From Nocardioides caldifontis (GTDB taxonomy: Bacteria; Actinomycetota; Actinomycetes; Propionibacteriales; Nocardioidaceae), in NCBI RefSeq assembly GCF_008087345.1, contig NZ_VHIB01000001.1, forward strand, positions 682,001 through 746,000: 64,000 nt of DNA. Direction: 5' to 3'. The position numbers and the translations under genes were made by a program. Each line of letters starts with the position of its first letter. Within the stretch, counting starts at the first letter, position 1. Positions 1-64,000 of this stretch are shown one piece after another. Below the pieces are notes generated by a model. It did not search any database. It was given only the letters and a program-made list of their open reading frames with translations, and was not told the DNA's origin.

Positions 1-1999
1 GGCCAACCGGTTCGGGATCCCGGCGCAGGTGCACGAGGAGTGCCTGACCGGGCTCAACGCCTGGCAGGCGACGATCTACCCGTCCCCGCTCTGCTGGGCG
101 GCGTCCTTCGACCCCGGCCTCGTGGAGCGGATGGCGGCGCGGATCGGTGCCGACCTGCGCTCCCTCGGCGTCCACCAGGGGCTCGCCCCCGTCCTCGACG
201 TCGCCCGGGACCTCCGCTGGGGACGCGTCGAGGAGACGCTGGGCGAGGACCCGTTCCTCGCCGGGCTGGTCGGCGCCGCCTACGTCCGCGGTCTCGAGGG
301 CGCCGGCGTCGTGGCGACGCTGAAGCACTTCGCCGGCTACGCCTCCTCGCGCGCGGCGCGCAACATGGCCCCGGTGGCCATCGGGCCGCGCGAGCTCGCC
401 GACGTGGTGCTGCCGCCGTTCGAGATGGCGCTGCAGGCCGGTGCCCGCTCGGTGATGAACTCCTACACCGACACCGACGGCGTGCCCGCGGCGGCCGACC
501 CGGCGCTGCTGACCACGCTGCTGCGGGACACGTTCGGCTTCACCGGCACGGTCGTCGCCGACTACTTCTCGATCGCGTTCCTCCGCACGCTGCACAAGGT
601 CGCGGAGAGCACCGAGGAGGCCGCCCGGCTCGCCCTCGAGGCCGGGATCGACGTCGAGCTGCCCTCCCCGAACGCCTACGCCGGGCCGCTGCTCGCCGCG
701 GTCGCCGCCGGCCGCGTCGACGAGAAGCTGGTCGACCGGGCGCTGTTCCGGGTGCTGCAGCAGAAGTGCGAGCTCGGGCTCCTCGACCCCGGCTGGGCAC
801 CCGCCGAGCCGGCCGAGGTCGACCTCGACTCCGCCGAGGCGCGGCAGCTCGCCCTCGAGGTGGCCCGCCGCTCGGTGGTGCTGCTCGCCAACGACGGGAC
901 GCTGCCGCTCGCCGCCGACCGTCGCCTCGCCGTCGTCGGGCCGCGCGCGGACACCCACGAGGCGATGCTCGGCTGCTACTCGTTCCCGATGCACGTCCTG
1001 GTCCACTACGACGACGTCGACCGGGGCGTCGAGATCCGCACCGTGCGCGAGGCGCTCGCCGACGGCTTCGACGTCACCTACGCGCAGGGGTGCCCGGTCC
1101 TCGGCGGCACCGACGAGCAGATCGCCGAGGCGGTGGCCGCCGCGGCGCAGGCCGACGTGTGCGTCGCGGTGCTCGGCGACCAGGCCGGCCTGTTCGGCGG
1201 CGGCACCTCCGGCGAGGGGTGCGACGTCGCCGACCTTCGGCTCCCCGGTCGCCAGGAGGAGCTCCTCGAGGCGCTGCTCGCCACCGGCACCCCGGTGGTC
1301 GCGGTGCTCCTCGTCGGCCGCCCCTACGACCTCAGCCGACAGGTCGACCGGCTGGCCGCGGTCGTCTGCGGCTTCTTCCCCGGCGAGGAGGGCGCCCAGG
1401 CCCTGGCGGACGTCCTCGCCGGACGGGTCGCGCCGTCCGGTCGGCTGCCGGTCAGCTTCCCGGGCGCCGGCTCCACGCAGCCGTCCACCTACCTCGCCCC
1501 GCCGCTCGGGCTCCGCAACGAGGTCAGCACGGTCGACCCCACGCCGCTGTTCCCCTTCGGCCACGGCTTGTCGTACGGCGCCGCCACCTGGGGGTCGGTC
1601 GACGTGGTGACCGGGTCCCGGTGGCCGACCGACGGGGCGTGCGAGCTGGTGGTCGAGCTCGCCAACGACGAGGAGCGGTCCGTGTCCGAGGTGGTGCAGG
1701 TGTACCTGCACGACGTGGCTGCGTCCGTCGTACGCCCGGAGCAGCAGCTGGTCGGCGCGGCGCGCGTCGACCTCGACCCCGGCGCCCGGGCCCGCGTGCG
1801 GTTCACCCTCCCCGCCGACCTCACGTCGTTCACCGGACGGGAGCTGGTCCGGATCGTGGAGCCGGGCGCCGTCGAGCTGCGGGTCGGCGCCTCCAGCGCG
1901 GACCTGCGGGCGGTGCTCCCGCTCGACCTCGTCGGCCCGTCGCGCCAGGTCGGCACGGAGCGGGCGATGGAGCCGGTCGTGGTCGTCGAGCACCTCTGA
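1..1999 (+). CDS. Glycoside hydrolase family 3 protein (5'-truncated)
   Basis: The reading frame is open from base 2 and encodes conserved GH3 sequence before any start codon, so the true start lies left of the window. The visible ~665 residues hold most of the TIM-barrel domain, with the KHF motif and a VVADYF segment whose Asp is the likely nucleophile (SDW in many relatives). An alpha/beta sandwich domain follows, then a C-terminal fibronectin-III-like domain. No signal peptide can be judged. The family hydrolyses beta-glucosides or beta-xylosides. The coupled CE7 esterase suggests plant oligosaccharides, possibly acetylated xylo-oligomers, but the exact substrate cannot be read from sequence. 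Confidence 0.93.
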   Translation, partial: ANRFGIPAQVHEECLTGLNAWQATIYPSPLCWAASFDPGLVERMAARIGADLRSLGVHQGLAPVLDVARDLRWGRVEETLGEDPFLAGLVGAAYVRGLEGAGVVATLKHFAGYASSRAARNMAPVAIGPRELADVVLPPFEMALQAGARSVMNSYTDTDGVPAAADPALLTTLLRDTFGFTGTVVADYFSIAFLRTLHKVAESTEEAARLALEAGIDVELPSPNAYAGPLLAAVAAGRVDEKLVDRALFRVLQQKCELGLLDPGWAPAEPAEVDLDSAEARQLALEVARRSVVLLANDGTLPLAADRRLAVVGPRADTHEAMLGCYSFPMHVLVHYDDVDRGVEIRTVREALADGFDVTYAQGCPVLGGTDEQIAEAVAAAAQADVCVAVLGDQAGLFGGGTSGEGCDVADLRLPGRQEELLEALLATGTPVVAVLLVGRPYDLSRQVDRLAAVVCGFFPGEEGAQALADVLAGRVAPSGRLPVSFPGAGSTQPSTYLAPPLGLRNEVSTVDPTPLFPFGHGLSYGAATWGSVDVVTGSRWPTDGACELVVELANDEERSVSEVVQVYLHDVAASVVRPEQQLVGAARVDLDPGARARVRFTLPADLTSFTGRELVRIVEPGAVELRVGASSADLRAVLPLDLVGPSRQVGTERAMEPVVVVEHL

Positions 2000-2976
2000 T
2001 GCACCACGACTGGCCGCTGGAGCAGGCCAGGAGCTACCTCCCCGCCCTCGCGGTCCCCGACGACCTGGAGGAGTTCTGGGCCGGGACGCTGGCCGACGAG
2101 GCCGAGCCGCCGGCGCTCGTGCCGGTCGACAACGGGCTCGTCGCGGTCGAGACCCACGACGTCACCTTCGCCGGCCACGGTGGCACGCCGGTCAAGGCCT
2201 GGCTCCACCTGCCGGCGGAGCCGCTGCGGACCGGACTGTTGCGGGCCGGACCGTTGCCGGGGGTGGTGCAGCTCCAGGGGTACAACGGCGGCCGGGGGCT
2301 GCCCCACGAGCACGTGTTCTGGGCGACCGCGGGCTACGCCCACCTCGTCGTCGACACCCGCGGACAGGGGAGCGGCTGGACGACCGGCGCGACCGCGGAC
2401 CCCGCCGGGAGCGGACCGTCGCAGCCGGGCTTCCTGACCCGCGGCGTCGAGGACCCGCGCAGCTACTTCTACCGCCGGGCCTACACCGACGCCGTCCGCG
2501 CGGTCGAGGTGCTCGGTGGGCTGCCTCCTGTCGACGCCGAGCGGGTCGTGGTGGCCGGCGCCAGCCAGGGCGGGGCACTGGCCCTGGCCGCCGCCGCACT
2601 GGCGCCGTCCCGGGTGGCCGCGTTGCTCTGTGACGTGCCGTTCCTCTGCGACCTGCGCCGGGCCGCGTCGCTGGCCCAGACCGAGCCCTACCTCGAGCTG
2701 GTCCGCTACCTCGCCGCGCACCGGGACCGGGTCGAGGCGACATTCGCCACGCTGGCCTACTTCGACGGGGCCGTGCTGGCCCGGCTCGCGTCGGCCCCGG
2801 CGCTGTTCTCCGTGGCGCTGATGGACGTCATCTGTCCGCCGACGACGGTGTTCGCGGCGTACAACCACTACGCCGGGCCCAAGGAGATCGAGGTCTACGA
2901 GTACAACGACCACGAGGGCGGTGAGGCGTTCCAGCGCACTCGGCAGCTGGCCTGGCTCCGCACGGTGCTCGGCTGA
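1999..2976 (+). CDS. Acetyl xylan esterase / cephalosporin-C deacetylase family (CE7)
   Basis: A 325-residue alpha/beta hydrolase whose ATG overlaps the stop of the GH3 gene by one base (TGATG), so the two are probably translationally coupled. The nucleophile elbow is GASQGG around residue 190. The acid lies in LMDVICPP and the His in NDHEGG near the C-terminus, the normal order of the AXE1 family. The RGQGS segment is also typical. Length fits the family (~320) and there is no signal peptide, so it should deacetylate imported sugars in the cytoplasm. Pairing with GH3 supports a role in degrading acetylated oligosaccharides; the substrate is inferred. Confidence 0.92.
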   Translation: MHHDWPLEQARSYLPALAVPDDLEEFWAGTLADEAEPPALVPVDNGLVAVETHDVTFAGHGGTPVKAWLHLPAEPLRTGLLRAGPLPGVVQLQGYNGGRGLPHEHVFWATAGYAHLVVDTRGQGSGWTTGATADPAGSGPSQPGFLTRGVEDPRSYFYRRAYTDAVRAVEVLGGLPPVDAERVVVAGASQGGALALAAAALAPSRVAALLCDVPFLCDLRRAASLAQTEPYLELVRYLAAHRDRVEATFATLAYFDGAVLARLASAPALFSVALMDVICPPTTVFAAYNHYAGPKEIEVYEYNDHEGGEAFQRTRQLAWLRTVLG

Positions 2977-3064
2977 CCCCGTCACTGGCAGCTTCCCGCC
3001 ACCAGGTGACCGAGACCTGTCAGCGCCGCTCGTCCTCGTTGTCGTCGGGGACCACCATGGGGCG

Positions 3065-3958
3065 GTGACCTCGCCCCTCCCCGAGCGCGTGGAGCTCCGG
3101 CTGCCGGTGCGTCCTCCGTTCGCCGCGGGCGCGCTGCTCTCGTTCCTCGCCCACCACGTGGTGCCGGGCGTGGAGGTCGCGGGCCCGGGGTGGTACGCCC
3201 GCACCCTCGACCTGCCGCACGGCCCCGGTACCCTCCGGCTCGAGCTCGCCGATCCGCCGGCCGGACCCGCTGACCACGTGACGGTCTCCCTCGCCCTGGC
3301 CGACCGGCGCGACGTCGAGGAGGCCGTCGCCGCCGCCCGCCGGGTCGTCGACGCCGACCACGACCCGGCACCCGTCGACGCGCACCTCGGCGGCGACGCC
3401 GTCCTCGGCCCACTCGTCGCCCAGCGGCCGGGGCTGCGGGTGCCGGGCCAGGTCGACGCCGCAGAGGTGGCGGTGCGGACCGTGGTCGGGCAGCAGGTCA
3501 GCGTCGTCGGCGCCCGCACGGTCACCGGGCGGCTGGTCGCCGAGCACGGCACCCCGGTGGCCACCGGCGTCCCCGGTCTGACCCACCTCTTCCCGGCGCC
3601 CGCGGTGCTCGCCCGGGTCGACCCGGCGTCGCTGCCGATGCCCCGCGCCCGGGGCCGGGCGCTGACCGGGCTCTGCGCCGCGCTCGCCGAGGGCGCGGTC
3701 GCCCTCGGTGGGGACCCCGACCCCGCCGACGTACGCCGGACCCTGCTGGCGCTCCCCGGGGTCGGGCCGTGGACCGCCGACTACGTGGCGATGCGCGCCC
3801 TGGGCGCCCCGGACGTCTTCCTCCCCACCGACGTCGGGGTCCGCCGGGCGGCCACCCTCCTCGGCCACGACCTCGCGACCGTCCTCGCCGCCACCGAGGC
3901 GTGGCGGCCGTGGCGCTCCTACGCGCTGATGCACCTGTGGGCGATCCTCATGCCGTGA
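3065..3958 (+). CDS. DNA-3-methyladenine glycosylase, AlkA-like
   Basis: A 297-residue protein resembling the AlkA glycosylase half of Ada-AlkA proteins. An N-terminal AlkA_N-like beta domain covers residues 1-115. A helix-hairpin-helix GPD domain follows, with LPGVGPWTADYVAMRALG as the hairpin and LPTDVGV holding the catalytic Asp. The WRSYALMHLW tail matches AlkA proteins. It should excise alkylated purines in base-excision repair. I chose GTG 3065 because the conserved region begins right after it; the frame stays open upstream but that sequence is not family-like. There is no Ada-type methyltransferase domain and no linked repair gene. Confidence 0.88.
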   Translation: MTSPLPERVELRLPVRPPFAAGALLSFLAHHVVPGVEVAGPGWYARTLDLPHGPGTLRLELADPPAGPADHVTVSLALADRRDVEEAVAAARRVVDADHDPAPVDAHLGGDAVLGPLVAQRPGLRVPGQVDAAEVAVRTVVGQQVSVVGARTVTGRLVAEHGTPVATGVPGLTHLFPAPAVLARVDPASLPMPRARGRALTGLCAALAEGAVALGGDPDPADVRRTLLALPGVGPWTADYVAMRALGAPDVFLPTDVGVRRAATLLGHDLATVLAATEAWRPWRSYALMHLWAILMP

Positions 3959-4084
3959 CCGCCTCCCCGCGGAGATCCGGCGGTCCTACCACTGGCGCGC
4001 GTCGAAATGTGCGTAACCACCCGCGAACGGGAACAAGGTCCTACGGTAGAAAGGACGTCAGCTCCCAGCGGGGAAGGGGCCGAG

Positions 4085-5995
4085 ATGAGCAGGGGTGCGT
4101 CGCGCGAGCTCGATGCTCTGCGCAGCCTCCACCAGGTCTTCACCGCGATCCACTCCGGGCAGGACCTCGCGGAAGTGCTCCAGCGCGCTGCCCAGGGCGT
4201 CGTCGACGCGCTCGGCTTCCAGGTCGCGGTCATCGACTTCGTCGACCCCTACGGCTACGTCGAGGCGCTCGCGGTCGCGGGCGACGAGGACGCCTGCCGG
4301 GCGCTGAAGGGGCGCCGCGTCTCCCTCGACGAGCTCCAGGACGAGTTCGCGGTGGCCGAGGACTGGGGGCTGCTGAAGTTCGTTCCCCACGACCGGCTGC
4401 CCGAGGGCGCGGAGTACAGCTGGGCCCCCGACTACGAGCCGCTCGAGGACCCCGAGGCGTGGCACCCGCTCGACGCCCTCATCGCGCTGCTGCAGGGGCC
4501 GACCGGCGAGATGCTCGGCATGCTCAGCGTCGACCTCCCCGTCGACGGTCGCCGGCCTAACCACCTGACCCGCCAGGTCCTGGAGATGTTCGCCGTCCAG
4601 GCCGGGCTCGCGATCTACCACGCCCAGGAGCGCGAGCGGCTCCAGGAGCGGGTCCGGCTGGCCGCAGCCACCCGGCGCATCGTCGAGACCGCGTCCCAGG
4701 AGCTCGACCTCGACCGGGTGCTGGAGGCCTGCTTCGAGCCCCTCGTGGACGGTTTCCACGCCGACCGCGTCGTGATCCGGGTGTTCGACGTCGACGTCGA
4801 GGGGCCGCACGGCGAGCGGCTCGCGACCGAGGGCGCGACGTACCCGCCGGGGATCCTCGGCCACCTGCCCGCCCTGCTCGCCGGCGAGCGTGGCGAGACC
4901 AGCCGGGCCCGCGGCGCGCGGATGCTCGACCTCGGCGAGCGCGTGGCCTGGGCCTGCTGGCCGGCGCGCCGCTCCGTGGTGGTGGGCGAGCTGGGCGACA
5001 CCACCTCCGGGCTGCTCGACGAGGCCGAGCGGGGCGCGGTGCTCGAGATGGTGCACGGGCTCGGGGCGAGCAGCATGCTGCTCGTGCCGCTCGGCGCGGG
5101 GCCCGAGGTGCTCGGCACCGTCGCGCTCTTCCGCGCCGACGCGTCGTCGGGGTGGAGCGAGGCGGAGAACGAGGCGGCCCTGGAGGTCGGCCGCGAGCTC
5201 GGCCGCGTGGTGCACCGGACCCGGCTCTACCAGCGCGAGCGCCAGCTGGTGACCGAGCTGCAGGAGCTCGACCACTACAAGGTCGAGATGATCGGGACGA
5301 TCACCCACGAGCTGAAGAACCCGCTGACCTCGATCTCCGGCCACGTCGAGCTCCTCGAGGACGAGGGGGTCGCACCGACCAGCGTCGGCGCGATCGGTCG
5401 CAACGTGCGGCGGCTGCAGCGGCTGGTCGGCGACCTGCTGCTGCTCAACAGCGTCCAGGACCCGCAGCGACCGTTCGCCCCGTCACCGCTGGACCTCGGC
5501 GCCCTCGTCGAGGAGGTCGGCGACCTGCTCGCGATCCAGGCGTCGCGCCGCCAGGTCACCCTGGACACGAGCGGCGTCGGCCAGGCGATCCGGATCCTCG
5601 GCGAGCGCGACGACGTGCTGCGCCTGCTCACGAACGTCATCGGCAACGGCATCAAGTACACCCCGCAGGGCGGCGTCGTCCGGGTCGCGGCGCGCGCCGT
5701 CGACGGCCGCGCGGAGTTCACCTGCCAGGACACCGGCATCGGCATCGCCGAGCACGACCTCAGCACGCTGTTCGACGAGTTCGACCGCGGCTCCAACCCG
5801 GCGGCCCACGCGCAGCCCGGCACCGGGTTGGGGCTGGCGATCGTGCGCCGCATCGTCGAGCGGCACGGCGGCACCGTCGAGGTCGAGTCGTCGCTCGGCA
5901 GCGGCAGCACCTTCCGGGTCACCCTGCCGATGCCCGACGGTCAGGAGGCCGCTGCGCCCGACGTGACCCAGGGCCACTCGTTCCGGATCGGTTGA
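4085..5995 (+). CDS. GAF-domain sensor histidine kinase
   Basis: A 636-residue soluble kinase. Two GAF-like domains occupy roughly residues 20-185 and 200-390, followed by a short coiled linker. The HisKA helix carries THELKNPL with the phosphoacceptor His near residue 408. The HATPase_c domain has N-box NVIGNGIKYTP, G1 DTGIGIA and G2 GTGLGLAIV. There are no membrane segments, so the signal is cytoplasmic (small ligand, redox or light). ATG 4085 follows a purine-rich GGGGAAGGGGCCGAG. The frame is open back to about 4007, but that part looks like leader. No response regulator is adjacent, so it is an orphan whose partner cannot be named. Confidence 0.92.
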   Translation: MSRGASRELDALRSLHQVFTAIHSGQDLAEVLQRAAQGVVDALGFQVAVIDFVDPYGYVEALAVAGDEDACRALKGRRVSLDELQDEFAVAEDWGLLKFVPHDRLPEGAEYSWAPDYEPLEDPEAWHPLDALIALLQGPTGEMLGMLSVDLPVDGRRPNHLTRQVLEMFAVQAGLAIYHAQERERLQERVRLAAATRRIVETASQELDLDRVLEACFEPLVDGFHADRVVIRVFDVDVEGPHGERLATEGATYPPGILGHLPALLAGERGETSRARGARMLDLGERVAWACWPARRSVVVGELGDTTSGLLDEAERGAVLEMVHGLGASSMLLVPLGAGPEVLGTVALFRADASSGWSEAENEAALEVGRELGRVVHRTRLYQRERQLVTELQELDHYKVEMIGTITHELKNPLTSISGHVELLEDEGVAPTSVGAIGRNVRRLQRLVGDLLLLNSVQDPQRPFAPSPLDLGALVEEVGDLLAIQASRRQVTLDTSGVGQAIRILGERDDVLRLLTNVIGNGIKYTPQGGVVRVAARAVDGRAEFTCQDTGIGIAEHDLSTLFDEFDRGSNPAAHAQPGTGLGLAIVRRIVERHGGTVEVESSLGSGSTFRVTLPMPDGQEAAAPDVTQGHSFRIG

Positions 5996-6027
5996 GCCGA
6001 CCAGGGTGAGCCGACCGGGCTGAGGGC

Positions 6028-6921
6028 TCAGCGGGGCCGCACCGTGATCAGCACCGGCCGGTGGTCCGAGCGGCCTCGCGTCAGGCACCGCTGCTCGACC
6101 AGCTCCACGGCCTTCGGGTCGTAGCCGAACCCGTCGATCCGGCCGCCGCGCACGTTGGTGTCCCGGCACGGGGAGCCCGCCTGCCAATTGGTCCGCAGCC
6201 CGGCGCGGCCCAGCGACCTCGCCGCGCCCCACCCGTGGCGGCGGCGGTCGAGCCGGTCGTTCCAGTCGCCGCCGAGCAGCACCGCCCCCTCGTCGCGGAG
6301 CTGCTCCACGAGCGTGCCGAGGTTGCCGGTCATCGTCCGGTACAAGCTGCGCAGCACCAGGTGGCGCAGGGCTCCGTGCGGGAGGTGGACGGCCACGACG
6401 GCGTACCGGTGGCCTCCGGACTCCTCGAGGACGACCCACGGCAGCGCCCGGCCGTACCGCGGCCCGGCGAACCCGTCCGCGGCACCGGCGTCGACCAGCC
6501 GTACGGTGTCGCGGCGCCAGGCGATCGCCGAGGAGTACGGCGCCGGCCGGTGCACCTCCCAGCCCGGGAGCCACTCCTCGAGCGGGCGGCTGCGGACCTC
6601 CTGGAGCAGCAGCACGTCCGCGCCGCTGGCGGCGACCCGCTCGAGCTGGCGGCGGGCCCCGCGCTCGCCCATGGAGAAGGCGATGTTCGCGGTGACTGCC
6701 GTGATCGCGCCTGGCGGGTCGGGGGTGGGCTCGGCTGTCGGGGTGGGCGTCCCGGTCGGGTCCGTCGGCCCGGCGCTCGGGGTCGGTCCCGGCGTCGGGG
6801 GCGCCGGGGTGTCCCCGCCGCGGGGCAGCGCGGGCAGCACCACCAGCACTGCGAGCGTCGCCAGCGCGGCGACGGCGGCGAGCAGCGCGACGAGGCGGCG
6901 ACGGGTGGGGCGCGGAGTCAC
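6028..6921 (-). CDS. Membrane-anchored or secreted endonuclease/exonuclease/phosphatase-fold protein
   Basis: A 297-residue protein starting at GTG 6921. A basic N-terminus and one hydrophobic segment (about residues 8-29) form a signal anchor. A Pro/Thr-rich linker spans residues 33-70 and an EEP (DNase I-like) domain follows. Expected metal and catalytic motifs are present: TANIAF, LLQEV (Glu), GGDWNDR (Asp/Asn) and SDHRPV (Asp-His pair). It would hydrolyse phosphodiesters or phosphomonoesters outside the membrane; DNA, lipid and nucleotide substrates are all possible. The start lies 20 bp from the divergent EamA start, so their promoters overlap. Confidence 0.88.
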   Translation of the reverse strand: MTPRPTRRRLVALLAAVAALATLAVLVVLPALPRGGDTPAPPTPGPTPSAGPTDPTGTPTPTAEPTPDPPGAITAVTANIAFSMGERGARRQLERVAASGADVLLLQEVRSRPLEEWLPGWEVHRPAPYSSAIAWRRDTVRLVDAGAADGFAGPRYGRALPWVVLEESGGHRYAVVAVHLPHGALRHLVLRSLYRTMTGNLGTLVEQLRDEGAVLLGGDWNDRLDRRRHGWGAARSLGRAGLRTNWQAGSPCRDTNVRGGRIDGFGYDPKAVELVEQRCLTRGRSDHRPVLITVRPR

Positions 6922-6940
6922 GGTGCTACCTTCACCGACC

Positions 6941-7789
6941 GTGCGTTCACCCGGCCCGGTGGGGCTCGTCCTGGCCGGCATCGTGTCGGTGCAGGTCGGT
7001 GCCGCGCTCTCCAAGGGGGCGTTCGACGAGGCGACTCCCACCACGATGGTGTGGGTCCGGCTGGCCACCGCGGCGCTGGTGCTGCTCGCCTTCGTGCGTC
7101 CGCGGTTCGCGGGGCGCACCCGCCACGACCTGCTCGTCGCGCTGGCGTTCGGCGCGGTGCTGGCCTTGATGAACTGGGCGTTCTACCAGGCCTTCGCGCG
7201 CATCCCGCTCGGCCTCGCGGTGGCGATCGAGCTGCTGGGGCCGCTGAGCGTGGCGCTGGCGACCGGCCGACGACGCTCCGACGCCTTGTGGGTCCTGCTC
7301 GCGGGCGCGGGGGTGGCGCTGCTCGGGTTCGAACGGTCGGGGGTCACCCTCGCCGGGGTCCTCTTCGCCCTGCTCGCGGCCGGCTGCTGGGCGGCGTACA
7401 TCCTGCTGAGCGCGGCGACCGGACGGGTCTGGCCGGGGCTCTCCGGCCTGGCGGTCGCCAGCCTGGTCGGCGCCGTGGGGCTCGGGTTCTACGCCGTCCC
7501 GGCCGCCGGCGGCGACCTCCTCGACACCTCGGTGCTGGTGACCGGTGCGGTCGCCGGGCTGCTCTCCTCGGTCGTGCCGTACAGCCTGGAGCTGATCGCG
7601 CTGCGAACCATCCCGACGCACGTCTTCGGGACGCTGATGAGCCTCGAGCCGGCGGCGGGCGCGATGGCCGGGCTCCTGCTGCTCGGTGAGGAGCTCGGCC
7701 TCGGCCAGTACGCCGCGGTCGCCTGCATCGTCCTCGCGAGCGCCGGCGTCGCACGGCGAGCGACCCGGGTGGCGGTGGCCCCGGACTGA
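6941..7789 (+). CDS. EamA/RhtA-type DMT superfamily exporter
   Basis: A 282-residue protein with about ten hydrophobic helices in two EamA repeats. It resembles RhtA-like exporters of threonine, homoserine or other small metabolites. Conserved patches include SKGAFDEATPTTMVWVRL in helix 1-2 and a second-repeat SSVVPYSLELIALR. I chose GTG 6941 because the first helix follows directly; an in-frame GTG at 6923 is also possible. It is divergent from the EEP gene and monocistronic. The substrate is unknown. Confidence 0.9.
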   Translation: MRSPGPVGLVLAGIVSVQVGAALSKGAFDEATPTTMVWVRLATAALVLLAFVRPRFAGRTRHDLLVALAFGAVLALMNWAFYQAFARIPLGLAVAIELLGPLSVALATGRRRSDALWVLLAGAGVALLGFERSGVTLAGVLFALLAAGCWAAYILLSAATGRVWPGLSGLAVASLVGAVGLGFYAVPAAGGDLLDTSVLVTGAVAGLLSSVVPYSLELIALRTIPTHVFGTLMSLEPAAGAMAGLLLLGEELGLGQYAAVACIVLASAGVARRATRVAVAPD

Positions 7790-7884
7790 CCAGGGTTGCC
7801 CCGTACCGCCGGAGGGTACCTCTGGAGTGTCAGCGGTCACACCTGCCACAGGCCTTCCCTGTGCCGCACCTGGAGGGGTCAGTC

Positions 7885-8604
7885 ATGAAGCTGCGCAAGA
7901 ACGGCGGCGCCACCGCTGCCGACACCCACGACACGCACCACACCCACGACGCCGGCACGACCGGTACGGCGGGCGGCACGGCCGAGACCCGGGGGACCCA
8001 CCCGGTCGGCCCCGACCACGCCAAGGACCGCTCGGGTGCGGCCGCCCTCGGGGCCCCCGCCCCGCACCGCGGCCACGTCGAGGCGAAGGACCGGTTCGGC
8101 GGGACGAACTGGGGCGCCTCGTTCTTCGGCTGGCTCGTCGCGATCGCGTTGACGATCCTGCTGACCAGCATCGTCGGGGCGGTCGTCGCGGCGGTCGGCT
8201 CCGGCCAGGACGTGACCCAGACCGACGCCGAGCGGCAGGCCGGCACCATCGGGATCACCGCCGCGGTGGTGCTGCTCGTCGTGCTGGCGCTCGCCTACTA
8301 CACCGGCGGCTACGTGGCCGGCCGGATGTCCCGGTTCGACGGAGGCCGGCAGGGGCTCGGCGTCTGGCTGATCGGCCTCGTCGTCACGATCCTCGCGATC
8401 GGGCTCGGTGCGCTGTTCGGCTCGGAGTACAACATCCTCGACCGCGTCGACCTGCCGCGGATCCCGATCTCCACCGACCAGCTCAGCTGGGGCGGCGCGA
8501 TCACCGCGGTCGCCGTGGTGGTGCTGACGCTGCTCGCTGCGATGCTGGGCGGGAAGGTCGGCCACCGCTACCACGACAAGGTCGACCGGGTCGCCCACAC
8601 CTGA
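7885..8604 (+). CDS. Four-helix membrane protein of unknown function with His/Thr-rich N-terminus
   Basis: A 239-residue protein with a good Shine-Dalgarno (GGAGGGG) before ATG 7885. Residues 1-70 are hydrophilic and low in complexity, with several THD/HH pairs and no recognisable fold. The rest has four clear transmembrane helices (about residues 78-104, 118-140, 155-178 and 195-218). It resembles small YrzE-type actinobacterial membrane proteins known only as uncharacterised families. The His-rich tail might bind metal, but that is speculation. It is monocistronic; the next gene is convergent. Confidence 0.8.
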   Translation: MKLRKNGGATAADTHDTHHTHDAGTTGTAGGTAETRGTHPVGPDHAKDRSGAAALGAPAPHRGHVEAKDRFGGTNWGASFFGWLVAIALTILLTSIVGAVVAAVGSGQDVTQTDAERQAGTIGITAAVVLLVVLALAYYTGGYVAGRMSRFDGGRQGLGVWLIGLVVTILAIGLGALFGSEYNILDRVDLPRIPISTDQLSWGGAITAVAVVVLTLLAAMLGGKVGHRYHDKVDRVAHT

Positions 8605-8630
8605 CCGTCGACTCCTGCTGGCGGGGAGGG

Positions 8631-9305
8631 TCAGCCGCGCCCGGCGCCCTCGACGGCGCGGGTCACCGCGTCCGCCACCGGGACGTCGCCGCCGACGAGC
8701 TCCCACTGCTTGCGCACGGCGCGCTCGTCGTCGAGCACCGCGACGATCACGGCCGCCACGTCGGCGCGGGGGATGGTGCCGCGCTCGACCTCCTCGGCGA
8801 GCAGCACGGAGCCGGTGGCAGGGTCGTCGGTGAGGCCGCCCGGCCGCAGGATCGTCCAGTCGAGGTCGCTCTCGCGGAGGGCTCGGTCGGCACCGCGCTT
8901 GGCTTCGACGTACGCCCTCCAGACCTCCTGGGTGTCGTCGGGCAGCTCGTTGTCGACGCCGATGGCGGAGACCTGCACGAACCGGCGGATGCCGGTGGTC
9001 TGCGCGGCGGCGATCGACTTCAGCGACCCCTCGAGGTCGACGGTGCGCTTGCGGTCGATGTTGCCGTCCGGGCCGCCGCCGGCGGCGAAGACCACCGCGT
9101 CGCACCCGGCGAACACCTCGGCGAAGCCGTCGGCGTGCTGGTTCTCGATGTCCAGGAGCCGCACCTCGGCGCCGGCGGCCTCCAGCTCGGGGCGCTGCTC
9201 CTCCTTGCGGACCAGCGCGACCGGCGTGTGGCCGGCCTCGACCAGCAGCGGGTGGAGCTGGCGGGCCACCTGTCCGTGGCCCCCGACGACGGCTACTCGA
9301 CTCAT
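8631..9305 (-). CDS. NAD(P)-binding SDR-like protein (NmrA/YwnB-type)
   Basis: A 224-residue atypical short-chain dehydrogenase. The N-terminal Rossmann motif is VVGGHGQVARQL. Other typical segments are LVRKEEQ (dinucleotide specificity), FAAGGG, RFVQVSAIG and TILRPGGLTDD. The classical YxxxK is replaced by a YVEAKRGAD stretch, as in NAD(P)H-binding sugar-epimerase-like proteins. Length is normal for the family. ATG 9305 begins immediately at the Rossmann fold; an upstream in-frame start would add only seven residues. It may be a redox sensor or a reductase of a small carbonyl compound. Confidence 0.86.
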   Translation of the reverse strand: MSRVAVVGGHGQVARQLHPLLVEAGHTPVALVRKEEQRPELEAAGAEVRLLDIENQHADGFAEVFAGCDAVVFAAGGGPDGNIDRKRTVDLEGSLKSIAAAQTTGIRRFVQVSAIGVDNELPDDTQEVWRAYVEAKRGADRALRESDLDWTILRPGGLTDDPATGSVLLAEEVERGTIPRADVAAVIVAVLDDERAVRKQWELVGGDVPVADAVTRAVEGAGRG

Positions 9306-9336
9306 GCCGGCCAACGTAGCCCGCACCGCCTGAGGA

Positions 9337-10794
9337 TCAGTCGGTGGCGCGGACGGCGACGGGCTCCACCTCGGCGGCGTCGGCCGACCGCGGGACCAGC
9401 GCGGCGATCGCGATGCCCAGGAAGGCCGCGGCGGCGCCGACGAGGAAACAGAGCTGGAAGGCGGAGCGGGACGGGAGCTCGAAGGCGCCCATCGACGTGG
9501 TCGAGCTGGTCAGGAGCGCGACCATCACCGCGGAGGCGGTCGTGGTGCCGATCGAGCGCATCAGCCCGTTGATCCCGACGGCCGAGCCGGCTTCGTGCAG
9601 CGGGACGGCGTCCATGATCAGCGTCGGCATCGCGGCGTAGCCGATCCCGACACCGGCGGAGGCCACGCACGAGGCGACGAGCAGCTGCCACGGGGCGTCC
9701 ATCATGAACGCCGCCAGCAGGTACCCGGAGCCGAGCACGGCGGCCCCGATCATCAGCGTCACCTTCGCGCCGGCGTCCCGCATCAGCCGCGCCGACACCG
9801 GTGCGAACACCAGCATCATCAGCCCGCCCGGCGCCATCCAGAGCCCCGCCTGGAGGACCGTCTGGCCGAGCCCGTAGCCGGTCGCCTCGGGCAGCTCGAG
9901 GAGCTGGGGGACGACGATCGCCTGGGCCATCATCCCGAAGCCGACCGCGACCGCCGCGAGGTTGGTGAGCAGGACAGGCTTGCGTGCGGTCACGCGCAGG
10001 TCGCAGAGCGGCTCGTCGCGGGTGAGCTCGAAGCGCGCCCAGACCGCGAGCAGCAGGACGCCGCCCGCCATCGCGCCCCAGGTGCGCCCGCTGTCCCAGC
10101 CCCACTCGTTCGCCTTGGAGATGCCGACCAGGAAGGCCACGAGCCCGGCCGTGAGGCCGAGCGCGCCGACCACGTCGAAGTGGCCCCCGTTGGCGTCGTG
10201 GACGTGCGGGACGAGGAACACCGTGCTCAGCACCATCAGGGCGGCGAGCCCCACGGAGACCCAGAACAGCGCGTGCCACCCCCACCCGTCGGCGATCCAG
10301 GCGGAGAGCGGGAGCCCGATCGCCCCGCCGACGCCGAGGGTGGCGCTCATCGACGCGATCGCGGTGCCCGTCAGGCGCGGCGGCGTCACCTCGCGCATCA
10401 GGCTGATGCCGACCGGGACGAACCCCATGGCCAGCCCCTGCAGGGCGCGGCCCACGAGCATCGGGAGCAGGGCGTCGGACATCGCGCAGACCGCCGAGCC
10501 CAGGAGCAGCACCGCTGCGCTGCCGACCAGGGCCCGCTGCTTGCCGAAGAGGTCGCCCAGGCTGCCGGCGATCGGCATCGCCACCGCCGAGCCGAGGAGC
10601 GTCGCGGTGACCACCCAGGAGGCGTTGGCCGGCGAGGTGTCCAGCAGCTCGGGGAGCTGTCCCTGGATCGGGATGACGAGCGTCTGCATCAACGAGGCGG
10701 CCATGCCGCCGAAGCAGAGGACGACGACGGTGACCAGGGCGCGGTCGGTGGCGGTGGAGGTGGCGGGCGAGCTGGGGGTGTGCGCGGAGCTCAA
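9337..10794 (-). CDS. MFS drug exporter, DHA2 (EmrB/QacA, 14-TM) family
   Basis: A 485-residue transporter with about 14 hydrophobic helices. DHA2 features include WVVTATLLGSAVAMPIAGSL in helix 2 and GRALQGLAMGFVP (motif C-like region). TTG 10794 was chosen because GAAGGA sits just upstream and because length then matches the family. The ATG at 10842 would place the operator inside the coding region. It probably exports hydrophobic or cationic drugs by proton antiport. No regulator gene is adjacent; the palindrome just upstream suggests control in trans. Confidence 0.88.
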   Translation of the reverse strand: MSSAHTPSSPATSTATDRALVTVVVLCFGGMAASLMQTLVIPIQGQLPELLDTSPANASWVVTATLLGSAVAMPIAGSLGDLFGKQRALVGSAAVLLLGSAVCAMSDALLPMLVGRALQGLAMGFVPVGISLMREVTPPRLTGTAIASMSATLGVGGAIGLPLSAWIADGWGWHALFWVSVGLAALMVLSTVFLVPHVHDANGGHFDVVGALGLTAGLVAFLVGISKANEWGWDSGRTWGAMAGGVLLLAVWARFELTRDEPLCDLRVTARKPVLLTNLAAVAVGFGMMAQAIVVPQLLELPEATGYGLGQTVLQAGLWMAPGGLMMLVFAPVSARLMRDAGAKVTLMIGAAVLGSGYLLAAFMMDAPWQLLVASCVASAGVGIGYAAMPTLIMDAVPLHEAGSAVGINGLMRSIGTTTASAVMVALLTSSTTSMGAFELPSRSAFQLCFLVGAAAAFLGIAIAALVPRSADAAEVEPVAVRATD

Positions 10795-10817
10795 GCGGGG
10801 TCCTTCGAATCGTGTGT

Positions 10818-10830
10818 ATCGTGCAACGAT
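10818..10830 (-). promoter_or_regulatory. Palindromic operator candidate upstream of the MFS exporter
   Basis: ATCGTGCAACGAT is a perfect 5-3-5 palindrome 24-36 bp before the exporter's TTG start. A third copy of the half-site (ATCGT) lies next to it on the gene side at 10809-10813. The spacing suits a TetR or MarR repressor. The cognate regulator is not in the neighbourhood. Confidence 0.5.
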
Positions 10831-10925
10831 CCAGTGGACCATGGCGTCGCCCCGCTGTCTCCGTGAGGTACGACTCACCCCTCCCTTTGGAGCCTTGCGG
10901 GCAAGCACCCGACAATCGAGGGGCG

Positions 10926-12239
10926 ATGCCCGACGACACCTACAAGACCCTCGACCTCGCGCTGCGGATCGGCGAGATGCTGCTCTCGTCCGGTGCCGGG
11001 GCGGCCGACGTGACCGCGACGATGCTCTCGGTCACCCACGCGCTGGGGCTCCGCGGGGTCTCCGCCGACGTGACGTTCACCGAGGTGTCGCTGGTCCACC
11101 ACCCGGTCGGGGAGGGGCCGGCCGTCGTGCAGGTGCGGCACGTGACCCACCGCGAGATCGACTACGAGGACCTCACGCTCGTCGACCACCTCGTCCGCGA
11201 CCTCGTCACCGGGGTGATCGACCGTGACGAGGCGCGCACGCAGATGAACCGGCTGACCTCGTCCGGCCACCGCCGGCCCCGCTGGGCGGTGACGTTGGGG
11301 TGGGGCGTGATGGGCGCCGGTGTCGCCGTGCTGCTCGGTGGCGAGCTGCTGGTGATCGCGCTCGCCTTCGTCGCCGCCTGCCTGATCGACCGGATCCAGC
11401 GGTACCTGACCGTGCGTCGGTTCCCGATCTTCTACCAGCAGGTCGCGGGCGGCGCGGTCGCGACGCTGCTCGCGGTCGGCGCCGCGGCCACCGGCGTCGG
11501 GGTGAACCCGTCCCACGTCGTCACGGCCGGGATCGTCATGCTGCTCGCCGGGATCGGCTTCATGGGTGCGACCCAGGACGCGCTCACCGGGTTCCCGCTC
11601 ACCGCGTCGGCCCGGATGATGGAGGTCGTGCTGCTGACGGCCGGGATCCTGGCCGGGGTGAGCCTCGGCCTGACCGTCGGCGAGCTGCTCGGCTTCGAGC
11701 TCGGCCGCGTGCAGCCCGGCGCCATCGGTCTCGCGGAGGCCTCCATGATGGCGTTCGGCGCAGGCGTGACGGCCGCCGCCTTCGCGTTCTCCTCCTACGC
11801 ACCGCTCCGGGCGCTGCTCCCGGTCGCGGCGGTCGGCGCGTTGGGCACCGGTGCGTACGCCGCCGTGGGCAGCGTCGAGGTGGGCCGCCCATGGGCGTCG
11901 GCGGTGGCCGCGGTGTTCATCGGCGTCGTGAGCTACTCGGTGGCCGGTCGCGTGCGGGTGCCGCCGCTGGTCGTCGTCGTGCCGGCGATCGTGCCGCTGC
12001 TCCCCGGGCTCGCGATCTTCCGCGGCCTCGCCGGGCTGGCCGACGGGGGCAACGGGATGCTCCACCTGGCCACGGCCGGCGCGACGGCGATCGCCCTGGC
12101 GGCCGGGGTGATCCTCGGCCAGTACATCGCACAGCCGCTCAAGCGCGAGGCCCGCAAGCTGGAGACCCGGCTCTCCGGCCCGCGCCTGGTCGGCCCGCTC
12201 CGCGTGCGCGCCGTACGACGGGCCGCGGGGCGTGGCTGA
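10926..12239 (+). CDS. Threonine/serine exporter family protein (ThrE-like)
   Basis: A 437-residue protein with the two-domain layout of Corynebacterium ThrE. The N-terminal DUF1212-type region (residues 1-255) contains LLSSGAGAADV and the conserved GLRGVSADVTFTEVSL. It is followed by several helices. A second membrane domain (ThrE_2/DUF3815-like) follows, with VPAIVPLLPGLAIFRGL near residue 360. ThrE exports threonine and serine using the proton motive force. ATG 10926 starts the conserved domain directly. It is a single-gene unit divergent from the MFS gene. Confidence 0.9.
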   Translation: MPDDTYKTLDLALRIGEMLLSSGAGAADVTATMLSVTHALGLRGVSADVTFTEVSLVHHPVGEGPAVVQVRHVTHREIDYEDLTLVDHLVRDLVTGVIDRDEARTQMNRLTSSGHRRPRWAVTLGWGVMGAGVAVLLGGELLVIALAFVAACLIDRIQRYLTVRRFPIFYQQVAGGAVATLLAVGAAATGVGVNPSHVVTAGIVMLLAGIGFMGATQDALTGFPLTASARMMEVVLLTAGILAGVSLGLTVGELLGFELGRVQPGAIGLAEASMMAFGAGVTAAAFAFSSYAPLRALLPVAAVGALGTGAYAAVGSVEVGRPWASAVAAVFIGVVSYSVAGRVRVPPLVVVVPAIVPLLPGLAIFRGLAGLADGGNGMLHLATAGATAIALAAGVILGQYIAQPLKREARKLETRLSGPRLVGPLRVRAVRRAAGRG

Positions 12240-12266
12240 ACGACCGGCTGCGCAGTCGGGCTTCCG

Positions 12267-12494
12267 CTAGCTGTTCTTCTTGGCGGTCGCCTTGCCGCCC
12301 TTGCTGCCGGCCTTCTTCTTCTGGGCCGTCGTCCCGCCCTGGGAGCTGTCGCCGCCCGAGCCGCTCTTCTTGCCGCCCTTCTTCGAGGCGTCGGGCGTGT
12401 TGGCGATCTTGGCGGCGCGCTCCTTGGACATCCCCTTGTCCTTGAGCGCCTCGTACTGCTTCTCGTTCTTGACGTTCGCTGACTTGCTCGGCAT
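12267..12494 (-). CDS. Small Lys/Gly-rich conserved protein (DUF7218-like)
   Basis: A 75-residue protein. The N-terminal 35 residues match a small conserved actinobacterial family with the pattern SANVKNEKQYEALKDKGMSKERAAKIAN. The rest is a disordered, very basic Lys/Gly/Ser tail. There is no membrane segment. The basic tail suggests nucleic-acid association, but the function is unknown. It lies convergent to ThrE and just upstream of the SIS gene on the opposite side. Confidence 0.75.
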   Translation of the reverse strand: MPSKSANVKNEKQYEALKDKGMSKERAAKIANTPDASKKGGKKSGSGGDSSQGGTTAQKKKAGSKGGKATAKKNS

Positions 12495-12544
12495 CGCGGC
12501 CCTCCGTTCGTTTCAGCGCGACACTTACCCGGAGGCGGCGCTCG

Positions 12545-13504
12545 TCACGCACCCAGCCACAGGTGGGCGGCGACCAGCTCGACCGGGAGCACCTCCGCGA
12601 GCAGCCGTACGTCGTCCTCGTCGTCGTGCGGGTAGCGGAGCACGTACGACGCGGCGGGGAACGCCCCTCCGACCGCGACCACCTTGGTGCCGCGCGGGCG
12701 GGTCCACTCGAGGATCCCGTCGTCCCACCGCGACCCGGCGAAGACGAGCAGCCGGTAGTCGGTGTTCTTGGTCAGGTAGACGTCGACGTGCGCCCAGTCG
12801 CCGGCCTCGCAGCCGACGGCGGCGCGGCGCGGCCCCTCGCGGAGCATCAGCGCGGACTGCTGCGCCGAGGAGAGTCGGCGTGCGGGTGCGGCGAGGTGTA
12901 CCCCGTGCGGCCCGTCGAGCAACCCGGTCACCGCGGGCAGCCAGCTGCTCGTGCCGTCCAGCAGGGCGGCCGAGGCCTCCGCCGCCTTCGCGACCGTGGT
13001 GGCCAGCGCCCCGCGGTCGCCGCCGGTCAGCCGGGCCTCGAGGGCGAGGAGCTGGACCAGCGTGTGCTGGAAGCTCCGGCACGCGACACCGCCGACCTCG
13101 GGCCCGGCCTCCATGAGCACCGTGGCGTCGCACCGCTCGGTCAGCGGCGACCCCGGGGTGTTGGTCAGGGCGACCGTCCGGCAGCCGGCGGGGAGCCGGT
13201 CGAGGGCGTCGAGGGTCTCGCGCGAGGATCCCGTGGCCGAGATCGCGACCACCAGCGTCCCCGGGCCCCACGACGGGACGAGGTCGCTGCTCGCCAGCTC
13301 GGCCACCGCGACGACGCCGCGGGCGCGGAGCCGGGCCGCGGCGACAGAGGCCGCGTAGGCGGAGGAGCCCATGCCCAGCAGGACGACCCGTTCCGGCGCC
13401 GGTCCGGTCGGGGCCCACGGGTCCTCGGCGCGCAGCCGGTCGGCGAGCGCCGCCAGCACCTCGGGCTTGCGGTGCAGGTCGGCGAGGAACCCTTCGGGGC
13501 TCAT
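12545..13504 (-). CDS. SIS-domain sugar isomerase/deaminase-like protein
   Basis: A 319-residue protein with two SIS domains like the isomerase half of GlmS. SIS-1 has LLGMGSSAYAA and AISATGSSRETLDAL for phosphosugar binding. SIS-2 includes SSAQQSALMLREGPRRAAVG. There is no glutaminase domain, so it would act on a phosphosugar, plausibly interconverting glucosamine-6-P and fructose-6-P plus ammonia. Its ATG overlaps the kinase stop (ATGA), so it is the last gene of a coupled operon. The enzyme direction and substrate are inferred from the neighbouring kinase. Confidence 0.87.
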   Translation of the reverse strand: MSPEGFLADLHRKPEVLAALADRLRAEDPWAPTGPAPERVVLLGMGSSAYAASVAAARLRARGVVAVAELASSDLVPSWGPGTLVVAISATGSSRETLDALDRLPAGCRTVALTNTPGSPLTERCDATVLMEAGPEVGGVACRSFQHTLVQLLALEARLTGGDRGALATTVAKAAEASAALLDGTSSWLPAVTGLLDGPHGVHLAAPARRLSSAQQSALMLREGPRRAAVGCEAGDWAHVDVYLTKNTDYRLLVFAGSRWDDGILEWTRPRGTKVVAVGGAFPAASYVLRYPHDDEDDVRLLAEVLPVELVAAHLWLGA

Positions 13505-14877
13505 CGGTCCACCTCCTCGAGAAGGGCCGGCAGCGCGGCCACGGGGACGTACTCCCACCGGGGTAGGTGGGTGGCGGCGTAGACGAACTCCCGGCACACC
13601 TGCTGGAGCCGGAACGGCCGGACCAGCGCGGGCTCGAGGAGCTCCCTGCGTCCAGCGCCCGCGGTGGTCGCGCGGTAGCCGGCGAGGAACGCCTGCTGCT
13701 GCGCGCGGGCGAGCCGGGCGACGACCTCCGCGTCGTGGTGCGGCTCGTGGCGGCGCAGGACGAGGGCGGCGTGGTGCAGCGACTGGACCATGCCGGCGAC
13801 GTCGAGGGCGGCCGGTCGCAGCGCCAGCCGCTCCTCGGGAGCCACGACGGGGTTCCCGTCGAAGTCGGTCACGACGTACTCGAGCCGCCCCGTCCCATCG
13901 CCCCTCCCCGTCCCCGCAGTGCCCGGCACCGCCCGGCGCAGCAGCTGGCCGACGTGCAGGTCTCCGTGGACGCGGGTCACGAGCGCCTCGCGCGCGGTCG
14001 CCGCGGCCCACCCCTCGGCGAGCGCGGCGCGCAGCCGGGGCGCGGCGCTGGCGAGGAGGTCGTGCGCGGGCCCACGGGTCACCGCGAGGGCGCGCTCCAC
14101 GTCGTGCTCGGCCGCGGTGCGCCAGTCGGCGACCTCCTCGGCTGCGGCCGGCCGAGCGTGATCGGCCAGCGCGACGTGCAGCTGGGCGACGAGCTCGCCG
14201 GCGCAGCCGCCGCTGTCGGCGACCCGCTGCTCCGACCCCTCCTGGACCGCTTGACGCAGGTCGTCGACGGCCCAGGTCCAGCCGTCGGTGACGCCGGGCA
14301 GGAAGGAGACGACGGAGGCGACGAGCCTCGGCGCGACCCCGCCGCCGGGGCGCCACTCGACGAACCCCCACGGGCGCGGCGTCCCGCTGAACCGGCGGCG
14401 CACCAGCTCGGCGAGCACGGTCGGCGCGGGGTGCGGCCCGGGCTCGGCGAGGAAGGTCCACTTGACGACCGCTTGCTCCCCGACGACCACGGACTCGTTG
14501 GTCTGGTCGACGGTCACGGCCCGCTCGCCGGCCACCGGGTCGGCGTGCCACGCGGTGACGACGAAGGCGCCGTCGCGGCGGGAGCCGCCCGCGAGGAGGG
14601 CGAGCAGGGCCTCGGACGCCCCGTCACCCTGGCGTGCCCGGCGCACCCCGGAGCCGTCGGCGACCAGCGGCACGGGGTAGCTGCGCCCCCGGTCGTCGAG
14701 CACCACGGCGAGCCACGTGTGCGGGCCGAGCGGGAGCGCGTCGGCCAGCGCCGGCGGGCCCGCGGGCTGCTCGTCCCCGTCGGACCGGTGGGCGGGCAGC
14801 AGTGCGGACCATCCTGCGCGGGCCACCGCGCGGGGCAGGTCGACGACGCCGCGCGGCCGGGAAGCCGCGTCCGTCAC
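13501..14877 (-). CDS. Maltokinase-fold phosphotransferase, probable glucosamine kinase
   Basis: A 458-residue protein. An N-terminal cap like that of mycobacterial maltokinases covers residues 1-100, and a C-terminal aminoglycoside-phosphotransferase-like domain follows. The catalytic loop is TRVHGDLHVGQLLR near residue 300. The metal-binding segment is VTDFDGNPV near residue 330. Maltokinases usually have a DFEGEP-type segment; DFDGNP is closer, from memory, to the actinobacterial glucosamine kinase family. The start GTG overlaps the glycosyltransferase stop (GTGA). The SIS gene downstream is the expected next step for glucosamine-6-P. The substrate remains an inference. Confidence 0.82.
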   Translation of the reverse strand: MTDAASRPRGVVDLPRAVARAGWSALLPAHRSDGDEQPAGPPALADALPLGPHTWLAVVLDDRGRSYPVPLVADGSGVRRARQGDGASEALLALLAGGSRRDGAFVVTAWHADPVAGERAVTVDQTNESVVVGEQAVVKWTFLAEPGPHPAPTVLAELVRRRFSGTPRPWGFVEWRPGGGVAPRLVASVVSFLPGVTDGWTWAVDDLRQAVQEGSEQRVADSGGCAGELVAQLHVALADHARPAAAEEVADWRTAAEHDVERALAVTRGPAHDLLASAAPRLRAALAEGWAAATAREALVTRVHGDLHVGQLLRRAVPGTAGTGRGDGTGRLEYVVTDFDGNPVVAPEERLALRPAALDVAGMVQSLHHAALVLRRHEPHHDAEVVARLARAQQQAFLAGYRATTAGAGRRELLEPALVRPFRLQQVCREFVYAATHLPRWEYVPVAALPALLEEVDR

Positions 14878-16199
14878 CTCGCGGGGGCGTGCGACAGCCC
14901 GACCTGCTCGATGATGTCGGCGCCGCGGGTCAGCCCGTCGCGCTCCCGGATCCGGGCCCCCATCGCGTCCATCCGCGCGCGCAGCTCCGTGTCGCCGAGC
15001 AGGCGCTCGATGGCGCCGTTGAGCTCCTCCGGCGTGAACTCGTAGGTGGCGAGCCGGACGCCGAAGCCGAGCTCGTGCATGCGCTGGGCGTTGTCGTACT
15101 GGTCCCAGAACAGCGGGAGCAGCACCATCGGCTTGCCGAAGTGCAGCGACTCGGTCGTGGTGTTGTTCCCGCCGTGGGTCACCACCAGGTCGACCTGCGG
15201 GATCACCTTGGTCTGCGGGAGCGTCTGCTCGCCGACCATGTTGTCGGCCAGCTTGATCCTGTCGGCCTGGGGGCCCTTGCTCACGATGAACCGGTGAGGG
15301 CTGTCGGCGAGGGCGTCGACGAGCCGCTGCATCAGCTCGACGTCGGCGCCGCCGAGCGAGCCGAGCGAGACGTAGACGAGCGCCGAGCCCTCGGGGCGGT
15401 CCGCGACGGCCTCGGGCAGGACGTACTCGTCGTCGGTGCGGCGCACGCTGGAGTCGATCCGGTGCCAGGAGCCGTCGAGCGGGCGGCGGTCGACGTAGTC
15501 GGCCTCCTCCGGGAAGACGTAGATGTTCGCGGCGTTGTCGCGCGGCATGAACTCCAGGTAGGGGAGCGGTGCCGCACCCTGCTCGACCACCCAGGCGTTG
15601 AACGTCTCCCACATCTCCTTGTGGGTGCGCTCGAACTCCTCGCGGAACGGCGCCCACGAGGCCGGGTCGTCCTGCGCGAGCCCTGACAGCGGGGGCGCGA
15701 TGCTGTCGCCCGGCACCTCGAGCGGGTTGCAGGAGACGATGCGCACGAAGGGCGCGCCGCTGGTGGCGAGCGCCGGGAACAGCACGACGTTGTCCTCGAC
15801 GAGGACGTCGGGGCGGACCTCGTCGATGATCTTCTTCAGCGCCGGCTCGGCGTACACCGCGCCGTCGATCAGGGCCTGGTACGTCGGCTTGACGAACGTC
15901 GAGAGCTGCTCGGTCGTGGTCTTGCGGAACTCCGGGGCGGTCTCGGCGATGAAGTCGGTCCAGAACTGGCCGGCGTCCTCCTCGCCCGCGTCCGGGTCGG
16001 GGGCGGCGAGGTCGACGAGCCGCTCCTCGAAGCCGAGCGGCTCGAGCTTGCCGGCCCACGAGGACTCCGAGGCGAACACGACGCGGTGGCCGCGCTTGAC
16101 GAGGAGGTCGCCCAGGCCGATGCACTGGTTGGTCGGCCCGTAGGCCGACTCGGGCAGGAAGAGCACGGTGAGGCTGCGGGCTGCGGGCTGGTCCGGCAT
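14874..16199 (-). CDS. GT1 (UGT/MGT-type) glycosyltransferase
   Basis: A 441-residue GT-B enzyme. The N-terminal Rossmann half starts LTVLFLPESAYGPTNQCIGL and binds the acceptor. The C-terminal half holds VYVSLGSLG and HGGNNTTTESLHFGKPMVLL, the nucleotide-sugar site shared with macrolide and plant UGTs, ending in LFWDQYDNAQR. No signal or membrane segment is present. Such enzymes move a sugar from a UDP or dTDP donor to small hydrophobic molecules or lipids. It is the second gene after TetR, with only 30 bp between them, and is coupled to the kinase. The acceptor is unknown. Confidence 0.9.
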   Translation of the reverse strand: MPDQPAARSLTVLFLPESAYGPTNQCIGLGDLLVKRGHRVVFASESSWAGKLEPLGFEERLVDLAAPDPDAGEEDAGQFWTDFIAETAPEFRKTTTEQLSTFVKPTYQALIDGAVYAEPALKKIIDEVRPDVLVEDNVVLFPALATSGAPFVRIVSCNPLEVPGDSIAPPLSGLAQDDPASWAPFREEFERTHKEMWETFNAWVVEQGAAPLPYLEFMPRDNAANIYVFPEEADYVDRRPLDGSWHRIDSSVRRTDDEYVLPEAVADRPEGSALVYVSLGSLGGADVELMQRLVDALADSPHRFIVSKGPQADRIKLADNMVGEQTLPQTKVIPQVDLVVTHGGNNTTTESLHFGKPMVLLPLFWDQYDNAQRMHELGFGVRLATYEFTPEELNGAIERLLGDTELRARMDAMGARIRERDGLTRGADIIEQVGLSHAPAR

Positions 16200-16229
16200 G
16201 GCGGTTCTCCTGTGTCTCAGGTGGGTCGG

Positions 16230-16844
16230 TCAGGCGGGCACGGTGGCAGGGACGTCGAGGGGGTGCGACGTGGCGAGCCGCGCGTAGTCGAGGATCAGCT
16301 CGGTGGCGACCGCGTGGTCGATCGTCGCGTGGCGGGCGGCCATCCGGTAGCCGTAGGCGTCCTCGAGGGCGACGATGTTGCGGCCGATCGTCTGCGAGTC
16401 GTGCTGCAGCGTGAACGTGCCGCTGGCCGCGCCGGACTCGAGGATGATCTGGTACATCGCGACCTGGCGGTCGTAGAGGGCGGTGAGCATCGCGGCGTAC
16501 ACCGGGTAGCGCGACGCTGCGCCGCCGAGCGCGCAGAGCAGCTTCACGTCGTCGTCGTCGGAGTCGCGCGGGAGCCCGGAGGCAACCGTGACGACGAGCT
16601 TCTCCGCCGGCGACGACAGCCCCTGGACCGCGCGGACGCGGTTGTCGAGGAACCGCTCCATCACCGCGCGGTTCGCCTCGACCAGCAGCGTCTGGACGTC
16701 GGGGAAGTGGTAGAGGATCGCGCCCGACGTCAGCCCCGCCATGTCGGCGATGTCCTTCAGCCGCACGTCGGCGCCGTGCATGACGACGGCGCGCTGGGCT
16801 GCTGCGAGCAGCCGTTCGCGGCGCTGCTGACGGCCGTTGGCCAT
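16230..16844 (-). CDS. TetR/AcrR family regulator
   Basis: A 204-residue regulator. The TetR_N helix-turn-helix lies at residues 8-55 (RRERLLAAAQRAV, LKDIADMAGLTSGAILYHFPD), followed by an all-alpha ligand domain. ATG 16844 follows GGAGGAGGGA; an upstream in-frame GTG at 16880 lacks a better site. It heads the leftward glycosyltransferase-kinase-SIS operon and faces the polyamine operon across 200 bp, so it could control either or both. The inducer might be a polyamine or the glycosylated compound; nothing in the sequence decides this. Confidence 0.88.
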   Translation of the reverse strand: MANGRQQRRERLLAAAQRAVVMHGADVRLKDIADMAGLTSGAILYHFPDVQTLLVEANRAVMERFLDNRVRAVQGLSSPAEKLVVTVASGLPRDSDDDDVKLLCALGGAASRYPVYAAMLTALYDRQVAMYQIILESGAASGTFTLQHDSQTIGRNIVALEDAYGYRMAARHATIDHAVATELILDYARLATSHPLDVPATVPA

Positions 16845-16943
16845 GGGGACGCGTCCCTCCTCCCTCGGGGTGGGCGTCACTGTGTCACGACCCGAGCGGA
16901 ATTTGAAGGTTCATTCAGAAAATGGTCCGGATGCGTGTGTGAA

Positions 16944-16988
16944 CAGCATGTTTCGGGTCTTGCGAAATCTGAACGATGCTGCAATCTT
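16944..16988 (+). promoter_or_regulatory. Promoter/operator region of the polyamine operon
   Basis: TTGCGA (16960-16965), 17 bp and AATCTT (16983-16988) form a plausible -35/-10 for the ABC operon. It sits inside an imperfect dyad, CAGCAT (16944-16949) with ATGCTG (16976-16981) and inner TTTCG/CGAAA. A second candidate, TGAAGGTTCA, lies at 16904-16913 closer to the TetR start. Either could bind the divergent TetR. Confidence 0.45.
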
Positions 16989-17044
16989 CTGCGGAACCGG
17001 CGTCGTGGGGGCGTCGGGCCGTCGGGGGAGAAGCGGAGATCCAG

Positions 17045-18166
17045 ATGAAGAGCACGGTGTGGCGCAGGCGCGCCGCCTTCCCGGTCGCCGTCGCCAGCTC
17101 GCTGGCGCTGGCCCTGTCCGCCTGCGGCGGTGACGACGAGGGCGGCAGTGCCGAGGAGCCCACGGCGATCGACACCGAGGCCGACCTCAGCGGCCAGGAG
17201 ATCGTCGTCACCAACTGGGCCGAGTACATGCCCGAGAACATCGCCGAGCTCGTGAAGGAGGAGACCGGCGCGACCGTCAAGGTCACCGAGCACGCGACGA
17301 ACGAGGAGATGGTCGCCAAGGTGACCGGCTCCGGCGGCGAGGGGCTCGACGTGATCTTCGGTTCGCAGCCGTTCCTCGAGGCGTTCGCCAAGGAGGGGCT
17401 GCTCGAGCCGATCGACCCGCAGTACCTCGAGAACTGGGAGAACCTCGACCCGAAGGCGCAGGAGATCTCCGAGGTCGACGGCCAGACCTACTGGGCGCCG
17501 TACACCTGGGGCACCACCGGCATCTGCTACCGCGAGGACCTCGTCGACGAGGCGCCGACCAGCTGGATGGACCTCCTCGAGCCCGAGGACAAGTACAAGG
17601 GCAAGGTCACGATGATGGGCACCGAGCGCTGGGCGGTGCTGCCGGCGCAGAAGGCCCTCGGCTACTCGCTGAACACGACCGACCCCGACGAGATGGAGGA
17701 GGTCAAGCAGCTGATGCTGAAGGCCAAGCCCAACCTCCTCGCCTACGACGACACCACCTTCTACGAGCGGCTGATCAGCGGCGAGGCCGTGATGGTCGAG
17801 GCCTGGGACGGCTGGTGCAACTACGGCATCGCCGAGAACCCGGACATCAAGTTCGTCGTCCCCGAGGAGGGGTCGGACCTCTTCGTCGACGGGATGGCGA
17901 TCCTGAAGTCGTCGAAGAGCAAGGAGGCGGCGTACGCCTTCATCGACACGATCCTCGATGCGGAGAACCACGCCTGGGCGGCGGAGAACATCCTCTACGG
18001 CGTGCCGAACAAGGCCGCGATGGACTCGCTGCCGAAGAAGCTCACCCAGCAGTTCACCACCCTCGGCGAGCGCCGGGAGGAGATGCTCGAGGGCGAGAAC
18101 ATGACCGACATCGGTGACGCGGCCTCGCTCTACAACCAGATCATCACCGAGGTCACGGCCTCCTGA
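17045..18166 (+). CDS. Polyamine-type ABC transporter substrate-binding lipoprotein (PotD-like)
   Basis: A 373-residue lipoprotein: basic N-terminus, hydrophobic core and lipobox LALSACG with the modified Cys near residue 26. The mature part is a PotD/PotF-type family 1 binding protein with VTNWAEYMPENIAELV, GLDVIFGSQPFLEAF and AYTFIDTILDAENHA-like segments (here AYAFIDTILD). It should capture spermidine or putrescine outside the membrane for the two permeases that follow. ATG 17045 follows a purine-rich GGGGAGAAGCGGAG. It is the first gene of a six-gene operon with overlapping stops and starts. Confidence 0.92.
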   Translation: MKSTVWRRRAAFPVAVASSLALALSACGGDDEGGSAEEPTAIDTEADLSGQEIVVTNWAEYMPENIAELVKEETGATVKVTEHATNEEMVAKVTGSGGEGLDVIFGSQPFLEAFAKEGLLEPIDPQYLENWENLDPKAQEISEVDGQTYWAPYTWGTTGICYREDLVDEAPTSWMDLLEPEDKYKGKVTMMGTERWAVLPAQKALGYSLNTTDPDEMEEVKQLMLKAKPNLLAYDDTTFYERLISGEAVMVEAWDGWCNYGIAENPDIKFVVPEEGSDLFVDGMAILKSSKSKEAAYAFIDTILDAENHAWAAENILYGVPNKAAMDSLPKKLTQQFTTLGERREEMLEGENMTDIGDAASLYNQIITEVTAS

Positions 18167-19110
18167 TGACCAACCAGCCGGCTCCGGCCGGGCGCGTCCC
18201 CCGTCGCGTCCCGGCCGGAGCCACCACCGACCGGCGCCGGCTGCTGCTGGCCCGCCTGGCGTCGCGGCGGGAGGCGTTCGTCCTCCTCACCCCGGGGCTC
18301 CTGTTCTACGCGTTCCTGGTCGCCTGCCCGGTCGGGCTGGTGCTGGCGTACTCGGTCGCCACCCGCGGCCGGTTCGGCGGGGTCGAGTGGGGACTCGACC
18401 TCTCGAACTACTCGCGGGCCCTAGAGCCGCTCTACCTCGAGGTGCTCCGCAGCTCGGTCGGGATCGCGCTCCTCGCGACCTTCGTCGCGCTGCTGATCGG
18501 CTACCCGACGGCCTATGCGATCTCGCGGCTCCCCGGGCGGTGGCGCACCGTCGCCCTGGTGCTCGTCGTGGTGCCGTTCTGGACCAACTTCCTGATCCGG
18601 ATGTACGCCTGGATCGTCCTGCTCAACAGCCAGGGGCTGGTCAACGACGCCCTGCACGGGCTGGGGATCATCGACGAGCGCGTCGGGCTGCTCTACACCG
18701 ACGGCGCCGTGGTGGTCGGGCTGGTCTACGTCTACCTGCCGCTGATGATCCTGCCGATCTACGCCGCCATCGAGCGGCTCGACCGCGAGCTCCTCGAGGC
18801 GTCGGCGAACCTCGGCGCGAGCCGGCTGCGCACCTTCTGGAGCGTGCAGCTGCCGCTCACCCTGCCCGGCGTGATGACCGGCTGCATCCTCGTGTTCGTC
18901 CCGAGTCTGGGGAACTTCGTGGTCCCCGAGCTCCTCGGCGGAGGGAAGACCGTGATGGTCGGCAACCTGATCCGCGACCAGTTCCTGCGCGCCCAGGACT
19001 GGCCCTTCGGCTCGGTCCTCGCGATGGTCGTCGTCGTCGCGCTGCTCGGCCTGTTCCTCGTCCAGGCCGTGGTGACACGGCGGATCGAAGGGCCGGCACG
19101 CCATGGCTGA
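18166..19110 (+). CDS. Polyamine-type ABC transporter permease (PotB-like)
   Basis: A 314-residue permease with six to seven helices in a binding-protein-dependent transport domain. The EAA loop is ASANLGASRLRTFWSVQLPLTLPGV around residue 215. YPTAYAISRLPG and FWTNFLIRMYAW are PotB/PotH hallmarks. The N-terminal 40 residues are basic and cytoplasmic. ATG 18166 overlaps the stop of the binding protein (TGATG). It pairs with the next permease to form the channel. Confidence 0.92.
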   Translation: MTNQPAPAGRVPRRVPAGATTDRRRLLLARLASRREAFVLLTPGLLFYAFLVACPVGLVLAYSVATRGRFGGVEWGLDLSNYSRALEPLYLEVLRSSVGIALLATFVALLIGYPTAYAISRLPGRWRTVALVLVVVPFWTNFLIRMYAWIVLLNSQGLVNDALHGLGIIDERVGLLYTDGAVVVGLVYVYLPLMILPIYAAIERLDRELLEASANLGASRLRTFWSVQLPLTLPGVMTGCILVFVPSLGNFVVPELLGGGKTVMVGNLIRDQFLRAQDWPFGSVLAMVVVVALLGLFLVQAVVTRRIEGPARHG

Positions 19111-19921
19111 CACGCTCGCGCGCACGGTGGCCTCCTCGCCGCCCCGCAGGTCCGGCGGGCTCGGCGGGCTCTGGGTCCCGCTGGTGATCTGCTTCGGCTT
19201 CCTCTACGTCCCGATCGCGGTCCTGGTCGCGATGTCGTTCAACGGCGGCGGCTCGGCGTTCACCTGGGACGGCTTCAGCTTCCGCTGGTACGCCGAGCTG
19301 GCCGGCGACGGGCGGCTCAAGAGCGCGGCCGTGACCTCGTTGCTGGTGGCCGGTGGCGCGACCGTCGTCGCCACCGTCCTCGGCACGCTGCTCGCCGTCG
19401 GGCTCGCCCGGCACACGCGGTCGCGGCTGCTGGAGGCGTCCGCGATGGCGCCGGCGATCCTCCCGGACCTGCTGCTGGCCATCGGGCTGCTCTCGTTCTT
19501 CTACGTCGCCTCGGTCCCGAAGAGCACGTTCACCGTGCTCCTCGCCCACGCCGCCTTCGGCACCGCCTTCGTCGTCGCGGTCGTCAGGGCGCGGCTCGCC
19601 GGCATGGACTCGAGCCAGGAGGAGGCGTCCCGCGACCTCGGGGCCGGTGGGTTCACGACGTTCGTTCGGATCACGCTGCCCTCCATCGCCCCGGCCGTCG
19701 TGGCCGGTGCGCTGCTGGTCTTCACGTTGTCGCTCGACGAGTTCGTGATCGCCTTCTTCACCGCAGGACCGACCACCCAGACCCTTCCGATCGCCGTCTA
19801 CTCGATGGTCCGGACCGGTGTCACCCCGGAGATCAACGCGCTCGCGACGGTGCTCGTCGCGGTCAGCGTCCTGGTCGTCGTGGTCGCCGCCCGGGCGATC
19901 CGCGTCAAGGAGCGACCATGA
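19103..19921 (+). CDS. Polyamine-type ABC transporter permease (PotC-like)
   Basis: A 272-residue permease with six predicted helices. PotC-type features are SFNGGGSAFTWDGFSFRWY near the start and the EAA loop ASRDLGAGGFTTFVRITLPSIAP near residue 185. LDEFVIAFFTAGPTTQTLPI is typical of PotC/PotI. Its ATG lies inside the end of the preceding permease (8 bp overlap), which indicates coupled translation and a 1:1 permease pair. Confidence 0.92.
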   Translation: MADTLARTVASSPPRRSGGLGGLWVPLVICFGFLYVPIAVLVAMSFNGGGSAFTWDGFSFRWYAELAGDGRLKSAAVTSLLVAGGATVVATVLGTLLAVGLARHTRSRLLEASAMAPAILPDLLLAIGLLSFFYVASVPKSTFTVLLAHAAFGTAFVVAVVRARLAGMDSSQEEASRDLGAGGFTTFVRITLPSIAPAVVAGALLVFTLSLDEFVIAFFTAGPTTQTLPIAVYSMVRTGVTPEINALATVLVAVSVLVVVVAARAIRVKERP

Positions 19922-21015
19922 TCGAGAGCCCTCCCGCCACCGCGCAGCCCACGGCGGCGACGGCGCCACGCACGCCCCTGCTGGAGATCGACGGCGTGAG
20001 CCGTGCCTTCGGTGAAGTGGTCGCGCTGGATGGTGTCTCGCTGACAATTGCGGAGAACGAGTTCTTCGCGCTGCTCGGCCCCTCCGGTTGTGGGAAGACC
20101 ACGCTGCTGCGGTCGATCGCCGGGTTCGAGAGCCCCGACTCCGGCTCCATCCGGCTCGGCGGCGACGACCTGCTCGGGCTCCCGCCGAACCGGCGTCCGG
20201 TCAACCTGATGTTCCAGTCCTACGCGCTCTTCCCGCACATGTCGGTGGAGAAGAACGTCGCCTACGGGCTGGAGCGGGAGCGGCTGCCCAAGGCCGAGGT
20301 GCGCCAGCGGGTCGACGAGGTCCTCGAGACCGTCGGGCTGGCGGCGCTGGCGAAGCGGCGTCCTGCGCAGCTCTCGGGAGGGCAGCGGCAGCGGGTCGCC
20401 CTGGCCCGGGCCATCGTGAAGCGGCCCCGGCTCCTCCTCCTCGACGAGCCGCTGTCCGCGCTCGACCGCAAGGTCCGCGCCGAGATGCAGCTCGAGCTCA
20501 AGCGGCTCCAGCACGAGGTCGGCATCACCTTCGTCGTGGTCACCCACGACCAGGAGGAGGCGATGTCGATGGCCGACCGGATCGCCGTGCTCGACGGCGG
20601 GCGGGTGCAGCAGGTGGCCGGCCCGGTCGAGCTCTACCGCCACCCCGCGAACCTCTTCGTCGCGGGGTTCATCGGCACCAGCAACCTCGTGGCCGGCCGG
20701 TGGGACGGCACGTCGTTCCGCACGGCGGTCGGGATGCTGCCGGTGAGCGAGGCGCGGCGCCAGAGCGCCGACGATGCGGCGTGCCTCGTGGTGCGGCCGG
20801 AGGACGTCCGGATCGGTGACCCCGGCACCGGGGTGCTCGACGGCGTCGTCGCCGACGTAACCTTCCAGGGCGGCGGGACCCACGTGGCCGTGACCGTCCC
20901 CGGGCTCGACGCGCCCTTCCGTGTCGCGGTGCCGGGCGTGCCGCCGCTGGCGCGCGGCGACGCCGTGTCCCTCGCGTGGGACACCGCGGTCGTCGTCTCG
21001 GGGTCCGGCCGGTGA
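19918..21015 (+). CDS. Polyamine-type ABC transporter ATP-binding protein (PotA-like)
   Basis: A 365-residue ATPase. Walker A is GPSGCGKTT near residue 58 and the Q-loop is MFQSYALFPHM. The signature is LSGGQRQRVALARA, Walker B is LLLLDEPLSALD and the H-loop is VVTHDQEEAM. A C-terminal TOBE domain (about residues 275-355) is typical of PotA and related MalK-like subunits. The start overlaps the previous stop (ATGA). It powers import by the two permeases. Confidence 0.93.
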   Translation: MIESPPATAQPTAATAPRTPLLEIDGVSRAFGEVVALDGVSLTIAENEFFALLGPSGCGKTTLLRSIAGFESPDSGSIRLGGDDLLGLPPNRRPVNLMFQSYALFPHMSVEKNVAYGLERERLPKAEVRQRVDEVLETVGLAALAKRRPAQLSGGQRQRVALARAIVKRPRLLLLDEPLSALDRKVRAEMQLELKRLQHEVGITFVVVTHDQEEAMSMADRIAVLDGGRVQQVAGPVELYRHPANLFVAGFIGTSNLVAGRWDGTSFRTAVGMLPVSEARRQSADDAACLVVRPEDVRIGDPGTGVLDGVVADVTFQGGGTHVAVTVPGLDAPFRVAVPGVPPLARGDAVSLAWDTAVVVSGSGR

Positions 21016-22400
21016 CGTCAGGGGCAGGTGACCCGCTCGCCGAGGCCGCGCCGCGGCCGGTCTGGTGGGAGGGGCGCGAGCGCACCGCGCCCGAGCCCCT
21101 CGTCGGCGCCACGACCGCCGACCTCGTGGTCGTCGGCGGCGGGCTCACCGGGCTGTGGGCCGCGATCGTCGCGCTCGACGAGGCCCCGGGGCGCAGGGTC
21201 GTGGTGCTGGAGAGCGGCCACGTCGGGGCCGGAGCCTCCGGCCGCAACGGCGGCTTCGTCTCCGACTCGCTGACCCACGGGCTCTCGCACGGTGTGGCCA
21301 CCTGGCCGTCCGAGCTCGGCGAGCTGGTCCGGCTGGGGCGGCAGAACCTCAGGGAGATCGACGACTTCGTCGCCGACGAGAAGATCGACGCCGACTTCCG
21401 GCTCTGCGGCAAGACCACGGTCGCCACCCGCCCGCACGAGGTCGAGGCGCTGCGGCGGCTGGCCGGCCTCCAGCGGGAGCACGGGGAGGAGTCGACGTAC
21501 CTCACGGCCGAGCAGGTGCGGGCCGACGTGGACTCGCCGACGTACCTCGCCGGCCTGCGGACCACCGTCGGCGGCCTCGTCGACCCGGTCGCGCTGACCC
21601 TGGGGCTCCGCGACGCGGCGGTCCGGCGCGGTGCGGTCGTGCACGAGGCCTCGCCGGTGATGCGCATGGAGCGCGACGGCACGGTCCTCTGCGTCACGCC
21701 GAGCGGCGCCGTCCGTGCCGACCAGGTGCTCCTGGCGACCAACGCGTTCAAGCCGCTGCTCCGCCGGCTGCGCAGCTACGTGCTGCCGGTGTGGGACCAC
21801 GTGCTCGCGACCGAGCCGCTGTCGGCCGAGCAGCTCGCGCGCATCGGGTGGCGGGAGAACCAGGGGCTCACCGACGCGGGCAACCAGTTCCACTACTACC
21901 GGCGGACCCCGGACGACCGGATCCTGTTCGGCGGCTACGACGCGATCTACTACTTCGGCAACGGCAGCGACGCCGCCAAGGAGCAGCGCGACGCGTCCCA
22001 CCGGCTGCTCGCACGTCACCTGCGGGAGACCTTCCCGCAGCTGTCGGACGTGCGGATCACCCACCGCTGGGCGGGGATGATCGACACCACCTCGCGGTTC
22101 ACGCCGGTCTTCGGGACCGCGATGGGCGGCCGGGTGGCGTACGCCGTCGGCTACACCGGGCTCGGCGTCGCCGCCTCCCGGTTCGGCGCCCGCGTCGGGC
22201 TCGACCTGCTGGCGGGACGCGAGACCGAGCGGACCGCGGTTCCGCTGGTCCGTCGGCGCCCCGTGCCGTTCCCGCCCGAGCCGCTCCGGTGGCCGGCGGT
22301 GCAGGTCACCCGGGCGGCGCTCGCGCGCGAGGACAGGACCGGCCGCCGCGGCCGGTTGCTGCGGACCATGGACCGCTTCGGCGTCGGTTTCAACAGCTGA
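21012..22400 (+). CDS. FAD-dependent amine oxidase of the DAO/PuuB family
   Basis: A 462-residue flavoprotein with an N-terminal FAD Rossmann motif VVVGGGLTGLWAA around residue 38 and the DAO-family GAGASGRNGGFV segment near residue 75. These are typical of gamma-glutamylputrescine oxidase (PuuB/OrdL) and related amine oxidases. The C-terminal GYTGLGVAASRFGARVG binds FAD. GTG 21012 overlaps the ATPase stop (GTGA). The transporter and following dehydrogenase suggest oxidation of putrescine or an N-acyl derivative to an aminoaldehyde plus H2O2. No PuuA-like ligase is in the operon, so free polyamine may be the substrate. Confidence 0.88.
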   Translation: MTSGAGDPLAEAAPRPVWWEGRERTAPEPLVGATTADLVVVGGGLTGLWAAIVALDEAPGRRVVVLESGHVGAGASGRNGGFVSDSLTHGLSHGVATWPSELGELVRLGRQNLREIDDFVADEKIDADFRLCGKTTVATRPHEVEALRRLAGLQREHGEESTYLTAEQVRADVDSPTYLAGLRTTVGGLVDPVALTLGLRDAAVRRGAVVHEASPVMRMERDGTVLCVTPSGAVRADQVLLATNAFKPLLRRLRSYVLPVWDHVLATEPLSAEQLARIGWRENQGLTDAGNQFHYYRRTPDDRILFGGYDAIYYFGNGSDAAKEQRDASHRLLARHLRETFPQLSDVRITHRWAGMIDTTSRFTPVFGTAMGGRVAYAVGYTGLGVAASRFGARVGLDLLAGRETERTAVPLVRRRPVPFPPEPLRWPAVQVTRAALAREDRTGRRGRLLRTMDRFGVGFNS

Positions 22401-22411
22401 GAGGACGGCAG

Positions 22412-23881
22412 ATGCTCACCCGCACGTTCGAGGGGATGTTCCTCGGCGGCTCGCCCGCCCGAGGGTCGGGGGCCCCGGTGTCGCTGGTCGACCCCGCGAC
22501 CGGCCTCGAGGTCGCGGCGGTCCCGCAGTCCACGACCGCCGATGTCGACGCCGCCGTCACCCGCGCCGCGGAGGCCTTCCCCGGCTGGTCCGCGCGTACG
22601 GCGGGTGAGCGGGCGCGGGTCCTGCTCCGGCTTGCCGACCTCCTCGAACAGGACAGCGAGCTGCTGACCGAGCTCGAGGTCTCCGAGACCGGGAAGCCGG
22701 TGCCGGTGTTCCGAGACGGCGAGCTCCCGTTCGCCGCCGACAACCTGCGGTTCTTCGCCGGTTCCGCACGGTCGTTGGAGGGCACCGGCGCCGGCGTCCT
22801 GAGCGAGGGGTTCACCTCGATGCTGGTCCGGCGCCCGCTCGGCGTCGTGGCGGGCATCGCGCCGTGGAACTTCCCGCTGATCATGGCGATCTGGAAGGTT
22901 GGCCCGGCGCTCGCCGCCGGCAACACCGTGGTGCTGAAGCCGGCGCCGCAGACCCCGCGCACCTCCTTGCGGCTCGCCGAGCTGGCAGCGGAGGCCGGAC
23001 TGCCGGCGGGCGTCCTCAACGTGGTCACCGGCGGCGCCGACGTCGGCCAGGCGCTGGTCACCGACCCGCGGGTGGCGATGGTGTCGATCACCGGCTCGCC
23101 GGGCGCCGGGCGCGCGGTGATGGCGGCGGCAGCGGCGACCACGAAGCGCGTCCACCTCGAGCTCGGCGGGAAGGCGCCGGCCGTGGTGTTCGCCGACGCC
23201 GACCTCGAGGCCGCGGCAGGTGCGCTCACCCTGGCCGCGACGTACAACTCCGGGCAGGACTGCACCGCGGCCACCCGCGTCTACGCGGAGGACGGCGTCG
23301 CCTCCGAGCTCGCGTCGCTGATCGCCTCGCGGATGGAGTCCGTGCGGTGGGGCGACCCCCGGGACCCGGCCACCGACATCGGTCCGCTGGTCTCCGCCGA
23401 CCACCGCGCCCGGGTGCACGGGTTCGTGGAGCGTGCGGTCGATGCAGGGGGCCAGGTGCTGACCGGCGGTTCGGTGCCTCCTGGTGCGGGGTCGTACTAC
23501 CCGCCGACGCTGGTGACCGGCGTCCCGCAGTCGGCCGAGATCGTCCAGCAGGAGGTGTTCGGCCCCGTGCTGGTGCTCAGCTCGTTCTCCGGGGAGGACG
23601 AGGGGGTCGGGCTGGCGAACGACAGCGCCTACGGGCTCGCCTCCTCGGTGTGGACCGCCGACGTCGGCCGCGCGCTCCGGGTCGCCCACCGGATCGAGGC
23701 CGGGGTCACCTGGGTCAACGATCACCTGCCGATCGCCTCCGAGGCCCCGCACGGCGGCGTGAAGGGCAGCGGCTTCGGCAAGGACATGAGCCACGAGGCG
23801 GTGCTGGAGTACACCTCCACCCAGCACGTCATGGTCAAGCACGCCGTACGGGAGGCGCACGACTCGTTCCGTCCCGCCTGA
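22412..23881 (+). CDS. Aldehyde dehydrogenase, probable gamma-aminobutyraldehyde dehydrogenase
   Basis: A 489-residue NAD(P)-dependent aldehyde dehydrogenase. It shows PWNFPLIMAIWKVGPALAAGN, LELGGKAP (general base Glu), NSGQDCTAATR (catalytic Cys) and EVFGPVL. GQDCTAA around the Cys resembles aminobutyraldehyde dehydrogenases such as E. coli PatD. GAGGACGG precedes ATG 22412, 11 bp after the oxidase. It would oxidise 4-aminobutanal to GABA in the cytoplasm, completing the polyamine route of this operon. Betaine-aldehyde activity cannot be excluded. Confidence 0.9.
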   Translation: MLTRTFEGMFLGGSPARGSGAPVSLVDPATGLEVAAVPQSTTADVDAAVTRAAEAFPGWSARTAGERARVLLRLADLLEQDSELLTELEVSETGKPVPVFRDGELPFAADNLRFFAGSARSLEGTGAGVLSEGFTSMLVRRPLGVVAGIAPWNFPLIMAIWKVGPALAAGNTVVLKPAPQTPRTSLRLAELAAEAGLPAGVLNVVTGGADVGQALVTDPRVAMVSITGSPGAGRAVMAAAAATTKRVHLELGGKAPAVVFADADLEAAAGALTLAATYNSGQDCTAATRVYAEDGVASELASLIASRMESVRWGDPRDPATDIGPLVSADHRARVHGFVERAVDAGGQVLTGGSVPPGAGSYYPPTLVTGVPQSAEIVQQEVFGPVLVLSSFSGEDEGVGLANDSAYGLASSVWTADVGRALRVAHRIEAGVTWVNDHLPIASEAPHGGVKGSGFGKDMSHEAVLEYTSTQHVMVKHAVREAHDSFRPA

Positions 23882-23886
23882 CGGGA

Positions 23887-23937
23887 TCCTCTCCGGCGGA
23901 GGGAGTCCTCTCCGGCTGAGGGGTTCCTCACCGGCGC
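23887..23937 (+). repeat. Three short tandem repeats, 19-bp period
   Basis: TCCTCTCCGG, TCCTCTCCGG and TCCTCACCGG start at 23887, 23906 and 23925. The first two units each contain a CCTC...GAGG dyad able to form a small hairpin. They lie just after the aldehyde dehydrogenase stop and could contribute to transcript termination or 3'-end protection. Confidence 0.55.
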
Positions 23938-24013
23938 CCCGGGCTCCGAACCGATGACTTCGGGGCGCCGGGGGGGGTCACCCTCGTCAGTGACGGGTGC
24001 GAGGAGGTCCGAG

Positions 24014-24373
24014 ATGGCGGTGGTCGACGACGTCCGGCCGTTGGGCAGCGAGCTCGAGCGGTCCTACGAGGTCTACGTGCGCGGCCGGCTGAAGTTCCGC
24101 GTCGGGCAGATCGTCTACGTGGCGTTCTCGCGCGACGAGCGGGAGATGGGGTTCGGCTTCCCGAAGGAGGAACGCGCCGCGCTGGTCGCGAGCGCGCCGG
24201 AGATCTTCTCCATGCCGCCCACGTCCGAGCTGCGGTTCAACTGGGTGGTCGCCGACCTCGAGGCCCTCGACGCCACGGAGGCCCGCGAGTTCGTCGTCGA
24301 CGCCTGGCGGATGGTGGTGCCGAAGAAGCTCGCGGCCGCCTACGACCTCGCCCACCCGGACGGGCCCTCATGA
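24014..24373 (+). CDS. MmcQ/YjbR-like conserved protein
   Basis: A 119-residue small alpha/beta protein. The core RGRLKFRVGQIVYVAFSRDE followed by GFGFPKEERAALVA matches the MmcQ/YjbR (CyaY-like fold) family, which has no settled function but may bind DNA or small ligands. ATG 24014 follows GAGGAGGTCC; the frame is open upstream, but that sequence is not family-like. Its end overlaps the convergent AraC gene by six bases. Confidence 0.82.
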   Translation: MAVVDDVRPLGSELERSYEVYVRGRLKFRVGQIVYVAFSRDEREMGFGFPKEERAALVASAPEIFSMPPTSELRFNWVVADLEALDATEAREFVVDAWRMVVPKKLAAAYDLAHPDGPS

Positions 24374-25240
24374 CTCGGCCCTCTCGATGGGGAGCCACAG
24401 CTCGCAGGTCGCGGTGCTGAAGTCCTCGGCGCGATCGAGGACGGCGACCACCGACGGGCCCGGCCTCAGCCGCCAGGGGTTCGAGGGGAACCACTCTGTG
24501 GCGGTCGCGGCCCACATCGTCTGCAAGGTCGACGGGTAGGGGCCGGAGGAGCAGAAGACCGCCCAGCTCCCTGCCGGTGCGTCGACGGCGTCGAGGTCGT
24601 CCGGTGTCGGCGTCTCCGCGGTGACGGCGACACCGTGCAGGTAGGTCAGCATGCTGCCCTCGGCCCGGTCGGCGTCGAGGTCGTCGCTGACCGCGAGGAT
24701 GCCGGCCGGCTCGGTGTTGCCGAGCTCCTTGAGCCGCAGGTGCTCGTCGGCGGGGATCGACTCGACGTGCGACTTGATGTGCGGGTTCTCGCCCTCGTAG
24801 ATCAACGGCACGCGGGCGGCGTGGCCGACGAACTTGAACGCGGGGCGGTCGACGATGCGGGTGTCCATGGGGGTGCTTCCTTCGACGGTCAGGTGGAATT
24901 TGAGCTGGGGTTGGCTGCGAAGCGGCCCGCCGTCACGCCGTACGTCTCCCGGGCTGACGCCGTGCACCGCCCGGAAGGCTCTCCCGAACGCCTCGGTCGA
25001 GCCGTAACCGTGACGGACCGCCACGTCCAGCAGGTCGTGGCCGGCGATCACGTCGGCCGCGGCGACGGTCATGCGGCGGCGTCGGTGGTACTCCGACAAC
25101 GGCATGCCGGCGAGCGAGGAGAACATGCGGCGCAGGTGGTACTCGGTCGTGCCGTGCTCGCTCGCGAGCCGGTGCACGTCGATCTCCTCCGCGTGGTCCT
25201 GCTCGACGAGCTCGACCAGCCGGTTGAGTGCTGCGATCAC
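24368..25240 (-). CDS. AraC-family regulator with GyrI-like effector domain
   Basis: A 290-residue regulator. Residues 1-105 form the AraC double helix-turn-helix (LASEHGTTEYHLRRMFSSLAG; VAVRHGYGSTEAFGRAFRAVHGVSP). Residues 120-285 resemble the GyrI/BmrR-like ligand domain, with MDTRIVDRPAFKFVGHAARV, YLHGVAV and CELWLPI. This order is that of Rob/SoxS-GyrI proteins that sense cationic drugs. GTG 25240 follows AAGGAGG. The same frame continues upstream into the frameshifted HNH gene, but this is accidental. No adjacent target transporter is obvious; the AraC could act on distant exporters. Confidence 0.87.
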   Translation of the reverse strand: MIAALNRLVELVEQDHAEEIDVHRLASEHGTTEYHLRRMFSSLAGMPLSEYHRRRRMTVAAADVIAGHDLLDVAVRHGYGSTEAFGRAFRAVHGVSPGDVRRDGGPLRSQPQLKFHLTVEGSTPMDTRIVDRPAFKFVGHAARVPLIYEGENPHIKSHVESIPADEHLRLKELGNTEPAGILAVSDDLDADRAEGSMLTYLHGVAVTAETPTPDDLDAVDAPAGSWAVFCSSGPYPSTLQTMWAATATEWFPSNPWRLRPGPSVVAVLDRAEDFSTATCELWLPIERAES

Positions 25241-25320
25241 GTGGCCTCCTTCGGGATCGATCTTGGCTGCTGCGTGCGGGAGCGCACCCGACTTTCGGGG
25301 ACCGATCGGATCAGCGGCTC

Positions 25321-26587
25321 CTATTGGCGTCTGTTGATCCTGCGGTTGCGGGTGATGCAGGCCTTGCCGTCGCTGGCGTACTCGGTGGTGTAGCGGGGGT
25401 CGTGGACCATCCGGTGGTGCCGTGGGCAGAGCATCGTGCCGTCTTCGACGGTGGTTCGGCCGCCGCGGGACCAGGGTTGCTTGTGGTGGGCGTGGCAGAA
25501 CGACGCAGTGCTTGTCGCGGGAGGCCATCGCGATGCGTTGGGGGTGGGTGTGCAGCCGGGTCCGGCGGCCCTGGTCGAGCACCACCGACCTGGAGTCGAG
25601 GACCTGGGGAATGATCCCGGCCCGGCACGCCAACCGGCGGGCTGCGCCCACGCTGATGGTGCCGCCGGTGGACAGGGTCGCGACTCCGAGGCCGCGTTCG
25701 AGGACGTGGAGGGGGATGGTGACCAGCACGGTGCACAGGCCGCCGGACTCGGGGAGCTTCCTGGTCGGGAACCGTTCGAGCAGCTCGCAGAGGGCATCGC
25801 CGCGGAGCTCGTCGAGCGGCCGCGCTTGGGGGAGACCCGTTTCGTCGTCGACCTCGCGGACGATCGGGTCGGGCCGCTTGAGTGACATCAGGGCGTCGAG
25901 GGTGACCTTGAGCATCGCCCCGTGCGCCGAGGGGATGGTGAACCGGCCGTGGGTGGAGCCGTGGCGGTCGTCGTACATCACCAGCACTGTCTTCGCCGCC
26001 GCCCGGGCTTCTTCGCGTTCGAGCTGCTGGGCCAGCGCGGCGTCGGCGCCGTCGGGGTCGATCACGTGGTGCAGGTGCCGGGCCAGCCGCTTGAGCGCCA
26101 CCGCGTCGAACTCCCCGGCCAGCCCGATCAGGTGGGCCTCGGCACGAGCCGGGTCGACCGCACCCACCTCAGCCGGCAGCCCGTCGACGGCCTCGATGAT
26201 CACCCGCGCCTGCGCCCCGTCGACCCGGCCGGCGATCGCTGCGGTGGCGGTGGCCTCGAACGACGGGAGCCGCTGAGCGGTCTTGACCAGCTTCCGCGCC
26301 TCCCCGCCCGGCACCCGGGTCGCCTGGGTCAACCACGCCGCGGTGCTGGTCGCGGCGGTCTCCTGCGCGACGTCGACGATCTCGGCGTGCGCGAGCAGGG
26401 CCAGCTTGAGCCCGTCCAGCCGGGCCTGCGCCGAGGCGATCTCGGTCAGCGCATCGGCGGTGTCGGTGGTGCCGAGCTCGAGGAGACCGATCCCGCCGGC
26501 CAGCGCGGTGTCGAGGACCTCGTGGATCCGGCCGGTGGCCCAGTGCACCCGGTTGGGGCGTTGGTGGACCGGCAGCTTGCTCTCCAT
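25321..26587 (-). pseudogene. DUF222/HNH endonuclease (13E12-like), frameshifted
   Basis: ATG 26587 begins a normal DUF222 domain (about 330 residues: alpha-helical, VPGGEARKLV, EVGAVDPARAEAHL). It ends with the usual HNH lead-in QRIAMASRDKHC. Near 25497-25503 the frame shifts, and the zinc finger continues in another frame as FCHAHHKQPW, MLCPRHHRMVH and a stop at 25321. About eight residues normally found between these parts, including the second GC motif cysteine, are missing, so this is a small deletion rather than a single-base slip. Such genes are common multi-copy elements in actinobacteria. It is probably inactive unless the assembly is wrong. Confidence 0.85.
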
Positions 26588-26694
26588 GGCTGCACGCTAC
26601 GGCCCGCCTCCGACAGTATTCGAACAGCATCGAACGGCTGTGGAGAAGACGGGAAGTGCGTCGGCAGGACCCGCCGGCCCGGGACCAGATCGCG

Positions 26695-26854
26695 GTGAAG
26701 ATGCGACGGCTCGGCGCCGATCGCCGGTGAAGATGCGACGGCTCGGCGGGGATCGGGCGTGAAGATGCGACGGGTCGGCGCCGAACCCGCGTGAGATGCG
26801 ACGGGTGGGCGGCAGAACGTGGGGGAAGATGCGACGACTCGCGGGTGAGAGGAG
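26695..26854 (+). repeat. Five tandem copies of a 32-bp intergenic repeat
   Basis: Copies start at 26695, 26727, 26759, 26791 and 26823, exactly 32 bp apart. The conserved core is GTGAAGATGCGACGGCTCGG with about ten variable bases between cores. Copy 4 has one base missing in the core. Another single copy lies at 49930. The array fills the gap between the HNH pseudogene and the DMT exporter. Confidence 0.85.
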
Positions 26855-26860
26855 GGGCGG

Positions 26861-27688
26861 ATGGCGGTGCTGCTCGCCCTCGTCTCGGGCGGGTTGTGGG
26901 GGAGCGCCGACTTCCTCGGCGGGCTGCTCTCCCGGCGGAGGTCGGCGTACGCCGTAGTCGGTGCCTCCCAGGTCGCCGGGTTGCTGGCGGCCACGGTGGT
27001 CGCCCTGGTGAGCGGCGGGTTCCACTCCCCGTTGGGCTGGGTCGTGCCGTCGGTGCTGGCCGCGGCCGGTGGCTCGATCGCCCTCGTGGCGTTCTACGCG
27101 GCGATGGCGAGCGGGACGATGGGGGTCGTCTCGCCGATCGCGGCGCTGGGGGCGATCGTCCCGGTCCTCGGTGGCCTGCTCGCCGGGGAGGAGCCGTCCG
27201 CGCTGGCCGGCGCCGGGATCGTCGTCGGGCTGCTGGGGGCCGTGCTCGCGAGCGGCCCCGAGCTGAGGGGCGGGACCGGCGCGAGGCCGTTGCTGCTCGC
27301 GGTGGTGGCCGGGTTCGCGTTCGGCTTCGGGATGCTGTTCATCGCCCGCGGTGCCGAGACCGACGCGGTGATGACGGTGTGGGGGATGCGGCTGACGGGC
27401 GCGTTCCTCTTCCTGTCGGTCGCGGTGGCGCTGCGCAGCACCGGTGGGCTGCGGCTCGCCGACACCGGACCGCTGGTGGTGGTGGGCACCGGCGCGGTCG
27501 GCGCCAACGTCCTCTTCGGGCTCGCCAGCCAGCTCGGCTACGTGAGCATCACCTCGGTGCTCGCGTCGCTCTACCCCGTGGTCACCGTCCTCCTGGCCCG
27601 TGCGGTGCTGCAGGAGCGGATGCTCCGGGTGCAGTACGCCGGGGTGGCCGCCGCCCTCGCCGGCGTCGCACTGGTGTCGGTCGGCTGA
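26861..27688 (+). CDS. DMT superfamily (EamA) transporter
   Basis: A 275-residue protein with nine to ten transmembrane helices in two EamA repeats (SGGLWGSADFLGG at the start; SQLGYVSITSVLASLYPVVTVLLA in the second repeat). It is a plausible metabolite or drug exporter; the substrate cannot be inferred. ATG 26861 follows GAGAGGAGGGGCGG, an excellent ribosome site. It directly follows the 32-bp repeat array, so its promoter must lie in or before that array. Confidence 0.88.
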   Translation: MAVLLALVSGGLWGSADFLGGLLSRRRSAYAVVGASQVAGLLAATVVALVSGGFHSPLGWVVPSVLAAAGGSIALVAFYAAMASGTMGVVSPIAALGAIVPVLGGLLAGEEPSALAGAGIVVGLLGAVLASGPELRGGTGARPLLLAVVAGFAFGFGMLFIARGAETDAVMTVWGMRLTGAFLFLSVAVALRSTGGLRLADTGPLVVVGTGAVGANVLFGLASQLGYVSITSVLASLYPVVTVLLARAVLQERMLRVQYAGVAAALAGVALVSVG

Positions 27689-27783
27689 GGACCGGTCGGC
27701 CGCAGATCAGGGCCTGATGTCGAGAACCGCGTGACAGCCTCGTCCCCGGTGCAGGAGACGACGCGACCACGAGAGGTGCAGCC

Positions 27784-28224
27784 ATGACGCGCATCAGGAA
27801 CTTCGACCACGTCGGCATCACCGTCGCCGACCTCGACGCGGCGACGGAGTTCTTCGTCGACCTGGGCCTCGAGGTGGAAGGCCGCACGACGATCGAGGGA
27901 CCATTCATCGACACGGTCTGCGGCATCCCCGGCTCGCGAAGCGAGGTCGTCATGCTCCGGATGCCCGAAGGCGGGACCAAGCTCGAGCTCGGGAGCTTCG
28001 TGACCCCGGACAACGTGCCCGGCCCGCCGGACGCGATGGCCAACGAGGTCGGCATCCGCAACGTCTGCTTCGAGGTCGACGACCTCCAGCAGGCGGTCGA
28101 CCACGCCGCGGCCAGGGGATACGGCCTCGTCGGCGGCATCGGCGAGTACGAGGGGATCTGGAAGATGGCCTACGTTCGCGGGCCGGAGGGGGTCGTCGTC
28201 GCCCTCACCGAGCGGATCGGCTGA
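27784..28224 (+). CDS. VOC (glyoxalase/bleomycin-resistance fold) protein
   Basis: A 146-residue single VOC module pair. It starts IRNFDHVGITVADLDAATEFFVDLGLEVE (metal His) and ends AYVRGPEGVVVALTERIG (metal Glu region), with HAA and MLRMPEGGTKLELG between them. It is similar to methylmalonyl-CoA-epimerase- or lactoylglutathione-lyase-like proteins of unknown substrate. ATG 27784 follows GAGAGGTGCAGCC. It is monocistronic. Confidence 0.86.
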   Translation: MTRIRNFDHVGITVADLDAATEFFVDLGLEVEGRTTIEGPFIDTVCGIPGSRSEVVMLRMPEGGTKLELGSFVTPDNVPGPPDAMANEVGIRNVCFEVDDLQQAVDHAAARGYGLVGGIGEYEGIWKMAYVRGPEGVVVALTERIG

Positions 28225-28287
28225 GCGGGCGGCGCGGGACACGTAGGCTCGGCCTGCCAGCCGCTCCTGACGCAACGAGGAGGCTCC

Positions 28288-29094
28288 GTGTCCCGCGCGG
28301 CATCTCGACTCCGGACCGCCCTGCCCGCCTCGAGCCGCACGGCGGTGGGCGCGACGGTGGTCGGCGGTGTGCTGACCGGGCTGGCCTCCGCTCCCGAGCG
28401 CGTCGGCCGGCTGTTCCGCCGCCGGTTCCCGATGGTCGCGGTCACCGGCATGACCGGCGTCGGCAAGAGCCAGCTCGTCGATCGGCTCACCCGGCGCAGC
28501 TCGTCCGGCGGCGTCGCCGAGGTGGGGTCGGCGGTGATGGAGCGCCGCACCCGGCGCTCCGCGCGGCTGCAGGGGTTCCGCTTCCGGGTGGTCCCCGGCG
28601 ACAACGCGGCGACGCGGCTCGGGGCGCTTGACGAGGTCTTCCACGACGAGCCCGTCGACGGGGTCGTCCACGTGGTCGCGAACGGCTACGCGACGCCGAG
28701 GCGCCCGGCGGGCACCACGGGCACGGCGGTCGCCACCCGCGAGGATCAGCTGGCCGCAGAGCTCGAGGACTGGACCATCACCTCGCACCGGATCGCCTCG
28801 ATGGCCGTCCGCCGGGACAAGCCGATCTGGCTGGTGATCGCGGTGACGAAGGCCGACCTCTACCCCGACGAGGTGGACGAGGCGGTCGCCTACTACTCGC
28901 CCGGCAGCGGCACCCCCTTCGGCGACAAGGTCGACGCGCTGCGTGCGCTGGCGGGCGGCGCGAAGCTCTCGATCGACGTGCTGCCGGTGTCGAGCGAGGG
29001 CGGCGACCGGAAGTCCGCGCTCTCCGCCAAGCGGGCGCAGGCGATGGTCGACGCCCTGGCGACGCGGCTCGCCCAGCTCAGCGGCCACGTCTGA
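28288..29094 (+). CDS. P-loop GTPase-like protein
   Basis: A 268-residue protein. Walker A is GMTGVGKSQL near residue 55, and VVHVVANGYAT follows near the G3 position. The guanine-specificity motif reads VTKADLYP (TKxD in place of NKxD) near residue 190. A basic, arginine-rich N-terminus could bind membrane or nucleic acid. There is no known effector domain and no neighbouring partner. AGGAGG precedes GTG 28288. The family is close to uncharacterised 50S-ribosome-type or Rab-like small GTPases of actinobacteria; the role is unknown. Confidence 0.75.
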   Translation: MSRAASRLRTALPASSRTAVGATVVGGVLTGLASAPERVGRLFRRRFPMVAVTGMTGVGKSQLVDRLTRRSSSGGVAEVGSAVMERRTRRSARLQGFRFRVVPGDNAATRLGALDEVFHDEPVDGVVHVVANGYATPRRPAGTTGTAVATREDQLAAELEDWTITSHRIASMAVRRDKPIWLVIAVTKADLYPDEVDEAVAYYSPGSGTPFGDKVDALRALAGGAKLSIDVLPVSSEGGDRKSALSAKRAQAMVDALATRLAQLSGHV

Positions 29095-29100
29095 GCAGGA

Positions 29101-29838
29101 TCAGCTCCGTCCGGTCTCGATCGCGTCGAGGTCGCGGACGGCGAAGCGGTGGTGCTCCCACTCCTCGCGGAGGATCACGTGGAGGCACGAGAGCGTCGTC
29201 TCGGGGTGCTCCGGCGCCCACGGGTTCCAGCGGCGGGTCGCGAGCTCCTGGGGGGTGACGCCGGCCAGGAAGTCCCGCACCATCGCGACCCGGCCGGCGC
29301 GCGCCTCCAGCACTTCGCCGTACGCCGGGGTTCGGGTCGTGAAGACCGAGGTGTCGTAGCCGTCGGTCTCGTACTCGGCGTTCGGCTGCCCGAGCGGATG
29401 GAACGGTTGCTCGCGTCCGAGGATCGCCTTGCCGAGCCAGACGTCCGTCGCCATCACCAGGTGGCGCAACGTCTGGGCGAACGACCACTCCCCGTCGACC
29501 GACACGTCCACCGTGTCGGGCGGCATCCCGGCAACGCGCTCCAGGGTGGCCGCCCAGGTGCGCTCGACCGCAGCCCAGGCGGACCGCAGCCCGTCCGGTG
29601 TCCCGGCGCGTCGCTCGGACCGCCCGGGGAACCGCCGGTCGAGCTCGGCCTCGACGAACGGACCGACGTCGACGCCGTTGACGAGCAGCGGCGGTCCCTC
29701 GTGGAGCCACGGCGAGTCGATGTCCAGCCCCGCCACCTCGACGGCGCGCATCACCGCGCCGGAGAGGTCGGCGCGGACGAACCGCGCGCCACGGAGGTCG
29801 GTGTCGACGAACTGGGGTGGAGCTTGCTCGGAGTCCAT
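29101..29838 (-). CDS. DinB-like protein with N-terminal pentapeptide-like segment
   Basis: A 245-residue protein. Residues 8-32 contain a short pentapeptide-repeat-like stretch (DLRGARFVRADLSGAV). A four-helix DinB_2 domain follows (residues 80-245), with SFAQTLRHLVMATDVWLG and EEWEHHRFAVRDLDAI, whose His residues can bind a metal. DinB-type proteins are often mycothiol- or bacillithiol-dependent transferases. ATG 29838 follows the divergent promoter region, ~100 bp from the hydrolase start. Confidence 0.82.
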   Translation of the reverse strand: MDSEQAPPQFVDTDLRGARFVRADLSGAVMRAVEVAGLDIDSPWLHEGPPLLVNGVDVGPFVEAELDRRFPGRSERRAGTPDGLRSAWAAVERTWAATLERVAGMPPDTVDVSVDGEWSFAQTLRHLVMATDVWLGKAILGREQPFHPLGQPNAEYETDGYDTSVFTTRTPAYGEVLEARAGRVAMVRDFLAGVTPQELATRRWNPWAPEHPETTLSCLHVILREEWEHHRFAVRDLDAIETGRS

Positions 29839-29875
29839 GGCTCGACCCTGGCGCAGACCACCGACAACCGCACCC

Positions 29876-29922
29876 TTGCACAGCAAGGCTAATGACGTTA
29901 GGTTATGGCTAACAACGTTAGC
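29876..29922 (+). promoter_or_regulatory. Promoter and two operators for the hydrolase/TetR operon
   Basis: TTGCAC (29876-29881), 17 bp and TAGGTT (29899-29904) form a good promoter. Overlapping it are two dyads: CTAATGACGTTAG (29889-29901) and the perfect 6-3-6 palindrome GCTAACAACGTTAGC (29908-29922). Both share a CTAA/TTAG-type half-site. The position over the -10 and start region indicates repression, most simply by the TetR-type gene at 30762, which is co-transcribed. Confidence 0.75.
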
Positions 29923-29935
29923 CAAGGAGGAATTC

Positions 29936-30769
29936 ATGACCGAGCACCTCGCCGTCGAGGGCGGCACGCTCGCCTACGACGTGGACGGCACCGGGCCCCT
30001 GGTGGTCCTCGCGCCCGGGATGGGCGACAGCCGCGACGCCTACCGTTTCGTCGCGCCGCAGCTCGTCGCCGCCGGGTACCGGGTCGCCACCGTCGACCTC
30101 CGCGGCGCCGGGGAGTCGAGCACCGGCTGGGCTTCGTACACCCGCACCGACACCGCCGGCGACCTGCTCGCCCTCGTCCGCCACCTCGGCGGGCCGGCAG
30201 TCCTCGTCGGTCACTCGTTCTCGGGAGGCGCGGTGACGATCGCGGCGGCCCAGGCGCCGGACCTGGTCCGCGGGATGGTCGAGCTCGCCCCCTTCACCCG
30301 CAAGCAGACCGTGACGCTGCGCGGGCTGCGTGCGAAGCGCTACCGCAAGGGGATGACGCGGCTGCTGATGACCGCGCTGCTCGGCAGCGTGTCCTGGTGG
30401 CACCAGTACCTCGACGTCGCCTACCCCGGCACCAAGCCGGCCGACTGGGAGGAGCAGCTGCGCCGCAACGCCGCGATGCTGGAGGAGCCCGGACGGATGA
30501 AGGCCCTGCAGCGCATGGGGAGCTCGGCGCCGACCGACGCCGGGGACCAGCTGGAGCACGTGCGCTGCCCGGCGCTCGTCGTCATGGGCTCGCTGGACCC
30601 CGACTGGCCGGACCCGCGCGCGGAGGGCGAGGCGGTGGTGGCCGCGATGTCGCCAGGCACCGGTCGGCTCGCGGTGCTCGAGGGGGCCGGGCACTACCCG
30701 CACACCCAGCTCCCCGACGAGACGGTGGCGCTGCTGCTGCCGTTCCTCGAGGCGCACGCCCGTGGCTAG
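29936..30769 (+). CDS. Alpha/beta hydrolase
   Basis: A 277-residue alpha/beta hydrolase. The nucleophile elbow is VGHSFSGGAV (Ser near residue 97) and the oxyanion region is APGMGDSRDAYR. DLRGAGESS precedes it, the acid is probably in GSLDPDWPD and the His is in GAGHYPH. There is no signal peptide. AAGGAGG precedes ATG 29936. It shares an operon and an operator with the downstream TetR-type gene, so its substrate is probably the inducer. The ester or epoxide substrate is unknown. Confidence 0.9.
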   Translation: MTEHLAVEGGTLAYDVDGTGPLVVLAPGMGDSRDAYRFVAPQLVAAGYRVATVDLRGAGESSTGWASYTRTDTAGDLLALVRHLGGPAVLVGHSFSGGAVTIAAAQAPDLVRGMVELAPFTRKQTVTLRGLRAKRYRKGMTRLLMTALLGSVSWWHQYLDVAYPGTKPADWEEQLRRNAAMLEEPGRMKALQRMGSSAPTDAGDQLEHVRCPALVVMGSLDPDWPDPRAEGEAVVAAMSPGTGRLAVLEGAGHYPHTQLPDETVALLLPFLEAHARG

Positions 30770-31346
30770 GGCCGGGCTCGCCCCCGCGGCCGTGGTCGCG
30801 GCGGCCGCCGACCTCGCCGACGAGGTGGGGCTGTCGAACGTCACGATGGGGCTCCTCGCCGGCCGGCTAGGGGTCCGCGCGCCCTCGCTCTACAAGCACG
30901 TCGAGAGCCAGGCCGACCTCCACCGGAGGATCGCGGTGCTCGCCCTGACCGAGCTGGGCGACGCGCTCCGCGACGGCCTGCAGGGGCGTGCCGGCAAGGA
31001 CGCGCTCGCCGCCGCCGCGTGGACGATGCGCGGCTACGTCGTCGGGCACCCGGGGCGGTACGCCGCGACCGTCCGGCTCGACACCGAGGAGCCGGACGAC
31101 CCGCTCGCCGCCGCAGGAGCACGCGTGCTCGACTCGCTCGGGGCGGTGCTCGCGGGCTACGACGTCGAGGAGCGCGACGCGATCCACGCAATGCGGATGC
31201 TGCGCAGCCTGATGCACGGATTCGCGGTGCTCGAGGCGGCCGGCGGCTTCCAGATGGAGGCCGACGTCGACGAGAGCTTCACGTGGATCGTGGACTTCCT
31301 CGACCGCGGGCTGCGGGACGGAACCCGCGGGCGTCCGGCGGTGTAG
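30762..31346 (+). CDS. TetR-type regulator with WHG-like C-terminal domain
   Basis: A 194-residue regulator. The HTH spans residues 5-55 (GLSNVTMGLLAGRLGVRAPSLYKHVES), and the C-terminal part resembles the WHG domain of TetR regulators. Its GTG overlaps the hydrolase stop by eight bases, so it is co-translated with the hydrolase. The two palindromes before the hydrolase are its likely binding sites, which would make the pair an autoregulated, substrate-inducible unit. Confidence 0.86.
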   Translation: MARAGLAPAAVVAAAADLADEVGLSNVTMGLLAGRLGVRAPSLYKHVESQADLHRRIAVLALTELGDALRDGLQGRAGKDALAAAAWTMRGYVVGHPGRYAATVRLDTEEPDDPLAAAGARVLDSLGAVLAGYDVEERDAIHAMRMLRSLMHGFAVLEAAGGFQMEADVDESFTWIVDFLDRGLRDGTRGRPAV

Positions 31347-31378
31347 AACGGGCACACCGAGAGGACGGAGCAGCGGCC

Positions 31379-31927
31379 ATCGCGGACGACGCCACCCTGG
31401 TGGCTCGCGTGCGGTCGGGCGACCTCGACGCGTACGCCGAGCTGGTGGACCGGCATGCCCCCGTGGCGCTGCGGACGGCCGTCCTGCTCGGAGCGGGCGC
31501 CGATGCGGAGGACGTGGTGCAGGAGGCGCTGGTGAAGGCGTACCGGTCGCTGGGCCGCTACCGGGACGGCGCGCCGTTCCGCCCGTGGCTGCTGCGGATC
31601 GTGGCCAACGAGGCGAGGAACCACCACCGCTCCGCCGTACGACGCGGGGCGCGGGAGCAGGGCGTCCCCCTGCCGCCGGAGCTCCTCGACCCGGGCGAGC
31701 AGGTGGCCGACCGGCAGCGCAAGGAGCAGCTGCTCGCCGCGGTCGGACGGCTGCCGGAGCGGCTGCGCGCGGTGGTGGTCTGCCGCTACCTGCTCGAGCT
31801 GGACGAGGCCGAGACCGCGACGGCCCTCGGCGTGCCGAGGGGGACGGTCAAGTCGCGGCTCAACCGTGGGCTGAGCCGGCTCCGGGAGCAGCTGCCGACG
31901 ACCGAGTGGGAGGCCGACCGTGTCTGA
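31379..31927 (+). CDS. ECF-type RNA polymerase sigma factor
   Basis: About 182 residues. Region 2 reads DDATLVARVRSGDLDAYAELVDRH...DAEDVVQEALVKAYR with FRPWLLRIVANEARNHHR. Region 4 ends TATALGVPRGTVKSRLNRGLSRLREQL. No ATG, GTG or TTG sits where the conserved domain begins. The only start-like codon with a well-spaced GGAG (31367-31370) is ATC at 31379; otherwise GTG 31400 would trim the first helix. The anti-sigma candidate overlaps its stop. The promoter class recognised is unknown. Confidence 0.8.
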   Translation: MADDATLVARVRSGDLDAYAELVDRHAPVALRTAVLLGAGADAEDVVQEALVKAYRSLGRYRDGAPFRPWLLRIVANEARNHHRSAVRRGAREQGVPLPPELLDPGEQVADRQRKEQLLAAVGRLPERLRAVVVCRYLLELDEAETATALGVPRGTVKSRLNRGLSRLREQLPTTEWEADRV

Positions 31928-32609
31928 CCACCTCGAGAGCGCGCTGCGCGAGCTGGCCCGCGACGTGCGCACCCCGGCGGCCCCGCCCGGGCTCACGGAT
32001 GCCGTGCTCGACCGCATCGAGGAGGGCCGGAGCGGACACCCGGCCGCCCGGCTCCGCTGGGCCCTCGCTGCGGTCGTCGGCCTGCTGCTGGCCGGCCTCG
32101 CGCTCTCGCCCGTCGGCGCCAAGGTTGCCGAGTGGCTCGACTTCGGCGGCGTGATGGTGCGGGACGACGAGCCCGGCACCCACGGCACCCCGACCGTGCC
32201 GAGCGAGCCACCCGCCGCGACGCCGACGAGCGCCACCTTACGGCCGCTGGTCCCGTCGCTCCTGGGCGAGCCCGACGGCACGAGCGTCGGCGCCGACGGC
32301 GGGGTGGTCTCGATGAGCTGGGGCTCCGAGAAGGGGACGATCCGCATCGACCAGTTCGACGCCACGCTGGACCCGGTGTTCTGGAAGACCGCTCCGGACG
32401 CGGTGCACGTGCAGGTGCGGGGCGACGACGCGCTCTGGTTCCCGACGCCGCACGAGGTGGTGGTGACCCCGGAGGGCGGCGATCCGCAGACCCACCCGCC
32501 CCGGCTCGCCGCCCGCACGCTCGTCGTGCAGACCGCCGGGCTGACCGTGCGGATCGAGGGCGACGTCACGCGCGCCCGGGCGGTGCGGATCGCCGCGTCC
32601 CTGGAGTGA
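31920..32609 (+). CDS. Probable anti-sigma-like membrane protein
   Basis: A 229-residue protein. The cytoplasmic N-terminus (residues 1-40, LESALRELARDVRTPAAPPGLTDAVLDRI) is followed by one transmembrane helix at about 46-64 and then a ~165-residue extracytoplasmic domain of unknown fold. No HxxxCxxC zinc motif is present. GTG 31920 overlaps the sigma factor stop by eight bases, the usual arrangement for a sigma/anti-sigma pair. The role is inferred from this context and topology. Confidence 0.72.
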   Translation: MSDHLESALRELARDVRTPAAPPGLTDAVLDRIEEGRSGHPAARLRWALAAVVGLLLAGLALSPVGAKVAEWLDFGGVMVRDDEPGTHGTPTVPSEPPAATPTSATLRPLVPSLLGEPDGTSVGADGGVVSMSWGSEKGTIRIDQFDATLDPVFWKTAPDAVHVQVRGDDALWFPTPHEVVVTPEGGDPQTHPPRLAARTLVVQTAGLTVRIEGDVTRARAVRIAASLE

Positions 32610-32644
32610 CGGAACCCCTGACGCCCCGGCGGTGTAGAGGGGAC

Positions 32645-34839
<2,195 letters not shown>

Positions 34840-35958
34840 GTGGCGAGACCGGCTGTGACCGCCGTACGCATGAGCGGGGCGCAGGAACGCGCCGACCGCC
34901 CCCTCCTCGTCCTCGGGCCCTCGTCGGGCACCTCCGCCACCACCTTGTGGGGCCGCTGCGCAGGGCTCCTGGCCGGCGCGTTCGACGTGCTCGCGTGGGA
35001 CCTCCCGGGCCACGGCTACAACCGGGCGGTACCTGACGAGGGATACACGATGGCCGAGCTCGCGGGAGCGGTCCTCAGCGTGGTCGACGACGTCCAGGCG
35101 CAGCGCGGGGACGGTGGCGGGACCTTCCACTACGCCGGCGACTCCGTCGGCGGCGCCGTGGGGCTGCAGCTGCTGCTCGACGTGCCGGGTCGCGTCGAGG
35201 CGGCCGTGCTCCTCTGCACCGGCGCACGGCTCGGCACCGCCGAGTCGTGGCGCGAGCGGATGGAGCTGGTCGCGCGCACGGGCACGGCCGGGCTGGTGGA
35301 GTCATCGGCGCAGCGCTGGTTCGCCCCGGGGTTCCTCGAGCGGGACCCGGAAACCTGCACCGCGCTGCTCCAGGCGCTGCAGGCGGCGGACGACCGCGGC
35401 TACGCGCAGGTCTGCCAGGCGCTCGCGTCGTTCGACGTCCGCGACCGGTTGGGCGAGATCGGCGCGCCCGTGCTGGCCGTGGCCGGCGCCGACGACCCCG
35501 TGACGCCGCCCGAGCTCCTGCGCGCCCTGGCGGACGGCGTACGACGCGGCCGGCTCGTGGTCCTCGACGGCACTGGGCACCTGCCTCCTGCCGAGACCCC
35601 GGCGGAGGTGGCCGGGCTGCTCCGGGAGCACCTCCTCGGGGAGCCGACCGCCGGCCGACCCGTGGAGGGCAACGCCCTTCCGGGGCTGGACGCGTTCCTC
35701 GCCGACCACGCCCGCGGCGCCACCTCGGCGCGACCGGGGCTGGACCCGCGCAGCCGATCGCTGGTGTCGCTTGCCGCCCTCGCCACCGGCGGCCAGCGGG
35801 ACGAGCTGGTGGCGGGGGTCCGCGAGGCCCTCCGTCACGGGGTGACCGCGGAGGAGGTGGTGGAGCTGCTCCGCGAGGTGGCCGTGCACTCCGGCGTCCC
35901 GGCGGCGAACGCGGCGTACCACGCGGTCCGGCCGGTGCTCGACGAGGCCGGCGGCTGA
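34840..35958 (+). CDS. Alpha/beta hydrolase fused to carboxymuconolactone decarboxylase domain (PcaD-PcaC type)
   Basis: A 372-residue fusion. Residues 15-260 are an alpha/beta hydrolase like 3-oxoadipate enol-lactonase (LVLGPSSGTSATTLW; nucleophile in AGDSVGGAVGL; GADDPV acid; GTGHLPP His). Residues 275-372 form a carboxymuconolactone-decarboxylase domain (ARPGLDPRSRSLVSLAALA; EEVVELLREVAVHSGVPAA). This order matches the PcaDC/PcaL fusions of the beta-ketoadipate pathway, but no other pca gene is here, so it may serve a relative of that pathway. GTG 34840 fits a leaderless start; GTG 34855 is the alternative. Confidence 0.87.
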   Translation: MARPAVTAVRMSGAQERADRPLLVLGPSSGTSATTLWGRCAGLLAGAFDVLAWDLPGHGYNRAVPDEGYTMAELAGAVLSVVDDVQAQRGDGGGTFHYAGDSVGGAVGLQLLLDVPGRVEAAVLLCTGARLGTAESWRERMELVARTGTAGLVESSAQRWFAPGFLERDPETCTALLQALQAADDRGYAQVCQALASFDVRDRLGEIGAPVLAVAGADDPVTPPELLRALADGVRRGRLVVLDGTGHLPPAETPAEVAGLLREHLLGEPTAGRPVEGNALPGLDAFLADHARGATSARPGLDPRSRSLVSLAALATGGQRDELVAGVREALRHGVTAEEVVELLREVAVHSGVPAANAAYHAVRPVLDEAGG

Positions 35959-36061
35959 GCGTCCCGGACCGGTCACGAATCGAGAAGCGTCACCCTCGCG
36001 CCGGCGCCTAGCGTCGATCCCGACCGGGCGGCACCCCGCCGACCCAGGAGAGGAGCAAGCC

Positions 36062-36502
36062 ATGGCCAGCACACGAGTCCCCGACGGGTTCACCGCCGAG
36101 GAGCGGGCGGCGATGAAGGAGCGCGCGGCCGAGCTGCGCGCGGAGGGCAAGAAGGGCGCGAAGAAGGCCGACCTGCTGAAGGCGGTTCTCGACCGCATCG
36201 CCTCGATGGACCCGGCAGACCGCGAGCTGGCGGAGCGGGTGCACGTCGTGGTGACGCGCACGGCGCCGGAGCTCACGCCGAAGACCTGGTACGGGATGCC
36301 GGCCTACGCCGACGCCGCCGGCAAGCCCGTCGTGTACTTCCAGGACGCAGGGAAGTTCGGGGCGCGCTACGCCACGATCGGCTTCCAGGACAACGCGAAC
36401 CTCGACGACGGCGACATGTGGGCGGTCTCCTACGCGGTGGTCAGGTGGACCCCGGCGGTGGAGGAGAAGGTGACCCGGCTCGTGAAGGCCGCGGTCTCCT
36501 GA
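36062..36502 (+). CDS. DUF1801-domain protein
   Basis: A 146-residue protein. The N-terminal 45 residues are charged and helical (Lys/Glu/Ala-rich). The C-terminal 95 residues match DUF1801 (PADRELAERVHVVVTRTAPELTPKTWYGMPAYA; VVYFQDAGKFGARYATIGFQ), the YdhG-like fold sometimes called an iron chaperone. AGGAGAGGAGC precedes ATG 36062, and a TAGCGT -10-like box lies about 45 bp upstream. Function unknown. Confidence 0.83.
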   Translation: MASTRVPDGFTAEERAAMKERAAELRAEGKKGAKKADLLKAVLDRIASMDPADRELAERVHVVVTRTAPELTPKTWYGMPAYADAAGKPVVYFQDAGKFGARYATIGFQDNANLDDGDMWAVSYAVVRWTPAVEEKVTRLVKAAVS

Positions 36503-36504
36503 CC

Positions 36505-36678
36505 ATGTGCACCCCTGCGATGCGACGGGCGCTCCTCGAGGCGATGGGTGAGCCGGAGCCCCAAGAGCCCGTCGTCGTGCTCTGGCGGACGGATCCGGCT
36601 CCGTGGTGTGCTGACCCGGATGAGCGCCCGGACGCCGACGAGCACCCCGACGAGCAGCCCGCCCCGGTCAGCGCGTGA
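36505..36678 (+). CDS. Possible small acidic protein between DUF1801 and winged-helix genes
   Basis: A 57-residue frame starting two bases after the DUF1801 stop, with strong GC preference in third positions. It is rich in Pro, Glu and Asp, with two Cys and a PDERPDADEHPDEQP tail, and has no known domain. It overlaps the next gene's start by 59 bp and has no ribosome site of its own, so translation would depend on coupling. It may be a spurious frame. Confidence 0.35.
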   Translation: MCTPAMRRALLEAMGEPEPQEPVVVLWRTDPAPWCADPDERPDADEHPDEQPAPVSA

Positions 36679-37747
36679 CCTCGCCCGCTGGCGCCTGCGC
36701 GGCCAGCAGCTGGTCACCCCGCACGCGGACTCGTCGGGCGGGGTCGTCCGCCACCTGCTGGCGGTGCAGGCGGAGAACGCCGGCCAGGCGGCGTGGGCCG
36801 TGGCCTGCCGCAGCCGCCGGCCGGACGCCGCGAACCTCGCGGGGCTGCTCGACCGCGGCACCGTCATCCGGACCCACGTCCTCCGCCCCACCTGGCACTT
36901 CGTCGCCACCGACGACGTGGCGTGGCTGATCGAGGTCACCGCGCCCCGGGTGCGCCCCGTGGTCTTCCGGCAGCTCGGCGAGGTGCACGGGCTCGGTGCC
37001 GACGACGTCGACCGGGCGACGCAGCTCGTGCTCGACGTCCTGGGCGGCGAGCCGGACCGGACCCGTGAGGAGCTGGCGCAGCACCTCGCGGAGGCCGGCA
37101 TGGAGCTCGCCGGCCAGCCGCTGATGCACCTGCTCGGCGTCCTCGAGCTCGACCGGCTGGTGTGCAGCGGCAGCCCGCGGGAAGGCGTCCACACCTACGC
37201 CCGCTTCGAGGACCGGGTCCCGGCCGCGCCGCCGGTCGACCGCGACGAGGCGCTGGCCAGGCTGGCGCTGCGGTACTTCACCAGCCACGGCCCGGCCACC
37301 GAGCGCGACCTGGCCTACTGGGCGACGCTCACTCTCGGGGACGTCCGGCGCGGGCTCGCGCAGGTGCAGCACCGGCTCGACTCGTTCGAGCTCGACGACC
37401 GGACCTACTGGCACGCCCAGGGCGCTCAGCCGCCCGCCGGGGAGCAGCAGCCCGCCGGCCACCTGCTGCAGATCCTCGACGAGCTCTACCGGGGGTACCA
37501 GGAGAGCCGGATGGTGCTCGACGCCGACGGGCTCGTGCCGACGGGGCGGGAGTCAGCGATCGGGATGGCACTCGTCGACGGGCAGATGGTGGGGTCGATG
37601 AAGCGGACCGTCGGCCGGAGGGTGCGGTTCGACGTGGTGCCGTACCGCGGCTCGCTCTCCGCCGTGGAGCAGGACGCCCTCCAGGCGGCGGCCGCCCGGT
37701 ACGGCGCGTTCCTGGGGCTGGAGCACGAGCTCGTCGTCCGGAGCTGA
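36620..37747 (+). CDS. Winged-helix DNA-binding protein (HTH_42/AlkZ-like)
   Basis: A 375-residue protein of the winged-helix family that includes AlkZ/YcaQ-type DNA glycosylases. Typical segments are LLAVQAENAGQAAWAV, LRPTWHFVATDDVAWL, YFTSHGPATERDLAYW and the C-terminal VVPYRGSLSAVEQDALQAAAARYGAFLG. AlkZ proteins unhook DNA crosslinks, often conferring resistance to an antibiotic; the exact role of this member is unknown. ATG 36620 was chosen because the family begins nearby. Confidence 0.85.
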   Translation: MSARTPTSTPTSSPPRSARDLARWRLRGQQLVTPHADSSGGVVRHLLAVQAENAGQAAWAVACRSRRPDAANLAGLLDRGTVIRTHVLRPTWHFVATDDVAWLIEVTAPRVRPVVFRQLGEVHGLGADDVDRATQLVLDVLGGEPDRTREELAQHLAEAGMELAGQPLMHLLGVLELDRLVCSGSPREGVHTYARFEDRVPAAPPVDRDEALARLALRYFTSHGPATERDLAYWATLTLGDVRRGLAQVQHRLDSFELDDRTYWHAQGAQPPAGEQQPAGHLLQILDELYRGYQESRMVLDADGLVPTGRESAIGMALVDGQMVGSMKRTVGRRVRFDVVPYRGSLSAVEQDALQAAAARYGAFLGLEHELVVRS

Positions 37748-37768
37748 CGCGGGGTCGGGTGACCTGGG

Positions 37769-38200
37769 TCAGGTCACCGGCACCCGCGCGGGGACACCCT
37801 CGGCCGGGACCAGCCGGGCCGTCCCGTGGCGGAGGCCTCGCGGCACGGTGAACCGCCAGGCGACCCTGCCGTCCGCGTCGGCGTCGACGGTCCCGAGCTG
37901 CCACGTGCGACCGCCCTGGCGGAGCACCAGGGCGACGTCGGCCGTCGGCTCGGGTGGCGGCTCGTCGTACTCGCAGGAGGAGCAGCCTAACGACTCCGTG
38001 CACCCCATGCTGTCCTGGCACCCGTCGAGGAACCCCCGGCCCTCGACGACGACCTCCGCTCCGGGCCGGAGCACGAGCCCGTCGGTCTCGAGGTCAGGCG
38101 CCGAGCAGGAGGCGCTCGCGGACGGCTGGGGGAACGGTGCCAGCGCCGCCCCGAGCAGGGCGGCGAGCAGCCAGGCCGTCCTCGGCACCCGTGTGGTCAC
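37769..38200 (-). CDS. Secreted Cys-containing protein of unknown function
   Basis: About 143 residues from GTG 38200 with a signal peptide (WLLAALLGAALAPFPQPSASA) near residues 9-29. The mature domain has six Cys residues, four of them in a C-x5-C-x4-C-x2-C cluster (residues 62-76), then a beta-rich part with ALVLRQGG and VAWRFTVPRG. It resembles small Ig-like secreted proteins but matches no family I can name. GTG 38221, or another upstream start, is possible. Confidence 0.65.
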   Translation of the reverse strand: MTTRVPRTAWLLAALLGAALAPFPQPSASASCSAPDLETDGLVLRPGAEVVVEGRGFLDGCQDSMGCTESLGCSSCEYDEPPPEPTADVALVLRQGGRTWQLGTVDADADGRVAWRFTVPRGLRHGTARLVPAEGVPARVPVT

Positions 38201-38289
38201 GCAGGTGCGACGCACCGGCCGCCCCACTGGTTCCTTTTCGCGTGCAACCCGTTTCACCCCCGCTGATCCGGGGGAAGGGTGTTGACGGA

Positions 38290-38315
38290 TTTCAGTAAAC
38301 ACGCGTTCACTGAAA
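38290..38315 (+). promoter_or_regulatory. DesT/FabR-like operator upstream of the desaturase operon
   Basis: A 26-bp palindrome with arms TTTCAGT and ACTGAAA and an inner AAAC-N4-GTTC core; only two of 13 base pairs are mismatched. It resembles the AGTGAAC-N4-GTTCACT pattern from memory of Pseudomonas DesT sites, which control an acyl desaturase. It lies 51 bp before the reductase ATG. The TetR repressor is not in the window. Confidence 0.7.
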
Positions 38316-38365
38316 GTCAAGCCGCGGGAGGGCGGCAACGGGGAGCAGACACGTCAGGGGTACGA

Positions 38366-39469
38366 ATGGCTCAGGGCACGGCCGAGAAGGAACAGAAGGA
38401 CCAGCGGACTCCGTGGGAGCGCGTGCGGGCGCTCGGCTCGCAGCTCACCACGCCGCTCCACCCCGACGACTACCTCTCGCTCGTCAACCCGCTCTGGAGC
38501 TCGCGGGAGCTCCGCGGCCGCGTGGAGAAGGTGGTCAAGGAGACCGAGGACGCCGCGACGCTGGTGATCCGCCCGGGGTGGGGCTGGCGCTACAAGCACC
38601 ACCCGGGGCAGTACGTCGGCATCGGCGTGCAGGTCGACGGCAAGTTCCAGTGGCGCTCGTACTCCATCAGCTCCCCGCCCAAGCGCAACGGGCGGCACAT
38701 CGCGATCACCGTGCGCGCGATGCCCGAAGGGCTGCTCTCGTCGCACCTCGTCAACGGGCTGACGCCCGGGACGATCGTGCGGCTGGCGCTCCCCGAGGGC
38801 GATTTCGTGATGCCCGACCCGCCGCCGGAGAAGGTGCTCTTCCTCGTCGCGGGGAGCGGGATCACGCCGATCATGGCGATGCTCCGCACGCTCGACCGGC
38901 GCGGCACGATGCCCGATGTCGTCATGCACTACTCGTCGCCGACCGCCGAGCGGATGATCTTCCGCGACGAGCTCGACCAGCTCGCCGGGAAGCACGACGG
39001 GCTGACCCTCCACAAGCTGCACACCGACAGCGAGGGGATGCTCGACCTCGCCGACCTCGACCAGCTCTGCCCGGACTGGCGGGAGCGGGAGGTCTGGGCC
39101 TGCGGCCCCGGCCCGATGCTGGACGCGATCGACGAGCACTGGAAGGAGGCCGGTCTCGAGGAGCAGCTGCACCTCGAACGGTTCTCGCTCCAGCTCGGCA
39201 GCAACGGCGGCGAGGGCGGGACGATCACCTTCCGCAACTCCGGCAAGACGATCGACGTCGACGGCGCGACCACGGTCCTCGAGGCCGGGGAGCAGGCCGG
39301 CGTCGGGATGCCCTACGGCTGCCGGATGGGGATCTGCCACACCTGCACGCTCACGCTCGTCAGCGGCGCGGTGAAGGACCTCCGCAACGGCGACGAGTTC
39401 AACCAGCCCAACGAGCAGGTGCAGACCTGCGTCACCGCCGCGTTGGGCGACTGCACGCTCGACATCTGA
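38366..39469 (+). CDS. Ferredoxin reductase for acyl-CoA desaturation (Rv3230c-like)
   Basis: A 367-residue flavoprotein reductase with a C-terminal ferredoxin. The FAD-binding segment is WRSYSISSPP and NAD(P) binding is LFLVAGSGITPIMAMLRTL. The plant-type [2Fe-2S] domain (about residues 285-367) has the cluster motif YGCRMGICHTCTLTLVSG. It would pass electrons from NADPH through FAD and the iron-sulfur centre to the desaturase encoded 39 bp downstream, as in the Rv3230c/DesA3 pair of M. tuberculosis. ATG 38366 follows the operator. Confidence 0.92.
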   Translation: MAQGTAEKEQKDQRTPWERVRALGSQLTTPLHPDDYLSLVNPLWSSRELRGRVEKVVKETEDAATLVIRPGWGWRYKHHPGQYVGIGVQVDGKFQWRSYSISSPPKRNGRHIAITVRAMPEGLLSSHLVNGLTPGTIVRLALPEGDFVMPDPPPEKVLFLVAGSGITPIMAMLRTLDRRGTMPDVVMHYSSPTAERMIFRDELDQLAGKHDGLTLHKLHTDSEGMLDLADLDQLCPDWREREVWACGPGPMLDAIDEHWKEAGLEEQLHLERFSLQLGSNGGEGGTITFRNSGKTIDVDGATTVLEAGEQAGVGMPYGCRMGICHTCTLTLVSGAVKDLRNGDEFNQPNEQVQTCVTAALGDCTLDI

Positions 39470-39508
39470 CCGACCGACCGCACACGACCGCACGACAGGG
39501 GAGACCGC

Positions 39509-40735
39509 ATGGCCATCGCGGACGTCAAGGAGTACTGCCACCTCACCGAGGACGAGGTGGAGCAGATCGGTCGGGAGCTCGACGCGCTCCGGACCGAGAT
39601 CGAGGAGTCCCGGGGCGCTGCCGACGCGGCGTACATCAACCGGGTCATCAGGATCCAGCGCGGGCTGGCGTTCGCCGGCCGGGTGACGCTGCTCTTCAGC
39701 AACAAGAAGCCCGCGTGGGCGGCCGGAACGGCGATGCTCGGGATCGCGAAGATCCTGGAGAACATCGAGATCGGCCACAACGTGATGCACGGCCAGTGGG
39801 ACTGGATGAACGACCCGGAGATCCACTCCAGCAACTGGGAGTGGGACACGATCCAGCCGGCCGAGCAGTGGAAGCACTCGCACAACTACATCCACCACCA
39901 GTTCACCAACGTCCTCGGCTACGACAACGACATCGGCTACGGCATCCTCCGGATGGCCCGCGAGCAGAAGTGGAACCCCTACTACTTCGGGCAGCCGGTC
40001 TACAACGCGATGCTCGCGACGCTGTTCGAGTGGGGGGTCGGGCTGCACGACCTGGACATCGAACGGATCCGGAAGGGCAAGAAGGACCCCAAGGAGCTCA
40101 AGCGCCAGCTCAAGCAGCTCGCTCGCAAGGCCGGGCGGCAGGCGACGAAGGACTACCTCGTCTACCCGGCGCTCAGCGGCCCGAACTGGAAGACGACGCT
40201 CACCGCGGACCTGACCTCCAACATCATCCGCAACCTGTGGGCCTACGTGATCATCTTCTGCGGCCACTTCCCCGACGGTGCGATGCACTTCACCGAGGAG
40301 GAGCTCGAGGACGAGACCCGCTCGGAGTGGTACCTCCGGCAGATCCTCGGCGCCGCCAACTTCACCGGCTCGCCGCTGATGCACATCATGGCCGGCAACC
40401 TGAGCTTCCAGATCGAGCACCACCTCTACCCGGACCTGCCGAGCAACCGGTACGCGCAGATCTCCGAGCGGGTGCAGGAGCTGTGCCGGAAGTACGACAT
40501 CCCCTACACCACGGGCCCGCTGCACAAGCAGTACGGTCAGGCGCTGCGGACGATCATGAAGCTGTCACTGCCGAATTCTTGGACCAAGGACAAGAATCCG
40601 ACGCAGCCGCAGCGGCGTGACACCGCGAACCGCTACGAGCAGGAGCACAAGCGCCGTTCCGACGCGGAGCGCCCGCCCCGCCGCACCGAGCTGGGTGGCT
40701 GGTCCCGCGGCGGCAAGCAGAGGATGCACGACTGA
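39509..40735 (+). CDS. Acyl-CoA/fatty acid desaturase (DesA3-like)
   Basis: A 408-residue membrane desaturase. The three His boxes are HNVMHGQ (near residue 91), HSHNYIHHQ (near residue 128) and QIEHHLYPD (near residue 308), the diiron ligands of front-end/acyl-CoA desaturases. Hydrophobic helices lie between the boxes. It probably introduces a Delta9 double bond into stearoyl-CoA using the reductase encoded just upstream, and so tunes membrane fluidity. The C-terminus is basic and rich in Arg/Lys. It is co-transcribed with the reductase behind the DesT-like operator. Confidence 0.92.
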   Translation: MAIADVKEYCHLTEDEVEQIGRELDALRTEIEESRGAADAAYINRVIRIQRGLAFAGRVTLLFSNKKPAWAAGTAMLGIAKILENIEIGHNVMHGQWDWMNDPEIHSSNWEWDTIQPAEQWKHSHNYIHHQFTNVLGYDNDIGYGILRMAREQKWNPYYFGQPVYNAMLATLFEWGVGLHDLDIERIRKGKKDPKELKRQLKQLARKAGRQATKDYLVYPALSGPNWKTTLTADLTSNIIRNLWAYVIIFCGHFPDGAMHFTEEELEDETRSEWYLRQILGAANFTGSPLMHIMAGNLSFQIEHHLYPDLPSNRYAQISERVQELCRKYDIPYTTGPLHKQYGQALRTIMKLSLPNSWTKDKNPTQPQRRDTANRYEQEHKRRSDAERPPRRTELGGWSRGGKQRMHD

Positions 40736-40737
40736 GC

Positions 40738-41193
40738 ATGGATCCTTCGCCGAAGCCCTTCGAGAAGCTCCCGGCCGACGCGGAGCTCGGCCTGCCGGTG
40801 CCGTTCGGGTGCGGCACCGGTGAGCCGGGAACCCCGCCGTCCGCGCGGGAGCTCGACAAGCGCCGGGTGACCCAGTGCGCGCTCAGCCGTGTCTGCGGCG
40901 TGTGCGGGGCCGGGCTCGGCCGGCCGATCGCGTTCCTCGGCAGCCGCACCGAGGTGGACCGCAACGCCTTCCACTTCCCGCCGTCGCACGTCGAGTGCGC
41001 CGAGCGGCTGCTCTCGGTGTACGCCGTCGTCGACCTGCCGGTGCTCGGCCAGCCGACCCCCGTGGACGAGTGGGTGCTCGCCACGACCGCCGGCTTCGAG
41101 TTCGTCCGCCCCGGCAAGGAGGACGACGACCGGCGCCCGACGTTCCAGCCCAACTCGCTCCTCGACACCCGGACGTTCTCCCCGACCGCGTGA
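40738..41193 (+). CDS. Conserved hypothetical protein with CxxC motif
   Basis: A 151-residue protein starting two bases after the desaturase stop. Residues 47-60 carry CALSRVCGVCGAG, a possible zinc ribbon, and His/Cys residues follow in FPPSHVECAERLL. There are no membrane segments. Tight spacing suggests it belongs to the desaturase operon, but I recognise no family with a function. It could help assemble the iron centre of the desaturase; that is speculation. Confidence 0.72.
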   Translation: MDPSPKPFEKLPADAELGLPVPFGCGTGEPGTPPSARELDKRRVTQCALSRVCGVCGAGLGRPIAFLGSRTEVDRNAFHFPPSHVECAERLLSVYAVVDLPVLGQPTPVDEWVLATTAGFEFVRPGKEDDDRRPTFQPNSLLDTRTFSPTA

Positions 41194-41194
41194 G

Positions 41195-41293
41195 GTGTTG
41201 AGCCGCCCCTCGTGGCGCGCGGGTGTGGTGTTGAGCCGCCCTTCGTGGCGGGCGGGCGTGGTGTTGAGCCGCCCTTCGTGGCGGGCGGGCGGG
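41195..41293 (+). repeat. Three tandem 33-bp repeats (GTTGAGCCGCCC type)
   Basis: Units begin at 41195, 41228 and 41261, 33 bp apart, each reading GTGTTGAGCCGCCCTTCGTG-like followed by GCGGGC. They precede the MarR gene and are the reverse complement of the array at 42261-42421, which follows the cupin gene. Confidence 0.85.
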
Positions 41294-41358
41294 GCGGATC
41301 GGCGCTCAGACGGTCAACGCGGTTGTCGGTTGCCTGCGCGGGCGGCTAGCGTGCCCGG

Positions 41359-41811
41359 ATGTCCGACCTGCCGCTGGTTCGTCTGCTGTCCCTCGCGGTC
41401 ACCGAGGGGCTCACCAAGCTCCACGACGAGCTGACCAGCAGGGGGCACCCGGGGTTCCGGCCCGCGCACGGGTACGCCCTGCTCGCGATCCTCGACGGTC
41501 ATGACACGGCGTCGGCCGTCGCGCCCCGCCTCGGCATCACGAAGCAGGGCGCGGCCAAGCTGCTCCAGTGGCTGCTCGACGAGAGGTACGTTGCTCACCT
41601 CGACCGGTCGACCGGCGATGCCCGCCGTCGGCCGCTGGCGGTGACCCCACGTGGGCGGGAGGTCGTGCGACTTTCCGCCGAGGTGCAGGCGCAGCTGGAG
41701 GAGCAGTGGGCCGCCCTCGTCGGCCCTCGGCGCATGGGCACCTCACGGAAGGTGCTCGAGGAGGTCGTCGCAGCCTCGTCGGTCGACGGGGTGACCAGAC
41801 CAGGGTGGTGA
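41359..41811 (+). CDS. MarR-family regulator
   Basis: A 150-residue winged-helix regulator. The core VAPRLGITKQGAAKLLQWLLDERYVAHLDRSTGDARRRPLAVTPRGREVV holds the recognition helix and wing. N- and C-terminal helices form the dimer interface. ATG 41359 is preceded by the -10-like TAGCGT. It very likely binds the two palindromes in the gap before the cupin gene. An inducer, probably a phenolic or small acid, is typical of the family. Confidence 0.88.
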   Translation: MSDLPLVRLLSLAVTEGLTKLHDELTSRGHPGFRPAHGYALLAILDGHDTASAVAPRLGITKQGAAKLLQWLLDERYVAHLDRSTGDARRRPLAVTPRGREVVRLSAEVQAQLEEQWAALVGPRRMGTSRKVLEEVVAASSVDGVTRPGW

Positions 41812-41818
41812 ACTTGAT

Positions 41819-41865
41819 GGACAACCGAGTTGTCCGATGCTGAGATAGGCAACCTCGTTGTCTAT
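41819..41865 (+). promoter_or_regulatory. Two MarR-type palindromic operators before the cupin gene
   Basis: GGACAACCGAGTTGTCC (41819-41835) is a perfect 7-3-7 palindrome. A second near-palindrome spans 41845-41865 with arms ATAGGCAAC and GTTGTCTAT and one mismatch pair. Both share the CAAC-N3-GTTG core and are centred 28 bp apart, on the same side of the helix to within a few bases. They sit between the MarR stop and the cupin ribosome site, so the MarR probably represses the cupin from here. Confidence 0.78.
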
Positions 41866-41876
41866 CAGGAGGCGTC

Positions 41877-42257
41877 ATGTCATCTATCCGGTCGTTGGAC
41901 GAGCTCGACATCGTTGCCACGCCGGCGGCCACGATGCGGACGTACGCCGGCTCGACGACCCGGCCGTCCGCCGACGTCGCCGTGTGGCGCAGCGAGCTGC
42001 CCGTGGGTACGCCGGGCCCGGTGCACGTCGTGGACCGCGACCACGTCGTCGTGGTGCTCGACGGAGCGCTGCACGTCGAGATGGACGGTGAGACGACCGT
42101 CGTACCCAAGGGCGGAGCCGTCGTCCTCGTGGCCGGCGCCACCCGACAGCTCGCGGCGGAGGGTGACGGGCCGGCCGTGACGCTCACCGCGGCACGCCCC
42201 GGCAGCCAGGCCATGATCGGCGGCGGCGACCCCGTCGAGGTCCCCTGGGCCCGCTGA
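41877..42257 (+). CDS. Cupin-domain protein
   Basis: A 126-residue single-cupin protein. The beta barrel includes GTPGPVHVVDRDHVVVVLDGALHVEMDGETTVVPKGGAVVLVAGATRQLAAEG, with His residues in the expected metal-binding positions though the motif is degenerate. CAGGAGG precedes ATG 41877. Linked to its own MarR-type regulator, it could be a small dioxygenase, a ligand-binding protein or a stress protein; the sequence does not decide. Confidence 0.83.
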   Translation: MSSIRSLDELDIVATPAATMRTYAGSTTRPSADVAVWRSELPVGTPGPVHVVDRDHVVVVLDGALHVEMDGETTVVPKGGAVVLVAGATRQLAAEGDGPAVTLTAARPGSQAMIGGGDPVEVPWAR

Positions 42258-42260
42258 CCG

Positions 42261-42421
42261 CGCCACGAAGGGCGGCTCGACGCAGATCCGCACGCCACGA
42301 AGGGCGGCTCGACGCAGATCCGCACGCCACGAAGGGCGGTTCAACCCAACTCCGCGCGCCACGAGGGGCGGCTCAACACCACCCACCCGCGCCACGAGGG
42401 GCGGTTCGACACCTCAGGACT
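42261..42421 (-). repeat. Five tandem 32-33-bp repeats (reverse orientation of the upstream array)
   Basis: CGCCACGAAGGGCGGCTCAA-like units start at 42261, 42293, 42325, 42357 and 42390. They are the reverse complement of the array at 41195-41293, so the MarR and cupin genes are enclosed by inverted arrays. The last unit runs into the phosphoketolase stop. A related copy lies at 61495. Confidence 0.85.
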
Positions 42422-44873
42422 CGGGGGCCTCCTTCTCCGGGTCCCGCGTGCTGAAGGCGGGCCCACCACCGGCGCCCCACTGCCAGCTGCGGACCTCGGG
42501 GAGGTCCTCGCCGTGGGTGCGGACGTACTGCCGGTGCTCGATGAGCTTGTTCTTCAGCGCCTCCCGCGCGTGGCCGGCGACCGGGCCGAGCGAGGGCACG
42601 CGGTCGATGGCGTCCATCGCGAGGTCGTACCGGTCGACCTGGTTCACCACGGTCATGTCGAAGGGCGTGGTCGTCGTGCCCTCCTCCTTGTAGCCGCGGA
42701 CGTGGACGTTCTCGTGGTTGGTGCGCCGGTAGGTCAGCCGGTGGATCAGCCAGGGGTATCCGTGGTAGGCGAAGATCACCGGCTTGTCGGTGGTGAACAG
42801 CGAGTCGAAGTCGGCGTCGCGGAGTCCGTGCGGGTGCTCCTCGTGGTGCTGCAGCCGCATCAGGTCGACCACGTTGACGAACCGGATCCGCAGCGACGGG
42901 AAGAAGCCCCGCAGGATCTCGGTCGCGGCCAGCGCCTCCATCGTGGGCACGTCGCCGGCGCACGCCATCACCAGGTCGGGCTCGCCGTCCTCGTCGTTGC
43001 TGGCCCAGTCCCAGATGCCGATGCCCTTGGTGCAGTGGACGACCGCCTCGTCCATCGTGAGGTACTGCAGCGCCGGCTGCTTCCCGGCGACCACCACGTT
43101 GACGTACTGCTTGCTGCGCAGGCAGTGGTCGACCGTGGAGAGCAGCGTGTTCGCGTCCGGCGGCAGGTAGACCCGGACGACCTCGGCCTTCTTGTTCATC
43201 ACGTGGTCGATGAACCCCGGGTCCTGGTGGGAGAACCCGTTGTGGTCCTGGCGCCAGACGTGCGAGGTCAGCAGGTAGTTCAGCGACGCGATCGGCCGCC
43301 GCCACGGGATGTCGTCGGTGGTCTTCAGCCACTTCGCGTGCTGGTTGAACATCGAGTCGACCACGTGGATGAACGCCTCGTAGCAGGAGAACAGGCCGTG
43401 CCGACCGGTGAGGAGGTACCCCTCGAGCCACCCCTCGCACATGTGCTCCGACAGGATCTCCATGATCCGGCCGTCCGGGGAGAGGTGGTCGTCGTCGCCG
43501 ACGATGCGGGCGTTCCAGGTCCGGTCCGTCACCTGCATCACGTCCTGGAGCCGGTTCGAGCTGTTCTCGTCCGGGGCGAAGAGCCGGAAGGTCTCCATGT
43601 TGCGCGCCATCACGTCGCGCAGGAAGGTGCCGAGCACGCGGGTGGCCTCGACCGCGCCGGTCCCAGGTTCACGGACCTCGACGCCGTACGAGCGGAAGTC
43701 GGGGAGCCGGAGGTCCTTCAGCAGCAGCCCGCCGTTCGCGTGCGGCGAGGCGCTCATCCGCCGGTCGCCGGCCGGGTGCAGCGAGCGGATGTCCTCGGCG
43801 GGCGCGCCGGACTCGTCGAACAGCTCGTCAGGGCCGTAGCTGCGCATCCACTCCTCGAGCACCTTCCGGTGACCCTCGTCGCCACGGGCGTCAGCGAACG
43901 GCACCTGGTGGGAGCGCCAGTTGCCCTCGACGGGCTTGCCGTCGACCGACTCCGGCCCGGTCCACCCCTTCGGGGAGCGGAGGACGATCATCGGCCAGGG
44001 GCGCCGCTCGACGGGTCTCGACCCTGCTCGACCACCCGTCGACCGCGCCTCCCGCTGGATGTCCCGGATCTCGTCGAGGCACCGGTCGAGGGTGGCGGCG
44101 AACGCCTGGTGCATCGTCTGGGGGTCGGAGCCCTCCACGACGTACGGTGTGTGGCCGTAGCCCCTCATCAGCGCGATGAGCTCGTCGTCGGGGATCCGGG
44201 CGAGCACCGTGGGGTTGGCGATCTTGTAGCCGTTGAGGTGCAGGATCGGCAGCACGGCCCCGTCGCGGCGCGGGTCGACGAACTTGTTGGAGTGCCAGCT
44301 CGTCGCCAACGGCCCCGTCTCGGCCTCACCGTCCCCGACCACCGCGGCGACGACGAGCTCGGGGTTGTCGAAGGCCGCACCGTAGGCGTGCGACAGCGCG
44401 TAACCGAGCTCGCCGCCCTCGTGGATCGACCCGGGCGTCTCCGGGGCGACGTGCGAGGGGATGCCGCCGGGGAACGAGAACTGCGTGAAGAGCCGCTTCA
44501 GCCCCTCCTCGTCCTGCCCGATCTCGGGGTAGACCTCTGAATACGTCCCCTCGAGGTACGCCGACGCCACCAGCCCGGGCCCGCCGTGACCCGGCCCGAT
44601 GATGTACATCATGTCGAGGTCGCGCTGGCTGATCGCCCGGTTGAGGTGGGCGTAGACGAAGTTCAGCCCCGGCGTGGTGCCCCAGTGCCCGAGCAGCCGC
44701 GGCTTCACGTCCTCAGGGCGCAACGGCCGCCGCAGCAGCGGGTTGTCCATCAGGTAAATCTGTCCAACTGACAAATAGTTGGCCGCCCGCCACCAGCGGT
44801 CGATCCGCTTGAGGGTAGCGCGGTCGAGCGGCTTGCCGCTCACGGTGCTCCGGGTCTTCGTCGCACGGGCCAC
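42414..44873 (-). CDS. Xylulose-5-P/fructose-6-P phosphoketolase
   Basis: An 819-residue thiamine-diphosphate enzyme of normal Xfp length. Conserved parts are [57 protein letters not shown] (TPP/Mg site) and the C-terminal [23 protein letters not shown]. It splits xylulose-5-P or fructose-6-P to acetyl-phosphate plus a sugar phosphate. GTG 44873 begins the family sequence. It is the third gene of the ADH-P450 operon, 30 bp after the P450. A separate acetate kinase or phosphotransacetylase is not in the window. Confidence 0.94.
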
Positions 44874-44903
44874 GGTGTCGCCTTCCGGTCGGGAGATCAG
44901 GGG

Positions 44904-46109
44904 TCAACGGGGTCCCAGCACGAGTCCATCCTGGGGCAGCGTGGGCATCCTCGCCAGGGTCACGTCGTGAGCGGCCGGAGGCACGGTCCTGTCCACGTGG
45001 GCCAGCACGCGCACGGTCTCGGCGAGCAGCGAGACGGTCAGCGGCTCGCCCGGGCAACGGTGGCCGGTCGGGAGCCCGCCGCCCTGCGGGACGAAGTCGT
45101 ACGGTCCGGGGTCGCCGTCGAGGAAGCGCGAGGGACGGAAGGCAGCCGGGTCCTGCCAGTACGGCGCCCACTGGTCGGTGCCCCACACGTCGAGCACGAC
45201 CCGGTCGCCCTTGCGGAGCTCGACGCCCTGGTGCCGGGTCGGCCGCCGGACCTTCCCCGCGAGCACCGGCACGAAGGGCGCGCACCGCCGGACCTCGTGC
45301 GCGAAGGCCACGTGGTCGCGTGTCGTCGCGTCCGTGCGGAGCCGGTCGCGCCACTCCGGCGCCTCGTCGAGGTACAGCCCCGCGAAGGCGCCGAGCCAGG
45401 CCACGGCGACGGTCGGCCGGAGCACGTTGAGCAGCTCCACGGCGGCGACGGTGGCGGGCAGGTCGGTCGCCGCCCACACCGCGAGCGCCGAGCCCGACGG
45501 CGGGGTGCGGGTGCCGTCGCGGGTCTCCTCGACGAGCCGCCGCGCCCAGCGGTCGCAGCGGGCCCGAGCCACCCACCCCCGGGAGTACGCGCGGGGTGCA
45601 CCCCCGAACCCGTCGACGATCAGGGCCAGCTCCCGGCTGATCCGCCTCGCCTCGGAAGGTGCCACCGCGGCGCCGCCCCACTCCAGGACGGTGCGGCCGT
45701 AGACCTCCACCAGCTCGTCGTACAGCCTGACGGGGCGGTCGCCCCAGGCTCCGGCGCGGCGCGCGAGCCGCTCCCCGGCCGATCGGACCAGTGGCTCGAA
45801 CCGTCCGGACGCGAGCAGGTCGAGGAAGACCGCCTTGCGGACCTTGTGGTCGGTGTCGTCGAGCCCGTGCACCGCTCCCCGGCCGAAGAGGAGTCCGCGG
45901 AGCGGGAACGGGATCGCGCCCTTCCGGCGGATCGTCGTCTCGTCGTAGAACAGCCGCACGCCGTCGTGGCCGCGCAGGATCACCGCGCGCCGGCCGGTGA
46001 GCCGCGAGACGTAGCTGTCGCCCGTCGACTCGGCCACCCCGCGGGCGGCGCGGTCCGCCGCGACCGCGTGGTAGCCGTGCCGCAGCAGCCGCGCCAGGAG
46101 GTCCGTCAC
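44904..46109 (-). CDS. CYP152-family P450 (fatty acid peroxygenase, OleT/BSbeta-like)
   Basis: A 401-residue P450 of the H2O2-dependent CYP152 family. The I-helix lacks the acid-alcohol pair; instead R231-P232 sits in LNVLRPTVAVAWLG, the Arg that binds the fatty acid carboxylate. The heme Cys is C352 in QGGGLPTGHRCPGEP. The residue equivalent to position 85 of P450BSbeta/OleT appears to be His (H81, GAVHGLDD), as in OleT, rather than Gln. Relatives hydroxylate or decarboxylate fatty acids. GTG 46109 overlaps the ADH stop (GTGA). It has no dedicated redox partner, as expected. Confidence 0.88.
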   Translation of the reverse strand: MTDLLARLLRHGYHAVAADRAARGVAESTGDSYVSRLTGRRAVILRGHDGVRLFYDETTIRRKGAIPFPLRGLLFGRGAVHGLDDTDHKVRKAVFLDLLASGRFEPLVRSAGERLARRAGAWGDRPVRLYDELVEVYGRTVLEWGGAAVAPSEARRISRELALIVDGFGGAPRAYSRGWVARARCDRWARRLVEETRDGTRTPPSGSALAVWAATDLPATVAAVELLNVLRPTVAVAWLGAFAGLYLDEAPEWRDRLRTDATTRDHVAFAHEVRRCAPFVPVLAGKVRRPTRHQGVELRKGDRVVLDVWGTDQWAPYWQDPAAFRPSRFLDGDPGPYDFVPQGGGLPTGHRCPGEPLTVSLLAETVRVLAHVDRTVPPAAHDVTLARMPTLPQDGLVLGPR

Positions 46110-47290
46110 GGCGTGAGGACGACCTTGAGGCACTCGTCCTGCTTCTTCTGGAAGACCGAGTACATCTCCGGCGCCTGGTCGAGCCCGACCCGGTGGGTGG
46201 CCAGGCTCTCGAGGCCGAGCACGTCGTCAGGACGGTTGGCGATCTCGAACAGCTCGTCGGTCCACCGCTTGACGTGGCACTGGCCCATCCGCAGCGTCAG
46301 CCCCTTGTCGAACAGCGACATCATCGGCATCGGGTCCGCCATCCCGCCGTACACCCCGCTGATCGAGACCGTGCCGCCGCGGCGCGCACAGTCGAACGAC
46401 GAGTACAGCGCGGCGAGCCGGTCGATGCCGACGTTCTCGATCGCCGGCCGGGCCAGCGCCTTCGGCAGGTGGCTGGCGAGCCCGATGAGCTTCTCCGCGA
46501 TCGGGTTGCCGTGCGCCTCCATGCCGACCGCCTCGAGGACGCCGTCGGCGCCACGGCCGCCGGTCAGGTCGCGGACCGCGTCGCCGACCTCCTTGACCTC
46601 GCGGGCGTCGACGACCTCGGCGCCTGCCTCCCGGGCCTTGGCGAGCCGCTCGGGCACCAGGTCGATGCCGATCACCTTGTCGATGCCCAGGTGCTTCGCC
46701 GACCGTACGGCGAGCTGGCCGACGGGTCCGAGCCCGACCACGACGAGCGAGTCCCCCTCGCCCACGTCGGCGAACTTAACCCCCTGCCACGCCGTCGGCA
46801 GGATGTCGGAGAGGTAGAGCCACCGCTCGTCCGGGTGGTCGGTGGGCAGCTTCACCGGGCCGAAGTCCGCGTGCGGGACGCGGACCTTCTCGGCCTGGCC
46901 GCCCGGTACCGCGCCGTACAGGCTGGTGTAGCCGAAGAGGCTGGCGCCCTTGCCCTGGTCGGTGTTCTGCGTGGTCTCGCACTGCGCGAAGTAGCCTTTC
47001 GAACACATCCAGCAGTGGCCGCAGGAGATGTTGAACGGCACCACGACCCGGTCGCCGGGCTGCAGGTTCGTGACGCCGCTGCCGACCTCCTCGACGATGC
47101 CCATGAACTCGTGGCCGAGCACGTCGCCGGGGGTCAGGTAGGGCGCGAGCACCTTGTAGAGGTGCAGGTCGGAGCCGCAGATCGCGGTCGACGTCACGCG
47201 CACGACCGCGTCGGTGGGCTCCTCGATCCGGGGGTCGGGGACCTCCTCGATCCGGACGTCCTCGATCCCCTGCCAGGTCAGTGCGCGCAT
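46106..47290 (-). CDS. Zinc-dependent alcohol dehydrogenase (formaldehyde-dehydrogenase-like)
   Basis: A 394-residue medium-chain dehydrogenase. Catalytic zinc ligands are Cys in TAICGSDLHLY and His-Glu in GHEFMG; the structural zinc lobe is SCGHCWMCSKGYFAQC. The NAD site is VVVGLGPVGQLAV. It resembles glutathione-independent formaldehyde dehydrogenases and related stress dehydrogenases. GAGGGAGCC precedes ATG 47290. It is the first gene of the operon with P450 and phosphoketolase, so it could oxidise an alcohol or aldehyde formed by the P450. Confidence 0.92.
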   Translation of the reverse strand: MRALTWQGIEDVRIEEVPDPRIEEPTDAVVRVTSTAICGSDLHLYKVLAPYLTPGDVLGHEFMGIVEEVGSGVTNLQPGDRVVVPFNISCGHCWMCSKGYFAQCETTQNTDQGKGASLFGYTSLYGAVPGGQAEKVRVPHADFGPVKLPTDHPDERWLYLSDILPTAWQGVKFADVGEGDSLVVVGLGPVGQLAVRSAKHLGIDKVIGIDLVPERLAKAREAGAEVVDAREVKEVGDAVRDLTGGRGADGVLEAVGMEAHGNPIAEKLIGLASHLPKALARPAIENVGIDRLAALYSSFDCARRGGTVSISGVYGGMADPMPMMSLFDKGLTLRMGQCHVKRWTDELFEIANRPDDVLGLESLATHRVGLDQAPEMYSVFQKKQDECLKVVLTP

Positions 47291-47395
47291 GGCTCCCTCT
47301 CGTCGTCGTCTCGCTGCTGTCGGACTACCCGCCCCCGTGGGTGCGAAACGACGCGACGGGGTTTGCGCGCTCGGCGTGACGGCTACGTCACCACC

Positions 47396-47554
47396 ATGAG
47401 CACTCCGGAGCAGCCGCGCACCCACCCGCAGGACCCCGCCGAGGGCGCCGACACCGACGACGACCGCACCGGCCAGTCGCGCGAGGACCAGCCGCAGGTC
47501 CACCCACAGGACCCGGCCGAGGGTCAGGACGACCCCGGCGCCGTCGAGGAGTGA
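47396..47554 (+). CDS. Small repetitive acidic protein
   Basis: A 52-residue protein containing two HPQDPAEG repeats separated by an Asp-rich, Gln-rich stretch. It is disordered and very acidic and lacks membrane segments. It lies between the divergent ADH and catalase genes. No clear ribosome site is visible, but a GTTT-N15-GGCTAC element resembling a SigB promoter lies just upstream. Probably a small stress protein; unknown function. Confidence 0.55.
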   Translation: MSTPEQPRTHPQDPAEGADTDDDRTGQSREDQPQVHPQDPAEGQDDPGAVEE

Positions 47555-47567
47555 GCCCGTCCGGGCG

Positions 47568-47591
47568 GTTGACGAGCAACGCCACGGGTAG
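47568..47591 (+). promoter_or_regulatory. SigB-like promoter of the catalase gene
   Basis: GTTG (47568-47571), 14 bp and GGGTAG (47586-47591) match the GTTT-N14-16-GGGTA pattern of actinobacterial SigB-type stress promoters. Transcription would start about 35 bp before the catalase ATG, leaving room for GGGAGAACC as ribosome site. Confidence 0.5.
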
Positions 47592-47631
47592 GGCTTGAAC
47601 GTTTCCAGATCATCGATTCCTTGGGAGAACC

Positions 47632-49827
47632 ATGAGCAAGCCCGGCGACGGCCTCATCCCCGGCGTACCCGCACCCGAGCCGCCCTCCCTGGAGGAGCCG
47701 ACGCAGCCGCGTGGCCCGCTCCCGCCGAAGCCCGACCAGGGGCAGCCGAAGCCGTCCAGCCCGACGGGCGCGGACGTCGGCGCGCCGCCGACGGCCGCCG
47801 CCCAGCAGGGTGAGCACCTCACCACCGCGACCGGCGTCCGGGTCCGCAACACCGACCACTCGCTCAAGGCGGGCCGGCGTGGCCCGACGCTGCTGCAGGA
47901 CCACCACCTGCGCGAGAAGATCATGCACTTCGACCACGAGCGGATCCCCGAGCGCGTGGTCCACGCCCGCGGCGCCGGCGCGCACGGCGTCTTCGAGGCC
48001 TACGGCTCCGCGGAGAACGTCTGCAAGGCCGCAGTGTTCAAGAAGGGCGAGAAGACCCCTGTCTTCGTGCGGTTCTCCACCGTGCTCGGGTCGCGGGGCT
48101 CCGCCGACACCGTCCGCGACACCCGCGGGTTCGCGACGAAGTTCTACACCCGTGAGGGCAACTGGGACCTGGTCGCCAACAACATCCCGGTCTTCTTCAT
48201 CCAGGACGGCATCAAGTTCCCCGACATCATCCACGCCGGGAAGCCGCACCCCGACCGGGAGATCCCGCAGGCGCAGAGCGCGCACGACACCTTCTACGAC
48301 TTCGTGTCGCTGCACACCGAGGCGACCCACCACGTCATGTGGAACAACTCCGACCGGGGGATCCCGCGCTCCTACCGGATGATGGAGGGGTTCGGCGTCC
48401 ACACCTTCCGGATGGTCAACGACAAGGACGAGACGGTCCTCGTGAAGTTCCACTGGAAGCCGAAGCTGGGCACCCACGCGCTGGTGTGGGAGGAGGCGCA
48501 GCTCGCCGCCGGTGTCGACCCGGACTTCCACCGCCGTGACCTGTACGACTCGATCGAGGCCGGCGCCTACCCGCAGTGGGAGCTCGGCATCCAGGTCATG
48601 CCCGACACCGAGGACGAGATGTTCGCCGGGATCGACCTGCTCGACTCGACGAAGATCGTCCCCGAGGAGCTCGCGGAGGTGCAGCCGGTCGGGCTGCTGA
48701 CCCTCAACCGGAACCCCACGAACTTCTTCGCCGAGGTGGAGCAGATCGCCTTCCACACCGGCCACCTGGTGCCCGGCATCGACGCCACCAACGACCCGCT
48801 GCTGCAGGCCCGGAACTTCTCCTACCTCGACACGCAGCTCACCCGGCTGGCGGGGCCGAACTTCAACCAGATCCCGATCAACCGGCCGCACGCCGGGGTC
48901 AACGACATGTTCCGCGACGGCTTCCACCAGCACGCCGTGCACGGTGGCGTGGCGCCGTACCAGCCGAACTCGCTGGACGGCGGGAACCCCTTCCCGACCG
49001 AGGAGCGCTCGTTCGTCGACATCCCCGTGAAGGTCGCCGAGGGGCCGAAGGTGCGCGACAAGCACGTGAGCTTCGACGACCACTTCAGCCAGCCGCGGCT
49101 GTTCTGGAAGAGCATGACGCCGATCGAGAAGACGCACATCATCGAGGCGTTCACCTTCGAGCTCGGCAAGTGCTACGAGCAGGCGATCAAGGAGCGCGAG
49201 CTGCTGGTGCTGGCGCAGGTCGACCCCGAGCTCTGCGCGGGCGTCGCCGCCGGGCTGGGGCTCCCGTGCCCGCCGTCGCCGGAGCTGCCGGACGTCGAGC
49301 CGAGCGAGGCGCTCTCGATGGTCACCACCGAGGCCAAGCCGGACGGGCGGATCATCGGCATCGTGGTCGACGTCGACGACCCGTCGACGCTGAAGGGGCT
49401 CGACAAGGTCCGGGCGACGATCCTCGGCGCCGGCGGCGTCCCGTACGTCGTCGCGAAGCACGGCGGCGAGCTGCCCCACGGCCTGATGGCCCAGCGGACC
49501 TTCGCCACCGTCCGGTCGATCGAGCTCGACGCCGTCCTCGTCGCCGGTGCGCCGCAGCCTCCGGCCTCGACCGGTGGTGGTCCGGACGCGAACCCGATCC
49601 CGACGGCGCTCGACGGCCGGGTGGCCGTGCTGCTCCAGGAGGCGTTCCGCCACGGCAAGGCGATCGGCTGCTGGGGTGACGGGGCGACCGCCCTCGAGGC
49701 CGCCGGCATCGCGACCTCGGCGCCGGGCATCGCCAAGGGCAGCGGGCCGGCCGCCACGCTGACCGAGGTGATGACGCTGATGAAGAGCCACCGGGTCTGG
49801 GAGCGGTTCGTCCCCGCCTCCTCCTGA
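47632..49827 (+). CDS. katE: Large-subunit catalase (KatE/HPII type)
   Basis: A 731-residue clade II catalase. A disordered N-terminal extension rich in Pro precedes the core. The distal His lies in RIPERVVHARGAGAHG and the Asn in WDLVANNIPVFFIQD. The proximal Tyr ligand is in ARNFSYLDTQLTRLAGPNF. The C-terminal 150 residues form the class I glutamine-amidotransferase-like domain of HPII. It destroys H2O2 in the cytoplasm. The SigB-like promoter and divergent placement next to H2O2-using P450 fit a stress role. Confidence 0.94.
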   Translation: MSKPGDGLIPGVPAPEPPSLEEPTQPRGPLPPKPDQGQPKPSSPTGADVGAPPTAAAQQGEHLTTATGVRVRNTDHSLKAGRRGPTLLQDHHLREKIMHFDHERIPERVVHARGAGAHGVFEAYGSAENVCKAAVFKKGEKTPVFVRFSTVLGSRGSADTVRDTRGFATKFYTREGNWDLVANNIPVFFIQDGIKFPDIIHAGKPHPDREIPQAQSAHDTFYDFVSLHTEATHHVMWNNSDRGIPRSYRMMEGFGVHTFRMVNDKDETVLVKFHWKPKLGTHALVWEEAQLAAGVDPDFHRRDLYDSIEAGAYPQWELGIQVMPDTEDEMFAGIDLLDSTKIVPEELAEVQPVGLLTLNRNPTNFFAEVEQIAFHTGHLVPGIDATNDPLLQARNFSYLDTQLTRLAGPNFNQIPINRPHAGVNDMFRDGFHQHAVHGGVAPYQPNSLDGGNPFPTEERSFVDIPVKVAEGPKVRDKHVSFDDHFSQPRLFWKSMTPIEKTHIIEAFTFELGKCYEQAIKERELLVLAQVDPELCAGVAAGLGLPCPPSPELPDVEPSEALSMVTTEAKPDGRIIGIVVDVDDPSTLKGLDKVRATILGAGGVPYVVAKHGGELPHGLMAQRTFATVRSIELDAVLVAGAPQPPASTGGGPDANPIPTALDGRVAVLLQEAFRHGKAIGCWGDGATALEAAGIATSAPGIAKGSGPAATLTEVMTLMKSHRVWERFVPASS

Positions 49828-49839
49828 CCCACCCGCCGA

Positions 49840-49913
49840 GGGGGGGGGGGGGGGGGGGGCCCCCCCCCCCCCCCGCCCCCCCACCCCCCCCCGCCCCCCC
49901 CCCCCCCCCCCCC
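49840..49913. repeat. Homopolymeric G20/C-rich tract
   Basis: Twenty G residues (49840-49859) are followed at once by a C run of 15, then C runs of 7, 9 and 20 separated by single G, A and G. The G run and the following C run could form a perfect GC hairpin. It lies just after the catalase stop. It may be a terminator-like or recombinogenic structure, or a sequencing/assembly artefact. Confidence 0.8.
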
Positions 49914-49929
49914 TCGACGCTCTCCGGCC

Positions 49930-49961
49930 GTGAAGATGCGACGACTCGGCCGCAGAGGGCG
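49930..49961 (+). repeat. Single copy of the 32-bp GAAGATGCGACG repeat
   Basis: GTGAAGATGCGACGACTCGG begins at 49930 and matches the core of the array at 26695-26854 with one or two differences. It follows the poly-G/C tract and lies before the TetR promoter. Confidence 0.75.
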
Positions 49962-50015
49962 CGTCGTGCGGATCACACCGGCTCGCCTTGGGCCGGTTTG
50001 GTGCACCGTGCAACC

Positions 50016-50615
50016 ATGCACTCTATGGCCGAAAGTGCAACGGAGCGGGCGTCGCGTGGTGCCTCGACGGCGCGCACGATCACGCTCGCGGCGCAGCGGC
50101 TGGCCGACGAGCGCGGCTACGACGGGTTCACCATGGACGAGCTCGCCGAGGCCGCGGGGGTGTCTCGCCGTACCCTCTTCAACCACGTCGCCGGCAAGCT
50201 CGACGCCGTCCTCGGCCCTCCGCTCGAGCTCCCGGCCAGCGCGCTCGAGGAGTTCCGCGCCGGTGGTCCGCACGGCGACCTGGTCGCCGACCTGACGGCG
50301 CTCGCCGACGCGATCCTCGACTCCCACGAGCTCGAGCGCGAAGAGCTCGCGCGGGCCCGCCGGCTGCTCAACGACAACCCGAAGCTGCTCGCCGCGACCC
50401 ACCAGCGGTTCCACGCGCTGAGCGAGCGGCTCGTCGCCGAGGTCGCGCACCGCGAGGGTGCGTCGTACGGCGACCACCGCGCCCGCGTCGCGATCGGGCT
50501 GCTCGCCTGCCTCTTCGACGTCTCGCTGACCGCCTTCGTCCAGGACGGCGGCCGCCGCGACCTGGCCCACCACTTCGACCAGAGCATCCGGTTCGCCCGC
50601 GAGCTCTTCGCCTGA
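50016..50615 (+). CDS. TetR-family regulator of the MMPL exporter
   Basis: A 199-residue regulator. The HTH (LADERGYDGFTMDELAEAAGVSRRTLFNHVAGK) is at about residues 28-62. The frame also allows starts at TTG 49998 and ATG 50025. Two TGCA dyads (TGCACCGTGCA at 50002-50012 and TGCA-N4-TGCA nearby) surround the start and could be its operator. The next gene is an MMPL exporter 23 bp away, so this is a local repressor of an efflux system. The inducer is unknown. Confidence 0.86.
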   Translation: MHSMAESATERASRGASTARTITLAAQRLADERGYDGFTMDELAEAAGVSRRTLFNHVAGKLDAVLGPPLELPASALEEFRAGGPHGDLVADLTALADAILDSHELEREELARARRLLNDNPKLLAATHQRFHALSERLVAEVAHREGASYGDHRARVAIGLLACLFDVSLTAFVQDGGRRDLAHHFDQSIRFARELFA

Positions 50616-50638
50616 CCCTTCACCTGTAGGAGAACCTC

Positions 50639-52948
50639 GTGGCCACCTTGCTCTACCGGCTCGGCAAGACCGCCTACCGGCGCTGGCCGGTCTTCGTCGC
50701 CGGCTGGATCGTCGTGCTGGTCGGCATCGGCGCCTTCGCCGGCGCCTTCTCCAAGCCCATGACGGACAGCTTCACGATCCCGGGGATCCCCTCGGAGGAG
50801 GCCGCCGACCTCCAGGCCGAGCTGTTCCCGAGCAGCAAGGACGCCTTCGACCAGGCGACCGTCAACGTCGTCGTCGCGGCGCCCGAGGGCAAGACCCTGA
50901 GCGACCCGGGTGTGGCGAAGAAGGTCGAGGCACTGGTCGAGGAGCTCCGCGGGCTCCCGCAGGCCCCGGCCCCCGAGTCGATCGTCGACCCGGTCACCGC
51001 CGCGGCCGGCCAGGAGCAGGCGCTCCTCGACGCCGCCGAGAAGAACGGCACCGACCCCGAGGTCGCGAAGGAGAACGCCGCCGCGCTCACCCCGCTCTCC
51101 GAGGACGGCCGCGTCGGGCTGATCACCTTCGAGTACGACGTCGACACCGTCCTCGACGTCGAGCCCGAGACGCGCGAGGCGCTCGAGGAGGTCCTCGAGG
51201 ACGCCCGTGACGGCGGGCTGGTCGCCGAGGCCAACGGCGCCGGCACCTCCGACACCGAGCTCCCCGGTGGCGCCTCGGAGCTCGTCGGCATCGCGTTCGC
51301 GCTCGTGGTCCTGCTGCTCACCTTCGGCTCGCTGGTCGCCGCCGGGCTCCCGATCCTCACCGCGATGGTCGGGGTCGGCATCGGCATCACCGGCATCACC
51401 GCGGCCACCGCCTTCGGCGACATCGGCTCCACCACGCCGACGCTCGCCACGATGATCGGCCTCGCCGTCGGCATCGACTACGCGTTGTTCATCCTGGCCC
51501 GCTACCGCAGCGAGCTCGAGCACACCGACGACCGCGAGGAGGCGGTCGGCATCTCCGTCGGTACGGCGGGCTCGGCCGTCGTCTTCGCCGGGCTGACGGT
51601 GATCATCGCTCTCGTCGCCCTGTGGGTCGTCCGGATCCCGTTCCTCACCAGCATGGGTGTCGCCGCCGGCGCGACCGTGGCCGTCGCCGTGCTCGTGGCG
51701 CTGACCCTGCTCCCCGCGATCCTCGGGATGTTGAAGTCGAAGGCGTTCGGAGGCCGGGTGCGCCGCTACACGCCGGAGCGCGACGCCCGGGGCCACGTGC
51801 TCAACAACGGCGTCCGGTGGGCCCGTACCGTCGGCAAGGCCCCGGTCCTCGCCGTCGTCGCGGTCGTCATCGCGCTCGGCGCGATCGCCATCCCGCTCAA
51901 GGACCTCCACCTCGCGTTCCCGACCGACTCCACCGCTTCCCCGGAGACCACGCAGCGCAAGGCGTCCGACCTGATCACCGACGCGTTCGGCCCGGGGCGG
52001 GAGAGCCCGATGCTGGTCGTCGTCGACGCCCGCGAGGCCGGGAGCCCCGAGGAGCAGGGCCAGGCGTTCGGTGCGGTGACCCAGTGGGTCGCCGAGCAGG
52101 ACGACGTGCTCAACGCGCAGGTCGTCGCGGTCAACGAGGAGGGCAGCGGCGCCCAGGTGCTGGTCACCCCGCAGAGCGGCCCGGAGGACACCGCCACCCA
52201 GGAGCTGCTCGAGTCGCTCCGGGACGGCGAGGAGCAGATCGAGGCCGACACCGGCACGGACGTCGGCGTCACCGGCCTCACCGCCATCACGACCGACGTC
52301 TCGGACCGGCTCGCCGACGCGCTCCCGGTCTACCTCGCGGTGGTCATCGGGCTGGCCTTCATCCTGCTGATGCTGGTCTTCCGCTCGGTGCTGATCCCGC
52401 TCACCGCCACGCTCGGGTTCCTGCTGTCGGTGCTGGCCACCCTCGGCGCCACGGTCGCGGTGTTCCAGAAGGGCGCGTTCGGCTGGTTCGAGGGGCAGCC
52501 CATCGTCAGCTTCATGCCGATCTTCCTCATCGGCGTGGTCTTCGGGCTGGCGATGGACTACCAGGTCTTCCTGGTGACGCGGATCCGCGAGGCGCACATC
52601 CACGGGGCCTCGTTCCGCGAGGCGGTCGTCGACGGGTTCCGCAACAGCGCCCGGGTGGTCACCGCCGCGGCTCTGATCATGACCTCGGTGTTCGCCGCGT
52701 TCATGCTCATCGACGAGCCGATCATCAAGTCGATGGGGTTCGCCCTCGCCGTCGCGGTGCTCTTCGACGCCTTCGTGGTCCGGATGGTGCTGATCCCGGC
52801 GCTGCTCTACCTGATGCACGAGAAGGCGTGGTGGCTGCCGCGCTGGCTCGACCGGCTCCTCCCCGAGGTCGACGTCGAGGGCGAGAAGCTCGACCGGCCG
52901 CACCTCGAGGGCCACTACCGCACCGACGAGCCCCAGCTCGTCTCGTGA
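50639..52948 (+). CDS. MMPL/RND-family exporter
   Basis: A 769-residue RND-type transporter. One helix precedes a ~150-residue extracytoplasmic loop (residues 40-195); six helices then follow, a second loop (about residues 430-560) and five helices. Family motifs are IGLAVGIDYALFIL and FGLAMDYQVFLVTRIREAH. It probably uses the proton gradient to move lipids, siderophores or drugs across the membrane. GTG 50639 follows TAGGAGAACC. Co-transcribed with the upstream TetR gene. Confidence 0.91.
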   Translation: MATLLYRLGKTAYRRWPVFVAGWIVVLVGIGAFAGAFSKPMTDSFTIPGIPSEEAADLQAELFPSSKDAFDQATVNVVVAAPEGKTLSDPGVAKKVEALVEELRGLPQAPAPESIVDPVTAAAGQEQALLDAAEKNGTDPEVAKENAAALTPLSEDGRVGLITFEYDVDTVLDVEPETREALEEVLEDARDGGLVAEANGAGTSDTELPGGASELVGIAFALVVLLLTFGSLVAAGLPILTAMVGVGIGITGITAATAFGDIGSTTPTLATMIGLAVGIDYALFILARYRSELEHTDDREEAVGISVGTAGSAVVFAGLTVIIALVALWVVRIPFLTSMGVAAGATVAVAVLVALTLLPAILGMLKSKAFGGRVRRYTPERDARGHVLNNGVRWARTVGKAPVLAVVAVVIALGAIAIPLKDLHLAFPTDSTASPETTQRKASDLITDAFGPGRESPMLVVVDAREAGSPEEQGQAFGAVTQWVAEQDDVLNAQVVAVNEEGSGAQVLVTPQSGPEDTATQELLESLRDGEEQIEADTGTDVGVTGLTAITTDVSDRLADALPVYLAVVIGLAFILLMLVFRSVLIPLTATLGFLLSVLATLGATVAVFQKGAFGWFEGQPIVSFMPIFLIGVVFGLAMDYQVFLVTRIREAHIHGASFREAVVDGFRNSARVVTAAALIMTSVFAAFMLIDEPIIKSMGFALAVAVLFDAFVVRMVLIPALLYLMHEKAWWLPRWLDRLLPEVDVEGEKLDRPHLEGHYRTDEPQLVS

Positions 52949-52960
52949 AGAATGGCGCGC

Positions 52961-53818
52961 ATGACTGACCGCCCCGCACCTGTCGACCTCACCGCCCCCG
53001 TCACCTGGCGCCAGGTGGGTGAGTACGACGACATCCGCTACGAGACCACCGAGGACGGGATCGCCAAGATCACGATCTGCCGCCCCGAGGTGCACAACGC
53101 CTTCCGGCCGCAGACCCTGATCGAGGTCTCCCACGCCCTCGACCTGGCGCGGGAGGACGAGGCGGTCGGCGCGATCATCCTCACCGGTGAGGGCGACAAG
53201 GCGTTCTGCTCGGGCGGCGACCAGCGGGTCCGCGGCGACAGCGGCTACAAGACCCACGAGGGCGCGACGGGCCGGTTCCACGTGACCGACCTCCACGTCC
53301 AGATGCGGCGCTGCCCGAAGCCGATCGTGGCGATGGTGGCCGGCTGGGCGATCGGCGGCGGCCACGTGCTCCACCTGGTCTGCGACCTGACGATCGCGGC
53401 CGACAACGCCCGCTTCGGCCAGGTCGGTCCCAAGGTCGGCTCCTTCGACGGCGGCTTCGGCGCGAGCATCCTCAGCGACCTGGTCGGCCCGAAGAAGGCC
53501 AAGGAGATCTGGTTCCTCTGCCGGCAGTACGACGCCCAGCAGGCGCTCGACATGGGGCTGGTCAACACCGTCGTCCCGCTCGCCGACCTCGAGCGCGAGA
53601 CGGTCCAGTGGTGCCGCGAGATGCTCCAGCTGTCGCCGTTCGCGCTGCGGCTGCTCAAGGCCAGCTTCCACGCCCACGAGGACGGGTACGCCGGGATCCA
53701 GCAGCTCGCCCACGACGCGAACCTGCTCTTCTACGGCTCGGAGGAGGCCCAGGAGGGGCGCGAGGCGTTCAAGGGGAAGCGGCGCCCCGAGTTCGAGCGG
53801 TTCCCCCGCCGCGCCTGA
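52961..53818 (+). CDS. menB: 1,4-dihydroxy-2-naphthoyl-CoA synthase
   Basis: A 285-residue crotonase-fold enzyme with MenB features: [14 protein letters not shown] near residue 85, [28 protein letters not shown] around residue 165 and the C-terminal [20 protein letters not shown]. It closes the second ring of the naphthoquinone in menaquinone synthesis. I chose ATG 52961 because a GAAGA site lies ten bases upstream; ATG 52952 is in frame but too close to that site. No other men gene is adjacent, so this copy is separated from the main cluster or is monocistronic. Confidence 0.92.
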
Positions 53819-53930
53819 TCCAGCCGTGCCGCGGGGTCGTCCCCGCCCGCGCGTGACATTGCGCCGATTTTCCCGAACTACCCACGCGGACGGGACCAAG
53901 GGCCCAGAATCGGACGCGGAGAGGAGTCAC

Positions 53931-55598
53931 GTGTCCAGCACTGCGCCGATGACCAGCCGTCACGCCGACGAGCGTGCGGTCTGGCACACCCGCGCCCGGA
54001 CCACGGCGCGTTGCCTCGCTGCCGCCGTCCTGGTGGTCGCGGTGGTCAACGCGCTCGGCTGGCTCCTGGAGCTCCACTGGATCATCGGGGCGGGCCCCGG
54101 GGCCGCGACGACGAAGATCAACGGCGCCCTGGCGCTCGGGTTCGTCGCGGTCGCCGTCCTCGCGCCGCGCCGCGTCGCCAAGCAGCTCCTGCTCGCGGGC
54201 GCGCTGGTGATCGGCGTCGTGACGCTGTCGCAGTACGCGTTCTCGGTCGACCTCGGGATCGACGAGCTCCTCGTCGACGACTGGGCCAGCGACGTGCGCC
54301 ACCCCGGCCGCTCCTCGGAGAGCGCCGCGCTGTCGTTCATCGGGCTCGCCCTCGGCGGGCTGCTCGTGGTGGCCGATCGCCGCCGGTCGGCCCAGTGGGC
54401 GCTCGCCGTACCTCTCGTCCTCGGGATCTCCGCGCTCGTCAGCTACACCTACGGGCTCGACACGCTCACCAGCATCGGCACCTACTCCCAGATGTCGGCG
54501 GTCAACGCGCTGCTGATCGTGGCCTGCGCGCTCGCGCTCTGGCTGAAGGTCCCCTCCGGCGTCCTGCAGTGGCTCGCCTTCGGCCGTGACCCCGGTGCCC
54601 GGTTGCAGCGCTCGCTGGTGCCCGTCGCGGTCCTGCTGATCCCGTTCGCCGGGTGGGTGACCACCAAGCTGCAGCGCAACGGCACCTGGGACGCGGCGGC
54701 CGGGATGGCGGTCCTGGTGACCTTCGTCGGGGTCGTGGTGCTGGCGGTGGGGTACCGCGTCGGCAAGGCCGCCTACCGCATCGACCGCGAGCGCGACACC
54801 CTCCTCGAGGAGCTGCACCGCGTCAACAGCGTCCTCGAGGACTCGGTCCGGGCGCGGTCCCACCAGCTCAACCTGCAGCGCACCAAGCTGGCGCTGTTCG
54901 AGGAGCGCGACCGGATCGCCCGCGACCTCCACGACCGCGTCATCCAGCGGATCTTCGCCGCCGGGCTGCAGATGGCCGGGCTCAGCCGGACCGCCCGCAA
55001 GGAGGCCGCGGCCTCGGGCCGGACCGACTCCAAGCTCCCCGAGAACCTCGACACCGTGGCCCTCGAGCTCGACCTCGCGATCCGCGAGCTGCGCAACTCG
55101 ATCTTCGAGCTGACCAGCGTCGGCGACCACGACAACATCGAGCAGGTGGTCCGCGACATCGCGGCCCGCGCCTCCCGGATCCTCGGCTCCATGCCCGCGG
55201 TGCAGGTGACCGGCCAGGTGGCCGGCGTCCCTGCCGAGCTGGTGGCGCAGTTCGCCTCGGTGATCCAGGAGGGGCTCTCCAACGTGGCCCGCCACGCCCG
55301 GGCGTCGTCGGTGACGGTGTCCTTCCACGGCGGCGACGACCACTACGAGGTCCGCATCGCCGACGACGGCGTCGGTCTCCCCGACCCGCTCCCGCGGAGC
55401 AGCGGCATCACCAACCTCACCGACCGGGCGCGCCAGTTCGGCGGCACCGCGACGTGGTCCGCGAACGAGGGCGGCGGGACGCTGGTCACGTGGCGCATCC
55501 CGAGGGCCGACGCCCAGCCGAGCCGGCTCGACGAGGCCGTCGACGAGGCCGTGCCCGACGAGTCCTACGACCCGGCGCGCGACCAGGCGGTCGCCTGA
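53931..55598 (+). CDS. Membrane sensor histidine kinase (HisKA_3 type)
   Basis: A 555-residue kinase. The N-terminal 300 residues contain about eight transmembrane helices. A coiled linker then leads to the HisKA_3 dimerisation domain ERDRIARDLHDRVIQRIFAAGLQM (phosphoacceptor His near residue 335). HATPase_c has the N-box VIQEGLSNVARHA and G-box IADDGVGLP. It belongs to the NarL-type kinase class, which pairs with LuxR-type response regulators, but none is adjacent. The start GTG 53931 follows GAGAGGAGTCAC; ATG 53949 is possible. Confidence 0.88.
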   Translation: MSSTAPMTSRHADERAVWHTRARTTARCLAAAVLVVAVVNALGWLLELHWIIGAGPGAATTKINGALALGFVAVAVLAPRRVAKQLLLAGALVIGVVTLSQYAFSVDLGIDELLVDDWASDVRHPGRSSESAALSFIGLALGGLLVVADRRRSAQWALAVPLVLGISALVSYTYGLDTLTSIGTYSQMSAVNALLIVACALALWLKVPSGVLQWLAFGRDPGARLQRSLVPVAVLLIPFAGWVTTKLQRNGTWDAAAGMAVLVTFVGVVVLAVGYRVGKAAYRIDRERDTLLEELHRVNSVLEDSVRARSHQLNLQRTKLALFEERDRIARDLHDRVIQRIFAAGLQMAGLSRTARKEAAASGRTDSKLPENLDTVALELDLAIRELRNSIFELTSVGDHDNIEQVVRDIAARASRILGSMPAVQVTGQVAGVPAELVAQFASVIQEGLSNVARHARASSVTVSFHGGDDHYEVRIADDGVGLPDPLPRSSGITNLTDRARQFGGTATWSANEGGGTLVTWRIPRADAQPSRLDEAVDEAVPDESYDPARDQAVA

Positions 55599-55602
55599 CC
55601 CG

Positions 55603-56529
55603 CTAGGGGTAGCGCACCCCCGTCGCCTCCTCGGAGACCCTCCAGAGACCGGCGGCCTGCTGCTCGTCGAGCGCGGAGCGCGGCGGGGAGACCAGCACCG
55701 GCGGGCCGTTGAGCTCGAACGGGTGGCCCGGGCCGACGTAGCTGCCGCCCTCCAGCCCCGGCTCGACGGCCGCCCGGAGCTGCGGGAGCGCGCCCTGCTC
55801 CACGCCCTGCCCGACGAGCCGCGTGACGGCCACCGCCACGGCGCCGACGGGGGCGGGGCTGCTCCGGCCGATGCCGTTGTGGACCAGGTTCGTCACCGTG
55901 TAGCCGGGGTGCGCGGCGACCGCGGTCACCGGCAGCCGGGCCGCGCGTACCCGCCGGTCGAGCTCGAAGGTGAACAGCAGGTTCGCCAGCTTCGACTGTC
56001 CGTAGGCGCCCCACCGGCGGTACCGGGCCCCCGGGTCCCGCGGGTCGCGGAGCGAGACCCCGCGGACGCTGCGCGCCATGTGGGAGGAGACCGTGACGAC
56101 CCGGCCGTCCCCGGACGCGACGAGCGCGTCGAGGAGCAGCCCGGTCAGCGCGAAGTGGCCGAGGTGGTTGGTCCCGAGCTGGAGCTCGAAGCCGTCCGCG
56201 GTCCGTTCGTACGGCGTCGCCATGACCCCCGCGTTGTTCACCAGCACGTCGAGGGGCCCGGCGGCGGACGCCTCCTCCGCGGCCCGGCGGACCGACGACA
56301 GGTCGGCGAGGTCGAGCCGGAGCGGCACCAGCCGGGCGCCGGGCACTTCCGCGCGGACGGCGTGCGCGGCGGCGTCGAGCTTCTCGGGGTCGCGTGCGGC
56401 CAGCACCACCTCGGCTCCGGCGCGGGCCAGCTCGCGGGCGGTCACCTCGCCGAGCCCGCTGGTCACGCCGGTCACGAGGGCGCGGCGGCCGGTCAGGTCC
56501 GGCACGTCCGCCAGGGTCCAGCGGGTCAC
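55603..56529 (-). CDS. Short-chain dehydrogenase/reductase
   Basis: A 308-residue SDR. The cofactor motif [28 protein letters not shown] favours NADP. NNAGVMA and the catalytic SSH...YGQSKLAN (Tyr-x3-Lys) are present. A C-terminal extension includes a [19 protein letters not shown] helix. It resembles retinol-dehydrogenase-like SDRs with unknown substrate. GTG 56529 overlaps the stop of the mycothiol enzyme gene by four bases, so the two are co-translated. Confidence 0.88.
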
Positions 56530-57350
56530 GGGGTGACGGCCAGCGACGCGAGCACCCGGCGCGCCAGCGCCTCGTCGCCCTCGAGCTTCGCGTCGACGGC
56601 GTCGGCGGGACGGCGGCCGCCGGCCAGCACGGCGTAGTCCTCGAAGCCGAGGAGCACCCGGGCGTCAGGGGTGCCGGGCGGCTCGGCGAGCGCCGCTCCT
56701 CGTCCGTCGTCGCCGACGGTGGCGGCCAGGGTGCGGGTCACCGGGCCGGTCACCTCGAGCACCACGGTGGTGCCGACCGGCGCGCCGACCTTCTTGCCGA
56801 GGACGTAGGGGAGGCTGCGCGCGAACACGTCGGCGACGTGCTCGGCGGCGGGGGAGGTCATCCCGCCCGGACGCCCGGTGGCCCGCCGGATGTCCTGCTC
56901 GTGCATCCACAGGTCGAGCGGCCGGTTGCTGAGCAACGTCTGCCAGCTCCACCCGATCAGCCCGGCGAACCCGGGGCCGGGTGCCGAGGGGTCCGTCGGC
57001 GGGTCGGCCTGGAGGGCGGCGTACCGCGCGGCGACGCTCGACTCGAGCTCCTCGACGATCTTCGCGGCCGGCCACCCCCGGCGTACGACGCAGCCGGCCT
57101 CGGTGAACTGCCCCATCAGCCCCTTCACGTGCGGCGCCTCCGGTACCTCGACCTGCTCCTGCGGGTTGCCGGCCAGCTCGGACTCGAGGTGGGCCAGGTG
57201 GCTGGCGACGGCGCGGACGTCCCAGCCGGGGAGGTCGGTGGGCAGCTCCCACTCGTGGGGCTCGAGCGCGCGGAGCAGGGCGACGGCGTCCTGCGCCGCC
57301 CGGTGCCACACGTCGACGAGGTGGCGGAGGGGGTCGTGGGTGCTGGTCAC
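56526..57350 (-). CDS. Mycothiol-dependent maleylpyruvate-isomerase-like protein
   Basis: A 274-residue DinB/MDMPI-type protein. The N-terminal metal-binding helices carry [21 protein letters not shown], typical of the mycothiol maleylpyruvate isomerase N-domain. [12 protein letters not shown] is the second conserved segment. The C-terminal 90 residues resemble an SCP2-like or MDMPI C-domain. It should use mycothiol for isomerisation or conjugation of a small electrophile. GTG 57350 begins it. It is operonic with the SDR. Confidence 0.87.
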
Positions 57351-57401
57351 GACCGGGAGCCTAGCCGTGCCCCTGCGCTGCGCCGCCGTGTCCAGCGCAC
57401 G

Positions 57402-57418
57402 TCAAGGTGGCTGCAAGG
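57402..57418 (+). promoter_or_regulatory. SARP-type direct repeat upstream of the DUF membrane gene
   Basis: TCAAGG (57402) and GCAAGG (57413) begin 11 bp apart in TCAAGGTGGCTGCAAGG. This is the spacing of SARP-binding direct repeats. A CCAGCGC precedes it at 57392. The site is 22 bp before ATG 57440. A nearly identical element lies upstream of the hemerythrin gene, on the other side of the SARP gene. Confidence 0.7.
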
Positions 57419-57439
57419 GGCCGGGTCGACGGTCTCCCC

Positions 57440-58144
57440 ATGACCCACGACACCTCTCCCCGTTCGGTCTCCCGGACCGTCTCTCGGACCTGGCGGCTCC
57501 TCCTCGTCGGCTCCGCCCTCACCGCCGTGGTGGGCGGCGGGATGCACCCCGACTCGGACGCCTCCGACCCGCTCCGCGAGCGGCTGGCCCAGATGACCGC
57601 CGACGACCAGTGGGTCCTCGGCCACGCGTTCATCGTCGTGAGCACGGCGCTGCTCGCACTCGGTCTGTGGACCGCCCGTCGGGACCTCCGCTGGTCGTCG
57701 TCGGTGCGCCGCGCGTTCGGCATCGCCGGGGTCGCGGTCGGGCTCTACGTGGTCGAGACGGTCGCCCACCTGGCGGCGGTCGTCGACTCCGACGCGCTCG
57801 CCGCGGGCGGGGCCGCGCCGGTGGCCTGGACGCACGTCGGGCTGAGCGCGGTCCTGTACCCGTTGAGCGGCTGGGCCGTCGCGATGCTGGCGCTCGCGAC
57901 GGCGCGCGGGGCGAGCCTGCCCCGGCGTGCGGTCGCCGGGCTCGGGCTGCTCGCCGGCGTCGTGCACGCGGCGTCGATCCCGCTGATGCTGCTCCTGCCC
58001 GACCTCGAGGCGAGCCGGCTCTTCCCGGTCGCGGCGATCGCGCTGGCCTCGTGGACGCTCGCGACCGGTGTCCTCGGCGCGCCCGGGTCCTCGGGGGCGG
58101 CCTCGCCGGGGGTCCCGGAGCGGTCACCGCAGCCCGTGACCTGA
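57440..58144 (+). CDS. Multi-pass membrane protein of unknown function
   Basis: A 234-residue protein with five to six transmembrane helices (about residues 18-36, 62-80, 96-112, 132-152, 163-183 and 189-210). An acidic, hydrophilic loop follows the first helix and the C-terminus is short and disordered. It fits no function I can name; DUF998-like membrane proteins share the general layout. ATG 57440 lies directly after the SARP-type direct repeat. The SARP gene begins 40 bp after its stop. Confidence 0.75.
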   Translation: MTHDTSPRSVSRTVSRTWRLLLVGSALTAVVGGGMHPDSDASDPLRERLAQMTADDQWVLGHAFIVVSTALLALGLWTARRDLRWSSSVRRAFGIAGVAVGLYVVETVAHLAAVVDSDALAAGGAAPVAWTHVGLSAVLYPLSGWAVAMLALATARGASLPRRAVAGLGLLAGVVHAASIPLMLLLPDLEASRLFPVAAIALASWTLATGVLGAPGSSGAASPGVPERSPQPVT

Positions 58145-58184
58145 GCCCCGGGACGGGAGGGGGCGGGGCGGCTAGCCTCCCCCC

Positions 58185-61100
58185 ATGCTGGTCCGCGTGC
58201 TGGGCGACCTGGAGGTCGTGGTCGCCGGCCGGGTCGTGGACCTCGGCGGCCCCAAGCCGCGCACCCTCCTGGGCCAGCTGGTGGCCGCCGCCGGCCGGCC
58301 GGTCCCGGTGGAGCAGCTCATCGACCAGGTGTGGGGCGAGGAGCCGCCGGCGCGGGTGGAGGCGTCGCTCCAGTCGTACGTCGCCCGGCTCCGGCGGGCC
58401 CTCGAGCCCGACCGCGGCTCGGGGCGGCCGGGCGAGCTGCTCCGGACCCATGCGGGTGGCTACTCGCTCGACGTGCCGGCCGAGGCCGTCGACGCCCGCC
58501 GCTTCGCCGCGCTGGTCCGTGAGGCCCGCGACGCGGCGCCCGACGTGGCGGTGGGGCTGATCGAGGAGGCGCTGGACCTCTGGCGCGGTGAGCCGTACGC
58601 CGGGCTGACCGGCCCCTCCCTCGAGGCCGAGGCGACCCGGCTCGTCGAGCTCAGGACCGCCGCAGTGACCCGACTCTGGGAGCTCCGGCTGGCCCGCGGG
58701 GAGCACGCCGAGGCCGTCGCCGAGCTCGAGCAGCTGACCCGGCTCCACCCGCTCCGCGAGCAGCTCTGGGCGCTGCTCGCGCTGGCGTTGTACCGGGACT
58801 CCCGGCAGGCCGACGCGCTGGCCGCCCTCCGCCGGGTCCGGTCGGCCCTGGCCGAGGAGCTCGGGGTGGACCCGGGGCCGGAGCTGCGGGCGCTGGAGGA
58901 GGCGGTGCTGCGCCAGGACCCCGCACTGGACCTGCCGGCGGCCGCGACTGTGTCGGCGCCAGCCTTGGTTCCGGCCGCCGAGCCCGTCGCGGCTGCGCCC
59001 GCCTCGGCGCCCTTGCTCCACGGGCGCCTCGAGTGGCTGGCCGAGGTCGAGCGGGTGCTCGACGAGGCGGCCGCCGGCCGTGGCCGCACCGTGGTGGTGA
59101 GCGGGGAGCCGGGCATCGGCAAGACCCGGTTCACCGAGGCGGTCGGCGAGCTGGCCACGGCGCGCGGCTTCCGCACCGGCCGCGGGACCTGGGAGCCGGA
59201 GGCCTGCCCTGCGCTGTGGGGATGGAGCCGGGCGCTCACCCAGGCGCTGGGCAGCCCGCACCTCCTCGCCGCGGCGTCCGAGGACGCCGGTGACGTCGCC
59301 TCGGCCGTGTTCCGCCAGGCCGACGCCGTCCTCGCCGGGCTCGCGGACGGGCGGCCCTCGCTCCTCGTCCTCGACGACGTGCACTGGGCCGACGCCGCCA
59401 GCCTGCGGCTGCTCCGGCGGCTCGCGGCCGAGCTGGCCGCGGTGCCGGTCGTCCTCGTCGTCGCCCTCCGCAACGCACCGGCCGAGATCGGCGGACCGGT
59501 GGCCGACGTGCTCGCCGCCCTCGCCCGGCTGGACCCGCTCCGCGTCGAGCTCGCCGGGCTCCCCGCCGACGCGGTGCAGCGGTGGGTGGCCGAGCACGCC
59601 GGGCTCACCGTCGGTCCCGAGGTCGCCGCGGAGCTGGTCGCCCGCACCGACGGCAACCCCTTCTACGTCACCGAGCTCGTCCGGCTGCTCGTCGCCGAGG
59701 GCGCCCTCGGCGACCTGCGCGCCCCGGCCTGGCGGGCGGTGCCGCGCGGCGTCCGCGACGTCGTCCGGCAGCGGCTCGCGTCCCTGCCCGCGTCGAGCGT
59801 CGAGGTGCTCACCACCGCCGCGGTCGCCGGCCGGTCGTTCGACCTCGCCGTCGTCGCGCGGGTGGTCGACGACGACGTGGCCGTCGAGGAGGCGGTCGAG
59901 AGCGCGCTGGTGCTCGACCTGGTTGGGGAGGAGGGGCCCGACCGCTACCGGTTCAGCCATGCGCTCGTCCGCGACGCCGTCCGGCCGCGCGCACGCGAAG
60001 GTCGCCGCGGCGCTCGAGGAGGTGCACGGAGGCCGGGTCCGCGAGCACGCCGCCGAGCTGGCCGAGCACTACCGGCTCGCGGGTCCGGCGTACGCCCGCA
60101 GTGCCTGGCACTTCGCGCTCCGTGCCGGGGAGGCCGCCGCGGCCGGGGCCGAGCACGACGAGGCGCTCCGGCTGCTCACCGAGGCGGCCGTGCTGCAGGG
60201 GGGCGACCCGACGGTCGAGCCGGCCGAGCGGGAGACCGTGCTCCGCGGCCGGGCCCGGGCCCTGACCCGCGTCGCCCGCCCCCTCGAGGCGTGGGAGCCC
60301 GCCGCCGAGGCGGCACGGTCGGCGCTCGCGCGCCGCGACGGGGCGGCGGCCGCCGAGGCGCTGCTGACCGTCACCGAACGGGTCGTCTGGGGGTGGCGCA
60401 CGCACCCGACCTGGGACGACGAGGCGATCGAGCTCTGGCAGACCGTGCTCGAGCAGCAGCCCCGCGAGGACGTGCTCACCCGGGCACGGATCAACGCGGC
60501 GATCGCGGTGGAGATGCTGTACCGCCCCGGCTCCGCCCACCGGGCGACGGTGCTGGCGGACCAGGCGGTCGCGATGGTGCGCTCGACGGGGCGGCGCGGC
60601 CACGCCGAGCTGCAGGTGCTGCGGCTGGCCCAGATGGCGCTGCTCAGGCCCGACCTGCTGCACCACCGCGCTGCGCTGCGCGACGAGATCGTCTCGCTGG
60701 CCCTCGAGGTCGGCGACCCGATCGACGTCGCCGCCGCGCTGACCGCCCGCGCGCAGGACCTCGGGGAGCTCGGCCGGCTGCAGGAGATGCAGTCCGACGT
60801 GGTGCGCGCCCACGAGCTCGCCGTACGCCACCACCTGCCGCAGAACATCGTCGTCTCCGGCTGGTGCCTGTCCCTGCGCAAGCAGGTCGACGGCGACCTC
60901 GCGGGCGCCGAGCAGGACATCGCCGAGATCGAACGGTTCCAGGCGACGCTCGCGATGTCCGGTGTGGGGATCGAGGTCAGCCAGCGGGCCAACCTCCGGG
61001 ACGTCGAGGGACGGCTGGGGGAGATGGAGCCCCACCTGCGCCGGGCCGCGCCGTACCACCCGGCCTTCCGCGAGCTGCACGCCCTCTCGCTGCTCCGCGC

Positions 61101-61476
61101 CGGTCGCGTCGACGAGCTGCGGCTGCTGCTGGGGTCGTACGACGAGCAGCCGGCGTTCTCGTTCGACTACATGTGGCTGCCGTACATGGCGGTCCGCGCC
61201 GAGGTCTGGTCCGGGCTCGGGGACGCGGCCGCCGCGGCGCGGATGTACGACGAGCTGCTGCCGTACGGGGACCGGCTGGCGTACTCCGTCCCCGTCGCCT
61301 TCCGCGGCAGCATGCACCTCGCCCTCGGCGAGCTCGCCCGGGTCGCCGGGGACCCGACCGCCGCGGCCCGGCACCTCGAGATGGCCCTGCAGGTGCACCG
61401 GGAGCTCGGGCTGGCCCACTGGGTCGGGCGGACCGAGGAGGCGTTGACCCGACTGGCCGGCACCGTCGTCGGCTGA
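58185..61476 (+). pseudogene. AfsR/SARP-family regulator with AAA ATPase, frameshifted
   Basis: The first ~599 residues contain an OmpR-like DNA-binding domain (residues 1-95, VLGDLEVVVAGRVVDLGGPKPRTLLGQLV), a bacterial transcriptional activator domain (to ~245) and an AAA ATPase (GEPGIGKTRFTEAV Walker A; LLVLDDVHWADAAS Walker B). Near 59980-59990 the frame shifts and the TPR-like C-terminal ~495 residues continue to the stop at 61476. About eight residues usually between RDAV and the RAHAKVA helix are missing. ATG 58185 is leaderless after TAGCCT (58173). The intact DNA-binding part could still act if truncated. Confidence 0.85.
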
Positions 61477-61494
61477 AGGTCTCCTCCTCGCGCG

Positions 61495-61523
61495 CTCAAC
61501 ACCATCCAGGCGTGCCACGAGGG
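61495..61523 (-). repeat. Degenerate copy of the GCCACGAAGGGCGGCTCAA-type repeat
   Basis: CTCAACACC and GCCACGAGGG start 19 bp apart here (61495 and 61514), the same spacing as between unit 4 and unit 5 of the array at 42261-42421. It lies between the SARP and hemerythrin stops. Confidence 0.6.
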
Positions 61524-61528
61524 CCAGG

Positions 61529-62212
61529 TCAGGGGGTCGGCGTCCCGTGGATCCGCTCGGCGTACTTCCGGAACGCCCGCCGCGCGAGCCTCGGTACCAG
61601 CACCCGGACCGGCAGGGGAGCCGGCGCCAGCATCTCGGCGATGACGGCGGGGTCGCCTTCGTACTGGTACATCCCGAACGTCAGCGCCAGCTCCTTGCGC
61701 GGCGTGCTCGCCCGTCCGGCATCGCCCATCGCGTCCCACTCCGCCTGCTTCATGGTGCGCGCGGCGATCGGCAGCAGCCGCTGCTCCTCGGCGTCGAGGT
61801 GCTCGATGAGGTGGACGTGGAGCTCGTCGAGGAGGTCGGCCACCTGGTCGCGGACCTCGGCCCCGGCGGACGAGCGGAACGTCGGCAGCAGCCCGCCGAT
61901 CCGCTGGATCAGCCCGTCGACCCGCTCGTGCTGGGACTCCATGAGGTGCACGATCGGCGCGAGCTCGTCGGGGACGCGCTCGAGCAGCTTCGGCCACATC
62001 AGCTCGTCCTCGATGGTGTGGTGGTGGTGCAGGTGCCGGGTCAGGAACTCCACGTGGTCGGCGACCACGGCGGCCCGCCGCAGGTCGCCGGCGGTGACAC
62101 CGCGGACCACCCCACCGGCGAGGCGGAACTCGCGGCGGTGGAAGGTGTGCAGGGTCGGCATGACGCTGGTGTCGACGAGGGCGCCGGTCTGGCCGTGGCT
62201 GGTGGTGGACAT
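61529..62212 (-). CDS. Hemerythrin-like HHE-domain protein
   Basis: A 227-residue protein. A HHE cation-binding domain (about residues 15-145) has His and Glu pairs in LHTFHRREFRL, TRHLHHHHTIEDELMWP, MESQHERVD and HLIEHLDAEEQRLLP, typical diiron-binding hemerythrin ligands. The C-terminal 60 residues are basic. It may bind O2 or NO or sense redox state. ATG 62212 follows GGAGAGAG. It is the likely second target of the SARP regulator, whose boxes lie 50-77 bp upstream. Confidence 0.86.
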   Translation of the reverse strand: MSTTSHGQTGALVDTSVMPTLHTFHRREFRLAGGVVRGVTAGDLRRAAVVADHVEFLTRHLHHHHTIEDELMWPKLLERVPDELAPIVHLMESQHERVDGLIQRIGGLLPTFRSSAGAEVRDQVADLLDELHVHLIEHLDAEEQRLLPIAARTMKQAEWDAMGDAGRASTPRKELALTFGMYQYEGDPAVIAEMLAPAPLPVRVLVPRLARRAFRKYAERIHGTPTP

Positions 62213-62261
62213 CGTTTCTCTCTCCTGGTGGTCGGTGGACGTGACCACCGTGGGACCGGGC

Positions 62262-62289
62262 TCTTGCAACCACCTTGAGCGCTGGTTGC
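62262..62289 (-). promoter_or_regulatory. SARP-type direct repeats upstream of the hemerythrin gene
   Basis: Read on the minus strand, GCAACC, TCAAGG and GCAAGA start 11 bp apart (62289, 62278 and 62267 going downstream). The central TCAAGGTGGTTGCAAG differs from the box at 57402 by one base. A CCAGCGC precedes it in both. The element is ~50 bp before ATG 62212. Confidence 0.7.
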
Positions 62290-62326
62290 ACCCGTCACAG
62301 TGGGCCGGAGGTCCCGCGCGGCCTGG

Positions 62327-62332
62327 TAGGCT
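62327..62332 (+). promoter_or_regulatory. Extended -10 promoter of the DEAD-box helicase
   Basis: TGGTAGGCT has a TG-extended -10 (TAGGCT, 62327-62332). Transcription would begin near 62340, giving a ~100-nt leader before GTG 62439. No convincing -35 is seen. Confidence 0.55.
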
Positions 62333-62341
62333 GGCCCCAGA

Positions 62342-62369
62342 GGCCGCAGCGTTTCGCGCGGCCTTCTTT
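62342..62369 (+). terminator. Intrinsic terminator/attenuator in the helicase leader
   Basis: GGCCGC, A, GCG, TTT, CGC, GCGGCC form a nine-pair stem with one bulged A and a three-base loop (62342-62363), directly followed by TTCTTT (62364-62369). It looks like an intrinsic terminator placed at the very start of the helicase transcript, suggesting attenuation, or possibly a terminator for readthrough from the left. Confidence 0.65.
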
Positions 62370-62438
62370 CATGTCGCCCGGTGTGGGGCGCCCTCTGCGG
62401 CGCGGACCAGTGATCGGGCTCGACCCGAGAAGAGCTCC

Positions 62439-63776
62439 GTGTCCGTCGTACCGCTGCCTGTCCCTGCCGTCCCCACCTTCGAGTCCTTCGGGCTGCCCCG
62501 CAAGGTGCTCGCCGCCCTCGTGCTCGAGGACATCGAGACCCCCACCCCCGTCCAGTCCGCCGTCATCCCCGACGCGCTCGCCGGCCACGACGTGCTCGGC
62601 CGCGCGCAGACCGGCTCCGGGAAGACCCTCGCCTTCGGCATCCCGGTCGTCGCCCGGCTCGCGGGGGAGAAGAGCCGGATCAACCGTCCGCGGGCGATCA
62701 TCATCGTCCCGACCCGCGAGCTCGCCGGCCAGGTCGAGCGGTCGATGGAGCTGGTGGCGCGGGCGGTGAAGCTGAAGCTCGCGACGGTGTACGGCGGCAC
62801 GCGGTACGACCGCCAGGTGCAGCAGCTCCGCCAGGGCACCGACATCGTCGTGGCCACGCCGGGCCGGCTCCGCGACCTGATCGACAAGGGGATCCTGCAG
62901 ACCGACGACGTGCAGGTGACCGTGCTCGACGAGGCCGACCACCTCTGCGACCTCGGGTTCTTCCCGGAGGTCGACGAGCTGCTGTCGCTGACCCCCGAGG
63001 GCGCGCAGCGGCTGCTGCTCAGCGCGACCCTCGACGGCGACGTCGACGTGCTCGTGAAGAAGCACCTGCGCGACCCGCGGCTCCACGAGCTCGACAGCTC
63101 CTCGGCGAGCGTCACGACGATGGACCACCACGTCCTGACCGTCGGCGGGTTCCGCGACAAGGTGGCCGCGGCCGTCGCGCTCGTCGAGGCGAACCCGCGC
63201 TCGATCGTCTTCACCCGCACCCGCGAGGGCGCCACCGAGCTCCGCGACGCCCTCGCCGAGCAGGGCGTCAACGCCGTCGACCTGCACGGCAACCTGTCGC
63301 AGCGGGTCCGGGAGCGGAACCTCGAACGGTTCTCCACCGGCCGCGCCCAGGCCGTGGTCGCCACCGACGTCGCCGCCCGCGGCATCCACGTCGACGGTGT
63401 CGGGCTGGTCGTCCACTTCGACCCGCCGACCGATCCGAAGGCGTACCTCCACCGCTCCGGGCGCACCGCCCGCGCCGGCGAGTCCGGTGCGGTGGTCACG
63501 ATCGCCACCCTGCGCCAGCTCACGAGCGTCGCGCAGCTGCAGCGGACGGCCGGCGTCGAGGCGCGCCACCACGACGTGCGTACGGCGCCCTCGCCCATGA
63601 CCGCGGAGGCGCTCGCCTCCTCCGGCACCCTCAAGGCCCCGGCCCGCAAGAAGGCCGGCGGTCCCCAGGGCCCGCGGGGCGGGTACGCCGGGAAGGGGCG
63701 CCGTCGCGACGAGCGCCCCGGCCGTCGTGGCGGCCGCCCGGCGCGCCCCTCGACGGCCCGCGCCCGCCGCGGCTGA
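62439..63776 (+). CDS. DEAD-box ATP-dependent RNA helicase
   Basis: A 445-residue helicase. Motifs in order are the Q-motif (FESFGLPRKVLAALVLEDIETPTPVQ), AQTGSGKT, PTRELA, TPGR, DEADH, SAT, FTRTREGA, ATDVAARGIHVDG and HRSGRTARAG. The C-terminal 60 residues are basic and Gly/Arg-rich, suited to binding RNA. It probably unwinds structured RNA in ribosome assembly or cold adaptation. GTG 62439 follows AGAAGAG. Its leader contains the terminator-like hairpin described separately. Confidence 0.94.
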   Translation: MSVVPLPVPAVPTFESFGLPRKVLAALVLEDIETPTPVQSAVIPDALAGHDVLGRAQTGSGKTLAFGIPVVARLAGEKSRINRPRAIIIVPTRELAGQVERSMELVARAVKLKLATVYGGTRYDRQVQQLRQGTDIVVATPGRLRDLIDKGILQTDDVQVTVLDEADHLCDLGFFPEVDELLSLTPEGAQRLLLSATLDGDVDVLVKKHLRDPRLHELDSSSASVTTMDHHVLTVGGFRDKVAAAVALVEANPRSIVFTRTREGATELRDALAEQGVNAVDLHGNLSQRVRERNLERFSTGRAQAVVATDVAARGIHVDGVGLVVHFDPPTDPKAYLHRSGRTARAGESGAVVTIATLRQLTSVAQLQRTAGVEARHHDVRTAPSPMTAEALASSGTLKAPARKKAGGPQGPRGGYAGKGRRRDERPGRRGGRPARPSTARARRG

Positions 63777-63787
63777 CCGAGCCAGCC

Positions 63788-63853
63788 CCACCGTTCATGT
63801 CCGTGCGCACCTCCTGAGGCCGGATCACCTGCGCACCGACATGAACGCGGTGG
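63788..63853. repeat. Large inverted repeat between helicase and amidotransferase
   Basis: Arms of about 22-24 bp (63788-63809 and 63830-63853) contain TTCATGTCCGTGCGCA and its near-complement TGCGCACCGACATGAA, with one mismatch and small gaps. The ~20-base loop holds a further CCTCCTGAGG dyad. It follows the helicase stop and could be a bidirectional terminator or a palindromic repeat element. Confidence 0.8.
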
Positions 63854-63876
63854 CCGCCCCCGGTTAGGTTCGGGCC

Positions 63877-64000
63877 ATGGAACCGACCACCGCGCAGCAC
63901 CGCGACGAGCGTCCCCCCGTCCTCGTCGTCGCCAACGTCAGCGACCCCGACGCCGGTTACGTCGGCGACCGGTTCGTCGAGCGCGGCTTCGTGCTGGAGC
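63877..64000 (+). CDS. Type 1 glutamine amidotransferase (3'-truncated)
   Basis: The first 41 residues of an open frame that runs off the window. PPVLVVANVSDPDAGYVGDRFVERGF matches the N-terminus of class I glutamine-amidotransferase-like proteins related to the C-terminal GuaA subunit family. The -10-like TAGGTT (63865-63870) puts the transcript start at the ATG, so it is probably leaderless. The catalytic Cys lies beyond the window; identification is tentative. Confidence 0.7.
   Translation, partial: MEPTTAQHRDERPPVLVVANVSDPDAGYVGDRFVERGFVLE

Follow-up and report, generated by a model that had tools for sequence, protein, structure and literature searches.

A frameshifted AfsR-like large SARP gene in Nocardioides caldifontis, with its sensor half out of frame

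Introduction

AfsR of Streptomyces coelicolor (PDB 8k60, 8jke and 8hvr) is a large SARP in which a DNA-binding domain, a BTAD domain, an AAA-type NOD and a C-terminal arm and sensor follow one another, with published boundaries at residues 271-618 for the NOD and 619-777 for the arm (PMC10936776). In transcription reactions in vitro both the NOD and the TPR domain inhibit the SARP domain of AfsR, and removal of the TPR domain leaves a protein that falls short of the isolated SARP domain in activity; in vivo AfsR cannot do without its NOD (PMC10936776). EmbR of Mycobacterium tuberculosis (PDB 2fez and 2ff4) also carries the DNA-binding and BTAD domains but is itself without the NOD and the sensor half.

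The gene studied here occupies positions 58185-61476 on the forward strand of a window of 64,000 nt, the whole stretch of DNA that was analysed. It is a single AfsR-like large SARP gene split over two reading frames. The original prediction, made from the sequence alone, held that a short deletion and a frameshift had broken one regulator gene, and that a constitutively active, truncated SARP might be the outcome. The two frames and the residues missing at their join were confirmed, with correct coordinates, and a gene broken by a deletion and frameshift is supported; the proposed outcome is reconsidered below.

Sequence comparisons

Reading frames were followed with a six-frame coding HMM trained on the 64-kb window itself. 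Eight syntenic orthologues from the same family (L058 and L060-L066) were aligned with the window gene, and 14 named relatives, partly from the same genomes, were found by an alignment-based search of genome contigs, a single query with the C-terminal protein having found none. The named relatives belong to Nocardioides, Knoellia, Paractinoplanes, Spirilliplanes, Blastococcus, a Nanopelagicales MAG and Ralstonia. Frame breaks that run into no stop were scanned for in another 1.2 Mb of this contig and in 0.4 Mb of a congener, and two of those found were sized.

Results and discussion

Domain composition of the split gene

The features discussed are listed in Table 1. In the N-terminal part, Pfam identified a winged-helix, OmpR-type DNA-binding domain (PF00486, residues 23-93, 5e-10) followed by BTAD (PF03704, residues 102-242, 9.9e-37), the arrangement of the SARP family, and then an AAA_16/NOD domain of the STAND type (PF13191, residues 280-425), the mark of a large SARP. 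The AAA/NOD region reaches from residue 280 to just short of the NOD/arm boundary and contains both Walker motifs (GEPGIGKTR and LLVLDDVHWAD). Alignment of this part with the orthologues left no internal gap other than a 3-residue linker insert. The DNA-binding and ATPase parts are thus intact, as had been predicted. The arm/TPR sensor half, which in a large SARP follows in the same frame, is out of frame in the window copy and in frame in every orthologue examined.

The domain order is that of AfsR, and residues 5-596 align to AfsR residues 29-607 (PDB 8k60); the likeness to EmbR covers residues 5-264. Unlike AfsR itself, the window gene falls below the AfsR equivalog model NF053617, its N-terminal part reaching 186 bits against a curated NCBIfam cut-off of 1,430 bits. 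A further difference is that no Pfam TPR model matched the C-terminal part, either in the window gene or in one intact orthologue. In the window gene no other Pfam family and no NCBIfam family scored above cut-off in this part either. The genome has one copy of the gene; the next most similar DNA match is 66% identical. No Rfam family was found anywhere in the 64-kb window.

Table 1. Coordinates of the features in the window.
Feature	Position	Strand	Remarks
Small membrane-type protein	57407..58144	+	directly upstream of the SARP gene; not broken; no Pfam family
N-terminal large SARP part	58185..59981	+	599 codons; intact; Pfam, orthologue identity, PDB 8k60 match
Join	59982..59985	+	4 nt, against 30 nt in orthologues; HMM frame switch at 59980
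C-terminal arm/sensor part	59986..61476	+	496 residues and stop; frame differs from that of the N-terminal part
Upstream frame, open past the join	58185..63776	+	1,863 codons
Hemerythrin HHE-domain protein	61529..62269	-	PF01814; convergent neighbour, not broken; synteny
DUF222-HNH (13E12-type) gene	25295-26588, join near 25501	-	second frameshifted gene of the window; HNH part cut

Size, position and frame of the break

The convergent hemerythrin gene is linked to the SARP gene in 8 of the 8 local orthologues and in 13 of the 14 named relatives; for the small membrane-type gene upstream the counts are 6 of 8 and 11 or 12 of 14. This conserved neighbourhood identifies the SARP genes compared as orthologues. 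Identity with the eight orthologues is 52-66% over about 600 residues for the N-terminal part and 49-59% over the whole length of the C-terminal part (48-59% when the orthologues L194-L205 are included), and congeners reach a DNA identity of about 68% at best. The two frames carry consecutive parts of one regulator.

The conserved flanks of the join, FSHALVRDAV and RxHAxVAxAxE, are separated by 30 nt in all eight orthologues and by 4 nt in the window, which agrees with the prediction that residues normally found there (10 in the orthologues) are missing. The 10-residue hinge is likewise kept in 14 of 14 named relatives, some of which come from the same genomes as the eight orthologues. As judged from these alignments, 26 nt are missing relative to the orthologues; a loss of this size shifts the reading frame and takes away most of the conserved hinge that closes the NOD. 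The orthologues from Nocardioides, Knoellia, Paractinoplanes, Spirilliplanes and Blastococcus (L058, L060-L066 and L194-L205) have the same gene with the same neighbours but an intact 30-nt hinge, and one reading frame, about 1,100 codons long (926 in L202), runs open through the join. The frame-disrupting change, as expected of a pseudogene, has no counterpart in any orthologue examined.

The break does not depend on how ORFs are called, as the HMM placed the frame switch without prior knowledge of it. In the window the same model called 30 frame switches within a strand; for 28 of them the upstream frame meets a stop within 130 nt, and for the other two, the SARP join and the switch at 25501 in the DUF222-HNH gene on the minus strand, it does not. 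On AfsR the break maps to about residue 612, adjoining the published NOD/arm boundary at 618/619. No convincing short direct repeats were found within 200 nt around the join. A strong hairpin was considered as the cause and rejected, the strand at the join folding no better than shuffled sequence, as was also the case in three orthologues.

The open frame past the join and the expected activity

The product cannot be called truncated, as had been proposed: the upstream frame stays open for 3,796 nt beyond the join and ends at 63776. It crosses the remaining SARP sequence in the wrong frame and the hemerythrin gene in antisense, enters a DEAD-box helicase gene in frame, and would add a foreign tail of nearly 1,260 residues. 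The in-frame entry into the helicase gene is a matter of chance. The shifted frame stays open because the wobble base, G or C in 97% of cases, comes first in its codons, so that stops are rare; the same shifted frame is free of stops across the C-terminal part in 3 of the 8 intact orthologues. A terminator for a read-through transcript was not found between 58000 and 62500, in a scan that was crude and does not extend to promoters of this phylum. Taken at face value, 58185-63776 is an ORF for a 1,863-residue 'fusion' of SARP and helicase, a trap for annotators set by GC-rich wobble bases.

The original prediction envisaged an N-terminal product released from its sensor, with the targets permanently on. 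With the frame open as described, translation yields no short product, and a short active protein would require proteolysis or early transcript ends. Such a product would keep the inhibitory NOD, and the AfsR data given above (the lower activity of the protein without TPR relative to the isolated SARP domain, and the need for the NOD in vivo; PMC10936776) do not predict a constitutive activator from a protein that retains the NOD without the arm and sensor. By analogy with AfsR, then, free activity would not be expected; release would call for proteolysis of the foreign tail together with an ATP-driven step. Constitutive activity is accordingly doubtful and this reading very unlikely, loss of function being the simpler expectation. 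We give still less credence to a variant in which the strain truly carries the deletion in fixed form and the N-terminal half, cut off from the sensor and either bearing its foreign tail or processed to a fragment, goes on regulating its targets by itself, as a natural large SARP without a sensor.

A split regulator, both halves of which are made, was also considered, the C-terminal half arising from an internal start at ATG 59959 or by +1 frameshifting. This ATG lies in the C-terminal frame, 27 nt ahead of the join, and the C-terminal half is well preserved. However, no ribosome-binding-like sequence precedes it at a proper distance, an intact relative (L065) has the same CAT codon context, so that the ATG is not special, no slip site was recognised by eye, and the split protein would still be without the conserved hinge. 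We regard this arrangement as hardly credible.

The preferred reading, to which we assign a probability of roughly 0.6, is a recent 26-bp deletion that has left a young pseudogene with its regulatory output lost. The deletion would have removed 26 bp exactly at the NOD/arm boundary, and the loss of frame would disconnect the entire sensor half behind the ATPase switch. Ribosomes starting at 58185 would make 599-601 native residues and then go on to add a long foreign tail, meeting their first stop at 63776 unless the transcript ends earlier and they run off it. The product would probably be misfolded or degraded, and hence non-functional, and with it the regulatory output of the gene would be lost.

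Upkeep of the C-terminal part and age of the break

Across its 496 codons the C-terminal part contains no stop and no further frameshift. Its GC3 is 0.972 (0.967 for the N-terminal part), and its codon periodicity is normal. With branch lengths fitted on a fixed tree, the terminal branch measured 0.377 for the C-terminal and 0.292 for the N-terminal part, a ratio of 1.29, within the range of 0.52-1.69 of intact relatives. Pairwise values gave an excess of amino-acid change of about 18% in the C-terminal part, which is mild, lies inside the range of the relatives and proves nothing. Relaxed selection on this part, as after an old break, was rejected, as pairwise dN/dS and the fixed-tree branch lengths both lie inside the range of intact relatives. 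The lack of further breaks, the normal GC3 and the branch ratio together indicate that the deletion is either recent or absent from the organism.

Assembly or consensus error, and other broken genes

If the deletion is absent from the organism, the assembly or its consensus is wrong in this very GC-rich stretch, and the living strain has an intact gene that works as an ordinary large SARP. The genome is a draft in 33 contigs, and both halves of the SARP gene appear fully maintained. The DUF222-HNH gene in the same 64 kb is also short by exactly 26 nt, in its case relative to two paralogues of its own genome (L119 and L120, at C1:419105 and C3:592007), and equal size would be natural for a single technical cause. 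With two stop-less frame breaks, the 64 kb moreover exceed the genome average of about 5 in 1.2 Mb.

In favour of a real deletion, other genes of this genome are disrupted likewise at an ordinary frequency, with about 5 real-looking frame breaks in the other 1.2 Mb of the contig, among them those of a GMC oxidoreductase and a lipA-like gene. Against an error, stop-less breaks were flagged at 3 per 400 kb in the draft, similar to 2 per 400 kb in a single-contig congener (G003). The two breaks sized elsewhere on the contig are not of 26 nt, a GMC oxidoreductase gene having a net loss of about 100 nt and a LuxR/AAA-type gene a gain of about 41 nt. The SARP gene is single-copy and its join strand, as noted, folds unremarkably; the DUF222-HNH gene is multi-copy, so that its misassembly is conceivable. 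A general 26-nt assembly artefact is unsupported, the sized breaks being of other lengths; an artefact at just these two sites is compatible with the data. An error at the SARP join is the less likely of the two readings, and the odds of a real deletion against an artefact are put at roughly two to one.

Several other disrupted genes were noted on the minus strand of the same contig. The GMC oxidoreductase gene (L148-L149, G000:C1:1031900-1033700) has at least 4 frame switches and is clearly degraded. A lipoyl-synthase-like (lipA-like) gene (L082, G000:C1:311100-312400) contains several frame breaks, and other copies of its family lie at C7:6743 and C1:545356. The LuxR/AAA-type regulator (L136, G000:C1:771200-772500) has one frame break, its excess length being measured against its relatives L183 and L184. 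At L070 (G000:C1:72493-72800) the end of a metX-like gene is tandemly duplicated, GYHETVRAFLDRAYDER occurring twice in different frames, right before a metW-like frame.

Annotation and the conserved locus

The SARP locus holds either an unremarkable young pseudogene or a slip of the assembly. Annotators should label the gene as frameshifted, or else as one to be re-sequenced, and should not enter it as two genes, as a truncated active SARP or as a 1,863-residue helicase fusion, which ORF callers may produce in GC-rich DNA. Should the deletion be real, the strain would be a natural knock-out of a SARP whose hemerythrin-linked locus is conserved in several actinobacterial families.

The locus at 57407-62269, with the membrane-type protein, the large SARP and the convergent hemerythrin-HHE protein, is kept together in Nocardioides, Knoellia, Micromonosporaceae and Blastococcus (L058, L060-L066 and L194-L206). 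Such conservation suggests that this SARP and the hemerythrin protein are functionally linked. The hemerythrin gene also adjoins the SARP copy of the Nanopelagicales.
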